A stretch of 64,000 nucleotides of DNA from Pseudoxanthomonas dokdonensis (GTDB taxonomy: Bacteria; Pseudomonadota; Gammaproteobacteria; Xanthomonadales; Xanthomonadaceae). The position numbers were made by a program, and so were the translations under genes. The DNA is taken from contig NZ_LDJL01000011.1 in assembly GCF_001431405.1 (NCBI RefSeq), forward strand, positions 310,001 to 374,000, written 5' to 3'. Each line of letters begins with the position of its first letter. The first letter of the stretch is position 1. The notes under the pieces are model-generated. The model saw nothing but the letters and a program-made list of their open reading frames with translations, made no database searches and had not been told where the DNA came from. Below are positions 1 through 64,000 of the stretch, in pieces.

Positions 1-226
1 CCTTGAATTCGCGCTGGCGACCCTGCGGATCGCGCAGGATCCACGGCTGGTAGCCGAAGATGGCTTCGCGCGGCTCGGTCCAGGATTCAATCTTGATCTG
101 GCCGCGCACGCCAAAAGCGCCCAACATGCGTCCCAGCAGGATCATTTTCTGGTCGGGTGAAGCTGTGGCTTCCACCGCGGTGCCGGAATCCGAATCCGTC
201 GGGAGCGTTGAGCGCTCGATGTTCAT
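1..226 (-). CDS. rimM: 16S rRNA processing protein RimM (N-terminal part, cut by window edge)
   Basis: The protein reads leftward off the window. It begins [15 protein letters not shown] and continues into [19 protein letters not shown], the conserved RimM N-terminal segment, then a WTEPREAIF stretch. RimM binds S19 and helps mature the 16S rRNA head domain during 30S assembly. Only about 75 residues are present. The roughly 25-residue lead before the conserved core has low sequence complexity. It lies 34 bp downstream of rpsP in the same direction, as in the usual rpsP-rimM-trmD-rplS operon; trmD and rplS would lie beyond the window. Confidence 0.9.
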
Positions 227-260
227 GGCAATGGCCGCACGTCAGTGCGGCCAGACCTCA

Positions 261-521
261 TCAGGCAGCCGAGGCTTGGGCCTTGGTCGCTTCCTTGTAC
301 AGGTTGCGGACCTTGTCGGTCAGCTGGGCGCCGTTGCCAACCCAGTGGTCGACGCGCTCGATGTTCAGTTCGATGCGCTTTTCGTTGCCGGCGGCAACCG
401 GGTTGTAATAACCCACGCGTTCGATGTTGCGGCCATCACGGGCGCTGCGGACGTCGGTGACGATGATGTGGTAGAACGGACGCTTCTTGGCGCCGCCACG
501 GGTAAGGCGAATCTTGACCAT
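261..521 (-). CDS. rpsP: 30S ribosomal protein S16
   Basis: An 86-residue protein starting [17 protein letters not shown], the signature N-terminus of bacterial S16, with the conserved RVGYYNP segment around residues 36-41. S16 is an early 30S assembly protein that binds 16S rRNA. The length is normal for the family. The ATG was chosen over a longer upstream reading frame because the family begins exactly here. A good -35/-10 pair lies 52-80 bp upstream, so the rpsP-rimM operon appears to start at its own promoter. Confidence 0.97.
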
Positions 522-546
522 TTGCTTTTTTCCAGTGTTGCCCAGT

Positions 547-559
547 CGCCAGGATGGCG
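547..559 (-). other. leader stem-loop of the rpsP operon
   Basis: CGCCA and TGGCG arms (5 bp) around a 3-nt loop, between the predicted promoter and rpsP. It could fold in the 5' leader. Short and unproven. Confidence 0.3.
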
Positions 560-572
560 AGGTAAGCCGCGT

Positions 573-601
573 ATTGTAAGCCATTGAAAGGGTGATGGAA
601 A
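573..601 (-). promoter_or_regulatory. predicted sigma-70 promoter of rpsP-rimM
   Basis: On the minus strand, TTTCCA (-35) and TACAAT (-10, one mismatch to TATAAT) are separated by 17 bp. It lies just downstream of the stop of the class-IV aminotransferase-like gene and reads into rpsP, which fits a strong ribosomal protein promoter. Confidence 0.6.
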
Positions 602-624
602 CCTGCCTTGGCGCCGGTTTAGCG

Positions 625-1431
625 CTACAGCGGTTGCCACGGCTGGTCCTGCAGTGCTTGCCGCAGCTGCGCCAACAAAGTCTCGCCGGCACCGAAATTG
701 ACCTCATCGATGGCATCAATCTGCTGGATGCCGCTGGCATTGGTGGCAAAAGCAGCAGCAAACCGAGGCAGATCCTGGCGACGGACCACGGCATGGCGTT
801 GGCCGATGCCCAACCCGGCCAGACCTTGCTGAACCAGATATTCAGCACTGCCGCGCAGCGCCGGGCCGATTGGCCAGACCCACTCCCGCCCGTCCCACAG
901 CACCAGGTTCCAGACCGACCCTTCGCTGATGGCACCGTCACCGGCCACGAACAAGGCATCGTCGAAACCCGCGGCGAGAGCCTCGCGGCGGAACTGGAAC
1001 AACGGAAACGTCGCCACATGCTTGAGCTCGGCGAACGGACGGGTGTAGTCGAATGATTTGACCCGCATCGGCGGCTTGTGTGCCGGCGCCGGTGGACCCT
1101 GGCTGACCAGTACATCGGGGCAGCCCGGGTGCTGCGGCTGGCGATGATCGAACGTGCTCGAGAATACCGTGATCCGCAAGCTGCCATCGGCCTGCTGTTG
1201 GCTGGCCTGGCGTAATTGCCGGCGCAACGCCGCCTCGTCGAGTTCGACATCAAACAAACGGCGGGTGGCGTACTGCAGGCGCCGCAGGTGGAAGTCCAAC
1301 CCCTGGGCAGCGCGGTTGCGTACCTGCATGACGGTGAAATGACCAAAATTGGCCAGCGCCAAGGGACGCAATGCGGTCTCGTCCAGGCGCTGGCCATTCA
1401 ACAACAACAGTGGGGTGCGGACGTCAGGCAT
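625..1431 (-). CDS. class-IV PLP-dependent aminotransferase family protein, putative aminodeoxychorismate lyase
   Basis: A 268-residue protein beginning [18 protein letters not shown]. It has the fold-type IV pattern: an N-terminal LNG strand, HLRRL near residue 45, [18 protein letters not shown] with the probable PLP lysine, GFDDALF, and [13 protein letters not shown]. These families cover 4-amino-4-deoxychorismate lyase (PabC, folate pathway), D-amino-acid and branched-chain aminotransferases. The length and the absence of branched-chain motifs favour a PabC-like lyase, but substrate cannot be assigned from sequence. It sits between the S8 protease and rpsP in the same direction, 76 bp after the protease stop. 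Confidence 0.75.
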
Positions 1432-1507
1432 GCGGCCATTGCAGCACACCCTTCGACCGGTCCACCAGCGGCCACCATCCGTGGCAGCCGCTGGCGATGC
1501 TGCTGGC

Positions 1508-4500
1508 TTACTCGACCTGCAAGCGGACCGGCAGCGCCGTGACTGGCAGAGTCGGGTCGTTGCTGGAAACGCAGACCTGGCCCAGGTAGTGACCCGCGGC
1601 CAAATCAGCGCTGTTGACGTCGATGCTCGCGGCACTCTGCTCGCCGGCGACGATGCTGCCACTGGCTGGCGTCATCGCCCCCAGCCACGACGCGCCACAC
1701 TGGGTGGTTCCGGCCACTTCAAAGGTCATGCCCGGGAAGTTGCCAACCGCCCGCCAACGATTGCTGGCGCTCGGCGAGGTCACCGATTGCGCTGGATGAC
1801 CACTGACCTGGTTGGAGTAGAACCAGGCCCAGCGATCGGCAAACAGCGTATCCATGTAGGCGACCAGCCAGTAGGTGCCTGCCGGCAGGTTCACCGTCTG
1901 CCCTGCCTGCAGAGGGTTGAACTCCAGCCGGCTGTCATCGATGACCCGCATGCCAGGGCCGGTGGCTGTGGTGGTGTAACTCCAGACGGCAGCATCCGGG
2001 GAGGTAATCGGATCGCCGGCGGGCACGCCACCGGCATCCGGATAGATCGACCAGGTGATGCGATCAGTGATGGTGCCGACTTCCTTGCCCGAGACCACGA
2101 AGCCGGTCACCGACAGATGGTTGAGCTGGACCGGGCCGACCACGGTGAAGTCGTCGCTGGCGAAGGTACCGGTATTGCGGTCAGTGAAGAAGGTGCTGCG
2201 ATTGCCCGAGGTCACCTCGTCGTTGGTGCCGACATACACCGGCAGCGACACCACCCCATCGACCTGGTTCTGCCATTGCAGCACGCCGCCACCGACGTTG
2301 AGGATGCCCAGATTGGCTTTGCCGCGCTGGCCGGCCGCCAGGCTCATGTCGACACCGGCTTCCGGCAGCAAGGCAATCGCAGGCGGTGGCACGAACACCG
2401 ATATCGGCAAGCGATGGGTATTGTTCAACGCCTTGCCGCGCAACTGCGGCTCCAGCACCAGTTGGCCATGGCTCCAGGCATCGACGCTGTCGATGTCGCG
2501 CGCATCGATGGTCACCGTCACGCTGACTTCGGCCCCGCGCTTGACGATGAACGATGACGGCGACACGCTGCCCGGCACCCCTTCGACCCGTGCCTTCCAC
2601 TGGATGTCGCGGTTCAGCGGATTGCGGAACGTGCGGGTAAAGCTGCACTCGCGGCTGCATTCGTCGTTGGCCATCGACGGCGTGTTGAGCTGGCTGATAT
2701 CGCCGCCATCTGCAGGATTCGCGTCCAGATAGTCAGCCGCGCTTTCGTCCATCAGCAACCATGCATCGTTGGCCTGCACGGCCTGCACGCGACCGGCACC
2801 CATCGCGAACGGATCCGCTGGCGTTTCTTCATCTTCCAGCAAGACCAGCGGCGTTGAGGTCATCATGATCGCCGACTTGATTTCACTGGGAGTCCAGTCC
2901 GGATGCAGCTGGCTCAACAGTGCAGCCACGCCGGCCACATGCGGCGACGCCATCGAAGTGCCGTTCTTCAGGCCCACCAGTTCTTCCAGACCCTCGATTT
3001 CAGGGCCTGCTTCGGCGGCCAGGATGGCGAAACCAGGGGCTGTGATATCGGGCTTGATCAGGTCATAGAACGCAGGACCACGCGAGCTGAAACCAGCCAG
3101 CGAGTCCACCACGTTGCTGGTACTCACCGCTGGATAGGTAACGCCGGCGGTGGCGGCGCGACCGTTGGCGAACTCGAACAAGGCATCGCCGGCCTTCAGC
3201 GACAAGGCGAACGTCGGTATCAGGGTATCCGGCACCGATGGTGTCAGGTCATCATCCTTAATATTGTTGGCAATCACCACCGCGCGCGCGCCGGCGCTGT
3301 CGGCATGGTTGACCTTGGTGGTGAACGAACAGCCGCCACGGCGAATCACCGCGATGCCATCGCTGAAGGTCTGCGCGGCATAGGGTTCGCAGCCATCGGC
3401 ACCGCTGCTGAAAGTGGGCGATATCCGCAGCGGTGTATTGCCGGGGATGGCAGCCGTATGAGGGACGCCATTGACGCCCTGGGCCAGGGTGATATTGCGC
3501 AGTGCCTCCGGTGGCGTACCGGGGCCGGTGACCTGCAAGGTGACCGCGAACGGACCACGACCGTGCTTGGCGGCCGCGGTGGTGATGGTCCATGGTTCCT
3601 GATGGCCGACGGTGGCGGGATCCGGACCGGAATTGCCGGCCGAGGCCACCACGGTGACGCCGGCGTCCACCGCACCGAGGAAGGCCAACGAGGGAGCGCT
3701 GGTCCATGGCGATGCACCGCCACCAATCGAGAAATTGATGACGTCCACGCCATCCTGGACCGCCTGGTCAACCGCCGCTGCGGTCGCCGTATTCGGGCAA
3801 CCGCCCGTTTCACTTTCGTAACAGACGTCGTAGGCAATGATGTTGGCGCGCGGGGCGACACCGGAAATATCGAACGTTTCGCCGGAAAGTTCGACGGTGC
3901 GTGGATTGCCGGCGACGGTCGAGGCCACGTGGCTGCCATGGCCGCTGTTATCGAGGAAGCCGGGCTCGTCCCTGACCACGGTCGACTCACAGGCATTGAC
4001 CGGTTCGCCGCAGACAAAGTCGTAACCGCCGATCAACTTGTCGTTGCAGCGCCCTTCGTCGACGCCACCGGGTGCGCAGGTACCCAGGTAAACCCCGCTG
4101 CCTTTCGGATTGATGTGCCGATAACCGTCGCGGGCGACACTGCTGAAGGACGGACTGCCAGCATTGATGCCGGTGTCCAGGATGCCGACGACAATGCCCT
4201 CGCCGCGGGCACCATCGCGTGGTGCGGTGATCCGGTCACGCGATGCCGGTGCGCTTTCCCACAGCTCGGTGGCGCCAATCAGTTTCGGGCCACGATCGGT
4301 GTCCAGTTCGTATTCGCGGTAGGACTCGACCAGCATCACGTCCGGCATCTGCTGGATGCGCTGGGCTTCGGCGTCGGTCAATTCCATCACCGCACCGTTG
4401 ACCGCGTGGTACATGCGCTGCTTGACCAACGGGCTGCGGCCGATGGTCTGGCTCAAAACGGTTTCGTGTTGGCGCTGCATGCTGCGCAGGTGCTGCGCGT

Positions 4501-4756
4501 AGGCGCTCTTGGTGGCGGCGCGCGGGCCGCTGACGGTCAATGCGCCGCGCTGGTCGCGGGCGGGCATCGGAATTCCGTTGATACCGCCCTTGTAGCTGGC
4601 GATGGCAGGCTCGCGATAGATGATGATGTAAGGACCGACCGGCTGTTGTTTCTGCTCCTGGGCGCCGCCCGGATTTTCTGTTTGCGCGTGCGTCGGTGGC
4701 AATGCCATCACCCCGCCGCCCATCAACAATAATGTCGCCAGACTTGTTTTCTTCAT
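1508..4756 (-). CDS. secreted subtilisin-like S8 serine protease with PA domain
   Basis: A 1082-residue exported protease. The signal peptide is MKKTSLATLLLMGGGVMA...THA. An inhibitor I9-like propeptide spans about residues 42-150. The catalytic domain starts near 185 with Asp194 (GILDTG), His273 (GHGSHVA), oxyanion Asn375 (SAGNSG) and Ser601 (NGTSMASPHVAG). A protease-associated (PA) domain is inserted at about 455-540, the cucumisin-like architecture. The C-terminal 430 residues look like beta-sandwich domains. The enzyme should degrade extracellular protein. The start is the ATG with GGAG nine bases upstream; a longer frame upstream lacks a signal peptide. It lies between ffh and the rpsP operon, which are often close neighbours, so it may be a lineage-specific insertion. 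Confidence 0.92.
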   Translation of the reverse strand: MKKTSLATLLLMGGGVMALPPTHAQTENPGGAQEQKQQPVGPYIIIYREPAIASYKGGINGIPMPARDQRGALTVSGPRAATKSAYAQHLRSMQRQHETVLSQTIGRSPLVKQRMYHAVNGAVMELTDAEAQRIQQMPDVMLVESYREYELDTDRGPKLIGATELWESAPASRDRITAPRDGARGEGIVVGILDTGINAGSPSFSSVARDGYRHINPKGSGVYLGTCAPGGVDEGRCNDKLIGGYDFVCGEPVNACESTVVRDEPGFLDNSGHGSHVASTVAGNPRTVELSGETFDISGVAPRANIIAYDVCYESETGGCPNTATAAAVDQAVQDGVDVINFSIGGGASPWTSAPSLAFLGAVDAGVTVVASAGNSGPDPATVGHQEPWTITTAAAKHGRGPFAVTLQVTGPGTPPEALRNITLAQGVNGVPHTAAIPGNTPLRISPTFSSGADGCEPYAAQTFSDGIAVIRRGGCSFTTKVNHADSAGARAVVIANNIKDDDLTPSVPDTLIPTFALSLKAGDALFEFANGRAATAGVTYPAVSTSNVVDSLAGFSSRGPAFYDLIKPDITAPGFAILAAEAGPEIEGLEELVGLKNGTSMASPHVAGVAALLSQLHPDWTPSEIKSAIMMTSTPLVLLEDEETPADPFAMGAGRVQAVQANDAWLLMDESAADYLDANPADGGDISQLNTPSMANDECSRECSFTRTFRNPLNRDIQWKARVEGVPGSVSPSSFIVKRGAEVSVTVTIDARDIDSVDAWSHGQLVLEPQLRGKALNNTHRLPISVFVPPPAIALLPEAGVDMSLAAGQRGKANLGILNVGGGVLQWQNQVDGVVSLPVYVGTNDEVTSGNRSTFFTDRNTGTFASDDFTVVGPVQLNHLSVTGFVVSGKEVGTITDRITWSIYPDAGGVPAGDPITSPDAAVWSYTTTATGPGMRVIDDSRLEFNPLQAGQTVNLPAGTYWLVAYMDTLFADRWAWFYSNQVSGHPAQSVTSPSASNRWRAVGNFPGMTFEVAGTTQCGASWLGAMTPASGSIVAGEQSAASIDVNSADLAAGHYLGQVCVSSNDPTLPVTALPVRLQVE

Positions 4757-5375
4757 GCGTAACGCTCCTTGCAATAACGGATGGACCCGATCGCCAGGCC
4801 GGGCGCTTCTCACTCCCTCCACTGCTCCCCCTGTGACAGCACACCGCTCATTCCGCATGGCGGAATCGATACGCGCATTGCGCCGCAGTCGTGCAGTGCG
4901 CGCACGCTAGAACAAAAGAAAATCACCAGCAACGCCGGTTCGCGGAGCATCACGCGAAAGCCGTGTTTTGCAGGGAAAACAGCGTTGAAAGCAGTGACCG
5001 GCACTGCTGAATGTGACCAATACGGCCATCCCGTGCCGCGAACATCACATTATCAATGTGAATCTTTGCGGTGACCCACGCCATGCAGCGCGGCGTATCA
5101 AACGGCAGCGTATGGCTTCAGGCAAGCAGTCGATGCCAGGTAGAACAACGCCGGCAAAGCGGCTCCTCCGGGCCATGCCCAGTGGTCAGCACATCAAGCG
5201 AAACGAAAATGGCCGCGACAATCGACGCCGCTTCTTCGGCGCCAGGCAACCCGGATGCAGGCCACCGGCAAACATGCAGCGACGGCGGGCCCGACGCGGG
5301 GGCGCGCATGCGACTGGCAGTCGCCAGCCGCGCCTGATGGTCGCGGCAAGCGGTTGGCGTGGCCCGGAAAAAAAA
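4757..5375. other. 619-bp gene-free interval between the S8 protease and ffh
   Basis: I find no convincing gene here. Reading frames exist on both strands but have no recognisable products and simply reflect high GC. The part near 4760-4780 carries the protease Shine-Dalgarno. A 17-bp near-palindrome at 4850-4866 may be regulatory. Directly after the ffh stop codon the minus strand has a run of eight T, preceded by short self-complementary GC-rich sequence, so ffh transcription may stop there. Confidence 0.5.
4850..4866. promoter_or_regulatory. inverted repeat upstream of the S8 protease
   Basis: ATTCCGC and GCGGAAT are perfect 7-bp arms around ATG, about 95 bp upstream of the protease start codon. 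The spacing suits an operator or a leader hairpin. The regulator is unknown. Confidence 0.3.
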
Positions 5376-6746
5376 TCAGCGGAACGGCATGCCGCCGCGA
5401 CCACCCATCATGCCCTTCATGCTGCGCATCATGCCCTTCATGCCGCCGCCGGCCAGCTTGCCCATCATCTTTTCCATCTGCTGGTACTGCTTCATCAGCT
5501 TGTTGACGTCGGCCGGGGTGACCCCGGCACCACTGGCGATGCGCTTGCGCCGCGAGCCATTGAGCAGGTCCGGATGCCGGCGTTCCTTCTTGGTCATCGA
5601 GTTGATGATCGCGACCATCCGCGGTACTTCCTTGCCCTGCTGGACCTGCTGTTTGACGTGGTCAGGGATCTGGCCCATGCCCGGCAGTTTGTCGATCAGG
5701 TTGCCGATGCCGCCCATGTTCTGCATCTGCTCCAGCTGATCCTTCATGTCGTTGAGGTCGAACTTCTTGCCCTTGGCGACCTTGGCCGCCAGCTTGGCCG
5801 CCTTTTCCTGATCCACGCCCTGCTCGACCTGCTCGACCAGCGACAGCACGTCGCCCATGTCAAGGATGCGGGCGGCGACGCGTTCGGGATGGAACACATC
5901 CAGGCCGTCAGGCTTCTCGCCGACACCGATGAACTTGATCGGCTTGCCGGTGACGTAGCGCACCGACAACGCCGCGCCGCCACGGGCATCACCATCGGTC
6001 TTGGTCAGCACCACGCCGGTCAGCGGCAGCGCCTCGGAGAACACCTTGGCGGTATTGGCCGCGTCCTGGCCGGTCATCGAATCGACCACGAACAGGGTTT
6101 CGACCGGTTTGACCGCAGCATGCAGTGCCTTGATCTCGGTCATCATCGCTTCGTCGATCGCCAGCCGGCCGGCGGTATCGACAATCAGCACGTCGACAAA
6201 CGACTTGCGCGCGTCGTCGATGGCGGCGCGGACGATGGCTTCGGGCTTCTGCCCGGCATCGGACGGGAAGAAGATCACATCGACCTGCTGGGCCAGTGAC
6301 TTGAGCTGTTCGATCGCCGCCGGACGGTAGACGTCGGCGCTGACCACCATGACCTTCTTCTTGCGCTTTTCCTTGAGGAACTTGGCCAGCTTGCCGACCG
6401 TGGTGGTCTTGCCGGCGCCCTGCAGGCCGGCCATCAGGATCACCGCCGGTGCCGGCACGTTGAGGTTGAGTTCGGTCGCGGCCGAACCCATCACCGCCGC
6501 CAGTTCATCGCGGACGATCTTGATCAACGCCTGGCCAGGGGTCAGCGACTTCAGTACTTCCTGGCCGACCGCGCGCACCTTGATGCGTTCGATCAGCGCC
6601 TGCACCACCGGCAGGGCGACATCGGCCTCGAGCAGTGCGATGCGCACCTCGCGGGTGGCCTCGCGGATGTTTTCCTCACTCAGCCGGCCACGGCCGCGCA
6701 GGCGTTCGATGGTGCCGGAAAGTCGCTGGGTCAGGGATTCAAACAT
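5376..6746 (-). CDS. ffh: signal recognition particle GTPase Ffh
   Basis: A 456-residue protein with the full SRP54 layout. The N domain begins MFESLTQRLSGTIERLRG. The G domain has the P-loop GLQGAGKTTT, DVYRPAA, DTAGR and TKTDGDARGG. The C-terminal M domain is methionine-rich and ends MKGMMGGRGGMPFR. Ffh with 4.5S RNA binds signal sequences of nascent chains and docks on FtsY for co-translational membrane targeting. The length matches E. coli Ffh (453 aa). The ATG at the conserved MFESL start was preferred over an in-frame 97-residue extension that has no family counterpart. Confidence 0.98.
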   Translation of the reverse strand: MFESLTQRLSGTIERLRGRGRLSEENIREATREVRIALLEADVALPVVQALIERIKVRAVGQEVLKSLTPGQALIKIVRDELAAVMGSAATELNLNVPAPAVILMAGLQGAGKTTTVGKLAKFLKEKRKKKVMVVSADVYRPAAIEQLKSLAQQVDVIFFPSDAGQKPEAIVRAAIDDARKSFVDVLIVDTAGRLAIDEAMMTEIKALHAAVKPVETLFVVDSMTGQDAANTAKVFSEALPLTGVVLTKTDGDARGGAALSVRYVTGKPIKFIGVGEKPDGLDVFHPERVAARILDMGDVLSLVEQVEQGVDQEKAAKLAAKVAKGKKFDLNDMKDQLEQMQNMGGIGNLIDKLPGMGQIPDHVKQQVQQGKEVPRMVAIINSMTKKERRHPDLLNGSRRKRIASGAGVTPADVNKLMKQYQQMEKMMGKLAGGGMKGMMRSMKGMMGGRGGMPFR

Positions 6747-6851
6747 GGGCCGGTCGTCAGGTTGCAAAAGGCGGGCGACGATTATAGCCGGGCCGGCCAC
6801 GACGCTGCGGACGGCTGACGGCGCGGCGCGGGGATATGCGACACTTTGTCG

Positions 6852-7643
6852 ATGACAATCGTTCTCATCGCCATCGCGCTGTACCTGCTGGCCGCCGGCC
6901 TGTTGATCCGGGACCTGGCCAGCGACGCGCCGGCGCGGCCGAACCACTGGCTGCTGCCCGCCTGCATCGGCATCGTCATGCACGGCGGCTATCACCTGTG
7001 GGTCGCCTCGCGGATGAGCGGCGGCATGGATCTGCATTTCTATTCGGCGCTGTCACTGGTCAGCCTGGGGATGGCGGCGATGACCACACTGGCCGGCGCG
7101 CGCGGGCGGATGGCGGCGCTGGGCGTGGTTGCCTTCCCGTTGGCGGCGTTGCTGCTGTGGCTGTATCACCAGCATGGCCACCGTCCCAGCGAAGATCTGG
7201 ACTGGCGGCTGCAACTGCATGCCTGGATGGCGCTGCTGGCATATGCGGTGTTGGCGATTGCGGCGTTGCTGGCGCTGATGCTGGCGGCGCAGGAGCGGGC
7301 CCTGCGCCGGCGTGAATTCCACCGCTGGCTGCGCGCCCTGCCGCCACTGACCGAACTGGAAGAGGTGCTGTTCCGGACCATCGCCATCGGTTTCGGGTTG
7401 CTGACCGCCACCCTGCTGACCGGGGTGATGTTCGTCGAGAACCTGTTCGCCCAGCACCTGGTCCACAAGACCGTGCTCAGCGTGCTGTCCTGGCTGGTGT
7501 TTGGCGGCCTGCTGCTGGGGCGCTGGCGTTACGGCTGGCGTGGCGGCAAGGCGGTACGCTGGACGCTGGTGGCGATGGTCCTGCTGCTGCTGGCGTTCTT
7601 CGGCAGCAAGTTCGTGCTGGAACTGGTGCTGCAACGGCGCTGA
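6852..7643 (+). CDS. CcsA/YpjD-like inner membrane protein (cytochrome c assembly family)
   Basis: A 263-residue integral membrane protein with about eight hydrophobic segments. It has histidines at positions typical of the CcsA-related family: LHAWMALLAYAVL in mid-protein and VHKTVLSVLSWLVFG near the end, with the closing RWRYGWRG. It lacks a clear tryptophan-rich WWD haem-handling motif, so it resembles the shorter YpjD-type proteins usually found divergent from ffh rather than a true haem lyase. Its role in cytochrome c assembly is inferred from family. ATG 6852 was chosen over a TTG two codons earlier. It is divergent from ffh with 105 bp between. Confidence 0.8.
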   Translation: MTIVLIAIALYLLAAGLLIRDLASDAPARPNHWLLPACIGIVMHGGYHLWVASRMSGGMDLHFYSALSLVSLGMAAMTTLAGARGRMAALGVVAFPLAALLLWLYHQHGHRPSEDLDWRLQLHAWMALLAYAVLAIAALLALMLAAQERALRRREFHRWLRALPPLTELEEVLFRTIAIGFGLLTATLLTGVMFVENLFAQHLVHKTVLSVLSWLVFGGLLLGRWRYGWRGGKAVRWTLVAMVLLLLAFFGSKFVLELVLQRR

Positions 7644-7769
7644 CCCGCGATGACGGCAGCAGCCTTCGATCCGTTGTCGTGATTTGCCTGACTGGATGTT
7701 AACCATGTCGCCCGTACTGGGCGATAAGGCAGACGATTTTTCCTTATAAATCAGCAACTTGAATCGGAA

Positions 7770-7783
7770 CAAAAGTTCTTTTG
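7770..7783. promoter_or_regulatory. inverted repeat in the marR upstream region
   Basis: CAAAAG and CTTTTG, perfect 6-bp arms with a TT centre. It lies 65-78 bp upstream of the marR start. It may be a second or auxiliary regulator-binding site. Confidence 0.35.
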
Positions 7784-7798
7784 GCTATTATATCCAAA

Positions 7799-7824
7799 GC
7801 AATATTTGCCTTGACAACTATTGC
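7799..7824. promoter_or_regulatory. probable MarR operator overlapping the efflux operon promoter
   Basis: A 26-bp near-perfect palindrome: GCAATA-t-TTG, a 6-bp centre, then CAA-c-TATTGC (nine of ten arm positions pair). It overlaps a consensus -35 TTGACA at 7811-7816; a possible but weak -10 (GAAAAT, 7834-7839) follows 17 bp later. MarR-family repressors bind palindromes of this size over their own promoters, so autorepression of the operon is likely. Confidence 0.6.
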
Positions 7825-7847
7825 CGGCGATATGAAAATGGCGGCCC

Positions 7848-8303
7848 ATGAACACACGGCCCGACCCCAACTGCAGCGGTTCCTCGTTCGGTCTGCTGAT
7901 CCGGCAAGTCCGCGATGCCCTGTGGGCGCGGATCGAGCATGAGCTCCAGCGGTCCGGCCATGGCCTGACCTTCAGCCAGTACATCACCCTGAAAAAGCTC
8001 GCCGCCGGCGTTGCCAGCGCAACCGATCTGGCACGCGCCGCGGAGATGAGTCCGGGCGCGATGACCCGGGTGCTGGACAAGCTGGAAAGCGCCGGGCTGA
8101 TTGCCCGGGTCGCCGACCCCGAAGACCGCCGCGCCCTGCATATCCATATGACCGATGCCGGCCACGCCATCTGGGGTGACGTGCAGCAATGCGGCATGCG
8201 GGTCCTCGAGCGGGCATTCGACGGCATGGACGAAAACGAGCAGCAGCTGCTGACGCGCCTGCTGGAGAAAGCCCGCACCAACCTTGCTCTGACGGACGAA
8301 TGA
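7848..8303 (+). CDS. MarR-family transcriptional regulator (EmrR-like)
   Basis: A 151-residue winged-helix protein. The helix-turn-helix is around residues 50-80 (ATDLARAAEMSPGAMTRVLDKLESAGLI) and the wing carries RVADPEDRRALHIHMT, the classic MarR D-x-R-D/S-x-R signature. Such proteins repress efflux genes and release DNA on binding phenolic or drug ligands. It is the first gene of a four-gene operon; its stop overlaps the next start (ATGA). The palindrome at its promoter is its likely operator. Confidence 0.93.
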   Translation: MNTRPDPNCSGSSFGLLIRQVRDALWARIEHELQRSGHGLTFSQYITLKKLAAGVASATDLARAAEMSPGAMTRVLDKLESAGLIARVADPEDRRALHIHMTDAGHAIWGDVQQCGMRVLERAFDGMDENEQQLLTRLLEKARTNLALTDE

Positions 8304-9796
8304 TGATGTCCACACAATATTCCCTGCTCCGCTCTCCCCTGGCCGCGGCGATGACCGTTGTCATGCTGCTGTCCGGCTGTGTCAGCACTGGCGGCCTGGC
8401 CCCGGCCGGACAACCAAGCGACGCCGACAGCCTGACCGCCAGCCAGAGTCTGTCGGCGCACGCCCTCAGCGATGCCGCATTCCCACGGCAGGACTGGTGG
8501 AATGCGCTGGGCGATCCGCAACTGGATGCGCTGATCAACGAAGCCCTGCAAGGCACCCCGTCGCTGGACGCGGCCGACGCGCGGCTGCGCAAGGCGCGTG
8601 CCCAGGCCGGACTGGCCAATGCCGCGCGTAAACCGACGCTGGCCGGCAGTGCCCAGTACGCCGGTGCCATCCTGCCCGAAACCCTGGCCGAACCGCCGTT
8701 GGGTGGCGAGTACCTGCCAGCCGACGTGCTTGCGCTGGATTTCAAGTGGAATCTGGATCTGTGGGGCGGCAAACGCGCGCAATGGGAAGCCGCGGTAGGC
8801 CAGGCCAAGGCCGCCGAGGTCGAGGCACAGGCCGCACGGGTAACGCTGGCGGCCAACATCGCCCGCGCCTACATCAACCTGGCCCAGGCCTACGATGCGC
8901 GCGACGTGGCCAATCACGAACACCAGCGCGCCACCGATCTGCTGTCGCTGGCGCAGCAACGCGTCGACGCCGGCCTCGACAACAACCTGCAACTGCGCCA
9001 GGCCGAAAGCACCCTGGCCAGCAGCGAACAGCAGGCCCAGGCCGCGCAGCAGCAGATCGATGCGCTGGGCAACGCGATTGCCGCGTTGCTGGGCAAGGGC
9101 CCGGACCGCAGCCTGTCGATCGCCCGCCCGCAGGTGCTGCAGGCCACCACGCCGGCGATTCCGTCGGTCCTGCCCAGCGAACTGCTCGGCCACCGCGCCG
9201 ACGTGGTCGCCGCACGCTGGCAGGTCGAAGCCGCCAACCGCGGCATCGACGCACGCAAGGCCAGCTTCAAGCCCAGCGTCAACCTCAACCTGTTTGTCGG
9301 CCTGGCCTCCGATGGCCTGTCGGATCTGTTCAGCAGCGATGCGTTGCTGGGCTTCGGCGGTCCGGCGCTGAGCCTGCCGATCTTCGAAGGCGGCGCGTTG
9401 CGCAACCAGCTGGATGCCGCCGATGCCGATTACGATCTGGCGGTGGCGTCCTATAACCAGACCCTGGTCGGCGCGCTCAACGAAGTCACCGATGCATTGC
9501 AGGCGGCGCAGTCGCTGGATCAGCAGATCGCATCGGCGCAACGCGCGCGGCAGGCCGCGCAGGCCGCCTGGGATCTGGCCAGGACGCGCTATTCGGCCGG
9601 ACTTGGCACCCAGATCGACGTGCTGGCCGCACAACGGCCGCTGCTGCAGATCGAACAGCAACTGACCAGCCTGCAGGCGCAGCGCCTGATGAGCATGGTC
9701 GATCTGGACACCGCCCTGGGCGGTGGCCTGGTGCTTGAAGACGCTCCCCTCCCCATTGCCGACACTTCGTCCAAATCTCCGGTGGACACGCCATGA
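8300..9796 (+). CDS. outer membrane factor lipoprotein, NodT/OprM family
   Basis: A 498-residue TolC-type protein. A signal peptide ends in lipobox LLSGC with Cys27 as the lipidation site. Two outer-membrane-efflux repeats follow, rich in AQAAxAQ coiled-coil sequence, with RPD-type spacing at LLGHRADVVAARWQVEAANR and the late segment [19 protein letters not shown]. It should form the outer membrane channel that completes an EmrAB pump. Three consecutive ATG codons (8300, 8303, 8306) are possible starts; the first overlaps the marR stop. Its own stop overlaps emrA, indicating translational coupling. Confidence 0.93.
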   Translation: MMMSTQYSLLRSPLAAAMTVVMLLSGCVSTGGLAPAGQPSDADSLTASQSLSAHALSDAAFPRQDWWNALGDPQLDALINEALQGTPSLDAADARLRKARAQAGLANAARKPTLAGSAQYAGAILPETLAEPPLGGEYLPADVLALDFKWNLDLWGGKRAQWEAAVGQAKAAEVEAQAARVTLAANIARAYINLAQAYDARDVANHEHQRATDLLSLAQQRVDAGLDNNLQLRQAESTLASSEQQAQAAQQQIDALGNAIAALLGKGPDRSLSIARPQVLQATTPAIPSVLPSELLGHRADVVAARWQVEAANRGIDARKASFKPSVNLNLFVGLASDGLSDLFSSDALLGFGGPALSLPIFEGGALRNQLDAADADYDLAVASYNQTLVGALNEVTDALQAAQSLDQQIASAQRARQAAQAAWDLARTRYSAGLGTQIDVLAAQRPLLQIEQQLTSLQAQRLMSMVDLDTALGGGLVLEDAPLPIADTSSKSPVDTP

Positions 9797-10989
9797 ATTC
9801 CAACACTGCTTCGCAAACCCCGACGCCGGCGCCCGCCGCACCCAAACCCAGCAAGCGCCGCCGGGCGTTGCTGATCCTGGCCGCCGTGGTCATCGTCGTC
9901 GGCGTGGCCTGGGCCGCGTTCTATCTGTTGTATGCACGCTGGCACCAGGACACCGATGACGCATACGTGCAGGGCAACGTGGTCAGCATCGTGCCGCAGA
10001 CCGCCGGCACCGTGGTCAGCATCGACGCCGACGATGGCATGAAGGTCAGTGCCGGCCAGGCGCTGGTGCACCTGGATCCGAATGACGCCCAGGTCGCCTA
10101 TGACCAGGCGGTGGCCAATCTTGCCGGCAGCGTCCGCCAGGTCCGTGGCCTGTACAGCAACGTCAGCGCCGGCCAGGCCGACGTCCGCGCCCGCCAGGTC
10201 GCGGTCGATCAGGCACGCGCCGACGTCAAGCGTCGCGAGGGTCTGGTCGCCAGCGGCGCGGTCTCGCGTGAAGAGCTGTCGCATGCCCGTGACGTGCTGG
10301 CCGCGGCCGAAGCCGCGCTGAGCGCTTCCGGTGGCCAGTTGTCGCGCAGCCGCGCCCTGGTCGATGCCACCACCCTGCAGGAAACCCCGCAGGTGCAGTT
10401 GGCCGCCTCGCAGTTGCGCCAGGCCTATCTCAACCTGCAGCGCAACGCGATCGTTGCGCCGGTGTCCGGTTATGTCGCCAAGCGCCAGGTACAACTGGGC
10501 CAGCGCGTGCAGCCGGGTACCACGCTGATGACCATCGTGCCGCTGGAACAGGTCTGGGTCGAAGCCAACTTCAAGGAAACCCAGCTGCATGACATGCGCA
10601 TCGGCCAGCCGGTGGAAGTGCAGTCCGATGTCTACGGCGGCGACGTCACCTACCAGGGCAAGGTCAGCAGCCTGGGCCTGGGCACGGGCAGCGCGTTCTC
10701 GCTGTTGCCGGCGCAGAATGCCAGCGGCAACTGGATCAAGATCGTCCAGCGCGTGCCGGTCCGCATCGACCTGGATCCCAAGCAGCTGGCCGATCATCCG
10801 CTGCGGCTGGGCCTGAGCATGAGCGTGGATGTCGATATCCACGACCAGAGTGGGCCGATGCTGGCTGCTGCCCGCAATAACGAAAAGCCGCTGCTCTCGA
10901 CCACCGCGTATGAAAAGCAGCTGGCCGATGCCAATGCGCTGATCACCCGCATCATCGAGCAGAACCTGCCCGCCTCCGCGCGCGAGTAA
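9793..10989 (+). CDS. emrA: EmrA-type membrane fusion protein (HlyD family)
   Basis: A 398-residue periplasmic adaptor. A short basic N-terminus (PKPSKRRRALLI) precedes one transmembrane anchor (about residues 25-45). A biotinyl-lipoyl-like half motif (AYVQGNVVSIVPQTAGTV), a helical hairpin, and the returning half (APVSGYVAKRQVQLGQRVQPG) follow, with a beta-barrel containing VEANFKETQL. It bridges EmrB in the inner membrane and the outer membrane factor. It overlaps the preceding gene by 4 bp and is 3 bp before emrB, so all parts of a tripartite pump are co-expressed. Confidence 0.95.
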   Translation: MNSNTASQTPTPAPAAPKPSKRRRALLILAAVVIVVGVAWAAFYLLYARWHQDTDDAYVQGNVVSIVPQTAGTVVSIDADDGMKVSAGQALVHLDPNDAQVAYDQAVANLAGSVRQVRGLYSNVSAGQADVRARQVAVDQARADVKRREGLVASGAVSREELSHARDVLAAAEAALSASGGQLSRSRALVDATTLQETPQVQLAASQLRQAYLNLQRNAIVAPVSGYVAKRQVQLGQRVQPGTTLMTIVPLEQVWVEANFKETQLHDMRIGQPVEVQSDVYGGDVTYQGKVSSLGLGTGSAFSLLPAQNASGNWIKIVQRVPVRIDLDPKQLADHPLRLGLSMSVDVDIHDQSGPMLAAARNNEKPLLSTTAYEKQLADANALITRIIEQNLPASARE

Positions 10990-10992
10990 GCC

Positions 10993-12576
10993 ATGTCCAC
11001 GATTGCCGAACAGGAAGAAAGCTTTGGCTTGCCGGTCACCCCGGAACCAGCCAAGGCCTTCGCCCCACCCAACCTGGCACTGACGACGATAGGCCTGGCG
11101 CTTGCATCCTTCATGCAGGTGCTGGACACCACCATCGCCAACGTCTCGCTGCCGACGATTTCCGGCAATCTGGGCGCCAGCGCCAACCAGGCGACCTGGG
11201 TCATCACTTCGTTCGCGGTCAGCAACGCCATCGCGCTGCCGTTGACCGGCTTCATGACCCGCCGCTTTGGTGAACGCAAATTGTTCATGTGGGCGACACT
11301 GGCCTTCGTGATCGCCTCGTTCCTGTGTGGCATTGCCAACAGCATGGGCCTGCTGGTCACCGCCCGCGCCCTGCAGGGTTTTGTCGCCGGGCCGATGTAT
11401 CCGGTCACCCAGGCGCTGCTGATTTCGATCTATCCACCGGCCAAACGCGGGCAGGCCATTGCCTTGCTGGCGATGGTCACCGTGGTCGCGCCGATTGCCG
11501 GACCGATCCTCGGTGGCTGGATCACCGACAACTACAGCTGGGAATGGATTTTCTTCATCAACATCCCAATCGGCATTTTCTCCAGCATCGTCGTCGGTCG
11601 CCAGTTGAAGGGCCGGCCGGAGAAACTGGAAACGCCGAAGATGGATTACATGGGCCTGGCGATGCTGGTGCTGGGCGTCGGTGCCCTGCAGATCGTGCTG
11701 GATCTGGGCAACGACGAAGACTGGTTCAACTCGACCAAGATCGTTGCCCTGAGCATCATCGCCGCGGTCGCCCTGATCGTCTTCGTGATCTGGGAAATGA
11801 CCGACAAGGATCCCATCGTCAACCTGCGGCTGTTCCGCCATCGCAACTTCACCAGCGGCACGATTGCGATGGTGCTGGCCTACTCGGCGTTCTTCAGCGT
11901 CGGCCTGCTTGTGCCGTTGTGGCTGCAACGCAACCTGGGCTACACCGCCATCTGGGCCGGCTTCGCCAGTGCGCCACTGGGTATCCTGCCAGTGCTGCTG
12001 ACGCCGTTCGTAGGCAAGTACGCGACCCGCATGGATCTGCGCTGGCTGGCCACCGTCGCCTTCATCGCGATGGCCGCAACCAGCTTCCTGCGCGCCGGCT
12101 TCAACCTCGACGTCAACTTCGAACGGGTGGCGTTGGTGCAGTTGTTCCAGGGTTTTGGCGTGGCCTTGTTCTTCATGCCGGTGCTGACCATCCTGCTGTC
12201 GGATCTGGAGCCGCATGAGATCGCCGCCGGCTCCGGCCTGGCCACCTTCGTGCGCACCCTGGGCGGCAGTTTCGCCGCCTCACTGACCACCTGGGGCTGG
12301 AACCAGCGCACCACCATCCACCACGCGCAATTGACCGAACACATCAGCGCCCACGACAGCAACATGCTGCAGCAAGTGACGGCACTGGGGCACGGTGACC
12401 TGCAGACCGGCGCGGTGGCGTTGAACCGGATGATCTCGCAGCAGGCAACCCAGATTGGTTTCAACGAAATCTTCCACCTGCTCGGCATTCTGTTCCTGGT
12501 GGTGATCGTGTTCGTCTGGTTCGCCAAGCCACCGTTCGACGCCAAGGCCGGCGGTGCCGCGGCGGGCGGCCACTGA
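10993..12576 (+). CDS. emrB: EmrB-type drug:H+ antiporter, DHA2 major facilitator
   Basis: A 527-residue polytopic protein of the 14-helix DHA2 family. It shows the motif D1 region LDTTIANVSLPTI, motif A-like GFMTRRFGERKLFMW, and motif C-like PIAGPILGGWITDNYSWEWIFFINIPIG. DHA2/EmrB pumps use the proton gradient to expel hydrophobic compounds such as uncouplers, fatty acids or antibiotics; the substrate here is unknown. It is the last gene of the marR-OMF-emrA-emrB operon and is followed 25 bp later by a strong terminator. Confidence 0.95.
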   Translation: MSTIAEQEESFGLPVTPEPAKAFAPPNLALTTIGLALASFMQVLDTTIANVSLPTISGNLGASANQATWVITSFAVSNAIALPLTGFMTRRFGERKLFMWATLAFVIASFLCGIANSMGLLVTARALQGFVAGPMYPVTQALLISIYPPAKRGQAIALLAMVTVVAPIAGPILGGWITDNYSWEWIFFINIPIGIFSSIVVGRQLKGRPEKLETPKMDYMGLAMLVLGVGALQIVLDLGNDEDWFNSTKIVALSIIAAVALIVFVIWEMTDKDPIVNLRLFRHRNFTSGTIAMVLAYSAFFSVGLLVPLWLQRNLGYTAIWAGFASAPLGILPVLLTPFVGKYATRMDLRWLATVAFIAMAATSFLRAGFNLDVNFERVALVQLFQGFGVALFFMPVLTILLSDLEPHEIAAGSGLATFVRTLGGSFAASLTTWGWNQRTTIHHAQLTEHISAHDSNMLQQVTALGHGDLQTGAVALNRMISQQATQIGFNEIFHLLGILFLVVIVFVWFAKPPFDAKAGGAAAGGH

Positions 12577-12601
12577 CCTGCAAGCTCGTAATGGAAGCAT
12601 G

Positions 12602-12627
12602 AAAAAGGGCCTCGATGAGGCCCTTTT
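12602..12627. terminator. rho-independent terminator after emrB
   Basis: GGGCCTC and GAGGCCC pair perfectly around a 3-nt loop, flanked by five A on the left and four T on the right. It can therefore act in both directions, serving emrB and possibly the converging DUF805 gene. Confidence 0.85.
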
Positions 12628-12718
12628 CATTTCGCGGCAGTTGACATTCGAATCCAAGAACGGCTTACCGGTCAACGACTCATGCGTGGACGGGTTGGGT
12701 CGGTTGCATCCGCCCGGA

Positions 12719-13114
12719 TCAAACCGCTTGTTGCGAGCCCTTGGGATCCGGCCCGAACCGATTCGGGCCGCGGGTGCCTTCCATGCACATGAAAACCAGG
12801 ACCATGATTCCGCCAATGAACGGAATCATTGCACACAGCACCATCCAGCCGGATTTGTCCTGGTCATGGAAGCGACGCACCTGCAGTGCCAGCATCGGGA
12901 CCGCCATGGCCAACGCGAACAGCATGACCAATCCCAGCGCCAGGTTTCCCAGCAGGCCCGGGGGCTTGTCCGAGACGACCGCGCCTATCGCGATCATCAT
13001 GCCCAGCACGATCAACACCAGCAGGTAGAACAGCTGGAACATCCAGAACTCACTGCGTCGCGAGCGCCCACTGAAATCCGCGTAGCGCCTGAGCGGCAAC
13101 ACCATCCATTCCAT
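12719..13114 (-). CDS. DUF805 family inner membrane protein
   Basis: A 131-residue protein with the DUF805 pattern: a start MEWMVLPLRRYADFSGRSRRSEFW followed by FQLFYLL, three to four hydrophobic helices, and the RRFHDQDKSGWMVL motif. The family (E. coli YhaH/YhaI) is of unknown function. The C-terminal GTRGPNRFGPDP is also typical. It is monocistronic and converges with emrB. Confidence 0.9.
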   Translation of the reverse strand: MEWMVLPLRRYADFSGRSRRSEFWMFQLFYLLVLIVLGMMIAIGAVVSDKPPGLLGNLALGLVMLFALAMAVPMLALQVRRFHDQDKSGWMVLCAMIPFIGGIMVLVFMCMEGTRGPNRFGPDPKGSQQAV

Positions 13115-13210
13115 CCGGCAACCTCATTCATGGCAGAAATACAGCTCGCCATGATGCGCGCGGTGGAAACGGGAAAATATCTGATTTGTTTGAAAACGCG
13201 GCCGCGGAGC

Positions 13211-14602
13211 CTAGTCGGCAGCCGCTTCCAGCGCCTGCGACAGGCGTTCCACCGCGATGATTTCCAGACCCTTGTAGCTGCCGGACTTGGGCGCATTGCC
13301 CTTCGGCACGATGGCGCGCTTGAAACCGTGGGTGGCCGCTTCGCGCAACCGTTCTTCGCCATTGGGGACCGGCCGGATTTCACCGGACAGCCCGACCTCA
13401 CCGAAGGCCACCGTCTTGTCCGCCAGCGGCTTGTCGCGCAACGACGACAACACCGCCAGCAACACCGGCAGATCGGCAGCGGTTTCCTGTACCCGGATGC
13501 CACCGACGACATTGACGAACACGTCCTGATCACCGACCACGATGCCGCCGTGCCGGTGCAGGACCGCCAGCAGCATCGCCAACCGGTTCTGTTCCAGACC
13601 GACCGCGACCCGGCGTGGATTGGACAGCGGTGATGAATCGACCAGCGCCTGCACTTCCACCATCAGCGGCCGGGTGCCTTCGCGGGTGACCAGCACGCAG
13701 CTGCCCGGTTGCTGGCTGTTGCTGCCCGACAGGAAAATCGCCGACGGATTCGGTACTTCCTTCAGGCCCTTGTCGCCCATCGCGAAGACGCCGAGTTCGT
13801 TGACCGCGCCAAAGCGGTTCTTGAAGGCGCGCAACAGGCGGAAGCGGCTGCCGCTCTCACCCTCGAAATACAGCACCGCGTCGACCATGTGCTCGAGCAC
13901 GCGCGGACCGGCGATGCCGCCTTCCTTGGTCACGTGGCCGACTAGGAATACCGCGGTACCGGTTTCCTTGGCGTAACGCACCAGTCGCGCCGCGCTTTCG
14001 CGGACCTGGCTGACCGAACCCGGTGCGGCGGTCAGTGATTCAGTCCACAAGGTCTGCACCGAGTCGGCAACGATCATCCGCGGTCGCGCCTCGACCGCGT
14101 GTTGCAGGATCCGCTCGATGCCGGTTTCGGCCAGTGCCTGCAGGTTGTCCAGCGGCAGGCCCAGCCGCACCGCGCGACCGGCGACCTGGGCCAGCGATTC
14201 TTCGCCGGTGACGTACAAGGCCGACAGGTTGCCGGACATCTGCGCCAGCGCCTGCAGCAACAACGTCGATTTGCCGATACCGGGATCACCACCAATCAGC
14301 ACCACCGCGCCTTCGACCAGGCCGCCGCCGAGGACCCGGTCGAACTCACCGATGCCGGTGCTGACCCGGGCTTCCTCGCTGTGGCGGACGTCCTTCAGCG
14401 CGGTGATGCGCGGTACTTCAGCCTTGCCGGCCCAGCCCGAACGACGGGCGGCGGCGGGCGCGGCGGTGGCACTTTCCAGCACGATTTCAGACAGCGAATT
14501 CCAGGCATCGCATTCGCCGCACTGGCCTTGCCATTTGTTGAAATCGGCACCGCATTCGTTGCAGACGAAGGCGGTGCGGGTCTTGCTGGACGACTTGGCC
14601 AC
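13211..14602 (-). CDS. radA: DNA repair protein RadA
   Basis: A 463-residue RecA-like branch-migration ATPase. The zinc finger has Cys14, Cys17, Cys28 and Cys31 (CNECG...CGEC). Then come Walker A GGDPGIGKST, the RadA-specific KNRFG motif, and a C-terminal Lon-like domain (GGIRVQETAADLPVL, LSGEIRPV). RadA processes recombination intermediates with RecA. The GTG start is chosen because AAGGGA lies 8 bp upstream; a TTG two codons earlier has poor ribosome-binding spacing. Length is normal for the family (E. coli 460 aa). Confidence 0.96.
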   Translation of the reverse strand: MAKSSSKTRTAFVCNECGADFNKWQGQCGECDAWNSLSEIVLESATAAPAAARRSGWAGKAEVPRITALKDVRHSEEARVSTGIGEFDRVLGGGLVEGAVVLIGGDPGIGKSTLLLQALAQMSGNLSALYVTGEESLAQVAGRAVRLGLPLDNLQALAETGIERILQHAVEARPRMIVADSVQTLWTESLTAAPGSVSQVRESAARLVRYAKETGTAVFLVGHVTKEGGIAGPRVLEHMVDAVLYFEGESGSRFRLLRAFKNRFGAVNELGVFAMGDKGLKEVPNPSAIFLSGSNSQQPGSCVLVTREGTRPLMVEVQALVDSSPLSNPRRVAVGLEQNRLAMLLAVLHRHGGIVVGDQDVFVNVVGGIRVQETAADLPVLLAVLSSLRDKPLADKTVAFGEVGLSGEIRPVPNGEERLREAATHGFKRAIVPKGNAPKSGSYKGLEIIAVERLSQALEAAAD

Positions 14603-14675
14603 GATCAAATTCCCTTGGGCAGACGCTTACTCTAGCCTGCCCCGGTCTCGCCGGGCGAGACCGGGCCTGCCTGGC

Positions 14676-16565
14676 TCAGCGCGCCTTCAACAGCTTGCCG
14701 AGATTGTCGGGCTTGCCTTCGATGCGCTCCAGCTCCGGATACTTGAGCCCTTCGTAATAGGCAATCGACACCGGCTCGATGCGGTCGAAATTCTTGACCA
14801 GCAATTCGATCGGCTGCTTGCTGGTCTTGGCCGCGGTCACCGCATCGGTCATCACGTCCGCCGAGTATTCACGACCATTGACGGCCAGCACGCTCATGCC
14901 GCTGCCGATGCGGGCGTTGAATGCAGGGCCATCCCACAGCACATCGTTGACCGCGCCCTTTTCGTTCAGGCTCAAACCCAGCGAATAGGTCAGGTCCAGG
15001 CCCTTGCGCCGCGCGGCAGCCGATTTGGCCGCTTCCGACGGCTCGTCCTTGTACACCAGCCGCCAGCCGCTGGCTTCGATGCCGGCGGTCAACGGACCGT
15101 GACCATCAATGCGCGAACGCAGCAGCGTGGCCCAGTCATACGGGGCAATCCGGTCCAAAGTGCTGACGATGTCCTCGAAGGTGTAGGTGTTCACTTCCCA
15201 GACGCCGTTGTCCATGCCGAAGAAGGCCTTGGCGAAATCATCGATCGAGCGCTTGCCGCCGCTCAGTTCGCGCAGCTTGTTGTCGACTTCCAGCCACACC
15301 ATCAGGCCACCGGAATAGTAGTCCTCGCTCATCTGGTAATTGCGGTAGGGCAGCGGCCGGCGCGAGGCAATCGTCGGATCGTTGGTGGTGTCCTGGATGT
15401 TGCGCCAGCTCAGGCCGGGCCGGCCACGGTCATACACGGCCGCGGTTGCCGCCAGCATCGCCCGGGTCTGTTCCTGGCTCCACATGCCGGAACGCGCGGC
15501 CAGCACCTGGCCGAAGAACTGGGTCTGGCCCTCGTACAGCCACAACAGGCTGTCGCCCATCGGCACGTTGAAGTTGGGCGTGGTCAGATCGGCACCGCGG
15601 CGGTATTTGCCATTCCATGAGTGGTTGTACTCGTGGGGCAGCAGGCCGCGCCCGGTCCAGGTTTTTTCCCATTCGGTGAAGTAACCACGGGCACCGGAAT
15701 TCTCGCTGGAGCGGTGATGTTCCAGGCCAATCCCGCCGAGTTTGTCGGTCAGCGCCAGCAGGAAATCGTAGTGATCGAAATGGCGCGCCCCATAGAGTTT
15801 GTCGGCCTGGGTCACCAGTGCCTTGTGCCGCTCGATCTGCTCCGGCTTGGCTTCCAGATCCTTGGCCTCGTCGGCAAAAACATTGAGGTGCACCGGCTGT
15901 TTGGCACCGGGGTCCAGATCAATCCGCTTGTAGTGCTGGCCGGCGAACATCGGCGAATCGACCAGATCGTCGAACCGGATCGGCTTGAAAGTCACCGTGT
16001 CGCCCTGCTTGCTGGCGGTTTCCAGCGCGGTCGCATAGGACCAGCCGGGCGGCAGCTTGACGCTGGCCTGGGCCGGGATGTTGCGGCTGTAGTAGCCGGC
16101 CGGGTACAGCACGGCGGCATCCCACTGCAGGTTGAGCATGTCAGGGGTCATCACCACCCGACCCTGGTCGTCATCCTGTGGCGACAGATACTCGAACCGG
16201 GCGACGATCTCGCTGACGCCTTCGGGCACGTCGAGGTGAAAGGCATACACGTTGTACTGGTCGCGCTTCCATTCCAGCCGCTGGCCGTTGGCGGTGATGA
16301 CCAGTCCGGCCAGCTTGTCGATCGGGCCACGCGGCGAGTGCTTGCCCGGCAGCCATTGCGGATACAGCAGGGTCAGCGGGCCCGGATGCGCGGGAATCGT
16401 CTCGCTGACCCGGAAGATGCGTCGCTGCAGGTCGGTGGCATCCACCTGCAGGCGCAGCGTGCCTTCGAACGGCACATCGCGCGGTGGCGGTATTTCGGTT
16501 TGCTGCTGCGCCGACACCATCGGCGAAAAGGCCGCCAGGCAAACGGCCAAGACCACGTGCTTCAT
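14676..16565 (-). CDS. exported M61 glycyl aminopeptidase-family metalloprotease with PDZ domain
   Basis: A 629-residue protein with signal peptide MKHVVLAVCLAAFSPMVSA. An N-terminal beta domain (to about 250) precedes the zinc site HEYNH at residues 311-315 (HExxH type). The C-terminal third has PDZ-like sequence (YSLGLSLNEKGAVNDVLWDGPAFNARIGSGMSVLAVNG). The M61 family includes glycyl aminopeptidase and related periplasmic peptidases; the actual substrate is unknown. The start has GGGAG five bases upstream. It is probably single-gene and lies 73 bp from the radA start. Confidence 0.9.
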   Translation of the reverse strand: MKHVVLAVCLAAFSPMVSAQQQTEIPPPRDVPFEGTLRLQVDATDLQRRIFRVSETIPAHPGPLTLLYPQWLPGKHSPRGPIDKLAGLVITANGQRLEWKRDQYNVYAFHLDVPEGVSEIVARFEYLSPQDDDQGRVVMTPDMLNLQWDAAVLYPAGYYSRNIPAQASVKLPPGWSYATALETASKQGDTVTFKPIRFDDLVDSPMFAGQHYKRIDLDPGAKQPVHLNVFADEAKDLEAKPEQIERHKALVTQADKLYGARHFDHYDFLLALTDKLGGIGLEHHRSSENSGARGYFTEWEKTWTGRGLLPHEYNHSWNGKYRRGADLTTPNFNVPMGDSLLWLYEGQTQFFGQVLAARSGMWSQEQTRAMLAATAAVYDRGRPGLSWRNIQDTTNDPTIASRRPLPYRNYQMSEDYYSGGLMVWLEVDNKLRELSGGKRSIDDFAKAFFGMDNGVWEVNTYTFEDIVSTLDRIAPYDWATLLRSRIDGHGPLTAGIEASGWRLVYKDEPSEAAKSAAARRKGLDLTYSLGLSLNEKGAVNDVLWDGPAFNARIGSGMSVLAVNGREYSADVMTDAVTAAKTSKQPIELLVKNFDRIEPVSIAYYEGLKYPELERIEGKPDNLGKLLKAR

Positions 16566-17232
16566 CCAGACTCCCATGCGTACAGCGATTCGGTAATCCC
16601 CCGATTCTAAAGGCACAACCGCCGCCGCCCATGTGACAAAGGGCCTGATCTGGATGATTGCAGGCGGCATGGACTGCCGCGGGACTACTGACAGACAGCA
16701 TCGATATGTTGGGCCATGGACTCATCCTGAGTACCGCGATCTCCCGGCCAAGCAAGGAAAACGCGCAATGAGCAATCCACCCCTGAGCAGGGCCACTGCC
16801 TAGTGCAATGCCCCTGCGAGGTCCACATCGGTCATGGGTTGATCTGGCGGAATGCGACGACGCCATTGATGCTAATCAAAGCAGCTTGGCCGTTGGCTTG
16901 ATGGCTACAGGAGAATGGTTATCCAAACGCTGGCTTGTACATCGTCTACATCGTCTTTATGGACAGACTTGCGAAATACGCCCCAATAGAGACTTTATTA
17001 ACATTTCGTATCGGAGAAGAGATCCGTTAACGTAGACGAGAAAGTAATTCGATCTCTAGATTTCCAATTCCACTTGATACAGCCCGCTGGAATTGGATAC
17101 GAGAACAGGGTTAGATCCCGGATGTAATACAGGATTCACCAACACGGTAGATGCTTCAGGGATTAATAGTCATGGATGTACGAATCAAAATATTTGCGTC
17201 GTTGACCCCATGCCTGGACAAGGAGAAACGCA
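16566..17232. other. 667-bp AT-richer intergenic interval with a strong inverted repeat
   Basis: The sequence from about 16850 to 17230 is visibly richer in A and T than the rest of the window. I see no recognisable gene. A 75-codon frame at 16808-17035 has no ribosome-binding site and no family features. A perfect 10-bp inverted repeat lies at 17063-17097. The base composition suggests DNA of different origin from its neighbours. Confidence 0.5.
17063..17097. repeat. 10-bp inverted repeat, 15-nt loop
   Basis: TCCAATTCCA and TGGAATTGGA are perfect complements separated by 15 nt. It lies 136 bp upstream of the orphan exported protein gene. It could be a regulator site or hairpin, or a remnant of a mobile sequence end. 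Confidence 0.5.
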
Positions 17233-17676
17233 ATGAGGCCCGTTGATAGGAATCGTCGAAATCTGCTTGGAATCATACCGATAAGCGCAGCATCACTACT
17301 GCTTGGCACTGCAATCACCGCGAGGAGTGCAGCAGCCGTCGGCGGAACTGATAGGAAAATGGAAGTTGCGCCTCATGCAAAGAACTTCCTGGTGAGAGTC
17401 GACTCTCTCGACCCCAAGACCAAACCGGCTAATAGTTCCGTCATGCTCGAAGTTGAAGCGAGCCAGCCATACAGCTTACTCGCAACGCCTCTGGCCTTGC
17501 CGATGCAAGTGCTGATTACCCATGACAGTGCTCATAGCACATCATCAGTTGAGATTTATACGGTCAGCATCCTCGATGCAGCCGGTAATGAAATCGCAAC
17601 CAACAATATGGATGAGTCGTCGTCGGTCAGCTTCATCAAGCAGCAGATAGCTGTTTCTTTCAGAGTGCTGTCGTAG
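17233..17676 (+). CDS. hypothetical exported protein with Tat-like signal
   Basis: A 147-residue protein I do not recognise. The N-terminus MRPVDRNRRNLLGIIPISAASLLLG has twin arginines before a hydrophobic stretch and AxA-like sites, resembling a Tat signal peptide. The mature part (about 110 residues) is rich in Ser, Val and Thr with alternating hydrophobic residues, suggesting beta structure; it has no cysteine. A good AAGGAG lies 7 bp before the ATG, which supports it being real. Codon use and GC are lower than the neighbours, pointing to a recent acquisition. Confidence 0.65.
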   Translation: MRPVDRNRRNLLGIIPISAASLLLGTAITARSAAAVGGTDRKMEVAPHAKNFLVRVDSLDPKTKPANSSVMLEVEASQPYSLLATPLALPMQVLITHDSAHSTSSVEIYTVSILDAAGNEIATNNMDESSSVSFIKQQIAVSFRVLS

Positions 17677-17950
17677 TATCGCGCGGTGATCGCGGTGTCC
17701 AGGCCGGCAATGGATGTTGCCAGTATGGATGCCGTTAGCACCCGGAATGGCGACAGCTGCAGTCCACAACCGCAAGCTTCGGTCTCAAGCTCAGTCAAGG
17801 GTGCGATACGCAAGCAACCACAGCGAAGGCAGCTGCAGATACCCAGGCTGGTCACGGCGCAATGCTCGCCATGCGGGCATGGCTTATTGGGAAACCGTGG
17901 GGAATTGATACTGGCAGTTGGACGGATAACCGCACGAAACCCGGAAATGA
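17677..17950. other. gene-free interval before tRNA-Thr terminator
   Basis: No supported gene. A long frame that begins here runs through the tRNA-Thr gene and antisense to ispH, so it is a chance frame. Confidence 0.5.
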
Positions 17951-17982
17951 AAACGCCCGGAACCTATACAGGCCGGGCGTTT
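17946..17982 (-). terminator. rho-independent terminator of tRNA-Thr
   Basis: Arms AAACGCCCGG (17951-17960) and CCGGGCGTTT (17973-17982) pair perfectly over 10 bp. Read on the minus strand the stem ends in TTTTCATTT. It lies 45 bp beyond the 3' end of the tRNA. Confidence 0.8.
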
Positions 17983-18026
17983 GGGGCCGATTGGGGCAAA
18001 AACCGCAATCCGGCAAGTCATATCGG

Positions 18027-18102
18027 TGGTGCCGGAAATAGGAATCGAACCTACGACCTACGCATTACGAATGCGCCGCTCTACCAACTGAGCTATTCCG
18101 GC
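18027..18102 (-). tRNA. tRNA-Thr (anticodon CGU)
   Basis: A 76-nt cloverleaf on the minus strand. Acceptor arms GCCGGAA and TTCCGGC pair perfectly, with D-loop TAGCTCAGTTGGTAGAGC, anticodon loop TTCGTAA (anticodon CGT), and T-arm GTCGTAGGTTCGATTCCTAT. The 3' CCA is encoded. It decodes ACG. It has its own promoter overlapping the end of ispH and its own terminator. Confidence 0.95.
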
Positions 18103-18112
18103 GGGACCGTGA

Positions 18113-18141
18113 ATTTTAGGGGCTGGCCGGGGTCCGGTCAA
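18113..18141 (-). promoter_or_regulatory. predicted promoter of tRNA-Thr
   Basis: On the minus strand TTGACC (-35) and TAAAAT (-10) are 17 bp apart; the -10 ends 11 bp before the tRNA 5' end. The -35 falls on the last codons of ispH. Confidence 0.7.
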
Positions 18142-19088
18142 TTGACCAGTTGCAGGCGCAGTTCCTTGGGCAGAGCGAAGACCATGTTTTCCGGATGCCC
18201 GTCCAGTTCGCCGACCGAGCCGGCACCCAGTTCGCGCAGGCGCTCGATGACGCCTTCGATCAGTACGTCCGGGGCCGAGGCGCCGGCGGTCACCCCGACC
18301 TTGCGCTTGCCGGTGATCCAGGATGGCTGGATTTCCTCGGCGCCGTCGATCAGGTACGACTCCACTCCTTCACGCTCGGCCAGCTCGCGCAGGCGGTTGG
18401 AATTGGAGCTGTTGGGCGAACCCACCACCAGGATCAGGTCGCACTGCGCGGACAGGTCGCGCACCGCGTCCTGGCGGTTCTGGGTGGCGTAGCAGATGTC
18501 GTCGTTCTTCGGCCCCTGCATCGCCGGGAAGCGCTTCTGCAGCGCTTCGATGATGCCGATGGTGTCATCCACCGACAGCGTGGTCTGGGTGGTATGGAAC
18601 AGATTGTCCGGCTGCTCGACTTCCAGGTTCAGGGCGTCGTCCAGATCCTCGACCAGGTAGATCCGGCCACTGCCCTGCTGGGCATCCCACTGGCCCATGG
18701 TGCCTTCGACTTCCGGGTGGCCGGCATGGCCGATCAGGACCACGTCGCGGCCGGCCCGGCAGTGGCGAGCGACTTCGAAGTGGACCTTGGTCACCAGCGG
18801 ACAGGTGGCATCGAAAATCTTGAGACCACGCTGTTCGGCTTCGTTGCGCACTGCCTGCGACACGCCATGGGCGCTGAAGATGACGGTGGCGCCATCCGGC
18901 ACCTCGTCCAGCTCCTCGACGAAGATTGCGCCACGCTGGCGCAGGTCGTCGACGACGAAGCGGTTGTGCACTACTTCATGGCGTACGTAGATCGGGGCGC
19001 CCAGGGTTTCGATGGCGCGTTTGACGATTTCGATGGCGCGGTCGACACCGGCGCAGAAACCACGGGGATTGGCGAGCAGGACGTCCAT
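18138..19088 (-). CDS. ispH: 4-hydroxy-3-methylbut-2-enyl diphosphate reductase IspH
   Basis: A 316-residue [4Fe-4S] enzyme that makes IPP and DMAPP in the last step of the MEP isoprenoid pathway. The three cluster cysteines are in [23 protein letters not shown] and [11 protein letters not shown]. HxxH-type substrate residues ([22 protein letters not shown]) and [10 protein letters not shown] are present. The start [12 protein letters not shown] is the conserved N-terminus. It follows lspA by 7 bp, so it is co-transcribed with the ileS-lspA cluster. Confidence 0.97.
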
Positions 19089-19095
19089 GCGGGGA

Positions 19096-19599
19096 TTATC
19101 GCGCCTTCCTGGCTGACTTGCCGTCGAACAGGCCGAACAGGGCGATGCCAATCGCACCGGCGACGATCGCGGAGTCGGCGATGTTGAACGAGGGCCAGTA
19201 ATGGTCGCGCCAGTACCACTGGATGAAGTCGATGACGTGGCCGTGGATCAGGCGGTCGATGACATTGCCCAGCGCACCGCCGATGACCAGCGCATACGGC
19301 AGCGCCTGACGCCAGTCGCCGCGCGCGGTGCGCGACAGCCAGAATGCCAGCAGGCCACTGATCGCCACCGCCAGCAGGCTGAAGAACCACAGTTGCCAGC
19401 CGCCGGCGTCGCTGAGGAAGCTGAAGGCCGCACCGGTGTTGTAGGTGCGGTACCAGTTCCAGAATCCATCGATGACCGGGATCGCCTTGTACTCGGGCAG
19501 ATCGCTCAGCACCCAGGCCTTGCTCCACTGGTCCAGGGCCACGATCAATACCGACACGATCAACCAGGGCAAGGCGTTGCGGACGGGGCGTTGCTTCAT
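19096..19599 (-). CDS. lspA: lipoprotein signal peptidase LspA
   Basis: A 167-residue aspartic peptidase of the inner membrane that cleaves prolipoprotein signal peptides after lipid addition. It has four predicted helices and the catalytic aspartates in GNVIDR and FNIADS. The ATG at MKQRPVRN has GGAGA at good spacing. An ATG four codons earlier overlaps the ileS stop and is less likely. Typical family length. Confidence 0.96.
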
Positions 19600-19610
19600 G
19601 GTCGTCTCCA

Positions 19611-22442
19611 TCAGAACCAGGTCCTGGTTTCGCCGGGGCCATCGACATTGCTGACGCAGCGTCCGCACAATTCCGGGTGTTCGGCATGGGCGCCGACGTC
19701 GGCGCGATGGTGCCAGCAGCGCACGCACTTGGCCTTGCTGGTCGGCTTTGCCAGCACGAAGACCTCATCGGCATCGACCGCGCTGACGGTGACGTCGCCG
19801 CTGATCAGCAGGAAGCGCAGTTCCTCGGCCAGCGGCTGCCATTTGGCGGCGGTGGCCGGGTTGACCGAGACCGTGATCTCGGCTTCCAGCGCCGCGCCGA
19901 TCTGGCTGTTGGCGCGCATCGGCTCCAGCACCTTGGACACCTGCTCGCGCAGCGCCAGCAATCTGTCGAAGTCGGTGGCGTTGAGGGCGGCATCGGCCGG
20001 CAGCGGTTGCAGGCCGTCGTACCAGGTCGCGAACAGCACGTTGCCGGCGTGTTCGCCCGGCAGGTACTGCCACATCTCATCGGCGGTGAAGCTGAGCACT
20101 GGTGCGATCCAGCGCACGAACGCTTCGGCGATGTGATGCATCGCGGTCTGCGCCGAACGCCGGCCCAATGAATCCTCGCCCATCGTGTACAGGCGGTCCT
20201 TGGTCACGTCCAGGTACAGCGAACCCAGATCGACGCTGCAGAAGTTCAGCAGCGCCTGGATGATCTCGGCGAAGTCGTAGCGGGTGTAGGCGGCGATGAT
20301 TTTCTGCTGCAGTTCATGCGCGCGATGCACGATCCAGCGATCCAGCGCGACCATCTCCGCCACCGGCACCGCATGCGTCGCCGGGTCGAAACCATGCAGG
20401 TTGCCAAGCAGGAAACGCGCGGTGTTGCGCAGGCGGCGGTAGGCATCGGCATTGCGCTTGAGGATTTCCTGCGACAGCGACATTTCGTTGCTGTAATCCG
20501 CCGAGGCAATCCACAGGCGCAGGATGTCGGCGCCCAGGGTCTTCATGATGTCCTGCGGCTCGATGCCATTGCCCAGCGACTTGGACATCTTGCGGCCGTG
20601 CTCATCGACGGTGAAACCGTGGGTCAGGCATTGCCGGTACGGCGCACGGCCATCGATGGCGACGCCGGTCAGCAGTGAGGTCTGGAACCAGCCGCGATGC
20701 TGATCGGAGCCTTCCAGATACAGATCCGCCGGCTTCGGCAAGCCACGATCCGGCAGCACCGCCTCGTGGGTGACGCCGGAATCGAACCAGACATCGAGGA
20801 TATCGGTGATCTTGTCGTACTGCGCGGCCTCTTCGCCCAGCAGTTCGGCCGCTTCCAGGGTGTACCAGACATCGACACCGCCCTGCTCGACCCGGTCGGC
20901 CACCGCCTGCATCAACTCGACGCTGCGCGGATGTGGCTCGCCACTTTCGCGATGGACAAACAAGGCGATCGGCACACCCCAGGTGCGCTGCCGCGAGATG
21001 GTCCAGTCCGGCCGGCCATCGACCATGCCGCTGATCCGCGCCTTGCCCCATTGCGGGAACCACTGCACCTGCTCGATCGCCGCCAGTGCGTCGCGTCGCA
21101 GATGGTTCTGCTGCATCGAAATGAACCACTGCGGCGTGGCCCGGAACGCAATCGGGGTCTTGTGCCGCCAGCAATGCGGATAGCTGTGTTCCAGCTTGCT
21201 GAAAGCCAGCAGCGTGCCATTGCCACGCAGCGCGTCGACGATGACGTCGTTGGCTTTCCAGATGTGCAGGCCGGCCAGCACCACATCGCCGGCGGGTGGC
21301 GTTGACGGCAGGTAGACACCGCGACCATCGACCGGATTCAGTTGCGCGGCGCTGTACTTGTCCAGCAGCCCGTAGCGTTTGCCGACCACGTAGTCTTCCT
21401 GGCCGTGGCCGGGCGCGGTGTGGACGGCACCGGTGCCGTCGTCGGCGGACACGTGTTCGCCGAGGATCACCGGGATTTCGCGATCGGCATAGAACGGATG
21501 CGACAGCAGCAGGCCTTCCAGTGCGGCGCCGGCAACCCGCGCATGCACGCGCACGTCGGTGACGCCATACCGCTGCAGTACCCGTTCGACCAGCGCGTCG
21601 GCGACCACCAGCCAACGCGGCGTGCCGTTACGCGCCGGCCCTTCGACCAGCGCGTACTCGAGCTCGGCGCCCAGCGATACCGCCAGCGAGGCCGGCAGCG
21701 TCCACGGCGTGGTGGTCCAGATCGGCACCGCCACTTCGACCCCCGCCGGAATCCCGACGTCGAACGCCGCCGCCAATGCCTTGCTGTCACGCACCACGTA
21801 GGCGACATCGATCGCTGGCGAGATTTTGTCCTGGTATTCGATTTCCGCTTCGGCCAGGGCCGAACCACAATCGAAACACCAGTGCACCGGCTTGACCCCG
21901 CGGGTCAGGTGGCCGTTCTCGACGACCTTGGCCAGCGCGCGGATTTCGTTGGCTTCGAAACGGAAATCCAGCGACTTGTACGGATTGTCCCAGTCGCCGA
22001 TCACGCCCAGGCGCTTGAAGTCGCGGCGCTGGATGTCGATCTGCTGGTTGGCGTATTCGCGGCATTTCTGCCGGAATTCGACCGCATCCAGCTTGGTCCC
22101 GACCTTGCCGTACTTCTTTTCGATGGCGATTTCGATCGGCAGGCCGTGGCAATCCCAACCCGGGATGTAAGGCGCGTCGAAACCATCCAGATACCTGGAC
22201 TTGACGATGATGTCCTTGAGGATCTTGTTGACCGCGTGGCCCAGGTGGATGGCGCCATTGGCATACGGCGGGCCATCGTGGAGCAGGAACAGCGGCCGGC
22301 CCTTGGCGTTCTCGCGCAACTGCGCGTACAGGTCATCGGCGTACCAGCGTTCCAGTGTCTGCGGCTCGCGCTTGGGCAGATCACCGCGCATCGGGAAATC
22401 CGTCGCGGGCAGATTGAGGGTTGCTTTGTAATCCTGGGTCAC
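19611..22442 (-). CDS. ileS: isoleucyl-tRNA synthetase
   Basis: A 943-residue class I synthetase that charges tRNA-Ile. The HIGH-type motif is [16 protein letters not shown], the KMSKS motif is [10 protein letters not shown], and the C-terminal zinc site has CVRCW and CGRC. The editing domain (CP1) is in the middle. Length matches E. coli IleS (938 aa). Its start overlaps the ribF stop by 4 bp (ATGA) and its stop is 11 bp from lspA, the classic ribF-ileS-lspA arrangement. Confidence 0.98.
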
Positions 22443-23386
22443 GCCGTTACTCGTCGTTTTTCGTCGGAAAGAAGATGCCGGGCTTGCGCCGCATCCAGCT
22501 GCATCTGCCGGGTCAGGCTGGGCAGATCGGGGAATTTCAGTTCGTCGCGTAGTTTGGCGACAAATTCGACTTCGATGTGGCGACCGTACAGATCACCGGA
22601 GAAATCAAACAGGTGGGCTTCCAGCAGCGGCTCGACACCGTCGACGGTCGGCCGGGTGCCGAAGCTGGACACCGAGGCCATCGGCCGGTCGCCGACGCCA
22701 TGCACCCAGGTCGCGTAGATGCCTGACAGTGCCGGCTTTTTCGGGAAGCGCAAATTGGCGGTGGCAAAGCCCAGCGTGCGTCCCAGCTGCCTGCCGCGCA
22801 CCACCCGCCCGCCAATCGCATACGGCCGGCCGAGCAGATCCGCGGCCTGCTCGAAGGCGCCCAGCCGCAGGTATTCGCGGATACGGGTACTGGAGACGCG
22901 CTCGCCATGCGCGTGCACCGGCGCAATTTCGTGCGCGCTGAAGCCCTGTCGCGCGCCCAGTGCCTGCAGCAGCCCCAGATCACCGCCGCGGCGATGACCG
23001 AAGCGGAAGTCCGGACCAATCCACACCTCGCGCGCGGCCAGGCGCTGCACCAGCACCCGCTGCACGAAGTCCTCGGCGCTGACCGCGGCCAGCCGCTGGT
23101 TGAACCGCAGCAGGCCGATCGCCTCCACGCCCAGGTCCTGCAGTCCCTCGATCTTGGCCCGCGCCAGGGTCAACCGTGGCAGCGGCTCGGCCGTGGCGAA
23201 GAATTCGCGCGGCAATGGCTCGAAACTCAACGCCGCCGGCTGCACGCCCAATGCCCGCGCACGCGAAACCGCATGGCGCACCAACGCCCGATGACCCAAA
23301 TGGAGACCATCGAAGGCGCCGATGCAGACCACGCTACCCTGCGGACACACCGGTCCGCCATCGACGTCACGAAACAGCCTGCTCAT
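22439..23386 (-). CDS. ribF: bifunctional riboflavin kinase / FAD synthetase
   Basis: A 315-residue enzyme that makes FMN and FAD from riboflavin. The N-terminal nucleotidyltransferase domain has [14 protein letters not shown] and the ISSTRIR-like segment [10 protein letters not shown]. The C-terminal kinase domain has [20 protein letters not shown] and [10 protein letters not shown]. Start [11 protein letters not shown]. It is 30 bp after the murJ stop, first of the ribF-ileS-lspA-ispH run. Confidence 0.97.
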
Positions 23387-23416
23387 TACCTTGAAGTATA
23401 GCCGGGACGCACGTTC

Positions 23417-25030
23417 TCAATGGCCCCGAAGATCACGCGGACGGATGCCCTGCAGCCACAGCAGCGCGGCATACACCGCGCCACCGGCGACCACCATCGC
23501 GGTCAGTCGCCATCCGCGCTGCCACCACAGCCACGGCGTCCAGTCCTGCCACTGCCAGCGCAGCGCCCCGACCACCAGACCCATCGCCAATGTCGCCAGC
23601 AGTAGCTGGCGCAGGAAACGGCCCCAGCCCGGCTGCCGGCGATAGACCCTGGCCTGGCGCAGATACCAGGTCAGCTGCAGGGTGTTGACCCAGCCGGCAA
23701 TGGCGATCGACAGCGCCAGCAACGCATGCATGCCCGGGATCTGCGCGGCGGCCAGCCGATAGTCGCCGCCGCTGCTGGCCAGCGCCGCCTGCCCGGCCGG
23801 GCTCCAGGCCACTACCCCACCGATCAGCGCGAGCACGCAGGCTACGTTGACCACCACCGCGACCACCGCCGCCTTGACCGGGGTCCGGGTGTCCTGCCGC
23901 GAATAGAACGCCGGCGCCAATACCTTGACCAGCAGGAAGGCCGGAATCGCGGTGGCCTGGGCCATCAGGCTGAGGCTGCTCATCCAGCTGTCATGGGCAG
24001 TGAAGCGACGATACTGGAACAAGGTCGCCATCAGCGGTTCGGCGCACAGGATCAGGCCGACGCAGGCAGGCAAGCCCAGCAGCAGGCAGAGCCGGAAGCC
24101 CCAGTCCAGCCCCTTCGAATAGCCATCCTTGTCGGCCGCGGCGTGGCGACTGGACAGGTGCGGCAGGATCACCGTGCCGATGGCGACACCAAACATGCCC
24201 AGCGGAAATTCCAGCAGGCGGTCGCTGTAATACAACCAGCTGACACTGCCGCCAATCAGGGCGAAGGCCACCCAGGAGTTGAACAACAGATTGAACTGCA
24301 CCACCGAGGAACCGAACAGGGTCGGTACCATCAGCCGCAACACCTTGCGCACGCCGGCATGGGCCAGATCCCAGCGCGGCCGCGGCAGCAGGCCGATTTT
24401 CGCCAGCGCCGGCAACTGGAACAGCAACTGCACCAGACCGGCGGCAAACACGCCCCAGGCCAGCGCGGTGACCGAGTAGTTCATCAGTGGTGCCAACCCC
24501 AGCGCGGCGGCAATCATGGTGATGTTCATCAACACCGGCGACAGCGCCGGGATGGCGAACCTGCCATAGCTGTTGAGAATGCTGCCGGCCAGCGATGCCA
24601 GCGAAATGAACAGTGCGTACGGGAAGGTTATCCGCAGCATCTCCGCCAGCAGGTCGGCCTCGGCGCCGGACATGTTGCTGTCGAACAGCGGCGCCAACTG
24701 GTTGGCGAAAATCAGCACCAGTGCGGTCAGCGCCAGCAGGAAGCCGGCCAGGGTGCCGGTGATGCGGTCGATCAGCGCCTTGACCTCGGCCTGGCTGTGG
24801 GTTTCCTTGTATTCAGCCAGCACCGGCACGAAGGCCATCGAAAACGAGCCTTCGGCCGACAGCCGGCGCATGAAATTGGGAATGCGGAAGGCAATCAGGA
24901 AGATGTCCATCGCCGCATTGGCGCCGAAAACAAAGGCATAAACCTGGTCCCGGACCAGGCCGAACACCCGTGACAGCAGGGTCATCGCACTGAAAACGGC
25001 GCTGGAGCGCAGCAGACGGTTGCCGCTCAT
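23417..25030 (-). CDS. murJ: lipid II flippase MurJ
   Basis: A 537-residue MOP-superfamily protein with about 14 transmembrane helices that translocates lipid II across the inner membrane for peptidoglycan synthesis. The N-terminus has the MurJ signature SAMTLLSRVFGLVRDQVYAFVFGA and RIPNFMRRLSAEGSFSMAFVPV. The ATG at MSGNRLLRSS is chosen. It is divergent from rpsT and upstream of ribF, the standard gammaproteobacterial order. Confidence 0.97.
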   Translation of the reverse strand: MSGNRLLRSSAVFSAMTLLSRVFGLVRDQVYAFVFGANAAMDIFLIAFRIPNFMRRLSAEGSFSMAFVPVLAEYKETHSQAEVKALIDRITGTLAGFLLALTALVLIFANQLAPLFDSNMSGAEADLLAEMLRITFPYALFISLASLAGSILNSYGRFAIPALSPVLMNITMIAAALGLAPLMNYSVTALAWGVFAAGLVQLLFQLPALAKIGLLPRPRWDLAHAGVRKVLRLMVPTLFGSSVVQFNLLFNSWVAFALIGGSVSWLYYSDRLLEFPLGMFGVAIGTVILPHLSSRHAAADKDGYSKGLDWGFRLCLLLGLPACVGLILCAEPLMATLFQYRRFTAHDSWMSSLSLMAQATAIPAFLLVKVLAPAFYSRQDTRTPVKAAVVAVVVNVACVLALIGGVVAWSPAGQAALASSGGDYRLAAAQIPGMHALLALSIAIAGWVNTLQLTWYLRQARVYRRQPGWGRFLRQLLLATLAMGLVVGALRWQWQDWTPWLWWQRGWRLTAMVVAGGAVYAALLWLQGIRPRDLRGH

Positions 25031-25060
25031 GCACGGGCCCCCGGTCTGGCGCCCGCCAAC

Positions 25061-25089
25061 TTGACCCAAGTCGCTGAATAGTCCATACT
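25061..25089 (+). promoter_or_regulatory. predicted promoter of rpsT
   Basis: TTGACC (-35) and CATACT (-10) separated by 17 bp in the 110-bp gap between divergent murJ and rpsT. Confidence 0.6.
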
Positions 25090-25140
25090 TTCCTGTCTCA
25101 TTTCCCGTTTCATCATTTTCCCAGATTTCAGGAACCCACT

Positions 25141-25407
25141 GTGGCCAATATCAAGTCCGCCAAGAAGCGCGCCAAGCAGACCGTCGTGCGCAATGCGCGC
25201 AATGCAGGTCAGCGTTCGATGCTGCGCACCTCCGTCAAGAAAGTGTTGAAGGCCATCGAAGCCGGCGACGCCGCTGGCGCCCAGGCGGCTTTCGCCATCG
25301 CCCAGCCGATCCTGGACCGGTTCAGCGCCCGCGGCCTGATCCACAAGAACAAGGCCGCCCGTCACAAGGCTCGCCTGAACACCCGCATCAAGGCGCTGGC
25401 CGCTTAA
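25141..25407 (+). CDS. rpsT: 30S ribosomal protein S20
   Basis: An 88-residue, very basic protein beginning [13 protein letters not shown] with [12 protein letters not shown] near the end, the S20 signature. It binds 16S rRNA. The start is GTG directly at the family N-terminus; a non-ATG start is also used by rpsT in other bacteria, where it takes part in translational autoregulation. A terminator follows 26 bp later. Confidence 0.97.
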
Positions 25408-25433
25408 GCGCCAGGCACTGACGGGAAGATACG

Positions 25434-25459
25434 AAAACCCGGCTTCGGCCGGGTTTTTT
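25434..25459 (+). terminator. rho-independent terminator of rpsT
   Basis: ACCCGGC and GCCGGGT pair around a TTCG tetraloop and are followed by six T. Four A precede the stem. Confidence 0.92.
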
Positions 25460-25582
25460 GTTGCCTCGGAGATGGCGCCAGCGAGCCACGGTCGCGCCGG
25501 CGCCGAGCGGCCAGCCGCACTGACTGGCGGGCGGCCGCAAGCCGGCCGGCACTCCGCCATCAGCGGTTGCCGCAGGCCCGCA

Positions 25583-26698
<1,116 letters not shown>

Positions 26699-26755
26699 CT
26701 AGTTTAGCCCGGGCACGCTATCGCCGGTGGCGGCCGCACTAGGCGCGGCTGCAAT

Positions 26756-26779
26756 GAAAAACCCCGCCGAAGCGGGGTT
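26756..26779 (-). terminator. rho-independent terminator of rpmA
   Basis: AACCCCGC and GCGGGGTT pair around a 4-nt loop. On the minus strand the stem is followed by a T run, 56 bp beyond the rpmA stop. Confidence 0.88.
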
Positions 26780-26834
26780 CTTCGAACGTCCGGCGGTCAG
26801 GCCGGACAAGTGCGGTGCGATCGCGATGGCCGTA

Positions 26835-27089
26835 TCAGGCCACCACGCTCACGGTGCGGCGCTTCTTGGCGCCCTTCACCGAGAACTCGACCTTGCCATC
26901 GACCAGCGCGAACAGCGTGTGGTCGCGGCCCAGGCCGACGCCGGTACCCGGATGGAACTGGGTGCCGCGCTGGCGGACGATGATGTTGCCGGCGTCGATG
27001 GCCTGGCCACCGTACACCTTCACGCCCAGCATCTTCGGGTTGGAGTCGCGGCCGTTGCGCGATGAGCCTACGCCCTTTTTATGTGCCAT
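26835..27089 (-). CDS. rpmA: 50S ribosomal protein L27
   Basis: An 84-residue protein starting [17 protein letters not shown], the invariant L27 N-terminus that reaches the peptidyl transferase centre, followed by LGVKVYGGQ and [10 protein letters not shown]. No N-terminal prepeptide of the Firmicutes type. It lies 12 bp after rplU. Confidence 0.98.
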
Positions 27090-27101
27090 GACTGCTTCTC
27101 C

Positions 27102-27422
27102 TTACTTGTTGTCACCACCGGCGATGCCGGTGATTTCGATTTCGGTGTAGTACTGCCGATGGCCCATCTGCTTCTTGTGGTGCTTACGGCGACGGAACTT
27201 GATGATGCGAACCTTGTCGGCACGGCCTTGCGACTTGACGGTAGCGGTGACCGAAGCGCCCTTCAGCGCATCGCCCAGCTTGACGCCTTCGCCATCGCCC
27301 AACATCAGGATGTTGTCGAAGGTGATATCCTGGCCGGCCTCGGCATCGAGCTTTTCGACGCGCAGGGTTTCGCCCTTCATCACGCGGTATTGCTTACCGC
27401 CTGTGACTAGAACTGCGTACAT
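27102..27422 (-). CDS. rplU: 50S ribosomal protein L21
   Basis: A 106-residue protein starting [14 protein letters not shown], with the conserved C-terminal [15 protein letters not shown] segment that contacts 23S rRNA. It is followed by rpmA. The ATG at the family N-terminus has GAGGAAA upstream; an in-frame longer reading has no counterpart in the family. A strong promoter lies 60-90 bp upstream. Confidence 0.98.
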
Positions 27423-27722
27423 GGGTGTTTCCTCTTCTGTAGTTATTTTATGCCTGCACGCCATCGGGGGCGGACAGAAGCGGAATTGTAAGGGTTTCAG
27501 GCGCTTGCAGTCAAACCCCGTCTCAGCCGGTGAGACCGCCCGGGCCAATCATGAATCCCGGCCTGCGAGCCGCTGGACGGGCACCGGTTGCGCACTTTTG
27601 TAAGCTGCATTTGCCCCCAAATCAGGGACTCGCTACGCTGGGCGATTCACCGTGGCCGGACCGGCCGGCGGTGGAGCTGGAGCCCCAAACCCTCCCTTTC
27701 CTGAACAGGCCACCCTCACGGC
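27423..27722. other. 300-bp divergent control region between rplU and uvrA
   Basis: It carries the rplU promoter on the minus strand. On the plus strand I could not identify a clear uvrA promoter or a recognisable LexA box. Confidence 0.5.
27485..27514 (-). promoter_or_regulatory. predicted promoter of rplU-rpmA
   Basis: On the minus strand TTGACT (-35) and TACAAT (-10) are 18 bp apart, 63 bp upstream of the rplU start. Only one mismatch to consensus in each hexamer. Confidence 0.7.
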
Positions 27723-30694
<2,972 letters not shown>

Positions 30695-30698
<4 letters not shown>

Positions 30699-31123
30699 GT
30701 GAGACCCCGAACAACCCGACCGACGCTCGCAAAGTGCTGGCCCGCATCCCGATCAGCGTGCGCTGGCGCGACATGGACAGCATGGGTCATGTCAACAATG
30801 CCAAGTACATTTCCTACCTGGAAGAAGCGCGCGTGCGCTGGATGCTGACCGTGCCCGGCGTGTCGATGACCGACCGCATCGCGCCGGTCGTGGCCGCCAA
30901 CAACATCAACTACAAGCGGCCATTGACCTGGCCCAACGACGTGGTGGTGGAATTGTATGTGGATCGGCTGGGCACCAGCAGCGTGACCATCGGTCACCGC
31001 ATCGTCTCCAGCGAGGACGCATCGGTGCTGTATTCGGATGGCAACGTGGTGGTGGTGTGGATGGACACCCGTACCGGCCACAGCGCGCCCTTACCCGAGG
31101 CGATCCGCAACGCCTCGCTCTGA
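30695..31123 (+). CDS. acyl-CoA thioesterase, 4HBT hotdog family
   Basis: A 142-residue hotdog-fold protein. The motif [23 protein letters not shown] carries the catalytic Asp of the 4-hydroxybenzoyl-CoA thioesterase/YbgC/FadM family. Substrate is probably a medium- or long-chain acyl-CoA but cannot be set from sequence. Its start overlaps the uvrA stop (ATGA), so it is translationally coupled to a DNA repair gene with no obvious functional link. Confidence 0.9.
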
Positions 31124-31179
31124 TTCACTCGAGCGCCAGCCTGCAGCAGCTGGCGGTCAGTTCTTGCACGCCAGCGACG

Positions 31180-31213
31180 CGCGATGCACAGGCATCGCGT
31201 GCACGCGCGTGCA
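31180..31213. repeat. paired palindromes between convergent genes
   Basis: CGCGATGC and GCATCGCG (perfect 8-bp arms, ACAG loop) are followed immediately by the 14-bp palindrome TGCACGCGCGTGCA. They lie between the thioesterase gene and the oppositely oriented copper chaperone. No T run, so a rho-independent terminator is doubtful; a REP-like or factor-assisted stop is possible. Confidence 0.45.
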
Positions 31214-31215
31214 AC

Positions 31216-31662
31216 TCAACTGGCGTTGGGGTTGGCGCGCACCTGGAAGCTGGCCGGCAGCTCGCGTCCATCCTGCAGCTTGAGCACGATCGACACCTTG
31301 TCGCCCGCCTTGGGCGCGGTCTTCGGTTGCATCAGCATCAGGTGGTAACTGCCGGGCTTGAGTTCGACGCTGCCACCAGCGGGAATCTCCAGCACGTCCA
31401 CTTCGCGCATCCGGTTGATGCCATCGACCACGGTGCTCTGGTGGATGCTGACATCGGCAAACGCCGGACTCGAGGCCGACACCACCTGCAACGGCGTTTC
31501 GCACGGATTGGACAGGGTGGCGAATCCGGCCATCATCGGCATCGCCACCGGCGGCAGGCGGACCCAGGCCGATTCGACCCTGGGCAGGCATTCTGCGGCG
31601 TGAACGGAGGTGCCGGCCAGGGCCAGCGTGGCGGCAAGCAGCCAGCGGGAAGCAATCAGCAT
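31216..31662 (-). CDS. periplasmic PCu(A)C copper chaperone
   Basis: A 148-residue exported protein with signal peptide MLIASRWLLAATLALAGTSVHA. It has the exact H-x10-M-x21-H-x-M copper-binding pattern: His74, Met85, His107, Met109. Proteins of this family (DUF461) bind Cu(I) in the periplasm and help deliver copper to the CuA or CuB site of cytochrome oxidase. It stands alone, divergent from a crotonase gene. Two extra cysteines (25 and 54) could form a disulfide. Confidence 0.93.
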   Translation of the reverse strand: MLIASRWLLAATLALAGTSVHAAECLPRVESAWVRLPPVAMPMMAGFATLSNPCETPLQVVSASSPAFADVSIHQSTVVDGINRMREVDVLEIPAGGSVELKPGSYHLMLMQPKTAPKAGDKVSIVLKLQDGRELPASFQVRANPNAS

Positions 31663-31721
31663 GGGAATACACCGTTGAAGCGTGGCCCTATGATAATGGC
31701 CTGACTTCCGGGAGAACATGA

Positions 31722-32498
31722 ATGAGCGATCTGGTGCAGTGCATCGACCACGGCGACATCCGCGAAATCCGTATGGCGCGGGCACCGGTGAATGCGTTGG
31801 ATACCGCGCTGTGCCGGGCCTTGATCCACGATCTCGACACCGCCATCGGTGACGGCGTGCGTGGCATCGTGCTGTCCGGCGGCGAACGGATTTTTTCCGC
31901 CGGCATGGATGTGCCGCACCTGTTGTCGCATGGCGACAATCGGGCTGCGTTGCTGGACAGCTGGCAGGCGTTCTTCGGCGTCGCCCGCACCCTGGCCGGA
32001 TCGCGGGTGCCGGTGGTCGCCGCGATCAGCGGCCACGCGCCCGCCGGCGGCTGCGTGCTGGCGCTGTGCTGCGATTACCGGGTAATGGCGCGCAGCGTGG
32101 ATCCGGCGCGCCCCTTCGCGATCGGTCTCAATGAAACCCAGGTCGGTCTGGTGGTGCCCGAAGGCATCCAGCGTCTGATGCGCCGCGTGGTCGGCAATTA
32201 CCGCGCCGAGCGCCTGCTGGTGGCCGGCGAGATGGTCGCCGCCGAGCGTGCACTGGAACTGGGACTGGTCGATGAACTGACCGAACAATCGAATGTCCGC
32301 GCCCGCGCATTGCAATGGTTGCAGCAGCTGCTGGCATTGCCGCAACAGCCAATGCTGCGTACCCGCGCCATTGCCCGCGAGGATCTGGTGGAAGCATTGT
32401 CGCCGCAGTTCATTGAACTGGAACGTTTCGTCGATGCCTGGCAGGAACCCGATACGCAAGCGGCATTGCAGGCATTGGTGGCAAAGCTGCGCAAGTAG
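31722..32498 (+). CDS. enoyl-CoA hydratase/isomerase family protein
   Basis: A 258-residue crotonase. The oxyanion-hole segments are visible as SGGERIFSAGMDVPHLL and AISGHAPAGGCVLALCCDYRVM. The usual acidic pair of true hydratases is not clear: the second position region is NETQVGLVVPEGIQRLM. It may be an isomerase or another crotonase enzyme of fatty acid or related acyl-CoA metabolism. GGGAG precedes the ATG. It converges with the PstS-OmpA fusion gene. Confidence 0.88.
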   Translation: MSDLVQCIDHGDIREIRMARAPVNALDTALCRALIHDLDTAIGDGVRGIVLSGGERIFSAGMDVPHLLSHGDNRAALLDSWQAFFGVARTLAGSRVPVVAAISGHAPAGGCVLALCCDYRVMARSVDPARPFAIGLNETQVGLVVPEGIQRLMRRVVGNYRAERLLVAGEMVAAERALELGLVDELTEQSNVRARALQWLQQLLALPQQPMLRTRAIAREDLVEALSPQFIELERFVDAWQEPDTQAALQALVAKLRK

Positions 32499-32505
32499 GA
32501 TCCTG

Positions 32506-33837
32506 CTACTGCAGCCACAGCTCCACCCGTTCGTTGCGGACCCGGCCCGCCTCGGTGGCCGACGACGCCAGCGGCCGGCTACCGCCCAGGCCCAGCGCCC
32601 GCACTACCGGAATGCCCTCGCGGATCAGGTGTCCGGCGACGATGTCGGCGCGCTCGTTGCTGACCATGGTCGGCACCAGCCGGTTGCCCGGGTCGTCGTT
32701 GGTGAAGGCGGCGACCACCAGTTTGCGGCCACGGTTGGCCGGTTCACGCATGAACGCCACCACCCGTTCCATGTCGCCGGCACTGCGGCTTTCGAAGTAG
32801 GTGGTCAGTGATCCGAGGTTGAAGCGCAGGCTCAATGGCAAGCGGGTCGCGCCGGCCACCGCTTCGCCATACGGCGTGCGCGGGTCCGGCGTGCCGGTGC
32901 CGTCGACCTGGCGCAGGCGCAGTGATCGATAGCCGGCCTGTTGCACCGCACGTTGACCCGCGGAACCGACCGCGTACAGCGCCAGGCTGCGCCCCAGGGC
33001 CGACATCAGGGGACCGCCGCGCAGCACGTAGCGGCGAGTGAGCGGATAGTCCTCGCTGCCCACGCCTACCGGGTCCGGGGCAACGGCAATGCCGGTGTCG
33101 GAAACCGGCAACGCCCGCACATTGGCAGGCAGTGGCGTGTCCAGGCCCACCAGCGCCAACGCCGACGGGTCCTTGCTGACCGCCTGCGCCGCCTGCGCCA
33201 GTTCTGCATGGCCGATGATCGGCCGTCGCACCTGGGCACCGGCCAGCAGACGTTGGCGGATGAAATCACGGGTACCGCTGCTGGCGCCATCGCTGTGTAC
33301 ATCCAGTGGCAGGTCGGCCCCGCCCAGTTGCGACCAGCGCGTAATCCGGCCATCGAGGATCGCGGCCAGTTGCTGGGTGCTGAGTGCGCGCAACGGACTG
33401 GCCTCGTTGACCACGACCGCCAGTCCATCCAGCGCCAGAACGAACTCCTGCTCCGGCGAGTGCAGATCACCCAGCTGCCAGCCGTCCTCGAGTTGTCGTG
33501 CAGTCAACGGCTGCGCCATCATCGCCAGTTCCGCCTGACCTTCCACCAGATCCGCGAAGCCGAGGCCGGACCCTTTCTTCTCTATCTCGACGATCAATGG
33601 CAGCCCATCGCGGGTCGCGTGCAGTTCGGTCAGCGCTGCATTGATGTCACGTCGCTGGATCTGGATGAAACCCAGTGAGCGCAGCCAGGCATCGACCAGC
33701 GCCGGCATCAGATCGCGACCGATGGTATTGGAGCCGTGGATGCGCAGGCGCTCGGCGTCCTGGTCCTGTGCACTCGCGCAGGCGCTGGCCAACAACAGGC
33801 AAAGCAGCGCGCATCGGCGCCACTGATTGGTGAACAT
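32506..33837 (-). CDS. fusion of PstS-like phosphate-binding domain and OmpA peptidoglycan-binding domain
   Basis: A 443-residue exported protein (signal MFTNQWRRCALLCLLLASACASAQ, possibly with lipobox LASAC). Residues about 25-300 form a type II periplasmic binding domain of the PstS kind: RIHGSNTIGRDLMPALVDAWL, KKGSGLGFADLVEGQAELAMMAQ, DGASSGTRDFI. The last 110 residues are an OmpA/MotB C-terminal domain (LTTYFESRSAGDMERVVAF, GNRLVPTMVSNERADIV, ERVELWLQ). It should hold a ligand-binding domain on the cell wall. Ligand and role are unknown; phosphate is only suggested by homology. The ATG with GGGGGA upstream was chosen over a TTG 18 bp earlier. Confidence 0.88.
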   Translation of the reverse strand: MFTNQWRRCALLCLLLASACASAQDQDAERLRIHGSNTIGRDLMPALVDAWLRSLGFIQIQRRDINAALTELHATRDGLPLIVEIEKKGSGLGFADLVEGQAELAMMAQPLTARQLEDGWQLGDLHSPEQEFVLALDGLAVVVNEASPLRALSTQQLAAILDGRITRWSQLGGADLPLDVHSDGASSGTRDFIRQRLLAGAQVRRPIIGHAELAQAAQAVSKDPSALALVGLDTPLPANVRALPVSDTGIAVAPDPVGVGSEDYPLTRRYVLRGGPLMSALGRSLALYAVGSAGQRAVQQAGYRSLRLRQVDGTGTPDPRTPYGEAVAGATRLPLSLRFNLGSLTTYFESRSAGDMERVVAFMREPANRGRKLVVAAFTNDDPGNRLVPTMVSNERADIVAGHLIREGIPVVRALGLGGSRPLASSATEAGRVRNERVELWLQ

Positions 33838-33922
33838 GCTGGAATCCCCCGTCAATCAAGCGCGGGAGAATGCCGTGGCGGGATGACACTGTCGTGACGA
33901 CAACGCGTCGTACGCGCCCGGA

Positions 33923-34816
33923 TCAGCCGCCGTTGCTGACCGGATGCGAGGGATCGCTGATCCAGCCACTCCATGAGGGCGGGAAAATCCGCGCGCCGGA
34001 CAAGCCGGCGTGTTCCATCGCCAGCAGCAGGTGGCATGCAGTCACCCCGGAACCGCACATCAGCACCACCTGGTCGGCTGGATGACCGCGCAGGCTGGCC
34101 TGCAGTTGCGAACGCAGCACGTCGACGGGTTTGAAATGGCCATCAACCAGGTTGCTGGAGAACGGATGGTTGACCGCACCCGGCACGTGCCCTGCCCGCG
34201 CGTCGATCGGTTCGACATCGCCACGGAAACGCTCGCCCGCGCGCGCATCCAGCAGCCAGCCGGGCGCTTGCTGCAGGCGCGCCTCGACCTGGGCCGCATC
34301 GATCTGCTGATCGAGGGCGAAACGGCCGGGATAGTCCGGTGTTGACGGGTACTGCGGACGGTCGGTGCTTTCCGCCAATCCCGCTGCCCGCCACGCCGCC
34401 AGTCCACCGTCCAGCACTGCAACCCGCTGATGGCCGAGCAGGCGCAGCATCCACCACAGCCGTGCGGCGGCCATGCTGCCATCGTTGGCGTCGTAGACCA
34501 CCACCTGATCGCGCGGGGTGATGCCCCATTGACCAAGGCGATGGCGGAACACGTCGCTGTCCGGTAACGGATGGCGGCCTTGCCCGGTCTTGGACAGGTC
34601 CGACAGATCCCGATTCAAATCCGCATATACCGCGCCGGGCAGGTGCGATTGTTGATAGGCGTCGCGCCCGGCCTCGGCATCGGCCAGTGAAAAGCGCGCG
34701 TCTACCAGTCGAATCCTGCCGCCCTGCTCCGCATCCGCATGTCCGGAGGTCGTCAATGCCTGCTGCAGGGTCGATACGTCGACCAGCGTGGTCCAATGCG
34801 GCGTTGGCGTGTTCAT
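33923..34816 (-). CDS. sseA: sulfurtransferase, 3-mercaptopyruvate/thiosulfate type
   Basis: A 297-residue two-domain rhodanese. The inactive N-terminal domain has LVDARFSLADAEAGRDAYQQSHLPGAVYADLNRDLS. The active C-terminal domain has catalytic Cys254 in CGSGVTACH, the loop seen in mercaptopyruvate sulfurtransferases. It transfers sulfane sulfur to thiols or cyanide. Its start overlaps the stop of the DUF1289-NUDIX gene by 4 bp, so the two are co-translated. Confidence 0.9.
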   Translation of the reverse strand: MNTPTPHWTTLVDVSTLQQALTTSGHADAEQGGRIRLVDARFSLADAEAGRDAYQQSHLPGAVYADLNRDLSDLSKTGQGRHPLPDSDVFRHRLGQWGITPRDQVVVYDANDGSMAAARLWWMLRLLGHQRVAVLDGGLAAWRAAGLAESTDRPQYPSTPDYPGRFALDQQIDAAQVEARLQQAPGWLLDARAGERFRGDVEPIDARAGHVPGAVNHPFSSNLVDGHFKPVDVLRSQLQASLRGHPADQVVLMCGSGVTACHLLLAMEHAGLSGARIFPPSWSGWISDPSHPVSNGG

Positions 34817-35616
34817 CGGCTAGTCTCCAGTTTCTGGCGAAGATTGAGCAGGACCGACGCGGTCGCGCCCCAGATGCGCTGGCCCGGCCAGGCGAACTCG
34901 AGCACCTGGCGGCTGCGGCCGCGATAATCCATCTGCTGCCGACGCAGGTTTTCCGGCGCCATCAGATAGCTCAGCGGGACTTCGAATACCTCGGCAACTT
35001 CGTCCGGCGAAGGTGTCGCGACAAAATCCGGCGATATCACCGCCACCACCGGGATCACACGGAAACCGCTGATGGTCAGGAACGGATCCAGGTAACCCAA
35101 TGGCAGCGCATCGCCTGCCTGCAATGCAATTTCCTCACGGCTTTCACGCAGCGCCGCGGCGACCACGCTGATATCCGATGGTTCAACCCGGCCGCCGGGA
35201 AAACTGACCTGGCCGCCGTGATGGCGAAGGGTATCGGTGCGCCGGGTCAGGATGACCTGGGTGCCCTGCGGCCGCGGCACCAGTCCCAGCAGCACGGCGG
35301 CTTCGGCCAAGGGTCCGGGCGGCAGCAGATCGCTGAGCTCATCGATGTTCCAACCGGGCGATTCCGGCACCGTGTCCAGCGGGTGCAGGATGGATTGCAG
35401 GCGCGTGTGCTCGGGCAGCTGCTGGAACCAGCCGGCGCGTTCGGTCTCCCGCCCGGGCAACACCACGTCCATCAGATGCAATCGCTGTTCGTCATTCATC
35501 TGCGACCAACCGGCAATTTCGGCAACCGTCCGCATGCAACCTTCGCACACTCCGTCGCTGGATAGATTGCAGACACCAATACAGGGGCTGAGCACGGCGC
35601 GGTAGGCTGAATTCAT
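34813..35616 (-). CDS. DUF1289 - NUDIX (CoA pyrophosphatase-like) fusion protein
   Basis: A 267-residue protein with two parts. Residues 8-50 are a DUF1289 Cys module: Cys12, Cys16, Cys24, Cys27 (SPCIGVC...CEGC) followed by the family RTVAEIAGWSQM. Residues about 95-267 are a NUDIX domain of the NudL/coenzyme A pyrophosphatase type with GGQVSFPGGRVEPSD and RESREEIAL; the usual Gly at the end of the Nudix box is Ala. It should hydrolyse CoA or a similar dinucleotide; the DUF1289 part may bind iron or zinc. The fusion of a normally separate small protein is unusual to my knowledge. Confidence 0.85.
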   Translation of the reverse strand: MNSAYRAVLSPCIGVCNLSSDGVCEGCMRTVAEIAGWSQMNDEQRLHLMDVVLPGRETERAGWFQQLPEHTRLQSILHPLDTVPESPGWNIDELSDLLPPGPLAEAAVLLGLVPRPQGTQVILTRRTDTLRHHGGQVSFPGGRVEPSDISVVAAALRESREEIALQAGDALPLGYLDPFLTISGFRVIPVVAVISPDFVATPSPDEVAEVFEVPLSYLMAPENLRRQQMDYRGRSRQVLEFAWPGQRIWGATASVLLNLRQKLETSR

Positions 35617-35674
35617 TATCTCGGATGCTTGTTCTACAGGATGTCAGGTGCATCGGCGCAGGCTGCCGCGCAAA

Positions 35675-35702
35675 CACAAACGCCGGCACGAAGCCGGCGT
35701 TT
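35675..35702 (-). terminator. rho-independent terminator of the FKBP gene
   Basis: AAACGCCGGC and GCCGGCGTTT pair perfectly over 10 bp around a 5-nt loop. On the minus strand the stem closes with TTTGTGTTT. It lies 23 bp past the FKBP stop. Confidence 0.85.
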
Positions 35703-35725
35703 GCTGGATACCACTGGCAGCGGGA

Positions 35726-36427
35726 TTACTTGACGCTGACCAGCTTGATTTCAAACTGCACGGCCACGTTCGGCGGGAAGCCGGTACGCGGGTCGGCGCC
35801 ATACGCCTTGTCCGGCGGCAGGGTCACTTCCCACTTGGTGCCGGCCGGCATCTGGGTCAGCACTTCACGCATGGTCGGCATTTCGACTTCGCTGACCTTG
35901 ATGCTGGGGATGCTGGTGGCCGGACGGGCTTCGGCCGGACGCTGGCCGTACGGGAACGGACCGGCGACTTCCAGCTGCACGGTGCTGGCCATGGTCGGCT
36001 TGGCACCCTTGCCGCTTTCAATCACGCGGTACTGCACACCGCTGGGCAGGGTCTGCACGCCGGCCTTGGCCTTGTTGCTGGCCAGGAACTGGTTGCTCTT
36101 GGTCAGATTGTCGGCGGCAGCCTTGTCATAATCGGCCTTGGCTTTGGCAGCGCGTGATTTTTCGCGGGTCTGGAAAGCTTCCAGTGCCGGCTTCAGCTGT
36201 TCGGCGGTCAATGCCGGCTTCTGCTTGCCATAGGCATCCTGCAGGCCCTTGACGACCGTGTTGATGTCGATCTGTTCGCCACGGGCGGTCAGTTCTGCCA
36301 GGTTGTTGCCGTAGTCATAGCCAAAGTAATAGCTCAACTTGCCTTTCTCGGACGAGGTGTCCTGAGCCAAGGCGTTACCAGCCAAGGCGAATGCCGCTAC
36401 TGCGACCGCTAACGAACGAAACTTCAT
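35726..36427 (-). CDS. FKBP-type peptidyl-prolyl isomerase (Mip/FkpA-like)
   Basis: A 233-residue periplasmic chaperone/isomerase. Signal peptide MKFRSLAVAVAAFALAGNALAQ; N-terminal helical dimerisation domain with SYYFGYDYGNNLAE to residue about 115; C-terminal FKBP domain from VQTLPSGVQYRVIESGKGAKPT to VQFEIKLVSV. The FKBP core is divergent: the usual active-site YTG and ..GW.. stretches are poorly kept (EVAGPFPYGQRP), so catalytic activity may be weak and chaperone function dominant. ATG 36427 was chosen over a TTG one codon earlier. Confidence 0.88.
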   Translation of the reverse strand: MKFRSLAVAVAAFALAGNALAQDTSSEKGKLSYYFGYDYGNNLAELTARGEQIDINTVVKGLQDAYGKQKPALTAEQLKPALEAFQTREKSRAAKAKADYDKAAADNLTKSNQFLASNKAKAGVQTLPSGVQYRVIESGKGAKPTMASTVQLEVAGPFPYGQRPAEARPATSIPSIKVSEVEMPTMREVLTQMPAGTKWEVTLPPDKAYGADPRTGFPPNVAVQFEIKLVSVK

Positions 36428-36589
36428 CAAACATTCTCCGGGGGTGGTGACAAGGCGGGCTTCGCCTTGGGTGGACGCGTTAGGATAGCCGTCGGAGCGG
36501 CTTATCGCTACTCACTTGGGCAGCCTTATGACAAGCGGGCGACAGGCAAGTTCCCTTTACCAAAATTTCACAAAAGGTCATCACGCATC

Positions 36590-37369
36590 ATGAATTCGCC
36601 CATCAGCACCCGCCAGCAGGACGCTGTCCTGGTCATCGAAGTCAACCGGCCGGACAAGCTCAACGCCCTCAACGCGCAGACCCTGGATGCGCTGAAAGCC
36701 GCGTTCGAGCAGGCCGCTGGCGACGACACGGTACGGGTCGTGGTGCTGACCGGTGCTGGCCCCAAGGCATTCGTGGCCGGCGCTGACATCAGCGAGATGG
36801 CCGATCTGAGCCCGGCCCAGGCGCGGGATTTTTCCCTGCGTGGGCAAAAGATGATGCGGGCGATGGAAACCATGCCCAAGCCGGTGATCGGCATGATTAA
36901 TGGTTTTGCACTCGGCGGCGGGCTGGAACTGGCCATGGCATGTCACATTCGGGTGGCTGCCGACACCGCCAAACTGGGACAACCGGAGATAAACCTCGGC
37001 CTGATTCCCGGCTTTGGCGGCACCCAGCGCCTGCTGCGGCTGGCCGGACGGGCGGCAACGCTTGAACTCTGCCTGCTCGGCGCACCGATCAGCGCCGCAC
37101 GTGCATTGGAACTGGGCATCGTCAACCGGGTCGTCGCCGCGGACCAGCTGGAAAGTGAGACGTTTGCCATTGCCGCGCAACTGGCGGCCTCGGCGCCGCT
37201 GGCCCTGCGCGGCATGCTGGATGCGATCAATATCGGTGGCGAATGTGCGATCGAGGAAGGCCTGCAGTTCGAATCCAGTCAGTTCGGGCTGATGTTCTCC
37301 ACCGAAGACATGCGCGAAGGTACCCAGGCCTTCCTGCAACGCCGCAAGCCTACCTTCAGCGGCAAATAA
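36590..37369 (+). CDS. enoyl-CoA hydratase (crotonase family)
   Basis: A 259-residue crotonase with VNRPDKLNALNAQTLDALKAAF, oxyanion-hole GPKAFVAGADISEM, and MINGFALGGGLELAMACHIRVAADTAKLGQPEINLGLIPG. The two catalytic glutamates are at the expected LELA and PEIN positions, so hydratase activity is likely in fatty acid beta-oxidation. Start MNSPISTRQQD. It is followed 2 bp later by a small gene and then nth, in one run. Confidence 0.92.
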   Translation: MNSPISTRQQDAVLVIEVNRPDKLNALNAQTLDALKAAFEQAAGDDTVRVVVLTGAGPKAFVAGADISEMADLSPAQARDFSLRGQKMMRAMETMPKPVIGMINGFALGGGLELAMACHIRVAADTAKLGQPEINLGLIPGFGGTQRLLRLAGRAATLELCLLGAPISAARALELGIVNRVVAADQLESETFAIAAQLAASAPLALRGMLDAINIGGECAIEEGLQFESSQFGLMFSTEDMREGTQAFLQRRKPTFSGK

Positions 37370-37371
37370 TC

Positions 37372-37791
37372 ATGGGCGAAGGCCAACATCCGGTGGAATC
37401 CCGCTGCACCTGTGCCAGCCAGGCCGATGCATTGCAACGGTTGTTGCTGCGGGACGATGTCGATACCGCCATCGACGCCGGCCTGATGGCGTTCATGCCC
37501 TGCCCTGACTGCGCTTCAATAACGCCGGCGCCGACCCGCATGGTCCTGATCGCGGACGCCCAGCAGCGATTACGGCGCGCCTGGGACGCACGCGACCGCT
37601 ACCTGGCCCGACAGCAACGACTGCAGCGTCGAGCCGCCGAGCGCGAAGCCAAGCGTCGCCAGCCTCCGGTAGCGGCCACGAACGTCGGCGATGCCGCGGG
37701 CAACCCGGCAGCCTCTGCGCTGCCTGCCGCCGCCGCGGCACTGCTGGCGCGGGCCAAGGCCAAGGCCGCGCAACGCAATTCCAGATCCTGA
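37372..37791 (+). CDS. conserved hypothetical protein with two Cys pairs
   Basis: A 139-residue protein I do not recognise. The N-terminal half has SRCTC and MPCPDCAS, four cysteines that could bind a metal like a zinc ribbon. Residues 60-100 are a basic helix (DAQQRLRRAWDARDRYLARQQRLQRRAAEREAKRR) and the end is Ala-rich with KAKAAQRNSRS. It starts 2 bp after the crotonase and ends 7 bp before nth, so it may be translated with nth. Function unknown. Confidence 0.75.
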   Translation: MGEGQHPVESRCTCASQADALQRLLLRDDVDTAIDAGLMAFMPCPDCASITPAPTRMVLIADAQQRLRRAWDARDRYLARQQRLQRRAAEREAKRRQPPVAATNVGDAAGNPAASALPAAAAALLARAKAKAAQRNSRS

Positions 37792-37798
37792 TCCGCTC

Positions 37799-38482
37799 AT
37801 GACCCAGACCACCGTCCCGACGCGCGCACCGCGCCGCAGCCGCGCCCTCAAGCGCGACGAAATCATCGAAATGTTCTCGCGCCTGCGCGAACTCAACCCG
37901 CATCCGAAAACCGAGCTTGAGTACAGCACGCCGTTTGAGCTGCTGATCGCGGTGCTGCTGTCGGCGCAGGCGACCGATGTCGGCGTCAACAAATCGACCC
38001 GGCGCCTGTATCCGGTTGCCAACACGCCGGCGGCAATACTGGAACTGGGCGAAGAAAAGCTGAAGTCGTATATTTCGACGATTGGCTTGTTCAACGCCAA
38101 GGCCGGCAACGTGATCAAGACCTGCCAGATCCTGGTTGACCAGTACGGCGGTGAAGTGCCGGCCAGCCGTGAGGCACTGGAAGCGTTGCCGGGGGTCGGC
38201 CGCAAGACCGCCAACGTGGTCCTCAACACCGCGTTCGGACAGCCGACGATGGCGGTGGACACGCATATCTTCCGTGTCTCCAACCGCACCGGGCTGGCAC
38301 CAGGCAAGGACGTGCGCGCGGTCGAGGACAAGCTGGTGAAGGTGATCCCGGACGAGTTCATCCATGACGCGCATCATTGGTTGATTCTGCACGGTCGCTA
38401 TGTCTGCAAGGCGCGCAAACCGGATTGTCCGCAGTGCTTGATCCGCGACCTGTGCCGGTACCCAGACAAAACCGCCACCTGA
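37799..38482 (+). CDS. nth: endonuclease III
   Basis: A 227-residue DNA glycosylase/AP lyase for oxidised pyrimidines. The helix-hairpin-helix is LPGVGRKTANVVL with catalytic Lys; the catalytic Asp is in AVDTHIFRV. The [4Fe-4S] motif C-x6-C-x2-C-x5-C is in [17 protein letters not shown] near the C-terminus. The last 102 bp, which encode the FeS loop and the stop, recur three more times downstream in a 169-bp tandem array. A basic N-terminal extension of about 15 residues precedes the conserved core. Confidence 0.96.
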   Translation: MTQTTVPTRAPRRSRALKRDEIIEMFSRLRELNPHPKTELEYSTPFELLIAVLLSAQATDVGVNKSTRRLYPVANTPAAILELGEEKLKSYISTIGLFNAKAGNVIKTCQILVDQYGGEVPASREALEALPGVGRKTANVVLNTAFGQPTMAVDTHIFRVSNRTGLAPGKDVRAVEDKLVKVIPDEFIHDAHHWLILHGRYVCKARKPDCPQCLIRDLCRYPDKTAT

Positions 38483-38989
38483 GGCGGCATGACCACTTGC
38501 CGTGGGCAAGGCCTTACCCAGGCGGCGCCGGCTGGCTATCGGGGGCCGGTTGATCCTGCACGGTCGTTATGTGTGCAAGGCACGCAAACCGGATTGTCCG
38601 CAGTGCGTGTTCCTTGACCTGTGCCGGTACCCATACAAAACCACCACCTGAGGCGGCATGACCACTTGCCGTGGGCACGGCCTTACCCAGGCGGCGCCGG
38701 CTGGCTATCGGGGGCCGGTTGATTCTGCACGGTCGTTATGTGTGCAAGGCACGCAAACCGGATTGTCCGCAGTGCGTTATCCGCGATCTGTGCCGGTACC
38801 CAGACAAAACCGCCACCTGAGGCGGCATGATCACTTGCCGTGGGCACGGCCTTGCCCAGGCGGCGCCGGCTGGCTATCGGGGGCCGGTTGATCCTGCACG
38901 GTCGCTATGTGTGCAAGGCGCGCAAACCGGATTGTCCGTAGTGCGTGATCCGCGACATCTGCCGCTATCCGGACAAGACCGCCGGTTAG
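38381..38989 (+). repeat. 169-bp tandem repeats of the nth 3' end plus spacer (four copies)
   Basis: The unit starts at the codons for LILHGRYVC in nth and is repeated at 38550, 38719 and 38888, exactly 169 bp apart. Each has 102 bp of nth tail and, for the first three, 67 bp of spacer with a hairpin (GCCGTG, GG, CACGGC). The downstream tails still encode the FeS cysteines but have no upstream gene. The last copy has a TAG inside and ends [10 protein letters not shown], differing from the others mainly at silent sites, and has no spacer. It may be the original nth end. The unit is not a multiple of three, so no long fusion is made. Confidence 0.95.
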
Positions 38990-39062
38990 CTGGCCACGCT
39001 TCTGCCGGCAAGTCGCGGTTACCCTGCTACGCACCGGGACGAACGGCCGGGACGTCTTTTTT

Positions 39063-39096
39063 CTGTCATCGCAACGAAATAAGACAGTTTTGTCAC
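39063..39096 (+). promoter_or_regulatory. Pho-box-like half sites upstream of the porin gene
   Basis: CTGTCAT (39063) and TTGTCAC (39090) are good matches to the PhoB half site CTGTCAT. They lie 64-97 bp upstream of the porin start. The 11-bp partner repeats are degenerate, so PhoB binding is suggested, not shown. Confidence 0.5.
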
Positions 39097-39159
39097 AATA
39101 ACGCAATCTTCACGCCCTAGTCTGCGCAACATCTTCCCGCTGCGCCCAAAGGGCTACCC

Positions 39160-40326
39160 ATGAAACTCCTGCACTGCACGCTCGCTCTCGCCGTCGCCAC
39201 CATCATCGCCGCCCCCGCCGCCAAGGCGGAAGTGGCCATAGACGTGGTCGGCGGTTCCGAGGTCAGCTTCGAAGGCCTCGTCCAGGCCGACGGCTACTGG
39301 TACGACAACGACCAGTTGAACCTGGATGCCGATCCCGGTGACGGCGACGACACCGATTTCGGCCTGCGCCGCGCCGAACTGGTGCTCAAGGGCAAGGGCC
39401 CGGGCAACATCGAATGGGTGCTGGGTTACGATGCATCGACCAGCGGCAACAAGTTCCTCGACACCAACATCAAGTACAAGTTCGGTGGCGACAAGAACAA
39501 CTACCTGGTGCTGGGCCAGTTCAAGCAGCCTAACAGCATGGAAGAGCTGTCGTCGACCAAGAACAACGACTTCATCTCCAAGGCGCTGATCACCAACCTG
39601 TACGGCACCGGTCGCCGCCTGGGCGCCAGCTACAACTATGGCAGCGACGATTGGCAGGTGACCGCCAGCTACTTCGGCCGCGAACTGACCCGCGATCTCA
39701 ATCACGGCAGCGGCTACGGCCTGCGCGGTGGCTGGGCGCCGTTGAACGAGTCTGGAAAAATCTTCTACATGGGCCTGTCCTACGTCAATCGTGACGTCGA
39801 CGGCGACACCATCCGCCTGCGCAGCCGTCCGGCATCGGACCTGTCGCAGCGCCTGATCGACACCAACATCCGCAATGCCGATCGCTTGTGGACCACCGGC
39901 CTGGAAAGCTTCTTCGTCAGCGGCCCGTTCAAGCTGCAGGCAGAGTACATGACCACCACCGTCGATCGCTACGAAACCGGCTTCGCCGATGAGCCGGGCG
40001 GTGACTACACCACCGACGGTTACTACGTCAGCGCGCTGTGGAACGTCACCGGCGAGACCTGGAGCAACAAGGCCGGCACCCCCGGCACCGCAGGCGCCGA
40101 AAATCCGGCCGGCGGCATGTGGCAGCTGGGCCTGCGCTACGACAGCGTCGATCTGAACGACGGTGTCGAGCAACCGGGCAAGATGGATATCGTCACCGCT
40201 GGCGTCAATTACTACTGGCGCCAGAACTTCAAGCTGATGCTCGACTATTCGATGATCAGCGGCACCCGCAACGGCGTCAACGATGACCCCAACGTCATCG
40301 GTGCACGCGCGCAGTTCTACTGGTAA
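39160..40326 (+). CDS. phosphate-selective porin, OprP/OprO family
   Basis: A 388-residue outer membrane beta-barrel. Signal peptide MKLLHCTLALAVATIIAAPAAKA. The mature part has DTDFGLRRAELVLKGKGPGNIEWVLGYD and FKQPNSMEELSSTKNNDFI, typical of OprP/OprO, and ends in aromatic FYW as outer-membrane barrels do. Such porins carry phosphate or pyrophosphate under starvation. It stands ahead of the pst genes with PhoB-like sites upstream and a GC-rich hairpin downstream. Confidence 0.92.
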   Translation: MKLLHCTLALAVATIIAAPAAKAEVAIDVVGGSEVSFEGLVQADGYWYDNDQLNLDADPGDGDDTDFGLRRAELVLKGKGPGNIEWVLGYDASTSGNKFLDTNIKYKFGGDKNNYLVLGQFKQPNSMEELSSTKNNDFISKALITNLYGTGRRLGASYNYGSDDWQVTASYFGRELTRDLNHGSGYGLRGGWAPLNESGKIFYMGLSYVNRDVDGDTIRLRSRPASDLSQRLIDTNIRNADRLWTTGLESFFVSGPFKLQAEYMTTTVDRYETGFADEPGGDYTTDGYYVSALWNVTGETWSNKAGTPGTAGAENPAGGMWQLGLRYDSVDLNDGVEQPGKMDIVTAGVNYYWRQNFKLMLDYSMISGTRNGVNDDPNVIGARAQFYW

Positions 40327-40333
40327 GCCTACC

Positions 40334-40355
40334 GGGCGTGGCCACGGCCACGCCC
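40334..40355 (+). terminator. strong hairpin after the porin gene
   Basis: GGGCGTGGCC and GGCCACGCCC pair perfectly over 10 bp with a 2-nt centre, 7 bp after the porin stop. Only two T follow, so it may stabilise or attenuate the transcript rather than stop it fully. A second palindrome, CCGGCGCATGCGCCGG, lies at 40375-40390. Confidence 0.55.
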
Positions 40356-40514
40356 TTGCTCCGCATCACTGCACCCGGCGCATGCGCCGGCTGTCGCGAC
40401 GCTGTAACCGTACTGACATCGCAGGGTCATCAACGTGTCCTGCAATGACCGCATGGCGCCGTCCGGCTGCTTTCCCATCCATCCCGCTGCCACCCAGACT
40501 TCACGGAGACTCAC

Positions 40515-41573
40515 GTGTCCCAACATCGCATGCCCCAGAACAGCACGCACCAGAACCGCCTGTTCAAATCCGTTCCGCGCCTGGCCGTCCTGGCCCTGGG
40601 CGTGGCCCTGTCGGTCAACGCCTTTGCCGCCGACGTCACCGGCGCCGGTGCGTCGTTCGTCTACCCGGTCATGACCAAGTGGTCGGCCGATTACGCCAAG
40701 GCCACCGGCAAGAAGGTCAACTACCAGTCGATCGGCTCCGGCGGCGGTATCGCCCAGATCAAGGCCGGCACGGTCGACTTCGGCTCTTCCGACGCACCGC
40801 TCAAGCCGGACGAGCTGGCCAAGTTCAACCTGGCCCAGTTCCCGTCGGTGATCGGCGGCGTGGTGCCGGTGATCAACGTCCCGGGCGTGGCTTCCGGCGC
40901 GCTGAAGCTGGATGGTGAAACCCTGGCCAACATCTTCCTCGGCAAGATCAAGAAGTGGAACGACCCGGCCATCGCCGCCAGCAACGGCGGGGTGACCCTG
41001 CCTGACATGAAGATCACCGTGGTCCACCGTTCGGATGGTTCCGGTACCACCTTCAACTTCGTCAACTACCTGTCCAAGGTCAGCGGCGAGTGGAAGAGCA
41101 GCGTTGGCGAAGGCACCAGCGTGCAGTGGCCGGTCGGCATCGGCGGCAAGGGCAACGAGGGCGTGGCCGCCTATGTCAAGCAGATCAAGGGTGGCATCGG
41201 CTACGTCGAACTGTCCTACGCGCTGCAGAACAAGATGGCCTATTCGCGGGTGAAGAACGCCGCCGGCAACTACGTGCTGCCCAGCGACCAGACCTTCTCC
41301 AACGCCGCCGCCAGCGCCGACTGGGCCAACGCCAAGGATTTCTACCTGGTGATGACCAACGCACCGGGCGCGGAGTCGTGGCCGATTACCGCCACCAACT
41401 TCATCCTGGTCAGCAAAGCGCCGAAGAACCCCACCAGCGCCAAGCAGGCGCGCGAGTTCTTCAAATGGGTTTACGCCAACGGTGACGAGCAGGCCAAGGC
41501 ACTGGACTACGTGCCCCTGCCAGACTCGTTGGTGCAGAGCATCGAAAGCTACTGGAGCAGCCAGCTGAAGTGA
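40515..41573 (+). CDS. pstS: phosphate ABC transporter substrate-binding protein PstS (secreted form)
   Basis: A 352-residue periplasmic protein. Signal peptide ends VNAFAA, mature start DVTGAGASFVYPVMTKWSADY. Phosphate-binding motifs are visible: GAGASF, SIGSGGGIAQIKAGTVDFGSSDAPL, and HRSDGSGTTFNFVNYL. It captures phosphate for PstCAB. Start is GTG with GGAG upstream; ATG at 40530 is an alternative. A strong terminator separates it from a second, closely similar PstS. Confidence 0.96.
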   Translation: MSQHRMPQNSTHQNRLFKSVPRLAVLALGVALSVNAFAADVTGAGASFVYPVMTKWSADYAKATGKKVNYQSIGSGGGIAQIKAGTVDFGSSDAPLKPDELAKFNLAQFPSVIGGVVPVINVPGVASGALKLDGETLANIFLGKIKKWNDPAIAASNGGVTLPDMKITVVHRSDGSGTTFNFVNYLSKVSGEWKSSVGEGTSVQWPVGIGGKGNEGVAAYVKQIKGGIGYVELSYALQNKMAYSRVKNAAGNYVLPSDQTFSNAAASADWANAKDFYLVMTNAPGAESWPITATNFILVSKAPKNPTSAKQAREFFKWVYANGDEQAKALDYVPLPDSLVQSIESYWSSQLK

Positions 41574-41631
41574 CCAAGATGGCCTGTGCGCCCTCCCCCG
41601 CGCAGGCCATCCGGCCCACCCTGCACTCCGG

Positions 41632-41660
41632 ATACGGGCCCTCGGGCCCGTATTTTTTTT
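41632..41660 (+). terminator. rho-independent terminator between the two pstS genes
   Basis: ATACGGGCCC and GGGCCCGTAT pair perfectly over 10 bp around TC and are followed by seven further T. This should insulate the first pstS from the downstream operon. Confidence 0.92.
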
Positions 41661-41685
41661 GTTTTATGACAATTGCAGGTCGCCA

Positions 41686-41703
41686 CTGTCATCACCGTGT
41701 AAC
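41686..41703 (+). promoter_or_regulatory. Pho box upstream of the second pstS
   Basis: CTGTCAT-CACC-GTGTAAC: two 7-bp half sites with 11-bp spacing, as in PhoB boxes (first half identical to the consensus). It lies 53 bp upstream of the start codon. It suggests that pstS2-pstCAB-phoU has its own phosphate-starvation promoter. Confidence 0.7.
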
Positions 41704-41755
41704 AAAAACATCATTTCATAGCCGGACCAAGAATCCATCTTCCCTGGAGCTTTCC

Positions 41756-42853
41756 ATGCGTGTGTCCCAGCCGGTCCGTATCGCCGCCCTCGCCCTGTCC
41801 GCCGCGTTGTTCGTGGCCGCCTGCAAACCCTCCAGCGACGCACCGGCGGCCGCCACCGGCAACCAGCCGGCTGCCGCCAGTGCGGAAAGTGGCAGCCGCC
41901 AGGATGTGCAGATCACCGGCGCCGGCGCCTCGTTCATCTACCCGCTGATGACCCGCTGGTCCGGCGACTACAACGCCAGCACCGGGGCCAAGATCAACTA
42001 CCAGTCGATCGGCTCCGGCGGCGGCATTGCCCAGATCAAGGCCGCCACTGTCGATTTCGGTTCCTCCGACAAGCCGCTGGCACCCGAAGAACTGGCCCAG
42101 GCCGGCCTGGGCCAGTTCCCGTCGGTGATTGGCGGCGTGGTCCCGGTCATCAACGTCGAGGGCCTGGAGCCGGGCCAGCTCAAGCTCAACGGCGCGCTGC
42201 TGGCGGACATCTTCCTCGGCAAGATCAAGAAATGGAACGACCCGGCGATTGCCGCGCTCAACGCCGGTGTGACCCTGCCGGATGATGAAATCCACACCGT
42301 GCACCGCTCCGATGGCTCGGGCACGACCTTCAACTTCGTCAACTACCTGTCCAAGGTCAGCCCGGAGTGGAAGGAAAAGATTGGCGAAGGCACTTCGGTG
42401 AACTGGGTCGGTGGCGTCGGTGGCAAGGGCAATGAAGGCGTCGCCGCCTACGTGCGCCAGCTGAAGAACTCCATCGGTTACGTCGAGCTGGCCTACGCCG
42501 AACAGAACCACATGAGCTACGCCTCGATGCAGAATGCCGCCGGCAATTTCGTCAAGCCGACCGCCGAGGCGTTCGCCGCCGCCGCCGCCAGCGCCGACTG
42601 GGCCAGCGCCAAGGACTTCGATCTGGTCATCACCAACGCACCGGGTGACCAGGCCTGGCCGATCACCGCCACCAATTTCATCCTGGTCTACAAGCAGCCC
42701 AAGGACGCGGCCAAGGCGCAGAACACCCTGGACTTCTTCAAGTGGGCCTACGAGCAGGGCCAGGCGCAGGCCAAGGAACTGGACTACGTGCCGCTGCCGC
42801 CTGAACTGGTGACCCAGATCGAAGCCTACTGGGCCAGCGAGATCAAACGCTGA
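41756..42853 (+). CDS. pstS: phosphate-binding PstS, lipoprotein form
   Basis: A 365-residue PstS paralogue with lipobox FVAAC (Cys23) and a Ala/Ser/Pro-rich linker to residue about 50, so it should be membrane-anchored. The binding domain repeats that of the upstream PstS almost segment by segment (GAGASFIYPLMTRW, SIGSGGGIAQIK, FGSSDKPL, HRSDGSGTTFNF). It starts after a Pho box and terminator, with pstCAB downstream, so this is probably the partner of the permease. GGAG precedes ATG. Confidence 0.95.
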   Translation: MRVSQPVRIAALALSAALFVAACKPSSDAPAAATGNQPAAASAESGSRQDVQITGAGASFIYPLMTRWSGDYNASTGAKINYQSIGSGGGIAQIKAATVDFGSSDKPLAPEELAQAGLGQFPSVIGGVVPVINVEGLEPGQLKLNGALLADIFLGKIKKWNDPAIAALNAGVTLPDDEIHTVHRSDGSGTTFNFVNYLSKVSPEWKEKIGEGTSVNWVGGVGGKGNEGVAAYVRQLKNSIGYVELAYAEQNHMSYASMQNAAGNFVKPTAEAFAAAAASADWASAKDFDLVITNAPGDQAWPITATNFILVYKQPKDAAKAQNTLDFFKWAYEQGQAQAKELDYVPLPPELVTQIEAYWASEIKR

Positions 42854-42872
42854 TTGCCGCATTGACCGCAAC

Positions 42873-42898
42873 GGACGCCCGCGCTGACGCGGGCGTCC
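42873..42898 (+). other. stem-loop between pstS and pstC
   Basis: GGACGCCCGCG and CGCGGGCGTCC form a perfect 11-bp stem with a CTGA loop. No T run follows. Such a hairpin could block 3' decay and keep the pstS message more abundant than that of the permease genes. Confidence 0.7.
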
Positions 42899-42937
42899 TC
42901 CGAGTTACCGCCAGCATGATCCGGAAGCCCTAAGCCG

Positions 42938-43909
42938 ATGAATACCGTTGTCATTCCCGCATCGCTGGTCGATCCGCGCAGCCAGCGCGACGCGCGCGCG
43001 GACCGGATGTTCCGCTGGTTGCTGACCGGCGCCGGGCTGTTCGTGCTGCTGTCGCTGATTGCCGCGGCGGTATCGATGTTGTGGGGCGGCCGCGAAGCCC
43101 TGCAGACCTTCGGCCTGGGCTTCTTCACCAGCACCGAGTGGAACGTCAGCACGCTGGAGTTCGGCGCGCTGGTGCCGATCTACGGCACCCTGGTCAGCGC
43201 CACCATCGCCATGTTGATCGCGGTGCCGGTGAGTTTCGGCATTGCGGTGTTCCTGACCGAGGTCGCGCCGCCCTGGCTGCGTGGACCGGTCGGCATGTCG
43301 ATTGAACTGCTGGCCGGCATTCCGTCGATCATCTACGGCATGTGGGGTCTGTTCGTGCTGGCACCGCAGCTCAGCGAGCATGTGTATCCGTGGATCAACG
43401 ACACCTTTGCCGACATCCCGCTGGTCGGTGCGCTGCTGTCCGGCCCGCCGCTCGGCATCGGCATGCTGACCGCCGGACTGGTACTGGCGATCATGGTCAT
43501 CCCGTTCGTCTCCTCGGTGATGCGCGAGGTATTCCTGACCGTCCCCGGACGACTGAAGGAGTCGGCCTACGCGCTGGGCTCCACCAAGTGGGAAGTGGTC
43601 TGGGACATCGTCCTGCCGTACACCCGCTCGGCGGTGATTGGCGGCGTGTTCCTCGGCCTCGGCCGTGCCCTGGGTGAAACCATGGCGGTGACCTTCGTCA
43701 TCGGCAACGCCTATGCGATCAAGGCCGCGCTGCTGGAACCGGGCACCTCGATTGCCGCCACCATCGCCAACGAGTTCGCCGAAGCCACCGACCCGCTGCA
43801 TCGTGGTTCGCTGCTGCTGCTCGGCTTCACCCTGTTCGTCCTGACCTTCATCGTGCTGGCCGCCGCCCGCCTGATGCTGCGTCAACTGGCCAAGCGCGAG
43901 GGCAACTGA
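42938..43909 (+). CDS. pstC: phosphate ABC transporter permease PstC
   Basis: A 323-residue inner membrane protein with six helices. The permease EAA-like loop is ESAYALGSTKWEVVWDIVLPYTRSAVIGG; other signatures are WNVSTLEFGALVPIYGTLVSA and GIPSIIYGMWGLFVLAP. It forms the phosphate channel with PstA. Its stop overlaps the pstA start (TGATG). Confidence 0.97.
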   Translation: MNTVVIPASLVDPRSQRDARADRMFRWLLTGAGLFVLLSLIAAAVSMLWGGREALQTFGLGFFTSTEWNVSTLEFGALVPIYGTLVSATIAMLIAVPVSFGIAVFLTEVAPPWLRGPVGMSIELLAGIPSIIYGMWGLFVLAPQLSEHVYPWINDTFADIPLVGALLSGPPLGIGMLTAGLVLAIMVIPFVSSVMREVFLTVPGRLKESAYALGSTKWEVVWDIVLPYTRSAVIGGVFLGLGRALGETMAVTFVIGNAYAIKAALLEPGTSIAATIANEFAEATDPLHRGSLLLLGFTLFVLTFIVLAAARLMLRQLAKREGN

Positions 43910-44766
43910 TGGCTGGCACCGCACCGCTGTACACCTGGCGCCGGATCAAGAACGCGATCGCACTGACCTTGTCGGTGGCCGCGGCGATATTCGGCCTGCT
44001 GTGGCTGGTCTGGATCCTGTGGACGACGATCAGCAAGGGCATGGGCAGCCTGAATGCCGATCTGTTCACCATGATGACCCCGCCACCGAATGAACGCGGT
44101 GGCCTGCTCAACGCCATCTTCGGCAGCGCTGTGATCAGCCTGCTGGCGATCGTCATGGGCACGCCGATCGGCATCGCCGCGGGCACTTATCTGGCCGAGT
44201 ACGCCAACAAGCACTGGCTGGGCGAGACCATCCGCTTCGTCAACGACATTCTGCTGTCGGCACCGTCCATCGTGCTCGGACTTTTCATCTACACGGTGAT
44301 GGTGGCGCAGATGGGCCACTATTCGGCCTGGGCCGGTGCGGTGGCACTGGCCTTCATCGCCCTGCCGGTCATCGTCCGCACCACCGACGAGATGCTGCGG
44401 CTGGTACCGCAGCAGATGCGCGAGGCGGCATTGTCGCTGGGCGTGCCGCAGTGGAAGGTCACCACCCAGATCCTGATGCGCTCGGCGCTGCCGGGCGTGG
44501 TCACCGGCGTGCTGCTGGCGCTGGCGCGGATCAGCGGTGAAACCGCACCGCTGCTGTTCACCGCGTTCAACAACCAGTTCTGGAGCACCGACCTCAACCA
44601 GTCGATGGCCAACCTGCCGATGGTGATCTTCCAGTACGCGATGAGTCCCTACGATTCCTGGAACTCGCTGGCCTGGGCCGGTGCGTTGCTGGTGACTGTC
44701 ATGGTGCTGCTGCTGAGCCTGATCGCACGCACCGTCCTTTTGCGAAACAAGGTGAATCATGAATGA
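43909..44766 (+). CDS. pstA: phosphate ABC transporter permease PstA
   Basis: A 285-residue six-helix permease. It shows [28 protein letters not shown], the coupling loop [29 protein letters not shown], and [14 protein letters not shown], as in PstA. Overlaps pstC by 1 bp and pstB by 8 bp. Confidence 0.97.
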
Positions 44767-45577
44767 CGTGGCCCGCATCAACGTGGCAATGAACGATCGT
44801 GGCGCGGACACGCGCGCGCCCGCCGAAGTCAAACTCGCCGCCCGCGAGCTGAACTTCCACTACGGTGATTTCCATGCGTTGAAGAACATCAACCTGGATA
44901 TCCCGGAGAAGCGCGTGACCGCGCTGATCGGACCGTCGGGCTGCGGCAAGTCGACCCTGCTGCGCATCTTCAACCGCATCTATTCGCTGTACCCCAAGCA
45001 GGTGGCCAGTGGTCAGATCCTGCTGGATGGCAACAACATCCTGGACCCGCGCTATCCGATGAACAGCCTGCGCAGCAAGGTCGGCATGGTGTTCCAGAAG
45101 CCTGTTCCATTTCCGATGACCATCTACGAAAACGTGGCCTACGGCATCCGCCACCACGAACGCCTCGGCAAGGCCGACATGGACGAGCGCGTCGAACAGG
45201 CCCTGCGCCAGGCGGCGTTGTGGGACGAAGCCAAGGACAAGCTGAAGAAGAGCGCGCTGGGTTTGTCCGGTGGCCAGCAGCAGCGCCTGTGCATCGCCCG
45301 CGCTATCGCGCTGCGGCCTGACGTGCTGTTGCTGGATGAGCCGACCTCGGCACTGGATCCGATTTCGACCAGCAAGATCGAGCAGCTGATTGAGGAACTG
45401 AAGGACCATTACACCATCGCCATCGTCACCCACAACATGCAGCAGGCCGCGCGCGTGTCCGACTACACCGCCTTCATGTACCTGGGCGAACTGATCGAAC
45501 ACGATGCGACCAGCACCATTTTCTCCAACCCCGGCAAGCAGCAGACCGAGGACTACATCACCGGTCGGTTCGGCTGA
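44759..45577 (+). CDS. pstB: phosphate ABC transporter ATPase PstB
   Basis: A 272-residue ABC ATPase. Walker [11 protein letters not shown]-loop [20 protein letters not shown] (PstB-type), signature LSGGQQQR, Walker [15 protein letters not shown]-loop [16 protein letters not shown]. It powers phosphate uptake. About 25 N-terminal residues precede the conserved core; the second ATG (MNDRGAD) is an alternative start. Confidence 0.98.
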
Positions 45578-45658
45578 TCCAGCCGTGCCGAAGCCGGCAT
45601 TGCCGCGCCGGCGAGCAGCATAGTCAAAGAACGCATTGATCATCCGCAGAGACCACCC

Positions 45659-46363
45659 ATGAACACCCATGAGCACATCGTGAAAAGCTACGACGAAGAG
45701 CAACGCCATCTGTCCGGCGAGATCGTTCGCATGTGCGACATGGCCATCGCCCAGCTGGAGGCCGCGCTGGACGTGGTCGAGCGCCGCGACGACCGTGCCG
45801 CCGAACGCATCATCGCCAATGACGAGGCCATCGACGCGCTCGAGAACAGCCTCAGCCACGACGTGATGCAGCTGGCCCTGCGCGGGCCGATGGCGCGTGA
45901 CCTGCGTGAGATCCTGGCCGCACTGCGGATTCCGTCGGACATCGAGCGCATTGGCGACTATGCCGCCAACGTCGCCAAGCGCTCGATCGCCCTCAACCTG
46001 TCGCCGCCGATGCCGCACATCACCGGCCTGCGGGCACTGGGCAAGCTGGCGGTGCGGCAGCTGCGCGAGGTCATCATCGCCTACCGCGACAACGATGCGG
46101 TGCTGGCGCTGAAGGTCCGCGAGAACGATGCCGAGCTGGACGAGCAGTACACCGCCCTGTTCCGCGAACTGCTGACCTACATGATGGAAGACCCGCGCAA
46201 CATCACCCCGTGCACCCATCTGCTGTTCATGGCCAAGAACCTGGAGCGGATTGGCGACCACGCCACCAACATCGCCGAGAACGTTTGGTTCCTGGTTCAC
46301 GGCGAACAGCCGCTACCGCCCCGCGACAAACGTGACAGCACCAGCAGCGCGCTGCCGCTGTAA
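45659..46363 (+). CDS. phoU: phosphate signalling protein PhoU
   Basis: A 234-residue all-helical protein with two PhoU repeats; key acidic metal-binding stretches are ANDEAIDALEN...LRIPSDIERIGDYAAN and LLFMAKNLERIGDHATNIAEN. PhoU links the Pst transporter to the PhoR sensor and represses the Pho regulon when phosphate is plentiful. It is the last gene of the pst operon, 81 bp after pstB. Confidence 0.97.
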   Translation: MNTHEHIVKSYDEEQRHLSGEIVRMCDMAIAQLEAALDVVERRDDRAAERIIANDEAIDALENSLSHDVMQLALRGPMARDLREILAALRIPSDIERIGDYAANVAKRSIALNLSPPMPHITGLRALGKLAVRQLREVIIAYRDNDAVLALKVRENDAELDEQYTALFRELLTYMMEDPRNITPCTHLLFMAKNLERIGDHATNIAENVWFLVHGEQPLPPRDKRDSTSSALPL

Positions 46364-46511
46364 GCTCCCCGCGGCAATCAGCTGAACGATTTCTGACCCG
46401 GCGCGGCGGCGGTCCGACCCCGTTGCCCCGGCGACCTGCTCTTTAAGCGAAATTGAACGCCTGTCGGTCCATTGTGGCTGGCAGGGATTCGTCGCCCAGG
46501 GAGACAGGCCA

Positions 46512-47024
46512 ATGAGCATCGCCGACGCGCAGGACATTCTTGCAGCCCGTGACGGGGACGTTGTTGCATTGCAACGCGTGCTCAGCGATTCGCGCCAGAA
46601 CCTGCGCCGGTACGCCGAATATCACTGCGTGGTCAATGACGCCGAGGACGCCCTGCAGGAAAGCCTGCTGCAGGCCTCGCGGCATATCGGCAGCCTGCGT
46701 GCGGTCGAGGCCTTCGCCTCGTGGATGTTCCGCATCGTCAAACGTGAGTGCAACCGGCTCAAACGCGGCCTGCGTACCCTCAGCGGCGACGTTATTACCG
46801 ACGATATCCTGCCGCCGGTTCAGTTCGAACCGGTCGAGATCGGCATGGATGTGGCTTGTGCGCTATCTTCGCTACCAAGCCACTATCGACAGATCATCCT
46901 GCTGCGCGACCTGCAGGGCATGACCATCCAGGAGATTGCCGACCAGCTCGGGGTGACCCGCGAGGCCACCAAGTCGCGCTTGCATCGCGCCCGCGCATTG
47001 GCCCGCGAATACCTGCTGGACTGA
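46512..47024 (+). CDS. ECF-type RNA polymerase sigma factor
   Basis: A 170-residue extracytoplasmic-function sigma factor. Region 2 spans about residues 25-80 (NDAEDALQESLLQASRHIGSLRAVEAFASWMFRIVKRECNRLKR) and region 4 about 115-165 (LPSHYRQIILLRDLQGMTIQEIADQLGVTREATKSRLHRARALARE). No anti-sigma gene is beside it. It is 74 bp upstream of the hvfA-like precursor gene and reads the same way. Sigma factors often accompany MNIO RiPP cassettes and control them in response to copper or other metal stress; that role is inferred here. GGGAG precedes the ATG. Confidence 0.9.
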   Translation: MSIADAQDILAARDGDVVALQRVLSDSRQNLRRYAEYHCVVNDAEDALQESLLQASRHIGSLRAVEAFASWMFRIVKRECNRLKRGLRTLSGDVITDDILPPVQFEPVEIGMDVACALSSLPSHYRQIILLRDLQGMTIQEIADQLGVTREATKSRLHRARALAREYLLD

Positions 47025-47040
47025 ACATCATCGTTTGAAC

Positions 47041-47078
47041 TTGCCGTTTGACCGGCAACCACCCGTGCATCAATGCAC
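47041..47078 (+). promoter_or_regulatory. two adjacent hairpins in the leader of the RiPP precursor
   Basis: TTGCCG / CGGCAA (6-bp arms, 6-nt loop, 47041-47058) and GTGCAT / ATGCAC (6-bp arms, 2-nt loop, 47065-47078) lie between the sigma stop and the precursor ribosome-binding site (GAAGGAG, 47084-47090). They may be an RNA control element, a processing site or operator sequence. Confidence 0.5.
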
Positions 47079-47098
47079 ACATTGAAGGAGTAATACCC

Positions 47099-47491
47099 AT
47101 GTCGAAGTCCAACAAGAAGCCCGTCACCATCGCCGCAGGCGCCGTCCTGGCGGGCGGTCTCGCCCTGGCCGGTTCGGCATTTGCCATGCAGCCGCTGCAG
47201 CAGGGCTACCTGCTGGCCGCCAGTGGCCAGGACCATGCCGCCGCCGACAAGAAAGCCGAAGGCAGCTGCGGTGCTGACAAGAAGGCCGAGGGCAGCTGCG
47301 GCGCCGACAAGAAAGCCGGTGCCGAAGGCAAGTGCGGTGAAGGCAAGTGTGGCGCCGACAAGAAGGCTGGCGAAGGCAAGTGCGGTGAAGGCAAATGCGG
47401 CGCCGACAAGAAGGCCGAACATGCTGACGCCGCCGACAAGGCCGGCAAGGAAGGCGTGTGCGGCGAAGGCAAGTGCGGCGGCAGCCTGTAA
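47099..47491 (+). CDS. hvfA: HvfA-like RiPP precursor, exported, eight EGxCG motifs
   Basis: A 130-residue protein. A signal peptide (MSKSNKKPVTIAAGAVLAGGLALAGSAFA) precedes a low-complexity core of Ala, Asp, Lys, Gly and Cys. All eight Cys (57, 67, 79, 84, 95, 100, 121, 126) are in EGxCG: EGSCG twice, EGKCG five times, EGVCG once. Six form tandem pairs. In the HvfA family of Haemophilus influenzae, EGKCG motifs are converted to oxazolone/thioamide copper-binding groups by the MNIO enzyme HvfB with HvfC. The genes for both follow here. Modification of this protein is inferred. AAGGAG precedes ATG. Confidence 0.88.
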   Translation: MSKSNKKPVTIAAGAVLAGGLALAGSAFAMQPLQQGYLLAASGQDHAAADKKAEGSCGADKKAEGSCGADKKAGAEGKCGEGKCGADKKAGEGKCGEGKCGADKKAEHADAADKAGKEGVCGEGKCGGSL

Positions 47492-47518
47492 GCGGGCCGA
47501 CTCGGACGGAGTACACGC

Positions 47519-48388
47519 ATGAGCGAACGTCCCACCCGATACAGCGCCGGCCTGGGTCTGCGACGCGGCCTGATGGACGCATTGTTGCAGGCCCCGGAGG
47601 GCGCATTCGATTTCCTTGAATGCGCACCGGACAACTGGATCGGCGTGGGCGGACGCTACGGGGACGCGCTGGCACGACTGTCAGCGCGCCACCCCCTGAC
47701 CTGCCACGGTCTGTCACTGTCGCTGGGCGGAGTGGAACCACTGGATGAAACCTTCCTGGTCCGCACCCGGCGCTTCCTCGATCAGCACCAGGTCGCACTT
47801 TACAGCGAGCACCTGAGTTACTGCACCGACGACGGTCATCTGTACGACCTGATGCCGATCCCGTTCACCGAAGAAGCCGTCGGCCACGTCGCCGCCCGCA
47901 TCGGCCAGGTCCAGGACATTCTCGGCCGGCGCATCGCGGTGGAGAACGTTTCCTATTACGCCGCGCCGTTCCAGGCCATGGACGAAGTCGATTTCGTCAA
48001 CGCGGTACTGCAGGAGGCCGACTGCGACCTGCTGCTGGACGTCAACAACATCTACGTCAATGCCATCAACCACGGCTATGACGCGCACCAGTTCCTGCAA
48101 CGGATGCCGTCATCGCGCATCGTTTCGTACCACATCGCCGGCCACTACGACGAGGCCGGGGATCTGAAGGTCGATACCCATGGCGCCGCGGTCAAGGACG
48201 ATGTCTGGTCGTTGCTGCAGGCAGCCTACGCACAACACGGCGTGCAGCCGACGCTGCTGGAGCGCGATTTCAATTTCCCGCCGTTGGCCGAGCTGCTGGT
48301 GGAAGTACAGCGCATCCGTCAGCTGCAAGCCGATGCATCACAGGCCAACCACGCCGGCCAGCAGGTGAGTCATGCCGCACGCGCCTGA
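47519..48388 (+). CDS. hvfB: MNIO (DUF692) multinuclear iron oxygenase, HvfB-like
   Basis: A 289-residue DUF692 TIM-barrel protein, related to MbnB of methanobactin biosynthesis and HvfB. Likely metal ligands are His63 ([10 protein letters not shown]), Glu97/His98 (YSEHLSY), Glu142/Asn143 (AVENVSYY), Asp174/Asn176 ([11 protein letters not shown]), His205/His209 ([10 protein letters not shown]), Asp219/His221 (VDTHG) and Glu248 (LLERDFNFP). The family oxidises cysteine side chains of a peptide using di- or tri-iron and O2. It is 27 bp after hvfA and overlaps the partner gene by 17 bp, so the precursor, enzyme and partner are one unit. Confidence 0.93.
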
Positions 48389-49145
48389 GCAGTTGCGCCA
48401 GCAGCAGCTGCAACTGGCCAGCCACCTGCGCGACCCGGCCCGCCATGCAGCGCCGGCGGGACTGGAAGATCGCCGGCTGGCGATTTACCGCAGCCTGTTT
48501 TTCAACAATATCGAAGCATTGCTGGCCGGCAACTTTCCGGTCATCCGCAAGACCCTGGGCGAGGCCGGCTGGCAGCAGTTGGTGCGTGCGTTCTATGCCG
48601 ATTACCGCTGCCACACGCCACTGTTCACCGAAATCGGTCGCGAGTTCATCCAGTTCCTGCAGCAACGCGGCGAACAGCAGCCGGCACCGGACCCGGAATG
48701 GCTGGCCGAACTGGCGCATTACGAGTGGGTAGAGCTGGCGCTGCAGATTTCCGATGAGCCGACACCGGCACATGACCCCGATGGCGATTTGCTTGCCGGC
48801 ACGCCACTGTTGTCACCGACGGCCTGGGCGCTGGCCTACCGCTGGCCGGTGCAGCAGATTGGTCCGGACTTCCAGCCCACGCAGGCGCCTGCCGCGCCGA
48901 CGCTGCTGCTGGTGCGGCGCGACGCCGATTACCGCATCCATTTCGCCGCCATATCAGCACTGGTGTACCGGTTGCTGGAGCTGCTGGGCGAAGACCAGCG
49001 CAGCGGTCGCGAGCTACTCGAGCAACTGGCTACGGAGGCTGCCAGCGAGGATCTGGCCAGCTTCGTCCGCGATGGCGGCGCCATGCTCGAACAACTGCGC
49101 CAGCAAGGCACCTTGCTGGGCACTGACGACCGGAGCAGCGCCTGA
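48372..49145 (+). CDS. hvfC: DUF2063 RiPP-recognition partner protein, HvfC-like
   Basis: A 257-residue protein. The N-terminal DUF2063 region has [49 protein letters not shown], with the typical R-L-A-I-Y-R-x-L-F-x-N motif; a second helical domain follows. DUF2063 proteins pair with MNIO enzymes (MbnC/HvfC role) and present the precursor peptide. Overlap with the MNIO gene supports direct complex formation. The name of the domain in older databases, putative DNA-binding, is probably misleading. Confidence 0.9.
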
Positions 49146-49197
49146 AGCGCGCACACCGCGGTGCCGATGCTCCTGAGCAAGCGCGCAAGCCGTTGAT

Positions 49198-49214
49198 CCG
49201 GCAGGTCCTGCCGG
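49198..49214. other. stem-loop between hvfC and rnt
   Basis: CCGGCAG and CTGCCGG form a perfect 7-bp stem with a GTC loop. It may mark the end of the hvf transcript, but there is no T run. Confidence 0.4.
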
Positions 49215-49246
49215 GCTCCCCCGGGCCGCTCTGCTAACCTTCCGCC

Positions 49247-49876
49247 ATGACCGATGCCGCCCAACTCCCCACGATCACCCCGATGGCCCGCCGTTTCCGC
49301 GGCTACCTGCCGGTGGTGGTGGACGTGGAAACCGGCGGCTTCGACTGGAACCGCCATGCGCTGCTGGAAATCGCGGTGGTGCCGATTGATCTGGACGAGG
49401 CCGGCGAGCTAATCCTGGGCGACACCGCCAGCGCCCACCTGATTCCCGCGCCGGGCACCGAAATCGACCCCAAGTCGCTGGAAATCACCGGCATCGTCCT
49501 CGATCATCCGTTCCGCTTCGCCAAGGCCGAGCGCGACGCACTGGATCATGTGTTCGCACCGGTCCGCGCCGCGCTCAAGAAACACGGCTGCCAGCGCGCG
49601 ATCCTGGTCGGCCACAACGCCCATTTCGACCTCAATTTCCTCAATGCCGCGGTGGCCCGGACCGGCCACAAGCGCAATCCGTTCCATCCCTTCAGCGTGT
49701 TCGACACGGTCAGCCTGGCCGGTGTCGCCTACGGCCAGACCGTGCTGGCCCGTGCGGTCCAGGCCGCCGGCATGGAATGGAATGCCGAAGACGCGCATTC
49801 GGCGGTCTACGACACCGAGCAGACCGCGCGGCTGTTCTGCAAGATTGTCAACGCCTGGCCGCGGCCGGCCGGCTGA
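49247..49876 (+). CDS. rnt: ribonuclease T
   Basis: A 209-residue DEDD 3'-5' exonuclease that trims tRNA and 5S/23S rRNA ends. Exo I motif is [21 protein letters not shown], Exo [18 protein letters not shown], Exo [17 protein letters not shown]. The length fits the family (E. coli 215 aa). It is 101 bp after hvfC, so probably separate from the RiPP operon. Confidence 0.96.
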
Positions 49877-49987
49877 TTGCCCGCGCCGGCGATCCGGCGT
49901 CGCTGTCATCGCCGTGTCATGCAAGGATCATCGCGCTGCCACCAGCTGGCGCCATCCTGAGCCGTGTGCCATCGCGGAGATCCGGTG

Positions 49988-50443
49988 ATGCTGTCCCCTG
50001 CCCTGCAAGATTCCACCCTGCCCGAGCCCCTGCCGGCGATGCGTTCGCGCTGGCGCGAACATGCCATTCATATCGGTGCGGTCGCCGATGTCGAGGCGCT
50101 GGATGAGCTGGCCCGGCGCGTGTCGGCCGCCTGCGCGCATGACGGTCATTCCGCCCATCTGGTGGTAATCGCCGATGCCCAGGCCTGCCAGCGCCCGGCG
50201 CATTCGGCAATCGACTGGACCGACTGGTCAATCGGTGGTCGCTGGCTGCGCTACCAGCACCAGGCCGGTCGCCTGTTCGAGCCGGGCCATCACGAGGTAT
50301 TCGGCAACGTGGTGTTGTTCGCGCTGGCCACTGGCGTGCCGCTGTCGGCGCTGAACCTGCGCGCCTGCGACCCGCAACGACCGCTGCCCGCGGCGTGGAC
50401 CAGCCATGCACGGCCACAGGTCTACCTGCACCTGCGTCACTGA
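49988..50443 (+). CDS. hypothetical protein
   Basis: A 151-residue protein I do not recognise. It has no signal peptide or membrane segment. Features are a conserved-looking HSAHLVVIADAQACQRPAHSAIDWTDWSIGGRWLRYQHQ and a histidine-rich EPGHHEVFGNVV. GGAG stands 8 bp before the ATG. It follows rnt by 111 bp in the same direction. Likely a lineage-specific gene. Confidence 0.65.
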   Translation: MLSPALQDSTLPEPLPAMRSRWREHAIHIGAVADVEALDELARRVSAACAHDGHSAHLVVIADAQACQRPAHSAIDWTDWSIGGRWLRYQHQAGRLFEPGHHEVFGNVVLFALATGVPLSALNLRACDPQRPLPAAWTSHARPQVYLHLRH

Positions 50444-50525
50444 CATTCAAGCAATCGGCGGCTTTGCCGCTCGACAGACAGCGCGTCCAGTTTGCGACCG
50501 GCCACACTGCGGCAATGACAGCCAA

Positions 50526-51731
50526 TCAGTGCTTCGGCGGTGCGATGCCGTAGCGCTGCAGGACCTCGCGTACGCGGTCGAGCGGGATCGCCTCGACGGT
50601 CTTGCCGTTACCGCTGACCGTGGTCGCCATGAAAATCGAGTTGTAGATCGCTTCTTCCACCGCCTCCACGCTGGCCTGGAAAACGCCACTCATCTGTTCG
50701 TTCGCCAGTTCCGAGGTCTCCAGGCGGGTGGCATCGAAAGCACGCCGCACGGATGCTGCAGTGGAAAAAGCCAGCACATAGTCGCCGCTGCCGTTGGATG
50801 CGGAGCTGCCGGTGCGACCCAGCCCCATCATGCCGCGTGATGCCAAGCGGCGCAGGTTACGGTCACCGAGAGGCGCATCGGTGGCGATGATGATGATGAT
50901 GGAACCATCGCCGCGATCATCAGCCGCGCCTGGCTGGCCATTGCCCTGCAAGGCAACAGCATTCTGGAAGGCATAGCGCTCCAGTTCACGCCCGACGGGT
51001 GCTCCGGACACCTGCAACACGCCACCAAAATTGCTCTGCACCAGGACACCGACCGTCCAGCCGCCCAGTGACGCAGGCAGTACCCGTGAGGAGGTACCGA
51101 TGCCACCCTTCCAGCCAAAAGCCACCGTGCCGGTGCCAGCACCCACGCTTCCTTCCTGCACGGCACCGCTGGCAGCGGATTCCAGCGCAGTGCGTACCGC
51201 AGCGGCGGTGACCGGACGTGCGCGGATGTCATTGAGTCCACCGTCGTTGGTTTCGCCAACCACCACGTTGAGCGAGCGCACCTGATGCATGTCTGGCTGG
51301 TCCAGCATCCAGGCGGCCATTGCATCGGCCGCCTTCCACACGCAGAGCGTGCAGGTCAGCAGGATGGGCGTCTCCAACTCGCCCAGCTCATTGACCTGCG
51401 TGCTGCCAATGAACTTGCCGAATCCATTGCCCACATGCACCGCCGCGGGTACACGTGACCGGTAGGCATTGCCGGAGTGCGGAAAGATCGCGGTAACACC
51501 GGTACGCACGGTATCCCCTTCCTTCAGAGTCACCTGGCCGACGCGCACGTCGGCCACGTCGGTAATGGCGTTGTGCTTGCCGGGCGCGAAGATACCGGGC
51601 GCGACACCGAGGTCACGAGCACGCAGGCGCGTGTCATCGCGTGCCGTGGCCGGCAACGAACAGGACAGTAGAAGGAGCGGACCCAGGACGTGACGGGCCC
51701 AGGAGAATATCCGGCGGCATCCAGTGCTCAT
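50526..51731 (-). CDS. P1 (S58) family peptidase, DmpA/L-aminopeptidase D-esterase type
   Basis: A 401-residue exported protein. The N-terminal hydrophobic stretch ends LLLLSCSLPATA, so it could be a lipoprotein (Cys24) or cleaved after ATA. The catalytic Ser277 is in GDGSIIIIIATDAPLGD; the family self-cleaves before this Ser to make an Ntn-type nucleophile. Asn in SNFGG supports the assignment. It would release N-terminal residues from peptides or beta-peptides. Five ATC codons in a row encode the Ile run. It lies 20 bp before rlmB. Confidence 0.9.
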   Translation of the reverse strand: MSTGCRRIFSWARHVLGPLLLLSCSLPATARDDTRLRARDLGVAPGIFAPGKHNAITDVADVRVGQVTLKEGDTVRTGVTAIFPHSGNAYRSRVPAAVHVGNGFGKFIGSTQVNELGELETPILLTCTLCVWKAADAMAAWMLDQPDMHQVRSLNVVVGETNDGGLNDIRARPVTAAAVRTALESAASGAVQEGSVGAGTGTVAFGWKGGIGTSSRVLPASLGGWTVGVLVQSNFGGVLQVSGAPVGRELERYAFQNAVALQGNGQPGAADDRGDGSIIIIIATDAPLGDRNLRRLASRGMMGLGRTGSSASNGSGDYVLAFSTAASVRRAFDATRLETSELANEQMSGVFQASVEAVEEAIYNSIFMATTVSGNGKTVEAIPLDRVREVLQRYGIAPPKH

Positions 51732-51751
51732 ACAAGATCCCTGTTAGCGCA

Positions 51752-52495
51752 TTAGCGGCGCTGGCGGACCGCTTCGAACAGGGTCACGCCGGTGGCGACC
51801 GACACGTTCAGGCTTTCGATATCGCCGGGCATCGGAATTTTGACCAGGCCATCGCAATGTTCGCGGGTCAGACGGCGCATGCCGTCACCTTCGCCGCCCA
51901 GCACCAGCGCGATGTTGCCGCGCAGGTCGGTGGCGTACAGGCTGGCGTCGGCTTCGCCGGCCAGTCCGTAGATCCAGACCCCAAGTTTCTGCAGGTCTTT
52001 CAGGCAACGGGCCAGATTGGTCACCGCGACCACCGGGATGCGGTCGGCGGCGCCGGCCGACGTCTTGCGCACGGTGGCATTGATGCCAACCGACTTGTCC
52101 TTCGGAATGATCACCGCGGTCACCCCGGCGGCAGCGGCGCTGCGCAGGCAGGCGCCCAGGTTGTGCGGATCCTGGACACCGTCGAGCACCAGTACCAGCG
52201 CCTTGCCTTCGGCGGCTTCGACCAGCCCCTGCAGTTCGCTCTCGTCCCAGGTACGGGCAGCGGCATAGCGCGCGGCCACGCCCTGGTGGCGGACCGAACC
52301 GCCGACACCATCCAGCGCCTGGCCATTGACCCGGCGCACCTCGATACCCTTGCGGCGGGCGTTCTCCTCGATTTCGGTCAGGCGGGTGTTCTTGCTGCCG
52401 CCTTCGACCAGCACCTCGCGCACGTTGTCGGCATCGTTCTCGATCGCCGAGGCCACGGCGTTGACGCCGACAATCCACTGGTTCTGCTTGCTCAT
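51752..52495 (-). CDS. rlmB: 23S rRNA 2'-O-ribose G2251 methyltransferase RlmB
   Basis: A 247-residue SpoU/TrmH (SPOUT) methyltransferase. The N-terminal substrate-binding part begins MSKQNQWIVGVNAVASAIEN. The knotted domain has LDGVQDPHNLGACLRSAAAAG, LVLGGEGDGMRRLTREHCD and IPMPGDIESLNVSVATGVTLFE. It methylates G2251 in the P loop of 23S rRNA. It follows rnr, with 90 bp between, as in many gammaproteobacteria (rnr-rlmB). Confidence 0.96.
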   Translation of the reverse strand: MSKQNQWIVGVNAVASAIENDADNVREVLVEGGSKNTRLTEIEENARRKGIEVRRVNGQALDGVGGSVRHQGVAARYAAARTWDESELQGLVEAAEGKALVLVLDGVQDPHNLGACLRSAAAAGVTAVIIPKDKSVGINATVRKTSAGAADRIPVVAVTNLARCLKDLQKLGVWIYGLAGEADASLYATDLRGNIALVLGGEGDGMRRLTREHCDGLVKIPMPGDIESLNVSVATGVTLFEAVRQRR

Positions 52496-52585
52496 GGGCA
52501 CTTCATTGTTGGATGCGGCAGCGTGCCCACCCGTGCCCCGCCGACAGGCGGCCGGGGCGCGGCGGACCACTCCCGCAGGGAGGGA

Positions 52586-55027
52586 TCAGTATTTCTGCTT
52601 CTTGCGCTTGGCCGGCTGTCCACGCGGCGGCGGCGCAGCGGCCGTCTCCTGCGCATCCTCCACCAGCTTGAAGTCGATCTTGCGCTCTTCCAGGCTCGCC
52701 TTCATCACGATCACCCGGACCGGATCGCCCAGCCGGAACTCGCGCCCGCGGCGTTCGCCGGACAGGGTTTTGCGGATGGGGTCGAAATGATAGTAGTCAT
52801 TCGGCAGCTGGGTCACATGGACCAGGCCGTTGACCTTGGATTCGTTCAGCTCGACGAACAGGCCAAAGCTGGTGACCCCGCTGATGACGCCGTCGAACTG
52901 GCCACCGACGTGTTTTTCCATCCACGCCGCGCGATAGCGATCGTCGACCTCGCGCTCGGCCTCGTCGGCACGACGCTCGCGTTCGGAGCATTGCAGCGCC
53001 AGCGCGGTCATCTGGTGCGGCGTGTACTGGAAGTTCTCCAGCTTGCCGCCACTGAGCCCGTACTTGATCGCCCGGTGCACCAGCAGGTCGGGATAGCGCC
53101 GGATCGGCGAGGTGAAGTGCGCGTACGCCTCCAGTGCCAGGCCGAAGTGGCCGGCATTATCCGGTGAATACACGGCCATTGACTGGCTGCGCAGCAATAC
53201 CGATTCCAGCAGCGTGGCGTCGACCCGGTCGCGCACCTTCTTCAGCAACTGGGTGAAATCCTTCGGCTGCACCTTGCTCCAGGCCGGCATGCTGAGCTTG
53301 AATTCCTTGAGGAATTCCAGCAGGTCGGCGTACTTGGATTCCGGCGGCTTGTCGTGCACGCGGTACGGGGCCGGGATATGCCGTGCCAGCAGATAGCGCG
53401 CCGCCTCGACATTGGCGGCGATCATGCATTCCTCGATCAGCTTGTGGGCGTCGTTCCGCTGCAGCATGCCGGCCTGGGTCACTTCGCCGGTGTTGTCGAG
53501 CACGAAGCGCACTTCCGAGGATTCGAACTCGATGGCACCGCGCTTGGCCCGCGCCTTGGCCAGCACCTGGTACAGCTGGTGCAGGCGTTCGACCTGCGGT
53601 TGCTGCTCACCCAGGGTCACTCGCTCCTCGCCTTCCAGCCCGACCGCATTCCAGACCTGGGTATAGGTCAGCCGCGCGTGCGAGTTCATCACCGCCTCGT
53701 AGAAACGCGAGCGGGTCACCTGGCCATCGCGGTCCACCTGCATGTCGCAGACAAAGCACATGCGGTTGACCCTGGGATTGAGCGAACAGATGCCGTTGGA
53801 CAATGTCTCCGGCAGCATCGGCACCACGAAACCGGGAAAGTACACCGAGGTCGCGCGCTTCTGCGCTTCGTCGTCCAGTGGCGTGCCCGGACGCACGTAA
53901 TGCGAGACATCGGCAATCGCCACCACCAGCCGGAAACCTTCCGCATTGGTTTCGCAATAGACCGCGTCATCGAAGTCCTTGGCGTCCTCACCGTCGATGG
54001 TCACCAGCGGCATGCTGCGCAGGTCGACGCGGTCGCCGAACATCGACTCGTCCACCTGCAACGGCACCGCGGTCGCCTCGCCCAGCACTTCCGGCGGGAA
54101 CTCATGCGGCAGGTCGTGGCCATGGATGGCCGCTTCCACCACCAGCGACGGGGTCAGCTTGTCACCCAGCACGGTCAGGATGCGGCCAATCGGCGGGCGC
54201 CGCGAGTCCGGTGCCTGGGTCAGCTCGCAGACCACCAGTTGGCCGTCGCGCGCGCCCATGGTGGCGTCCGGCGGTATCTGGATGTTGCGCTGGATCCGCT
54301 TGTCGTCGGGCTCGACGTAGGCAATGCCACCCTCGAAGCCGAAGCGGCCGATCAGGCGGTTGAGGCGCCGTTCCAGCACCCGCACGATGCGGCCTTCGCC
54401 GCGGCCGCGGTTGTCGACGCCATTCAAGTTGGCCAGCACCCGGTCGCCGTGCATGACCTTGCGCATTTCATAGGGCGGCAGGAACAGGTCGTCGCCGCCG
54501 GCCTCCGGGCGCAGGAAGCCGAAGCCGTCCGGGTTGGCGATCACCACGCCGGGGACCAGGTTCATCTGTTGCGACGGCGCATACGCACCGCGGCGGTTCT
54601 GCACCAGCTGGCCGTCACGCAGCATCGCCGACAGCCGCTTGCTCAGCGCCTCGAAACGATCCTCGGCGACCAGCTGCAGCGCGCCGGCCAGTTCTTCCGC
54701 GGTCTGCGGACCATCGCAGGACTCCAGCAGCTCGAGGATGGCCTCGCGGCTGGCAATCGGATTCTCATAGCGCGCCGCCTCGCGGTTGGCATGCGGGTCG
54801 CGGAACTCACCGGCCGGCTTGCGTGGGGGCGCCGGCTTGCCGCCGCGACCGGGCAACGGCGGCAATACTTCCGGCATCCACGGCGGCCGCGCCGACTTGC
54901 CCGCCGGCTTGGCGCCCCTGGCGGGCGGCTTGCCACCGGATTTGGCGGCGGCGCCCTTGCCGGACGCGCTCTTGCGCGGCTTGGCGGTGGCGGACTTGCT
55001 GGCGCTTTTCTTGGTTTTTTTTGTCAT
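52586..55027 (-). CDS. rnr: ribonuclease R
   Basis: An 813-residue 3'-5' exoribonuclease that degrades structured RNA. Order: a Lys/Ala/Pro-rich basic N-terminal extension (about 75 residues), helix-turn-helix-like region, two cold-shock domains, RNB catalytic domain with DGEDAKDFDDAV, and S1 domain (GVISGVTSFGLFVELNESKVNGLVHV), then a short basic tail. The start MTKKTKKSASK was chosen; the frame upstream enters the tRNA-Leu region. Co-oriented with rlmB. Confidence 0.97.
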   Translation of the reverse strand: MTKKTKKSASKSATAKPRKSASGKGAAAKSGGKPPARGAKPAGKSARPPWMPEVLPPLPGRGGKPAPPRKPAGEFRDPHANREAARYENPIASREAILELLESCDGPQTAEELAGALQLVAEDRFEALSKRLSAMLRDGQLVQNRRGAYAPSQQMNLVPGVVIANPDGFGFLRPEAGGDDLFLPPYEMRKVMHGDRVLANLNGVDNRGRGEGRIVRVLERRLNRLIGRFGFEGGIAYVEPDDKRIQRNIQIPPDATMGARDGQLVVCELTQAPDSRRPPIGRILTVLGDKLTPSLVVEAAIHGHDLPHEFPPEVLGEATAVPLQVDESMFGDRVDLRSMPLVTIDGEDAKDFDDAVYCETNAEGFRLVVAIADVSHYVRPGTPLDDEAQKRATSVYFPGFVVPMLPETLSNGICSLNPRVNRMCFVCDMQVDRDGQVTRSRFYEAVMNSHARLTYTQVWNAVGLEGEERVTLGEQQPQVERLHQLYQVLAKARAKRGAIEFESSEVRFVLDNTGEVTQAGMLQRNDAHKLIEECMIAANVEAARYLLARHIPAPYRVHDKPPESKYADLLEFLKEFKLSMPAWSKVQPKDFTQLLKKVRDRVDATLLESVLLRSQSMAVYSPDNAGHFGLALEAYAHFTSPIRRYPDLLVHRAIKYGLSGGKLENFQYTPHQMTALALQCSERERRADEAEREVDDRYRAAWMEKHVGGQFDGVISGVTSFGLFVELNESKVNGLVHVTQLPNDYYHFDPIRKTLSGERRGREFRLGDPVRVIVMKASLEERKIDFKLVEDAQETAAAPPPRGQPAKRKKQKY

Positions 55028-55076
55028 GCCGGCATGGTACACCCCGACTGAATCCACAACGCGTGAGCAAAAGTGT

Positions 55077-55105
55077 TTGACATTTTTTTTTCGCCCCCCC
55101 AAAAT
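55077..55105 (+). promoter_or_regulatory. predicted promoter of tRNA-Leu
   Basis: Consensus TTGACA (-35) and CAAAAT (-10) are 17 bp apart. The tRNA 5' end is 14 bp past the -10. A run of eight to nine T and one of seven C fill the spacer. Confidence 0.75.
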
Positions 55106-55118
55106 GCGCGCCTCACCT

Positions 55119-55205
55119 GCCCAGGTGGCGGAATTGGTAGACGCACTAGCTTCAGGTGCTAGCGGGGGCAACTTCGTGGAGGTTCGAGTCCTCTTCTGGG
55201 CACCA
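55119..55205 (+). tRNA. tRNA-Leu (anticodon CAG)
   Basis: An 87-nt class II tRNA. Acceptor GCCCAGG/TCTGGGC, D-loop GGCGGAATTGGTAGACGC, anticodon stem CTAGC/GCTAG with loop TTCAGGT (anticodon CAG), long variable arm, T-arm GGAGGTTCGAGTCCTC, and encoded CCA. It decodes CUG, the most used Leu codon in this genome. Confidence 0.96.
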
Positions 55206-55248
55206 TCTTGAAAATGCGACGGTCTTCGGGCCTTCGAAAGATGACATC

Positions 55249-55273
55249 AAACCCCGCTCTGGCGGGGTTTTTT
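55249..55273 (+). terminator. rho-independent terminator of tRNA-Leu
   Basis: AAACCCCGC and GCGGGGTTT pair around TCTG and are followed by three more T. It ends the tRNA transcript about 75 bp upstream of parC. Confidence 0.9.
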
Positions 55274-55347
55274 GTTGCCTGTCGCATGCGCCGAGACCGG
55301 CGCGGGTAGAATTACGGTCAGGTTTTTACCAGCGAATGACTGCCCTG

Positions 55348-57600
55348 ATGAGCGATACCCCCGACACCGTACGCGGCACCTTCCACGGCTTCGAACAGAT
55401 TCCGCTGCGCGAGTACGCCGAACGCGCCTACCTGGACTACTCGATGTACGTGGTGCTGGACCGCGCACTGCCCTTCATCGGCGACGGGCTCAAGCCGGTG
55501 CAACGGCGCATCATCTATTCGATGAGCGAGCTGGGCCTGAACGCCAGCGCCAAGCCGAAGAAATCGGCGCGTACCGTCGGCGACGTCATCGGTAAATTCC
55601 ATCCGCATGGCGACAGCGCGTGCTACGAGGCGCTGGTGCTGATGGCGCAGCCGTTTTCCTATCGCTATCCGCTGATCGAAGGCCAGGGCAACTTCGGTTC
55701 CACCGACGACCCCAAGTCGTTCGCGGCGATGCGCTACACCGAGTCCAAGTTGACCCCGATTGCCGAGGTCCTGCTCGGCGAACTCGGCCACGGCACGGTC
55801 GACTGGACCGCCAATTTCGATGGCACCCTGCAGGAGCCGACCTGGATGCCGGCACGGCTGCCGCACCTGCTGCTCAACGGCACCACCGGCATCGCGGTCG
55901 GCATGGCCACCGACGTTCCGCCGCACAATCTCAATGAAGTGGTCAGCGCCTGCATCCGCCTGCTCGACGATCCCGACTGCACGGTAGCCGACCTGTGCGA
56001 GCACGTGCGCGGTCCGGACTACCCCAGCCAGGCCGAGATCATCACCCCGGCCGATGACCTGCGCGCCATCTACGAAACCGGCCACGGCAGCGTCCGCGCC
56101 CGCGCCACCTTCGTTCGCGAAGCCGCCAACATCGTCATCCATGCGCTGCCCTACCAGGTCTCGCCATCCAAGGTCATCGAACAGATCGCCGCGCAGATGC
56201 GGGCCAAGAAGCTGCCGTGGCTGGAAGACATCCGCGACGAGTCCGACCACCGCAATCCGGTGCGGGTGGTGTTGATCCCGCGCTCCAACCGGGTCGACGC
56301 CGAGCAGCTGATGGGCCATTTGTTCGCCACCACCGACCTGGAAAAGAGCTACCGGGTCAACATGAACATCATCGGCCTGGACGGGCGACCGCAGGTCAAG
56401 AACCTGAAAGTCCTGCTCGACGAATGGCTGACCTTCCGCCACGACACCGTGGTGCGCAGGCTCAAGCATCGCCTGGACAAGGTCGAACGTCGCCTGCACC
56501 TGTTGGAAGGCCTGCTGGTCGCGTTCCTCAACCTGGACGAAGTGATCCGCATCATCCGCAGCGAAGACGAGCCCAAGCCGGTGCTGATGGCCCGCTTCAA
56601 GCTCAGCGAGGACCAGACCGACTACATCCTCGACACCAAGCTGCGCCAGCTGGCACGGCTGGAAGAAATGAAGATCCGCGGCGAACAGGATGAACTGGAT
56701 GCCGAACGCGACCGCCTGATCAGCACCCTCGGTTCGAAAGCCAAGCTGAAGAAGCTGATCAAGGACGAGTTGATCGCCGACGCCAAGAAATTTGGCGACG
56801 CACGGATGTCGCCGCTGGTGCAACGCGAAGCCGCCCAGGCGCTGGATGAAACCGAACTGCTGTCCAGCGAGCCGATGACCGTGGTGGTGTCGGAGAAAGG
56901 CTGGGTACGCGCGGCCAAGGGTCATGATGTCGATGCGTCCAGCCTGTCCTACCGCGAGGGCGATGGATTGCTGGCCGCGGTTCGCAGCCGCAGCACCCAG
57001 CAGGTCGCCTTCATCGATTCCAATGGCCGCAGCTATTCCACTGCCGTACACACCCTGCCTTCGGCCCGCGGCAACGGCGAGCCGCTGACCGGCCGCTTCT
57101 CGCCAGCCGCTGGCGCCGGCTTCCAGGCCCTGGCCAGCGGCGGCAACGATGACCGCTTCGTGCTGGCGTCCTCGCATGGCTATGGCTTCGTCACCCGCTT
57201 CGAGAACCTCACCGGGCGCCAGAAAGCCGGCAAGGCGATGCTCAACCTGACCACCAATGCCAAGGTGCTGCAGCCGGCCGCGGTCGCCAATCTGGAAACC
57301 GATCGCATCGTCGCCGTCACCAGCGCCGGCCACCTGCTGGCGTTCGCGATCAGCGAGCTGCCGGAACTGGACAAAGGCAAGGGCAACAAGATCATCGAGA
57401 TTCCCAAGGCCAAGCTGGGCACCGAACGGGTGGTCGCGGTGGCGGCGGTGGCGCCCGGTTCAACCCTGCTGGTGCGCAGCGGCCAGCGGACGATGTCGCT
57501 GTCGTTCAAGGATCTGGACACCTATCTGGGCGCGCGAGCCTCGCGCGGTGGCTTATTGCCGCGAGGGTGGCAGAAAGTCGACGGTCTGGACGTGGAGTAA
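55348..57600 (+). CDS. parC: DNA topoisomerase IV subunit A
   Basis: A 750-residue type IIA topoisomerase subunit that decatenates chromosomes with ParE. The N-terminus is [32 protein letters not shown]. The quinolone-resistance region is [12 protein letters not shown] (Ser and the following residues unaltered in type) and the catalytic Tyr is in [12 protein letters not shown]. The C-terminal beta-pinwheel follows. Start [10 protein letters not shown] was preferred; an ATG four codons earlier is possible. The last five codons are copied three times downstream as part of about 104-bp repeats. Confidence 0.97.
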
Positions 57601-57980
57601 ACACCGATCGTTGCACCAGGCTTTTCATTATCCGGGCGCGTGGCGACGCGTTCGTCAATGTCGCCACGTCCTGTTAGCCGGGGCGCGGCCTGGACGTGGA
57701 GTAAGCACCGCTCGTTGCACCAGGCTTTTCATTATCCGGACGCGTGGCGACGCGTTCATCGATATCGCCACGTCCTGTTGGCCGGGGCGCGGCCTGGACG
57801 TAAAGTAAGCAACGCTATCCCCGCATCAGGTTTTTCACTATCCGGGCGCGTGGCGACGCGTTCGTCGATGTCGCCACGTCCTGTTGGCCGGGGCGCGGCT
57901 TGGACGTGGAGTAAGCAACGCTATCCCCGCATCAGGTTTTTCACTATCCGGGCGCGTGGCGACGCGTTCGTCGATACCGG
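57586..57980 (+). repeat. 104-106-bp tandem repeats starting in the parC stop region (about 3.8 copies)
   Basis: The unit begins CTGGACGTGGAGTAA, the last 15 bp of parC, and recurs at 57690, 57794 and 57900 (spacings 104, 104 and 106). Each unit has a hairpin with arms CGTGGCGAC and GTCGCCACG (12-nt loop), slightly changed in the second copy, and missing the right arm in the last. The final copy dissolves into unrelated sequence after about 76 bp. Between units the differences are few; copies three and four share a 2-bp longer segment and so are the most recent pair or share a converted part. Confidence 0.93.
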
Positions 57981-58248
57981 AGCGTCTATTCACCGCGGCG
58001 CGCCTCGATGCCGCACGCTGTGTGCACGGCGGCGGCACCCAACAACGCCGAATCAGGTATTTGTCACCTGGTTAACGTAGCTATCCTGCTGCGGTGCATG
58101 CAAGATGCTGGACCTCGACTTCGCTGTACACCAAGCCGTCTTCAAGCTCAGGTAAGGGCTTCAACGGATTGCTTGCGTGTGCATTACCCAGCCATTAGTC
58201 GTACCTTGGCCGGAAGGCGCGGCCAACGCGGCACCCATCATTGCCACC
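57981..58248. other. gene-free interval between the repeats and the K+ channel gene
   Basis: No supported gene. A short stretch near 57985-58020 faintly resembles the start of a further degraded repeat. No clear promoter was found. Confidence 0.45.
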
Positions 58249-59463
58249 ATGCCCCATATCAGAAAGCTGAAAAACAAAGTTCTATCGCTGTTCAAGCCCG
58301 CATGGAGCCTGGCGGCGCTGGTCGCCGTCAGTGGTTATTTCTTCCTGTCTCCGGTCCTGCCGCAGCTGTGGCGGATGCTTCCGGAGATGATGCAGTCCAG
58401 CCACAGCTGGGGCCAGATTTTCACCGATCTGGGCTTGCTGAAGCTGCCACGGGTGATCATCGGCAGCGGGATGATGCTGATTGCCGTCGGACTGCTGCTG
58501 CGCGCAAGAATTGCCTGGGCATTCTCGCTGCTGCTGCTGGCTTCGATGGCCTTTCTGAGCCTGGTGGAACCGCACCAGACCCTGCTTCCCTTCGTTTCCT
58601 CGATACCGCTGCTGTTGGCGCTGGTGTACTACTGGCGGGTCTTCGACCGGGCCAGCCTGGCCGCAAGCACTCTGTTTGCGGTCATCAGCCTTGTTTCACT
58701 GCTGCTGTACTCGGTGTTTGGTGCGTTGTTCCTGGGCCAGGAGTTCTCCCAGCCGATTACCGACTTGTCCACCGCTTTCTATTTTTCGATTGTCAGCATG
58801 TCCACGGTCGGCTACGGCGACATCACTCCGGTGAGTGATTCGGCAAGGCTGTTCACTGCCTCGATCATCATCATGGGCATTACCGTGTTCGCAACCTCGG
58901 CCAGCGCAATCATCGGCCCGATGATCGGGGGCAATCTCAAACAGATCATTACCGGCAGGATTTCTCACGTGATGCACAAGAACCATTTCATCATCGTTGG
59001 CGCCACTCCGCTGGCTGTCAGCGTCTTCCGCGGGCTCAAGGAACGGGGCGAGACAGTCACCTGTATTGTTCCGCATGGGGTTGACCACCGCTATCCCGCG
59101 GAAACCGACGTGATCATCGGCGACCCCACCAACACCGAGACGTTGCTGCAGGCCGGCGCCAACAAGGCCAAGTACGTCATGGCCCTGCGTGATGACGACG
59201 CCGAGAACGCCTTCATCATCCTGGCCGCCAAGGAGGTCATTGGCCCGGATACCAAGACGGTGTCCGTGGTCAATGCCAGCCAGCACCTGCAGAAGATCAA
59301 GCGGGTCCAGCCGGACATGGTGTTTTCGCTACAGTTGCTCGGCAGCGAATTGCTGGTGAGGACCCTCAGCGGCGAAGCCATCGACAACCAGTTGATCACC
59401 TCCCTGTTCTTCGGCGACAGGCAGGACCTGGAAACCACCCAGGCCGGACCGGAAACTACCTGA
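58249..59463 (+). CDS. voltage-gated-type K+ channel with RCK/TrkA-N domain (Kch-like)
   Basis: A 404-residue protein. About six hydrophobic segments are followed by a pore with selectivity filter TVGYGD (residues 186-191). The cytoplasmic part is an RCK/TrkA-N Rossmann domain (HFIIVGATPLAVSVFRGLKERGETVTCIV, DVIIGDPTNTETLLQAGANKAKYVMALRDDDAENAF). It resembles E. coli Kch. The voltage sensor helix S4 is poor in arginine, so voltage gating is doubtful. The ATG at MPHIRKLKN is chosen; a GTG 72 bp upstream is possible. It converges with tpm. Confidence 0.9.
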   Translation: MPHIRKLKNKVLSLFKPAWSLAALVAVSGYFFLSPVLPQLWRMLPEMMQSSHSWGQIFTDLGLLKLPRVIIGSGMMLIAVGLLLRARIAWAFSLLLLASMAFLSLVEPHQTLLPFVSSIPLLLALVYYWRVFDRASLAASTLFAVISLVSLLLYSVFGALFLGQEFSQPITDLSTAFYFSIVSMSTVGYGDITPVSDSARLFTASIIIMGITVFATSASAIIGPMIGGNLKQIITGRISHVMHKNHFIIVGATPLAVSVFRGLKERGETVTCIVPHGVDHRYPAETDVIIGDPTNTETLLQAGANKAKYVMALRDDDAENAFIILAAKEVIGPDTKTVSVVNASQHLQKIKRVQPDMVFSLQLLGSELLVRTLSGEAIDNQLITSLFFGDRQDLETTQAGPETT

Positions 59464-59528
59464 GGCATGCCTTGAAGATCGATTGCTGATCGTTGCCTTC
59501 CAGCGCTTCGCCCGCTCGAACAGCGGCG

Positions 59529-60215
59529 TTAGCCTGCCGATGGAACGGCGACGGGATCCTGGAGATGATCCAGCCGATACAGCGTGGTGGACAGGTCGGT
59601 AACGCCATCGGCAATGAAAGCAGGTTCTCTGGACAGAATGTCCTGATGCTCCTGCCGCTCGACACGCCATTGTGGCTGGAACAGTTGGTCAACCGCATCC
59701 GCTGTCACCGAGAACGGCGGCCCGGACTTTTCATGCTGCGGATATTCCAGAGTAATCAGCAGTCCGCGGCAATCCCGTGGCAACTGTCCGTAGACGTGTC
59801 GCACGTAACGCTGACGCAGGTCCTCGGGCAAAGCAATCAATGCCGCGCGATCATAGACACCACGGCAATCCGCCAGCATCTGCATGTCCAGATCAAACAC
59901 GTCGCCGCAGATCAGTTCGATATTGCCTGCGTGGTGGTGCACGCCGTAACGGGACCGGCTGATGCGAGGAACAAGATCGTTCTCGGCAAAGAACTGCGCC
60001 ACCGCCAACGCCGAAAGTTCCACGCCCAGCACCTGGTGGCCGCACGCGGCCAGCCATATCATGTCCAGCGATTTGCCGGCCAGCGGTACCAGCACGCGAC
60101 TGCCGTCCGGCATCCGTAGGGCTGGCCAATGGCGCTGCAGCAATGGCATCACCCTGTCCTGGTGAAACCCAGTCTTCCCTTGCTGCCAACGTTGCAGCCA
60201 GAACTCCGCTTCCAT
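59529..60215 (-). CDS. tpm: thiopurine S-methyltransferase
   Basis: A 228-residue SAM-dependent methyltransferase. The N-terminus [19 protein letters not shown] and the SAM motif [28 protein letters not shown] are typical of bacterial Tpm; [17 protein letters not shown] follows. The family methylates thiopurines in test and selenium or tellurium compounds in bacteria. It stands alone, converging with the K+ channel gene. Confidence 0.94.
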
Positions 60216-60333
60216 AGTCCGCTCACCGCTGAATGACCAGCCTGCACGATAGCGCGCTTTGCCACCGCAGGCGTGGCTGCTGTTTCCACCTGCGGCCGCC
60301 GGGATGGGCCGCGGGCGGCTGGCTGACGCTGGA

Positions 60334-60359
60334 AAAACAAAGGGCCCGACGGGCCCTTT
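60334..60359 (-). terminator. rho-independent terminator of the ferritin gene
   Basis: AAAGGGCCC and GGGCCCTTT pair perfectly around GAC. On the minus strand the stem is followed by G and five T. It lies 24 bp past the ferritin stop. Confidence 0.87.
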
Positions 60360-60383
60360 GCTGGATCCGGCGATGCAGGCGGG

Positions 60384-60872
60384 TCAATCGGCCGATACGC
60401 CCTCGCCTTTCATCTTTGACAGCTGGTAGCGCTCGATGCCGATGCGCTTGATCAGCGACAGCTGCTGTTCCAGCCACCAGGCGTGATCTTCTTCGGTGTC
60501 TTTCAGCTGTGCCAGCAGGATGTCGCGACTGACGTAATCCTGGTGGCTTTCGCACAGCTTCATGCCGGCAGCCAGATTGGCGCGCACTTCGTATTCGACT
60601 TCCAGATCCCGGGCCAGCATCTCCTCGACGCTACGTCCCTGTGTGAACGCGGTCGGCGTCATCTCAGGATCGGCTTCCAGGAACAGCAGGCGACGCAGGA
60701 TGGCGTCGGCGTGTTCGGTTTCTTCCTGCATCTCGTGATTGATGCGCTCGTACAGGGCATGCAGGCCCAGATCCTCGTAGCGACGGGAATGGATGAAGTA
60801 CTGGTCGCGGGCCGCCAGCTCGCCACGCAGCAGTTGCTTCAGGCAATCGATGACTTCGGGGTGGCCTTTCAT
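60384..60872 (-). CDS. bacterioferritin-family iron storage protein, haem-free (FtnA/BfrA type)
   Basis: A 162-residue four-helix ferritin. Ferroxidase ligands are kept: Glu18, Glu51, His54, Glu93, Glu127 and His130. The position that holds the haem-ligand Met52 in E. coli Bfr is Thr52 ([10 protein letters not shown]), so haem binding is not expected. N-terminus [30 protein letters not shown] resembles Pseudomonas FtnA/BfrA. It stores iron as a 24-mer shell. No bfd ferredoxin gene is next to it. Confidence 0.93.
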
Positions 60873-61042
60873 GGCGGATACTCGTTGGGGATGGACGCAT
60901 GATGCACGATCCGGCGTATCGCCGATGAAATCGGAATCAGTATCAGTTGCGGTCCAGATCCGGCGCCTGACGGTGTCCTAGGAAGCCCCTTCGGTCATGT
61001 CCGCATGGAATAATCGGCCAAGGGGACTCTCCGGGAACATCC

Positions 61043-63433
61043 ATGCTGAAGTGGCTCAAACGCATCATTCTGGGATCGCTGTTGTTGCTGGCGGTGTTGT
61101 TGCTCACCGCGACCTGGCTGCTGCGTGGCAGCCTGCCGCAGCTGCAAGGCGAGCATGCGCTGACCGGCCTGGATGCGGGCGTCAGCGTGCAACGCGATGC
61201 GCTGGGCGTGGTCACTATCGATGCCGCCAGTCGCGACGACGCGATGCGGGCCCTGGGCTATGTACACGCACAGGAACGCTACTTCGAAATGGACCTGATG
61301 CGGCGGACCGCGGCCGGCGAGCTGTCCGAACTTTTCGGTCCGGCGGCGCTGGATCTTGATCGCAGCCACCGCGTGCACAGGCTGCGTGCCCGGCTGAGCG
61401 GCCATCTGGATGCCTTCATGGGCCAGCAGGCACCGCAGCTGCAGGCGTACACCGACGGCGTCAACCAGGGACTGGCCGGCCTGCGGGTGCGGCCTTGGCC
61501 CTATCTGCTGCTGCGACAGGCACCGCGGCCATGGCAGCGGATCGATTCGGCATTGGCCGGCTATGCGATGTACTTCGATCTACAGGACGCCTCCAACCAG
61601 CGCGAGCTGGCCCTGCAGCAGCTGCGCGAAAACCTGCCGCCAGCGTTGTACGCCCTGCTCAGCCAGGCGGGCAGCGAATGGGATGCTCCATTGCTCGGCC
61701 CGGCCATCGGCAATGCCGTGCTTCCCGATGCCACGCAGGTGGACCTGCGCAGGTTGCCCACGGCCGACGGCCATGCCGGGATACCCGCGACCGATGCCGC
61801 GCCGGGCAGCAACAACTGGGCAGTCGGCGGGGCGCTGACCGCTGACGGCCGCGCGATCATTGCCGATGACATGCACCTGGGCCTGCGCGCGCCCAATATC
61901 TGGTTCCGCGTGCGCCTGCGTTTCCCTGATCCGCTGGCACCGGGCGGCAAGGTCGATGTATCCGGTTTCAGCCTGCCCGGCCTGCCTGCGATCATCGTCG
62001 GCAGCAATGGTCACATCGCCTGGGGTTTCACCAACGCCTACGCCGATACCGCCGACTTCTACCGGGTGCGCCCATGTCCCGACGGGCAGCCGGCGGACAC
62101 CTGCGAGCCGGTGCGGCGTCACCGCGAAATCCTCCGGATAAAGGACGCGCCGGCGCAGACGCTGGTGGTGGAAGACACCCGCTTCGGGCCGATTACCGCG
62201 CATGCCGGCAACGGCGACGCGTTGGCGTTGCGCTGGGTCGCGCAGTTGCCCGGATCGCTGAATCTGGAGCTGGGCAGGTTCGACCGCGTCGCCGACCTGA
62301 CGCAGGCCATCGAGATCGCCGATGGTACCGCCACGCCCGCGCAGAACCTGGTGCTGGGAGACGCCAGCGGCAGCATCGGCTGGCGCATCCTCGGTCCGCT
62401 GCCACAGCGCGCCCCCGGTTGCGCGGGCGCTGACCACATCCAGGACATGCCACGCTACGCCGATGCATCGACCAGCCAGCCGTCGTGTCCGCCCTGGCCG
62501 ATCCGCAGTGACAGTTCGCCGTGGTTCAGCGCTGATGCCAATCACCGTATCTGGACCGCCAATGCGCGCACCGTCGATGGCCAGACGCTGGCACGGATCG
62601 GCGATGCCGGCTACGCACTGGGTGCGCGCGCCGCGCAGATTCGCGATGGCCTGTTTCGCCAGGACCAGTTCGACGAACAGAAAATGCTGGCGCTGCAACT
62701 CGATGACCGGGCAGTTTTCCTGCAGCGCTGGTGGGCGCTGTTGAATGCTTCGGCAAAGGCGCCGGGTGCCGGGCCGGCCATCAAGCAACTGGCCGCGGCA
62801 GCCGGCCACTGGGACGGGCGCGCCAGTACCGATTCGGTCAGCTACCGCATCGTGCGCGGCTGGCGGCTGGCGGTCCACCAGCGCATCGAAGCCGGCCTTG
62901 TCGGGCCGGCGCGACGTGCATTGGGCGATGAACTGATCATGCCCAGGCTGCCGCAACTGGAAGCGATTGCCTGGCCGTTGCTGCAGCAGCGGCCGCTGCA
63001 TCTGCTGTCACCGGATTACGCCGACTGGGATGAGCTGCTGGAAAGCGCGGCCCGCGAGGTCGGCGATGAGCTGGTTGCGGCCGGGCCGCTCGCGCAACGC
63101 AGCTGGGGCGAACGCAATACCGCCAACATCTGTCATCCGTTGGCGCGTGCGCTGCCGGACGTCCTGCACCGGTATCTGTGCATGCCGGCCGAGCCACTGG
63201 CGGGCGACACCGACATGCCGCGGGTGCAGGGCCCGGCATTCGGGGCGTCAGAACGCATGGTGGTTTCGCCCGGCCATGAAGCCGACGGCATCATCCATAT
63301 GCCGGGCGGACAAAGCGGGCATCCATTGTCGCCATTCTGGGGCGCCGGCCACGACGACTGGGTCCATGGACGTGCCACGCCATTCCTTCCAGGCGAGCCG
63401 GTTTACCGCATGCAGTTGCAGCCCGGGCATTGA
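61043..63433 (+). CDS. penicillin acylase family Ntn-hydrolase
   Basis: A 796-residue protein with an N-terminal hydrophobic segment (ILGSLLLLAVLLLTATWLL) for export or anchoring. The alpha chain has the RDALGVVTIDAASRDDAMRALGYVHAQERYFEMDLMRR start. Autocleavage should occur before Ser256 in PGSNNWAVGG, the new N-terminal nucleophile; beta-chain markers are IADDMHLGLRAPNIWF and GVSGFSLPGLPAIIVGSNGHIAWGFTN-like sequence. Relatives hydrolyse beta-lactam side chains or acyl-homoserine lactones; the substrate here is unknown. Divergent from the ferritin gene. Confidence 0.92.
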   Translation: MLKWLKRIILGSLLLLAVLLLTATWLLRGSLPQLQGEHALTGLDAGVSVQRDALGVVTIDAASRDDAMRALGYVHAQERYFEMDLMRRTAAGELSELFGPAALDLDRSHRVHRLRARLSGHLDAFMGQQAPQLQAYTDGVNQGLAGLRVRPWPYLLLRQAPRPWQRIDSALAGYAMYFDLQDASNQRELALQQLRENLPPALYALLSQAGSEWDAPLLGPAIGNAVLPDATQVDLRRLPTADGHAGIPATDAAPGSNNWAVGGALTADGRAIIADDMHLGLRAPNIWFRVRLRFPDPLAPGGKVDVSGFSLPGLPAIIVGSNGHIAWGFTNAYADTADFYRVRPCPDGQPADTCEPVRRHREILRIKDAPAQTLVVEDTRFGPITAHAGNGDALALRWVAQLPGSLNLELGRFDRVADLTQAIEIADGTATPAQNLVLGDASGSIGWRILGPLPQRAPGCAGADHIQDMPRYADASTSQPSCPPWPIRSDSSPWFSADANHRIWTANARTVDGQTLARIGDAGYALGARAAQIRDGLFRQDQFDEQKMLALQLDDRAVFLQRWWALLNASAKAPGAGPAIKQLAAAAGHWDGRASTDSVSYRIVRGWRLAVHQRIEAGLVGPARRALGDELIMPRLPQLEAIAWPLLQQRPLHLLSPDYADWDELLESAAREVGDELVAAGPLAQRSWGERNTANICHPLARALPDVLHRYLCMPAEPLAGDTDMPRVQGPAFGASERMVVSPGHEADGIIHMPGGQSGHPLSPFWGAGHDDWVHGRATPFLPGEPVYRMQLQPGH

Positions 63434-63625
63434 ATGCCTGCTGCAGCGCGTCTGCCCTTTCAAGACGGCATCGAAGCGATGTTCGTCTGATGTCCGCTTG
63501 ATTGTGAGACAACTCTTTATTAACTCGATTGTCCGGAAACAAAACCGCGCTGCGGTATCCTGACCCGGGCTGACAGCCTCGGCGCCTGCGCCGCGTGCTG
63601 CAGAAAACGCATACAGGGAGGCCGC
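63434..63625. other. 192-bp intergenic interval
   Basis: No gene seen. It should carry the promoter of the next gene; its ribosome-binding site AGGGAGG is at 63614-63622. Confidence 0.4.
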
Positions 63626-64000
63626 ATGGCGACGCGTGGATTCAGTGGACGGGGGCGTAACAAAGAGCAACGGGAGCGATTGCCACCCGGCCAGTCATTG
63701 GTCAGCGGATTTCCCGTGCTCAGCGCCGGGCCGACGCCGGTCGTCGATCTCAACCACTGGAAGCTGGAACTCAAACATGGTCCGCGCCTGCTCGCCAGCT
63801 GGGACTGGCAGCAGTTCAATGCCTTGCCGCAGACCCGCCAGACGGTGGATATCCATTGCGTCACCACCTGGTCCAAGTTCGACACGGTCTGGCAGGGCGT
63901 ACTGATCGAGGACCTGCTGTCTGCCGCCGGCATTGAAGCTCCCAGCAAGCATCTGCTGGCGCATTGCTTCGATGATTACAGCACCAACGTGCGGCTGGCC
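63626..64000 (+). CDS. molybdopterin-dependent oxidoreductase, sulfite-oxidase-like (N-terminal part, cut by window edge)
   Basis: The frame is open to the window end and gives 125 residues from MATRGFSGRGRNKEQRERLPPGQ. It has the sulfite oxidase molybdopterin-domain sequence: HWKLELKHGPRLLASWDWQQFNALPQT and DIHCVTTWSKFDTVWQGVLIEDLL, with Cys78 as the likely Mo ligand, then HCFDDYSTNV. No signal peptide, so probably cytoplasmic. The start has AGGGAGG four bases before ATG. Substrate unknown. Confidence 0.88.
   Translation, partial: MATRGFSGRGRNKEQRERLPPGQSLVSGFPVLSAGPTPVVDLNHWKLELKHGPRLLASWDWQQFNALPQTRQTVDIHCVTTWSKFDTVWQGVLIEDLLSAAGIEAPSKHLLAHCFDDYSTNVRLA

Follow-up and report, generated by a model that had tools for sequence, protein, structure and literature searches.

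A lineage-specific ECF sigma factor gene with conserved promoter-like boxes beside a predicted copper-peptide operon in Lysobacteraceae

How is an ECF sigma factor controlled when its gene heads a peptide-modification operon and no anti-sigma gene lies beside it? The question arises from the 64,000-nucleotide stretch of Pseudoxanthomonas dokdonensis DNA analysed here (the window), which comes from a 3.55 Mb genome of the family Lysobacteraceae. A sequence-only reading of the window had described an ECF sigma factor gene followed by genes for an exported precursor, an MNIO and its DUF2063 partner, and had proposed that the sigma factor responds directly to metal or redox state. We examined the genes, their distribution among relatives, and the DNA upstream of sigma. 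Citations refer to those portions of each source that were covered by our literature search.

Genes of the operon and their predicted product

All four open reading frames were found where they had been described, including the 17 bp overlap between the MNIO and partner genes (Table 1). On the + strand the order is pstC-pstA-pstB-phoU, sigma, hvfA, hvfB, hvfC and an RNase T-like exonuclease gene (rnt), all co-directional. The identities of PhoU and RNase_T were backed by Pfam, and the names pstC, pstA and pstB follow our reading of the open reading frames. Two adjacent PstS-like phosphate-binding genes (40515–41573 and 41756–42853) were seen by eye at the head of this operon, and a possible Pho-box-like repeat precedes each of them. 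The gap between sigma and hvfA, 74 nt in the window, ranges from 45 to 289 nt among relatives. As the same gene order recurs in these relatives, the arrangement is not due to chance.

Table 1. Positions of the features of the locus within the window.
Feature	Position	Strand	Basis
ECF sigma factor (170 aa) with regions 2 and 4 and without a C-terminal extension	46512..47024	+	ORF, Pfam, NCBIfam
hvfA-type precursor, predicted signal sequence and eight EGxCG, no EF-hand	47099..47491	+	NCBIfam domain model, motif reading
hvfB-type MNIO (DUF692), 289 aa	47519..48388	+	Pfam, NCBIfam, motifs
hvfC-type partner (DUF2063 and NGO1945_C/RRE), 257 aa	48372..49145	+	Pfam, NCBIfam
Direct repeat CTGAAC-N5-CTGACC (period 11), a putative activator site, 16 nt upstream of the −35 box	46382..46398	+	Repeat scoring across loci
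ECF-like promoter preceding sigma (CGACCC-N18-CTCTT)	46415..46443	+	Pattern across sigma loci
Small dyad (GTGCA-TCAA-TGCAC) upstream of the Shine-Dalgarno sequence of hvfA	47065..47078	+	Sequence reading, leaders of relatives

The sigma factor matched the Pfam families Sigma70_r4_2 (1.4e-16) and Sigma70_r2 (3.9e-7), both over the cut-off. The assignment of the remaining genes to an HvfABC-type operon was borne out by family models. The MNIO, the single one found in a search of the whole genome, matched MbnB_TglH_ChrH in Pfam (2.7e-103) and passed the NCBIfam HvfB family model (438 bits, cut-off 360); the BufB model was not reached (271 bits, cut-off 310), and a methanobactin MbnB-type enzyme was rejected (55.5 bits against a cut-off of 325). 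The partner matched DUF2063 (6.1e-26) and NGO1945_C (5.4e-27) in Pfam and passed the NCBIfam HvfC family model (HvfC, PME1; 315 bits, cut-off 142). Compared with the H. somni MNIO 3BWW, the window enzyme scored 258.6 bits, and the two have in common the motifs HGLS, HLS, VEN.SYY, LDVNNIY, HIAGH, DTHG and ERDFNFPP, in which the iron ligands presumably sit. As matched by motif and number, its residues R15, R16 and D250-F251 stand at the places of R15, R16, D249 and F250, which are named for FonB (PMC13097082).

A mechanical reading frame for the precursor starts at TTG 47048. The most likely start appears to be ATG 47099, giving a protein of 130 aa, chosen for its Shine-Dalgarno sequence, lysine-rich tip and hydrophobic stretch ending AFA. 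The product is predicted to be exported, in line with the earlier description, and the eight EGxCG motifs counted previously were all recovered, at residues 54, 64, 76, 81, 92, 97, 118 and 123; two are EGSCG, five EGKCG and one EGVCG, and together they hold all eight cysteines. The NCBIfam domain model KCGExKCG_twice was passed (70.7 bits, cut-off 19.5), the narrower NCBIfam HvfA equivalog model was missed (48.6 bits of 95), and no Pfam family matched the precursor. Orthologous loci of the genus were also compared (27 hvfABC loci from 38 genomes, reduced to 26 by dropping L027, which is cut by a contig end). An EF-hand-like pair occurs in 25 of the 26 genus precursors (L003–L026 and L028), in most of them between EGKCG blocks, and is absent from the window precursor. 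In the proteins described in PMC12452194, EF-hands are fused behind a short EGKCG domain; here EGKCG flanks the EF-hand pair.

FonBC tolerates Ala, Arg and Thr at motif position 3, and does not tolerate Phe or Glu (PMC13097082); the two EGSCG motifs and the EGVCG motif of the window are therefore plausible substrates by analogy. The HvfA product, first called an oxazolone/thioamide, has been reassigned to 5-thiooxazole (PMC13097082; PMC13419390), and the oxazolone/thioamide copper ligands of the earlier description are thus outdated. Copper binding by related products has been published (PMC13097082; PMC12452194). Judged by its sequence, the hvfABC part reads as an ordinary EGKCG ('oxazolin'/captophorin) cluster, and the operon should make a copper-binding modified peptide, for which we infer both the modification and the metal.

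Linkage and distribution of the sigma factor

In a sample of 198 family genomes (sigma E ≤ 1e-30, HvfB E ≤ 1e-90), 52 sigma matches were found in 51 genomes, and HvfB matches in 137. HvfB lay within about 2 kb downstream for 45 of the 52 sigma genes, as paired by hand, and two more sat at a contig edge with an EGxCG gene adjacent. The other five matches (45–55% identity) had no linked HvfB; three of these had a divergent MNIO (38–42%) within about 3 kb. The sigma factor is thus linked to the EGxCG operon in relatives too, in support of the earlier description. Of 26 hvf-linked loci read at 7–12 kb, 25 have rnt downstream and 19 have phoU upstream (three of them 3–4 kb off). By the pairing counts, about 90 of the 137 hvfB-bearing genomes have no linked sigma. 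At order level sigma was found in 12 of 250 genomes (E ≤ 1e-25), nine of them in the same family, and at class level in two of 274 (E ≤ 1e-22), among them the genome of the window itself. Sigma is thus rare outside Lysobacteraceae.

Within the genus, sigma is present at nine of the 26 hvfABC loci and absent from 17. phoU, hvfABC and rnt were in place at all eight sigma-less loci that were read further, and sigma was absent genome-wide in the three sigma-less genomes searched whole (G003, G021 and G028). A quick HvfB and HvfC tree of 41 rows, 15 of them outgroup rows picked by sigma, required three changes of sigma state, and the same number when only starred branches were considered; the method cannot tell gain from loss, and repeated loss is what we infer. 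Given the sigma-less loci and the three changes, sigma is dispensable.

As an alternative, sigma could be a passenger controlling other genes, with hvfABC driven by a housekeeping promoter. A TACAAT/TACACT box precedes hvfA at all 17 sigma-less genus loci and at eight of the nine that bear sigma; the TACACT box at the latter could allow transcription of hvfABC in the absence of sigma. In the window there is no such box, and no sigma-70 promoter was found within 46200–49300. Against the passenger explanation stand the missing box, the linkage of sigma to the operon in 45–47 of 52 cases, and a promoter pattern, described below, with no recurring match elsewhere. We consider the passenger explanation highly unlikely.

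The hvfA leader was also examined. Many relatives, with or without sigma, have a GCGG-N-CCGC dyad at a place similar to that of the small dyad of the window (Table 1), and most members of a set of 59 distinct leaders show, by eye, a GC-rich dyad ahead of hvfA. An RNA hairpin before hvfA was rejected: RNAalifold on 53 sequences (52 leaders and the window) predicted no pairs. Covariation of the named leader stem was not beyond that of shuffles, in an alignment where MAFFT left the window's dyad out of register. The folding z of the window leader was −1.59, and Rfam gave one match on 46300–47300 (E 0.63), far under the gathering score.

Conserved DNA upstream of sigma

Upstream of sigma lies an ECF-like promoter, CGMAYC-N18-CTCTT, and the scan pattern CGMMYC-N18-CWCWY was present in 36 of 46 distinct sigma loci. 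No other spacing from 8 to 29 was found in more than six of the 46, and the reverse strand gave two. In 31 of the 36 loci, the distance from the first base of CTCTT to the aligned start of sigma is 60–88 nt. With loci selected by the motif, box columns average 1.45–1.49 bits and the spacer 0.39. One −35 position is A in 35 of the 36 loci and C in the window. Among the ten loci without boxes, three are near misses, two are not hvf-linked and five are hvf-linked.

Across 22 genomes the strict pattern was not enriched (55 matches, against 67 for the reversed control); of the 15 genomes with sigma, 11 have it at the sigma gene, and none of the seven without sigma has it at the hvf locus. By an earlier scoring, eight of 33 sigma loci scored no higher than the top one of their 50 shuffles, and the scores of sigma-less loci (11–14) overlapped slightly with those of sigma loci (13–19). 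The patterns and weights used for the promoter, and for the repeat described below, were drawn from the same loci, which share ancestry.

The boxes could instead mark a terminator or attenuator after phoU, with sigma transcribed otherwise. In three near-identical loci (L012, L033 and L084) they lie inside a GC-rich hairpin of 14 pairs that ends just before CTCTT, and in the window a weak terminator-like stem of five pairs overlaps the promoter. The window stem, however, was reached by 21 of 100 shuffles, which is chance level, and in only five of the 36 loci was the stem before CTCTT reached by five or fewer of 100 shuffles. Moreover, a fixed 18-nt spacing is no terminator trait, and the boxes are present where phoU is not the neighbour: in three loci with phoU 3–4 kb away they stay with sigma. 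A terminator is thus very unlikely.

Upstream of the −35 box, a direct repeat of period 11 was identified (consensus YTRAAY-N5-CTGAAY). It scored at least 10.5 in 27 of the 36 loci and lower in nine; no other period from 7 to 22 reached that score in more than six of the 36. The best repeat lies either 14–16 nt (22 loci) or 24–26 nt (13 loci) before the −35 box, which together accounts for 35 of 36 loci, with one that differs. The repeat region averages only 0.23 bits in the anchored alignment, as expected from two different distances to the −35 box. Such a shift, of one helical turn, is compatible with an activator bound to one face of the DNA. The window carries a weaker copy (CTGAAC-N5-CTGACC, N16, CGACCC).

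The pattern CTRAAY-N5-CTGAAY gave 18 matches in 15 genomes, against one for the control. Eleven of the 18 are sigma sites, in genomes that had been chosen for bearing one; seven (L201–L207) lie beside other genes, such as an Hsp20-like gene in L206. Inspection of these seven sites by eye identified no recurring gene and no regulator. The repeat resembles, we presume, the BqsR box. PhoB was considered as the binder, since a pst/phoU-like operon adjoins, and was rejected: the Pho box contains TGT, which the repeat lacks. A sigma promoter under a regulator is the trait of SigE/CseBC-type control; here a conserved phased repeat was seen, and the regulator is putative.

Cysteines of the sigma factor and the anti-sigma question

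Direct metal or redox control, as proposed earlier, could operate through C39 and C80 of the sigma protein (with H38 and H124), which would sense metal or oxidant with no need of an anti-sigma factor. All 44 aligned homologs of at least 50% identity have these four residues, a set from which L075 and L097, not linked to hvfA, had been dropped beforehand; both retain C39 and C80, as do all 16 homologs of at least 43% identity whose alignment covers them. In a structure model (pLDDT 81, pTM 0.54), with helices at 17–38, 41–61 and 68–84, the helices could bring the C39 hinge near C80. Among 34 control ECFs (<40% identity), C39 was found in one of 16 (10 gaps) and C80 in six of 30 (3 gaps), a thin control in which, because of the gaps, the contrast rests on few letters.

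Against direct sensing, invariant cysteines may be structural, and the sigma factor lacks the features of CorE (Myxococcus xanthus), which, like the window sigma, is a copper-linked ECF without an anti-sigma, and whose sensing relies on a Cys-rich domain at the C-terminus together with a CXC linker (PMC8999054). CorE-type control was rejected, as region 4 reaches residue 162 of the 170 and leaves no Cys-rich extension. Direct control has the invariant cysteines in its favour; the conserved region upstream of sigma points at least as strongly to transcriptional control. We regard direct sensing as rather unlikely, yet as a serious competitor of the reading favoured below.

No anti-sigma gene was found adjacent to sigma in the window or in the loci of relatives, in agreement with the earlier description. 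Genome-wide, a search for the NrsF and zf-HC2 families gave no match, and control of the NrsF type was rejected on that ground. An anti-sigma encoded elsewhere in the genome, for instance a small one like HrsE or a membrane protein that escaped recognition, would nevertheless have precedent, since known MNIO-linked ECFs have HrsE, NrsF or the putative RsqA (PMC7907618, PMC3511200, PMC10304878). Against it stand the absence of NrsF and zf-HC2, the 74 nt gap between sigma and hvfA (45 to 289 nt in relatives), and the lack of any gene conserved beside sigma in 26 hvf-linked loci at 12 kb, where the window's genes were sought. Some distant sigma homologs are, on the other hand, preceded by a small open reading frame for a membrane protein with CPxC near its end. 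It overlaps or abuts the sigma start in L094, L077 and L177 and resembles, we assume, DUF2892; it is a candidate sensor or anti-sigma for this distant group. For the window, a distant anti-sigma appears improbable.

Proposed mechanism and comparison with known systems

On balance we favour, with modest confidence, a captophorin cluster that buffers copper and is driven by a lineage-specific ECF sigma factor, itself regulated through its own promoter. With the help of HvfC, HvfB would oxidise the EGxCG cysteines of the precursor to 5-thiooxazoles, and the modified product would be exported to the periplasm to hold excess Cu(I). Sigma and hvfABC would be co-transcribed from the CGMAYC-N18-CTCTT promoter, which sigma probably recognises itself, giving positive feedback. 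A DNA-binding activator, most likely a response regulator of the OmpR/PhoB type, may bind the upstream direct repeat and start this loop under envelope metal or oxidative stress.

The hvf (oxazolin) system of H. influenzae has an EGKCG precursor, an MNIO and an RRE partner (PMC13419390), like the window operon, and an ECF sigma factor is likewise associated with both: expression of the H. influenzae doxX/DUF2063/COG3220 operon, which by its gene content would be hvf, depends on the ECF sigma factor RpoE2 (PMC7907618). RpoE2 is encoded elsewhere, beside msrAB and with the anti-sigma HrsE, whereas the window sigma heads its operon with no adjacent anti-sigma. The window operon also lacks doxX, the one DoxX of the genome lying elsewhere. 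The fonABC genes of Fontimonas thermophila, for the captophorin fontiphorin, have the EGKCG motifs, R15/R16 and the D-F residues in common with the window, but no sigma gene is described there in the portions covered.

Caulobacter SigF/NrsF provides a precedent for an ECF with an MNIO (PMC3511200). There, and in Cupriavidus gigPABT/RpoQ-RsqA, an ECF gene lies near an MNIO/DUF2063 operon linked to metal stress, although it is unproven that gig depends on RpoQ (PMC10304878). The L. pneumophila gig genes are induced by gold and copper (PMC5413113). The window differs in that the Caulobacter precursors are of the DUF2282 type and the SigF and RpoQ systems have membrane anti-sigmas; the SigF promoter is GTAACC-N16-CGAA, in contrast to the consensus at sigma. 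Pseudomonas aeruginosa EfhP has four EGKCG motifs, and its transcription needs the two-component system CarSR (PMC11559002); an EF-hand pair is carried by most relatives of the window precursor, though not by that precursor itself. ECFs free of an anti-sigma and under transcriptional or two-component control do exist (PMC8999054).

In the portions covered, PMC12452194 reports sigma and NrsF genes alongside Buf1 clusters but mentions no sigma with those of the EGKCG type, and among the publications listed by our literature search none concerned a Lysobacteraceae sigma beside an EGKCG operon. The hvfABC genes are known; a sigma factor without an adjacent inhibitor and with a well conserved promoter is the sole part that looks new. 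A distinctly improbable variant is that sigma acts as its own sensor through the invariant region 2 cysteine pair while also under a dedicated response regulator on the phased repeat. If true, the thiooxazole copper peptide would be under a switch with two inputs, a kind of ECF control not met in the literature covered. The locus is a compact, testable case, with a small sigma factor, a promoter of fixed 18-nt spacing, a helically phased repeat, and relatives that keep the operon in the same place without sigma.
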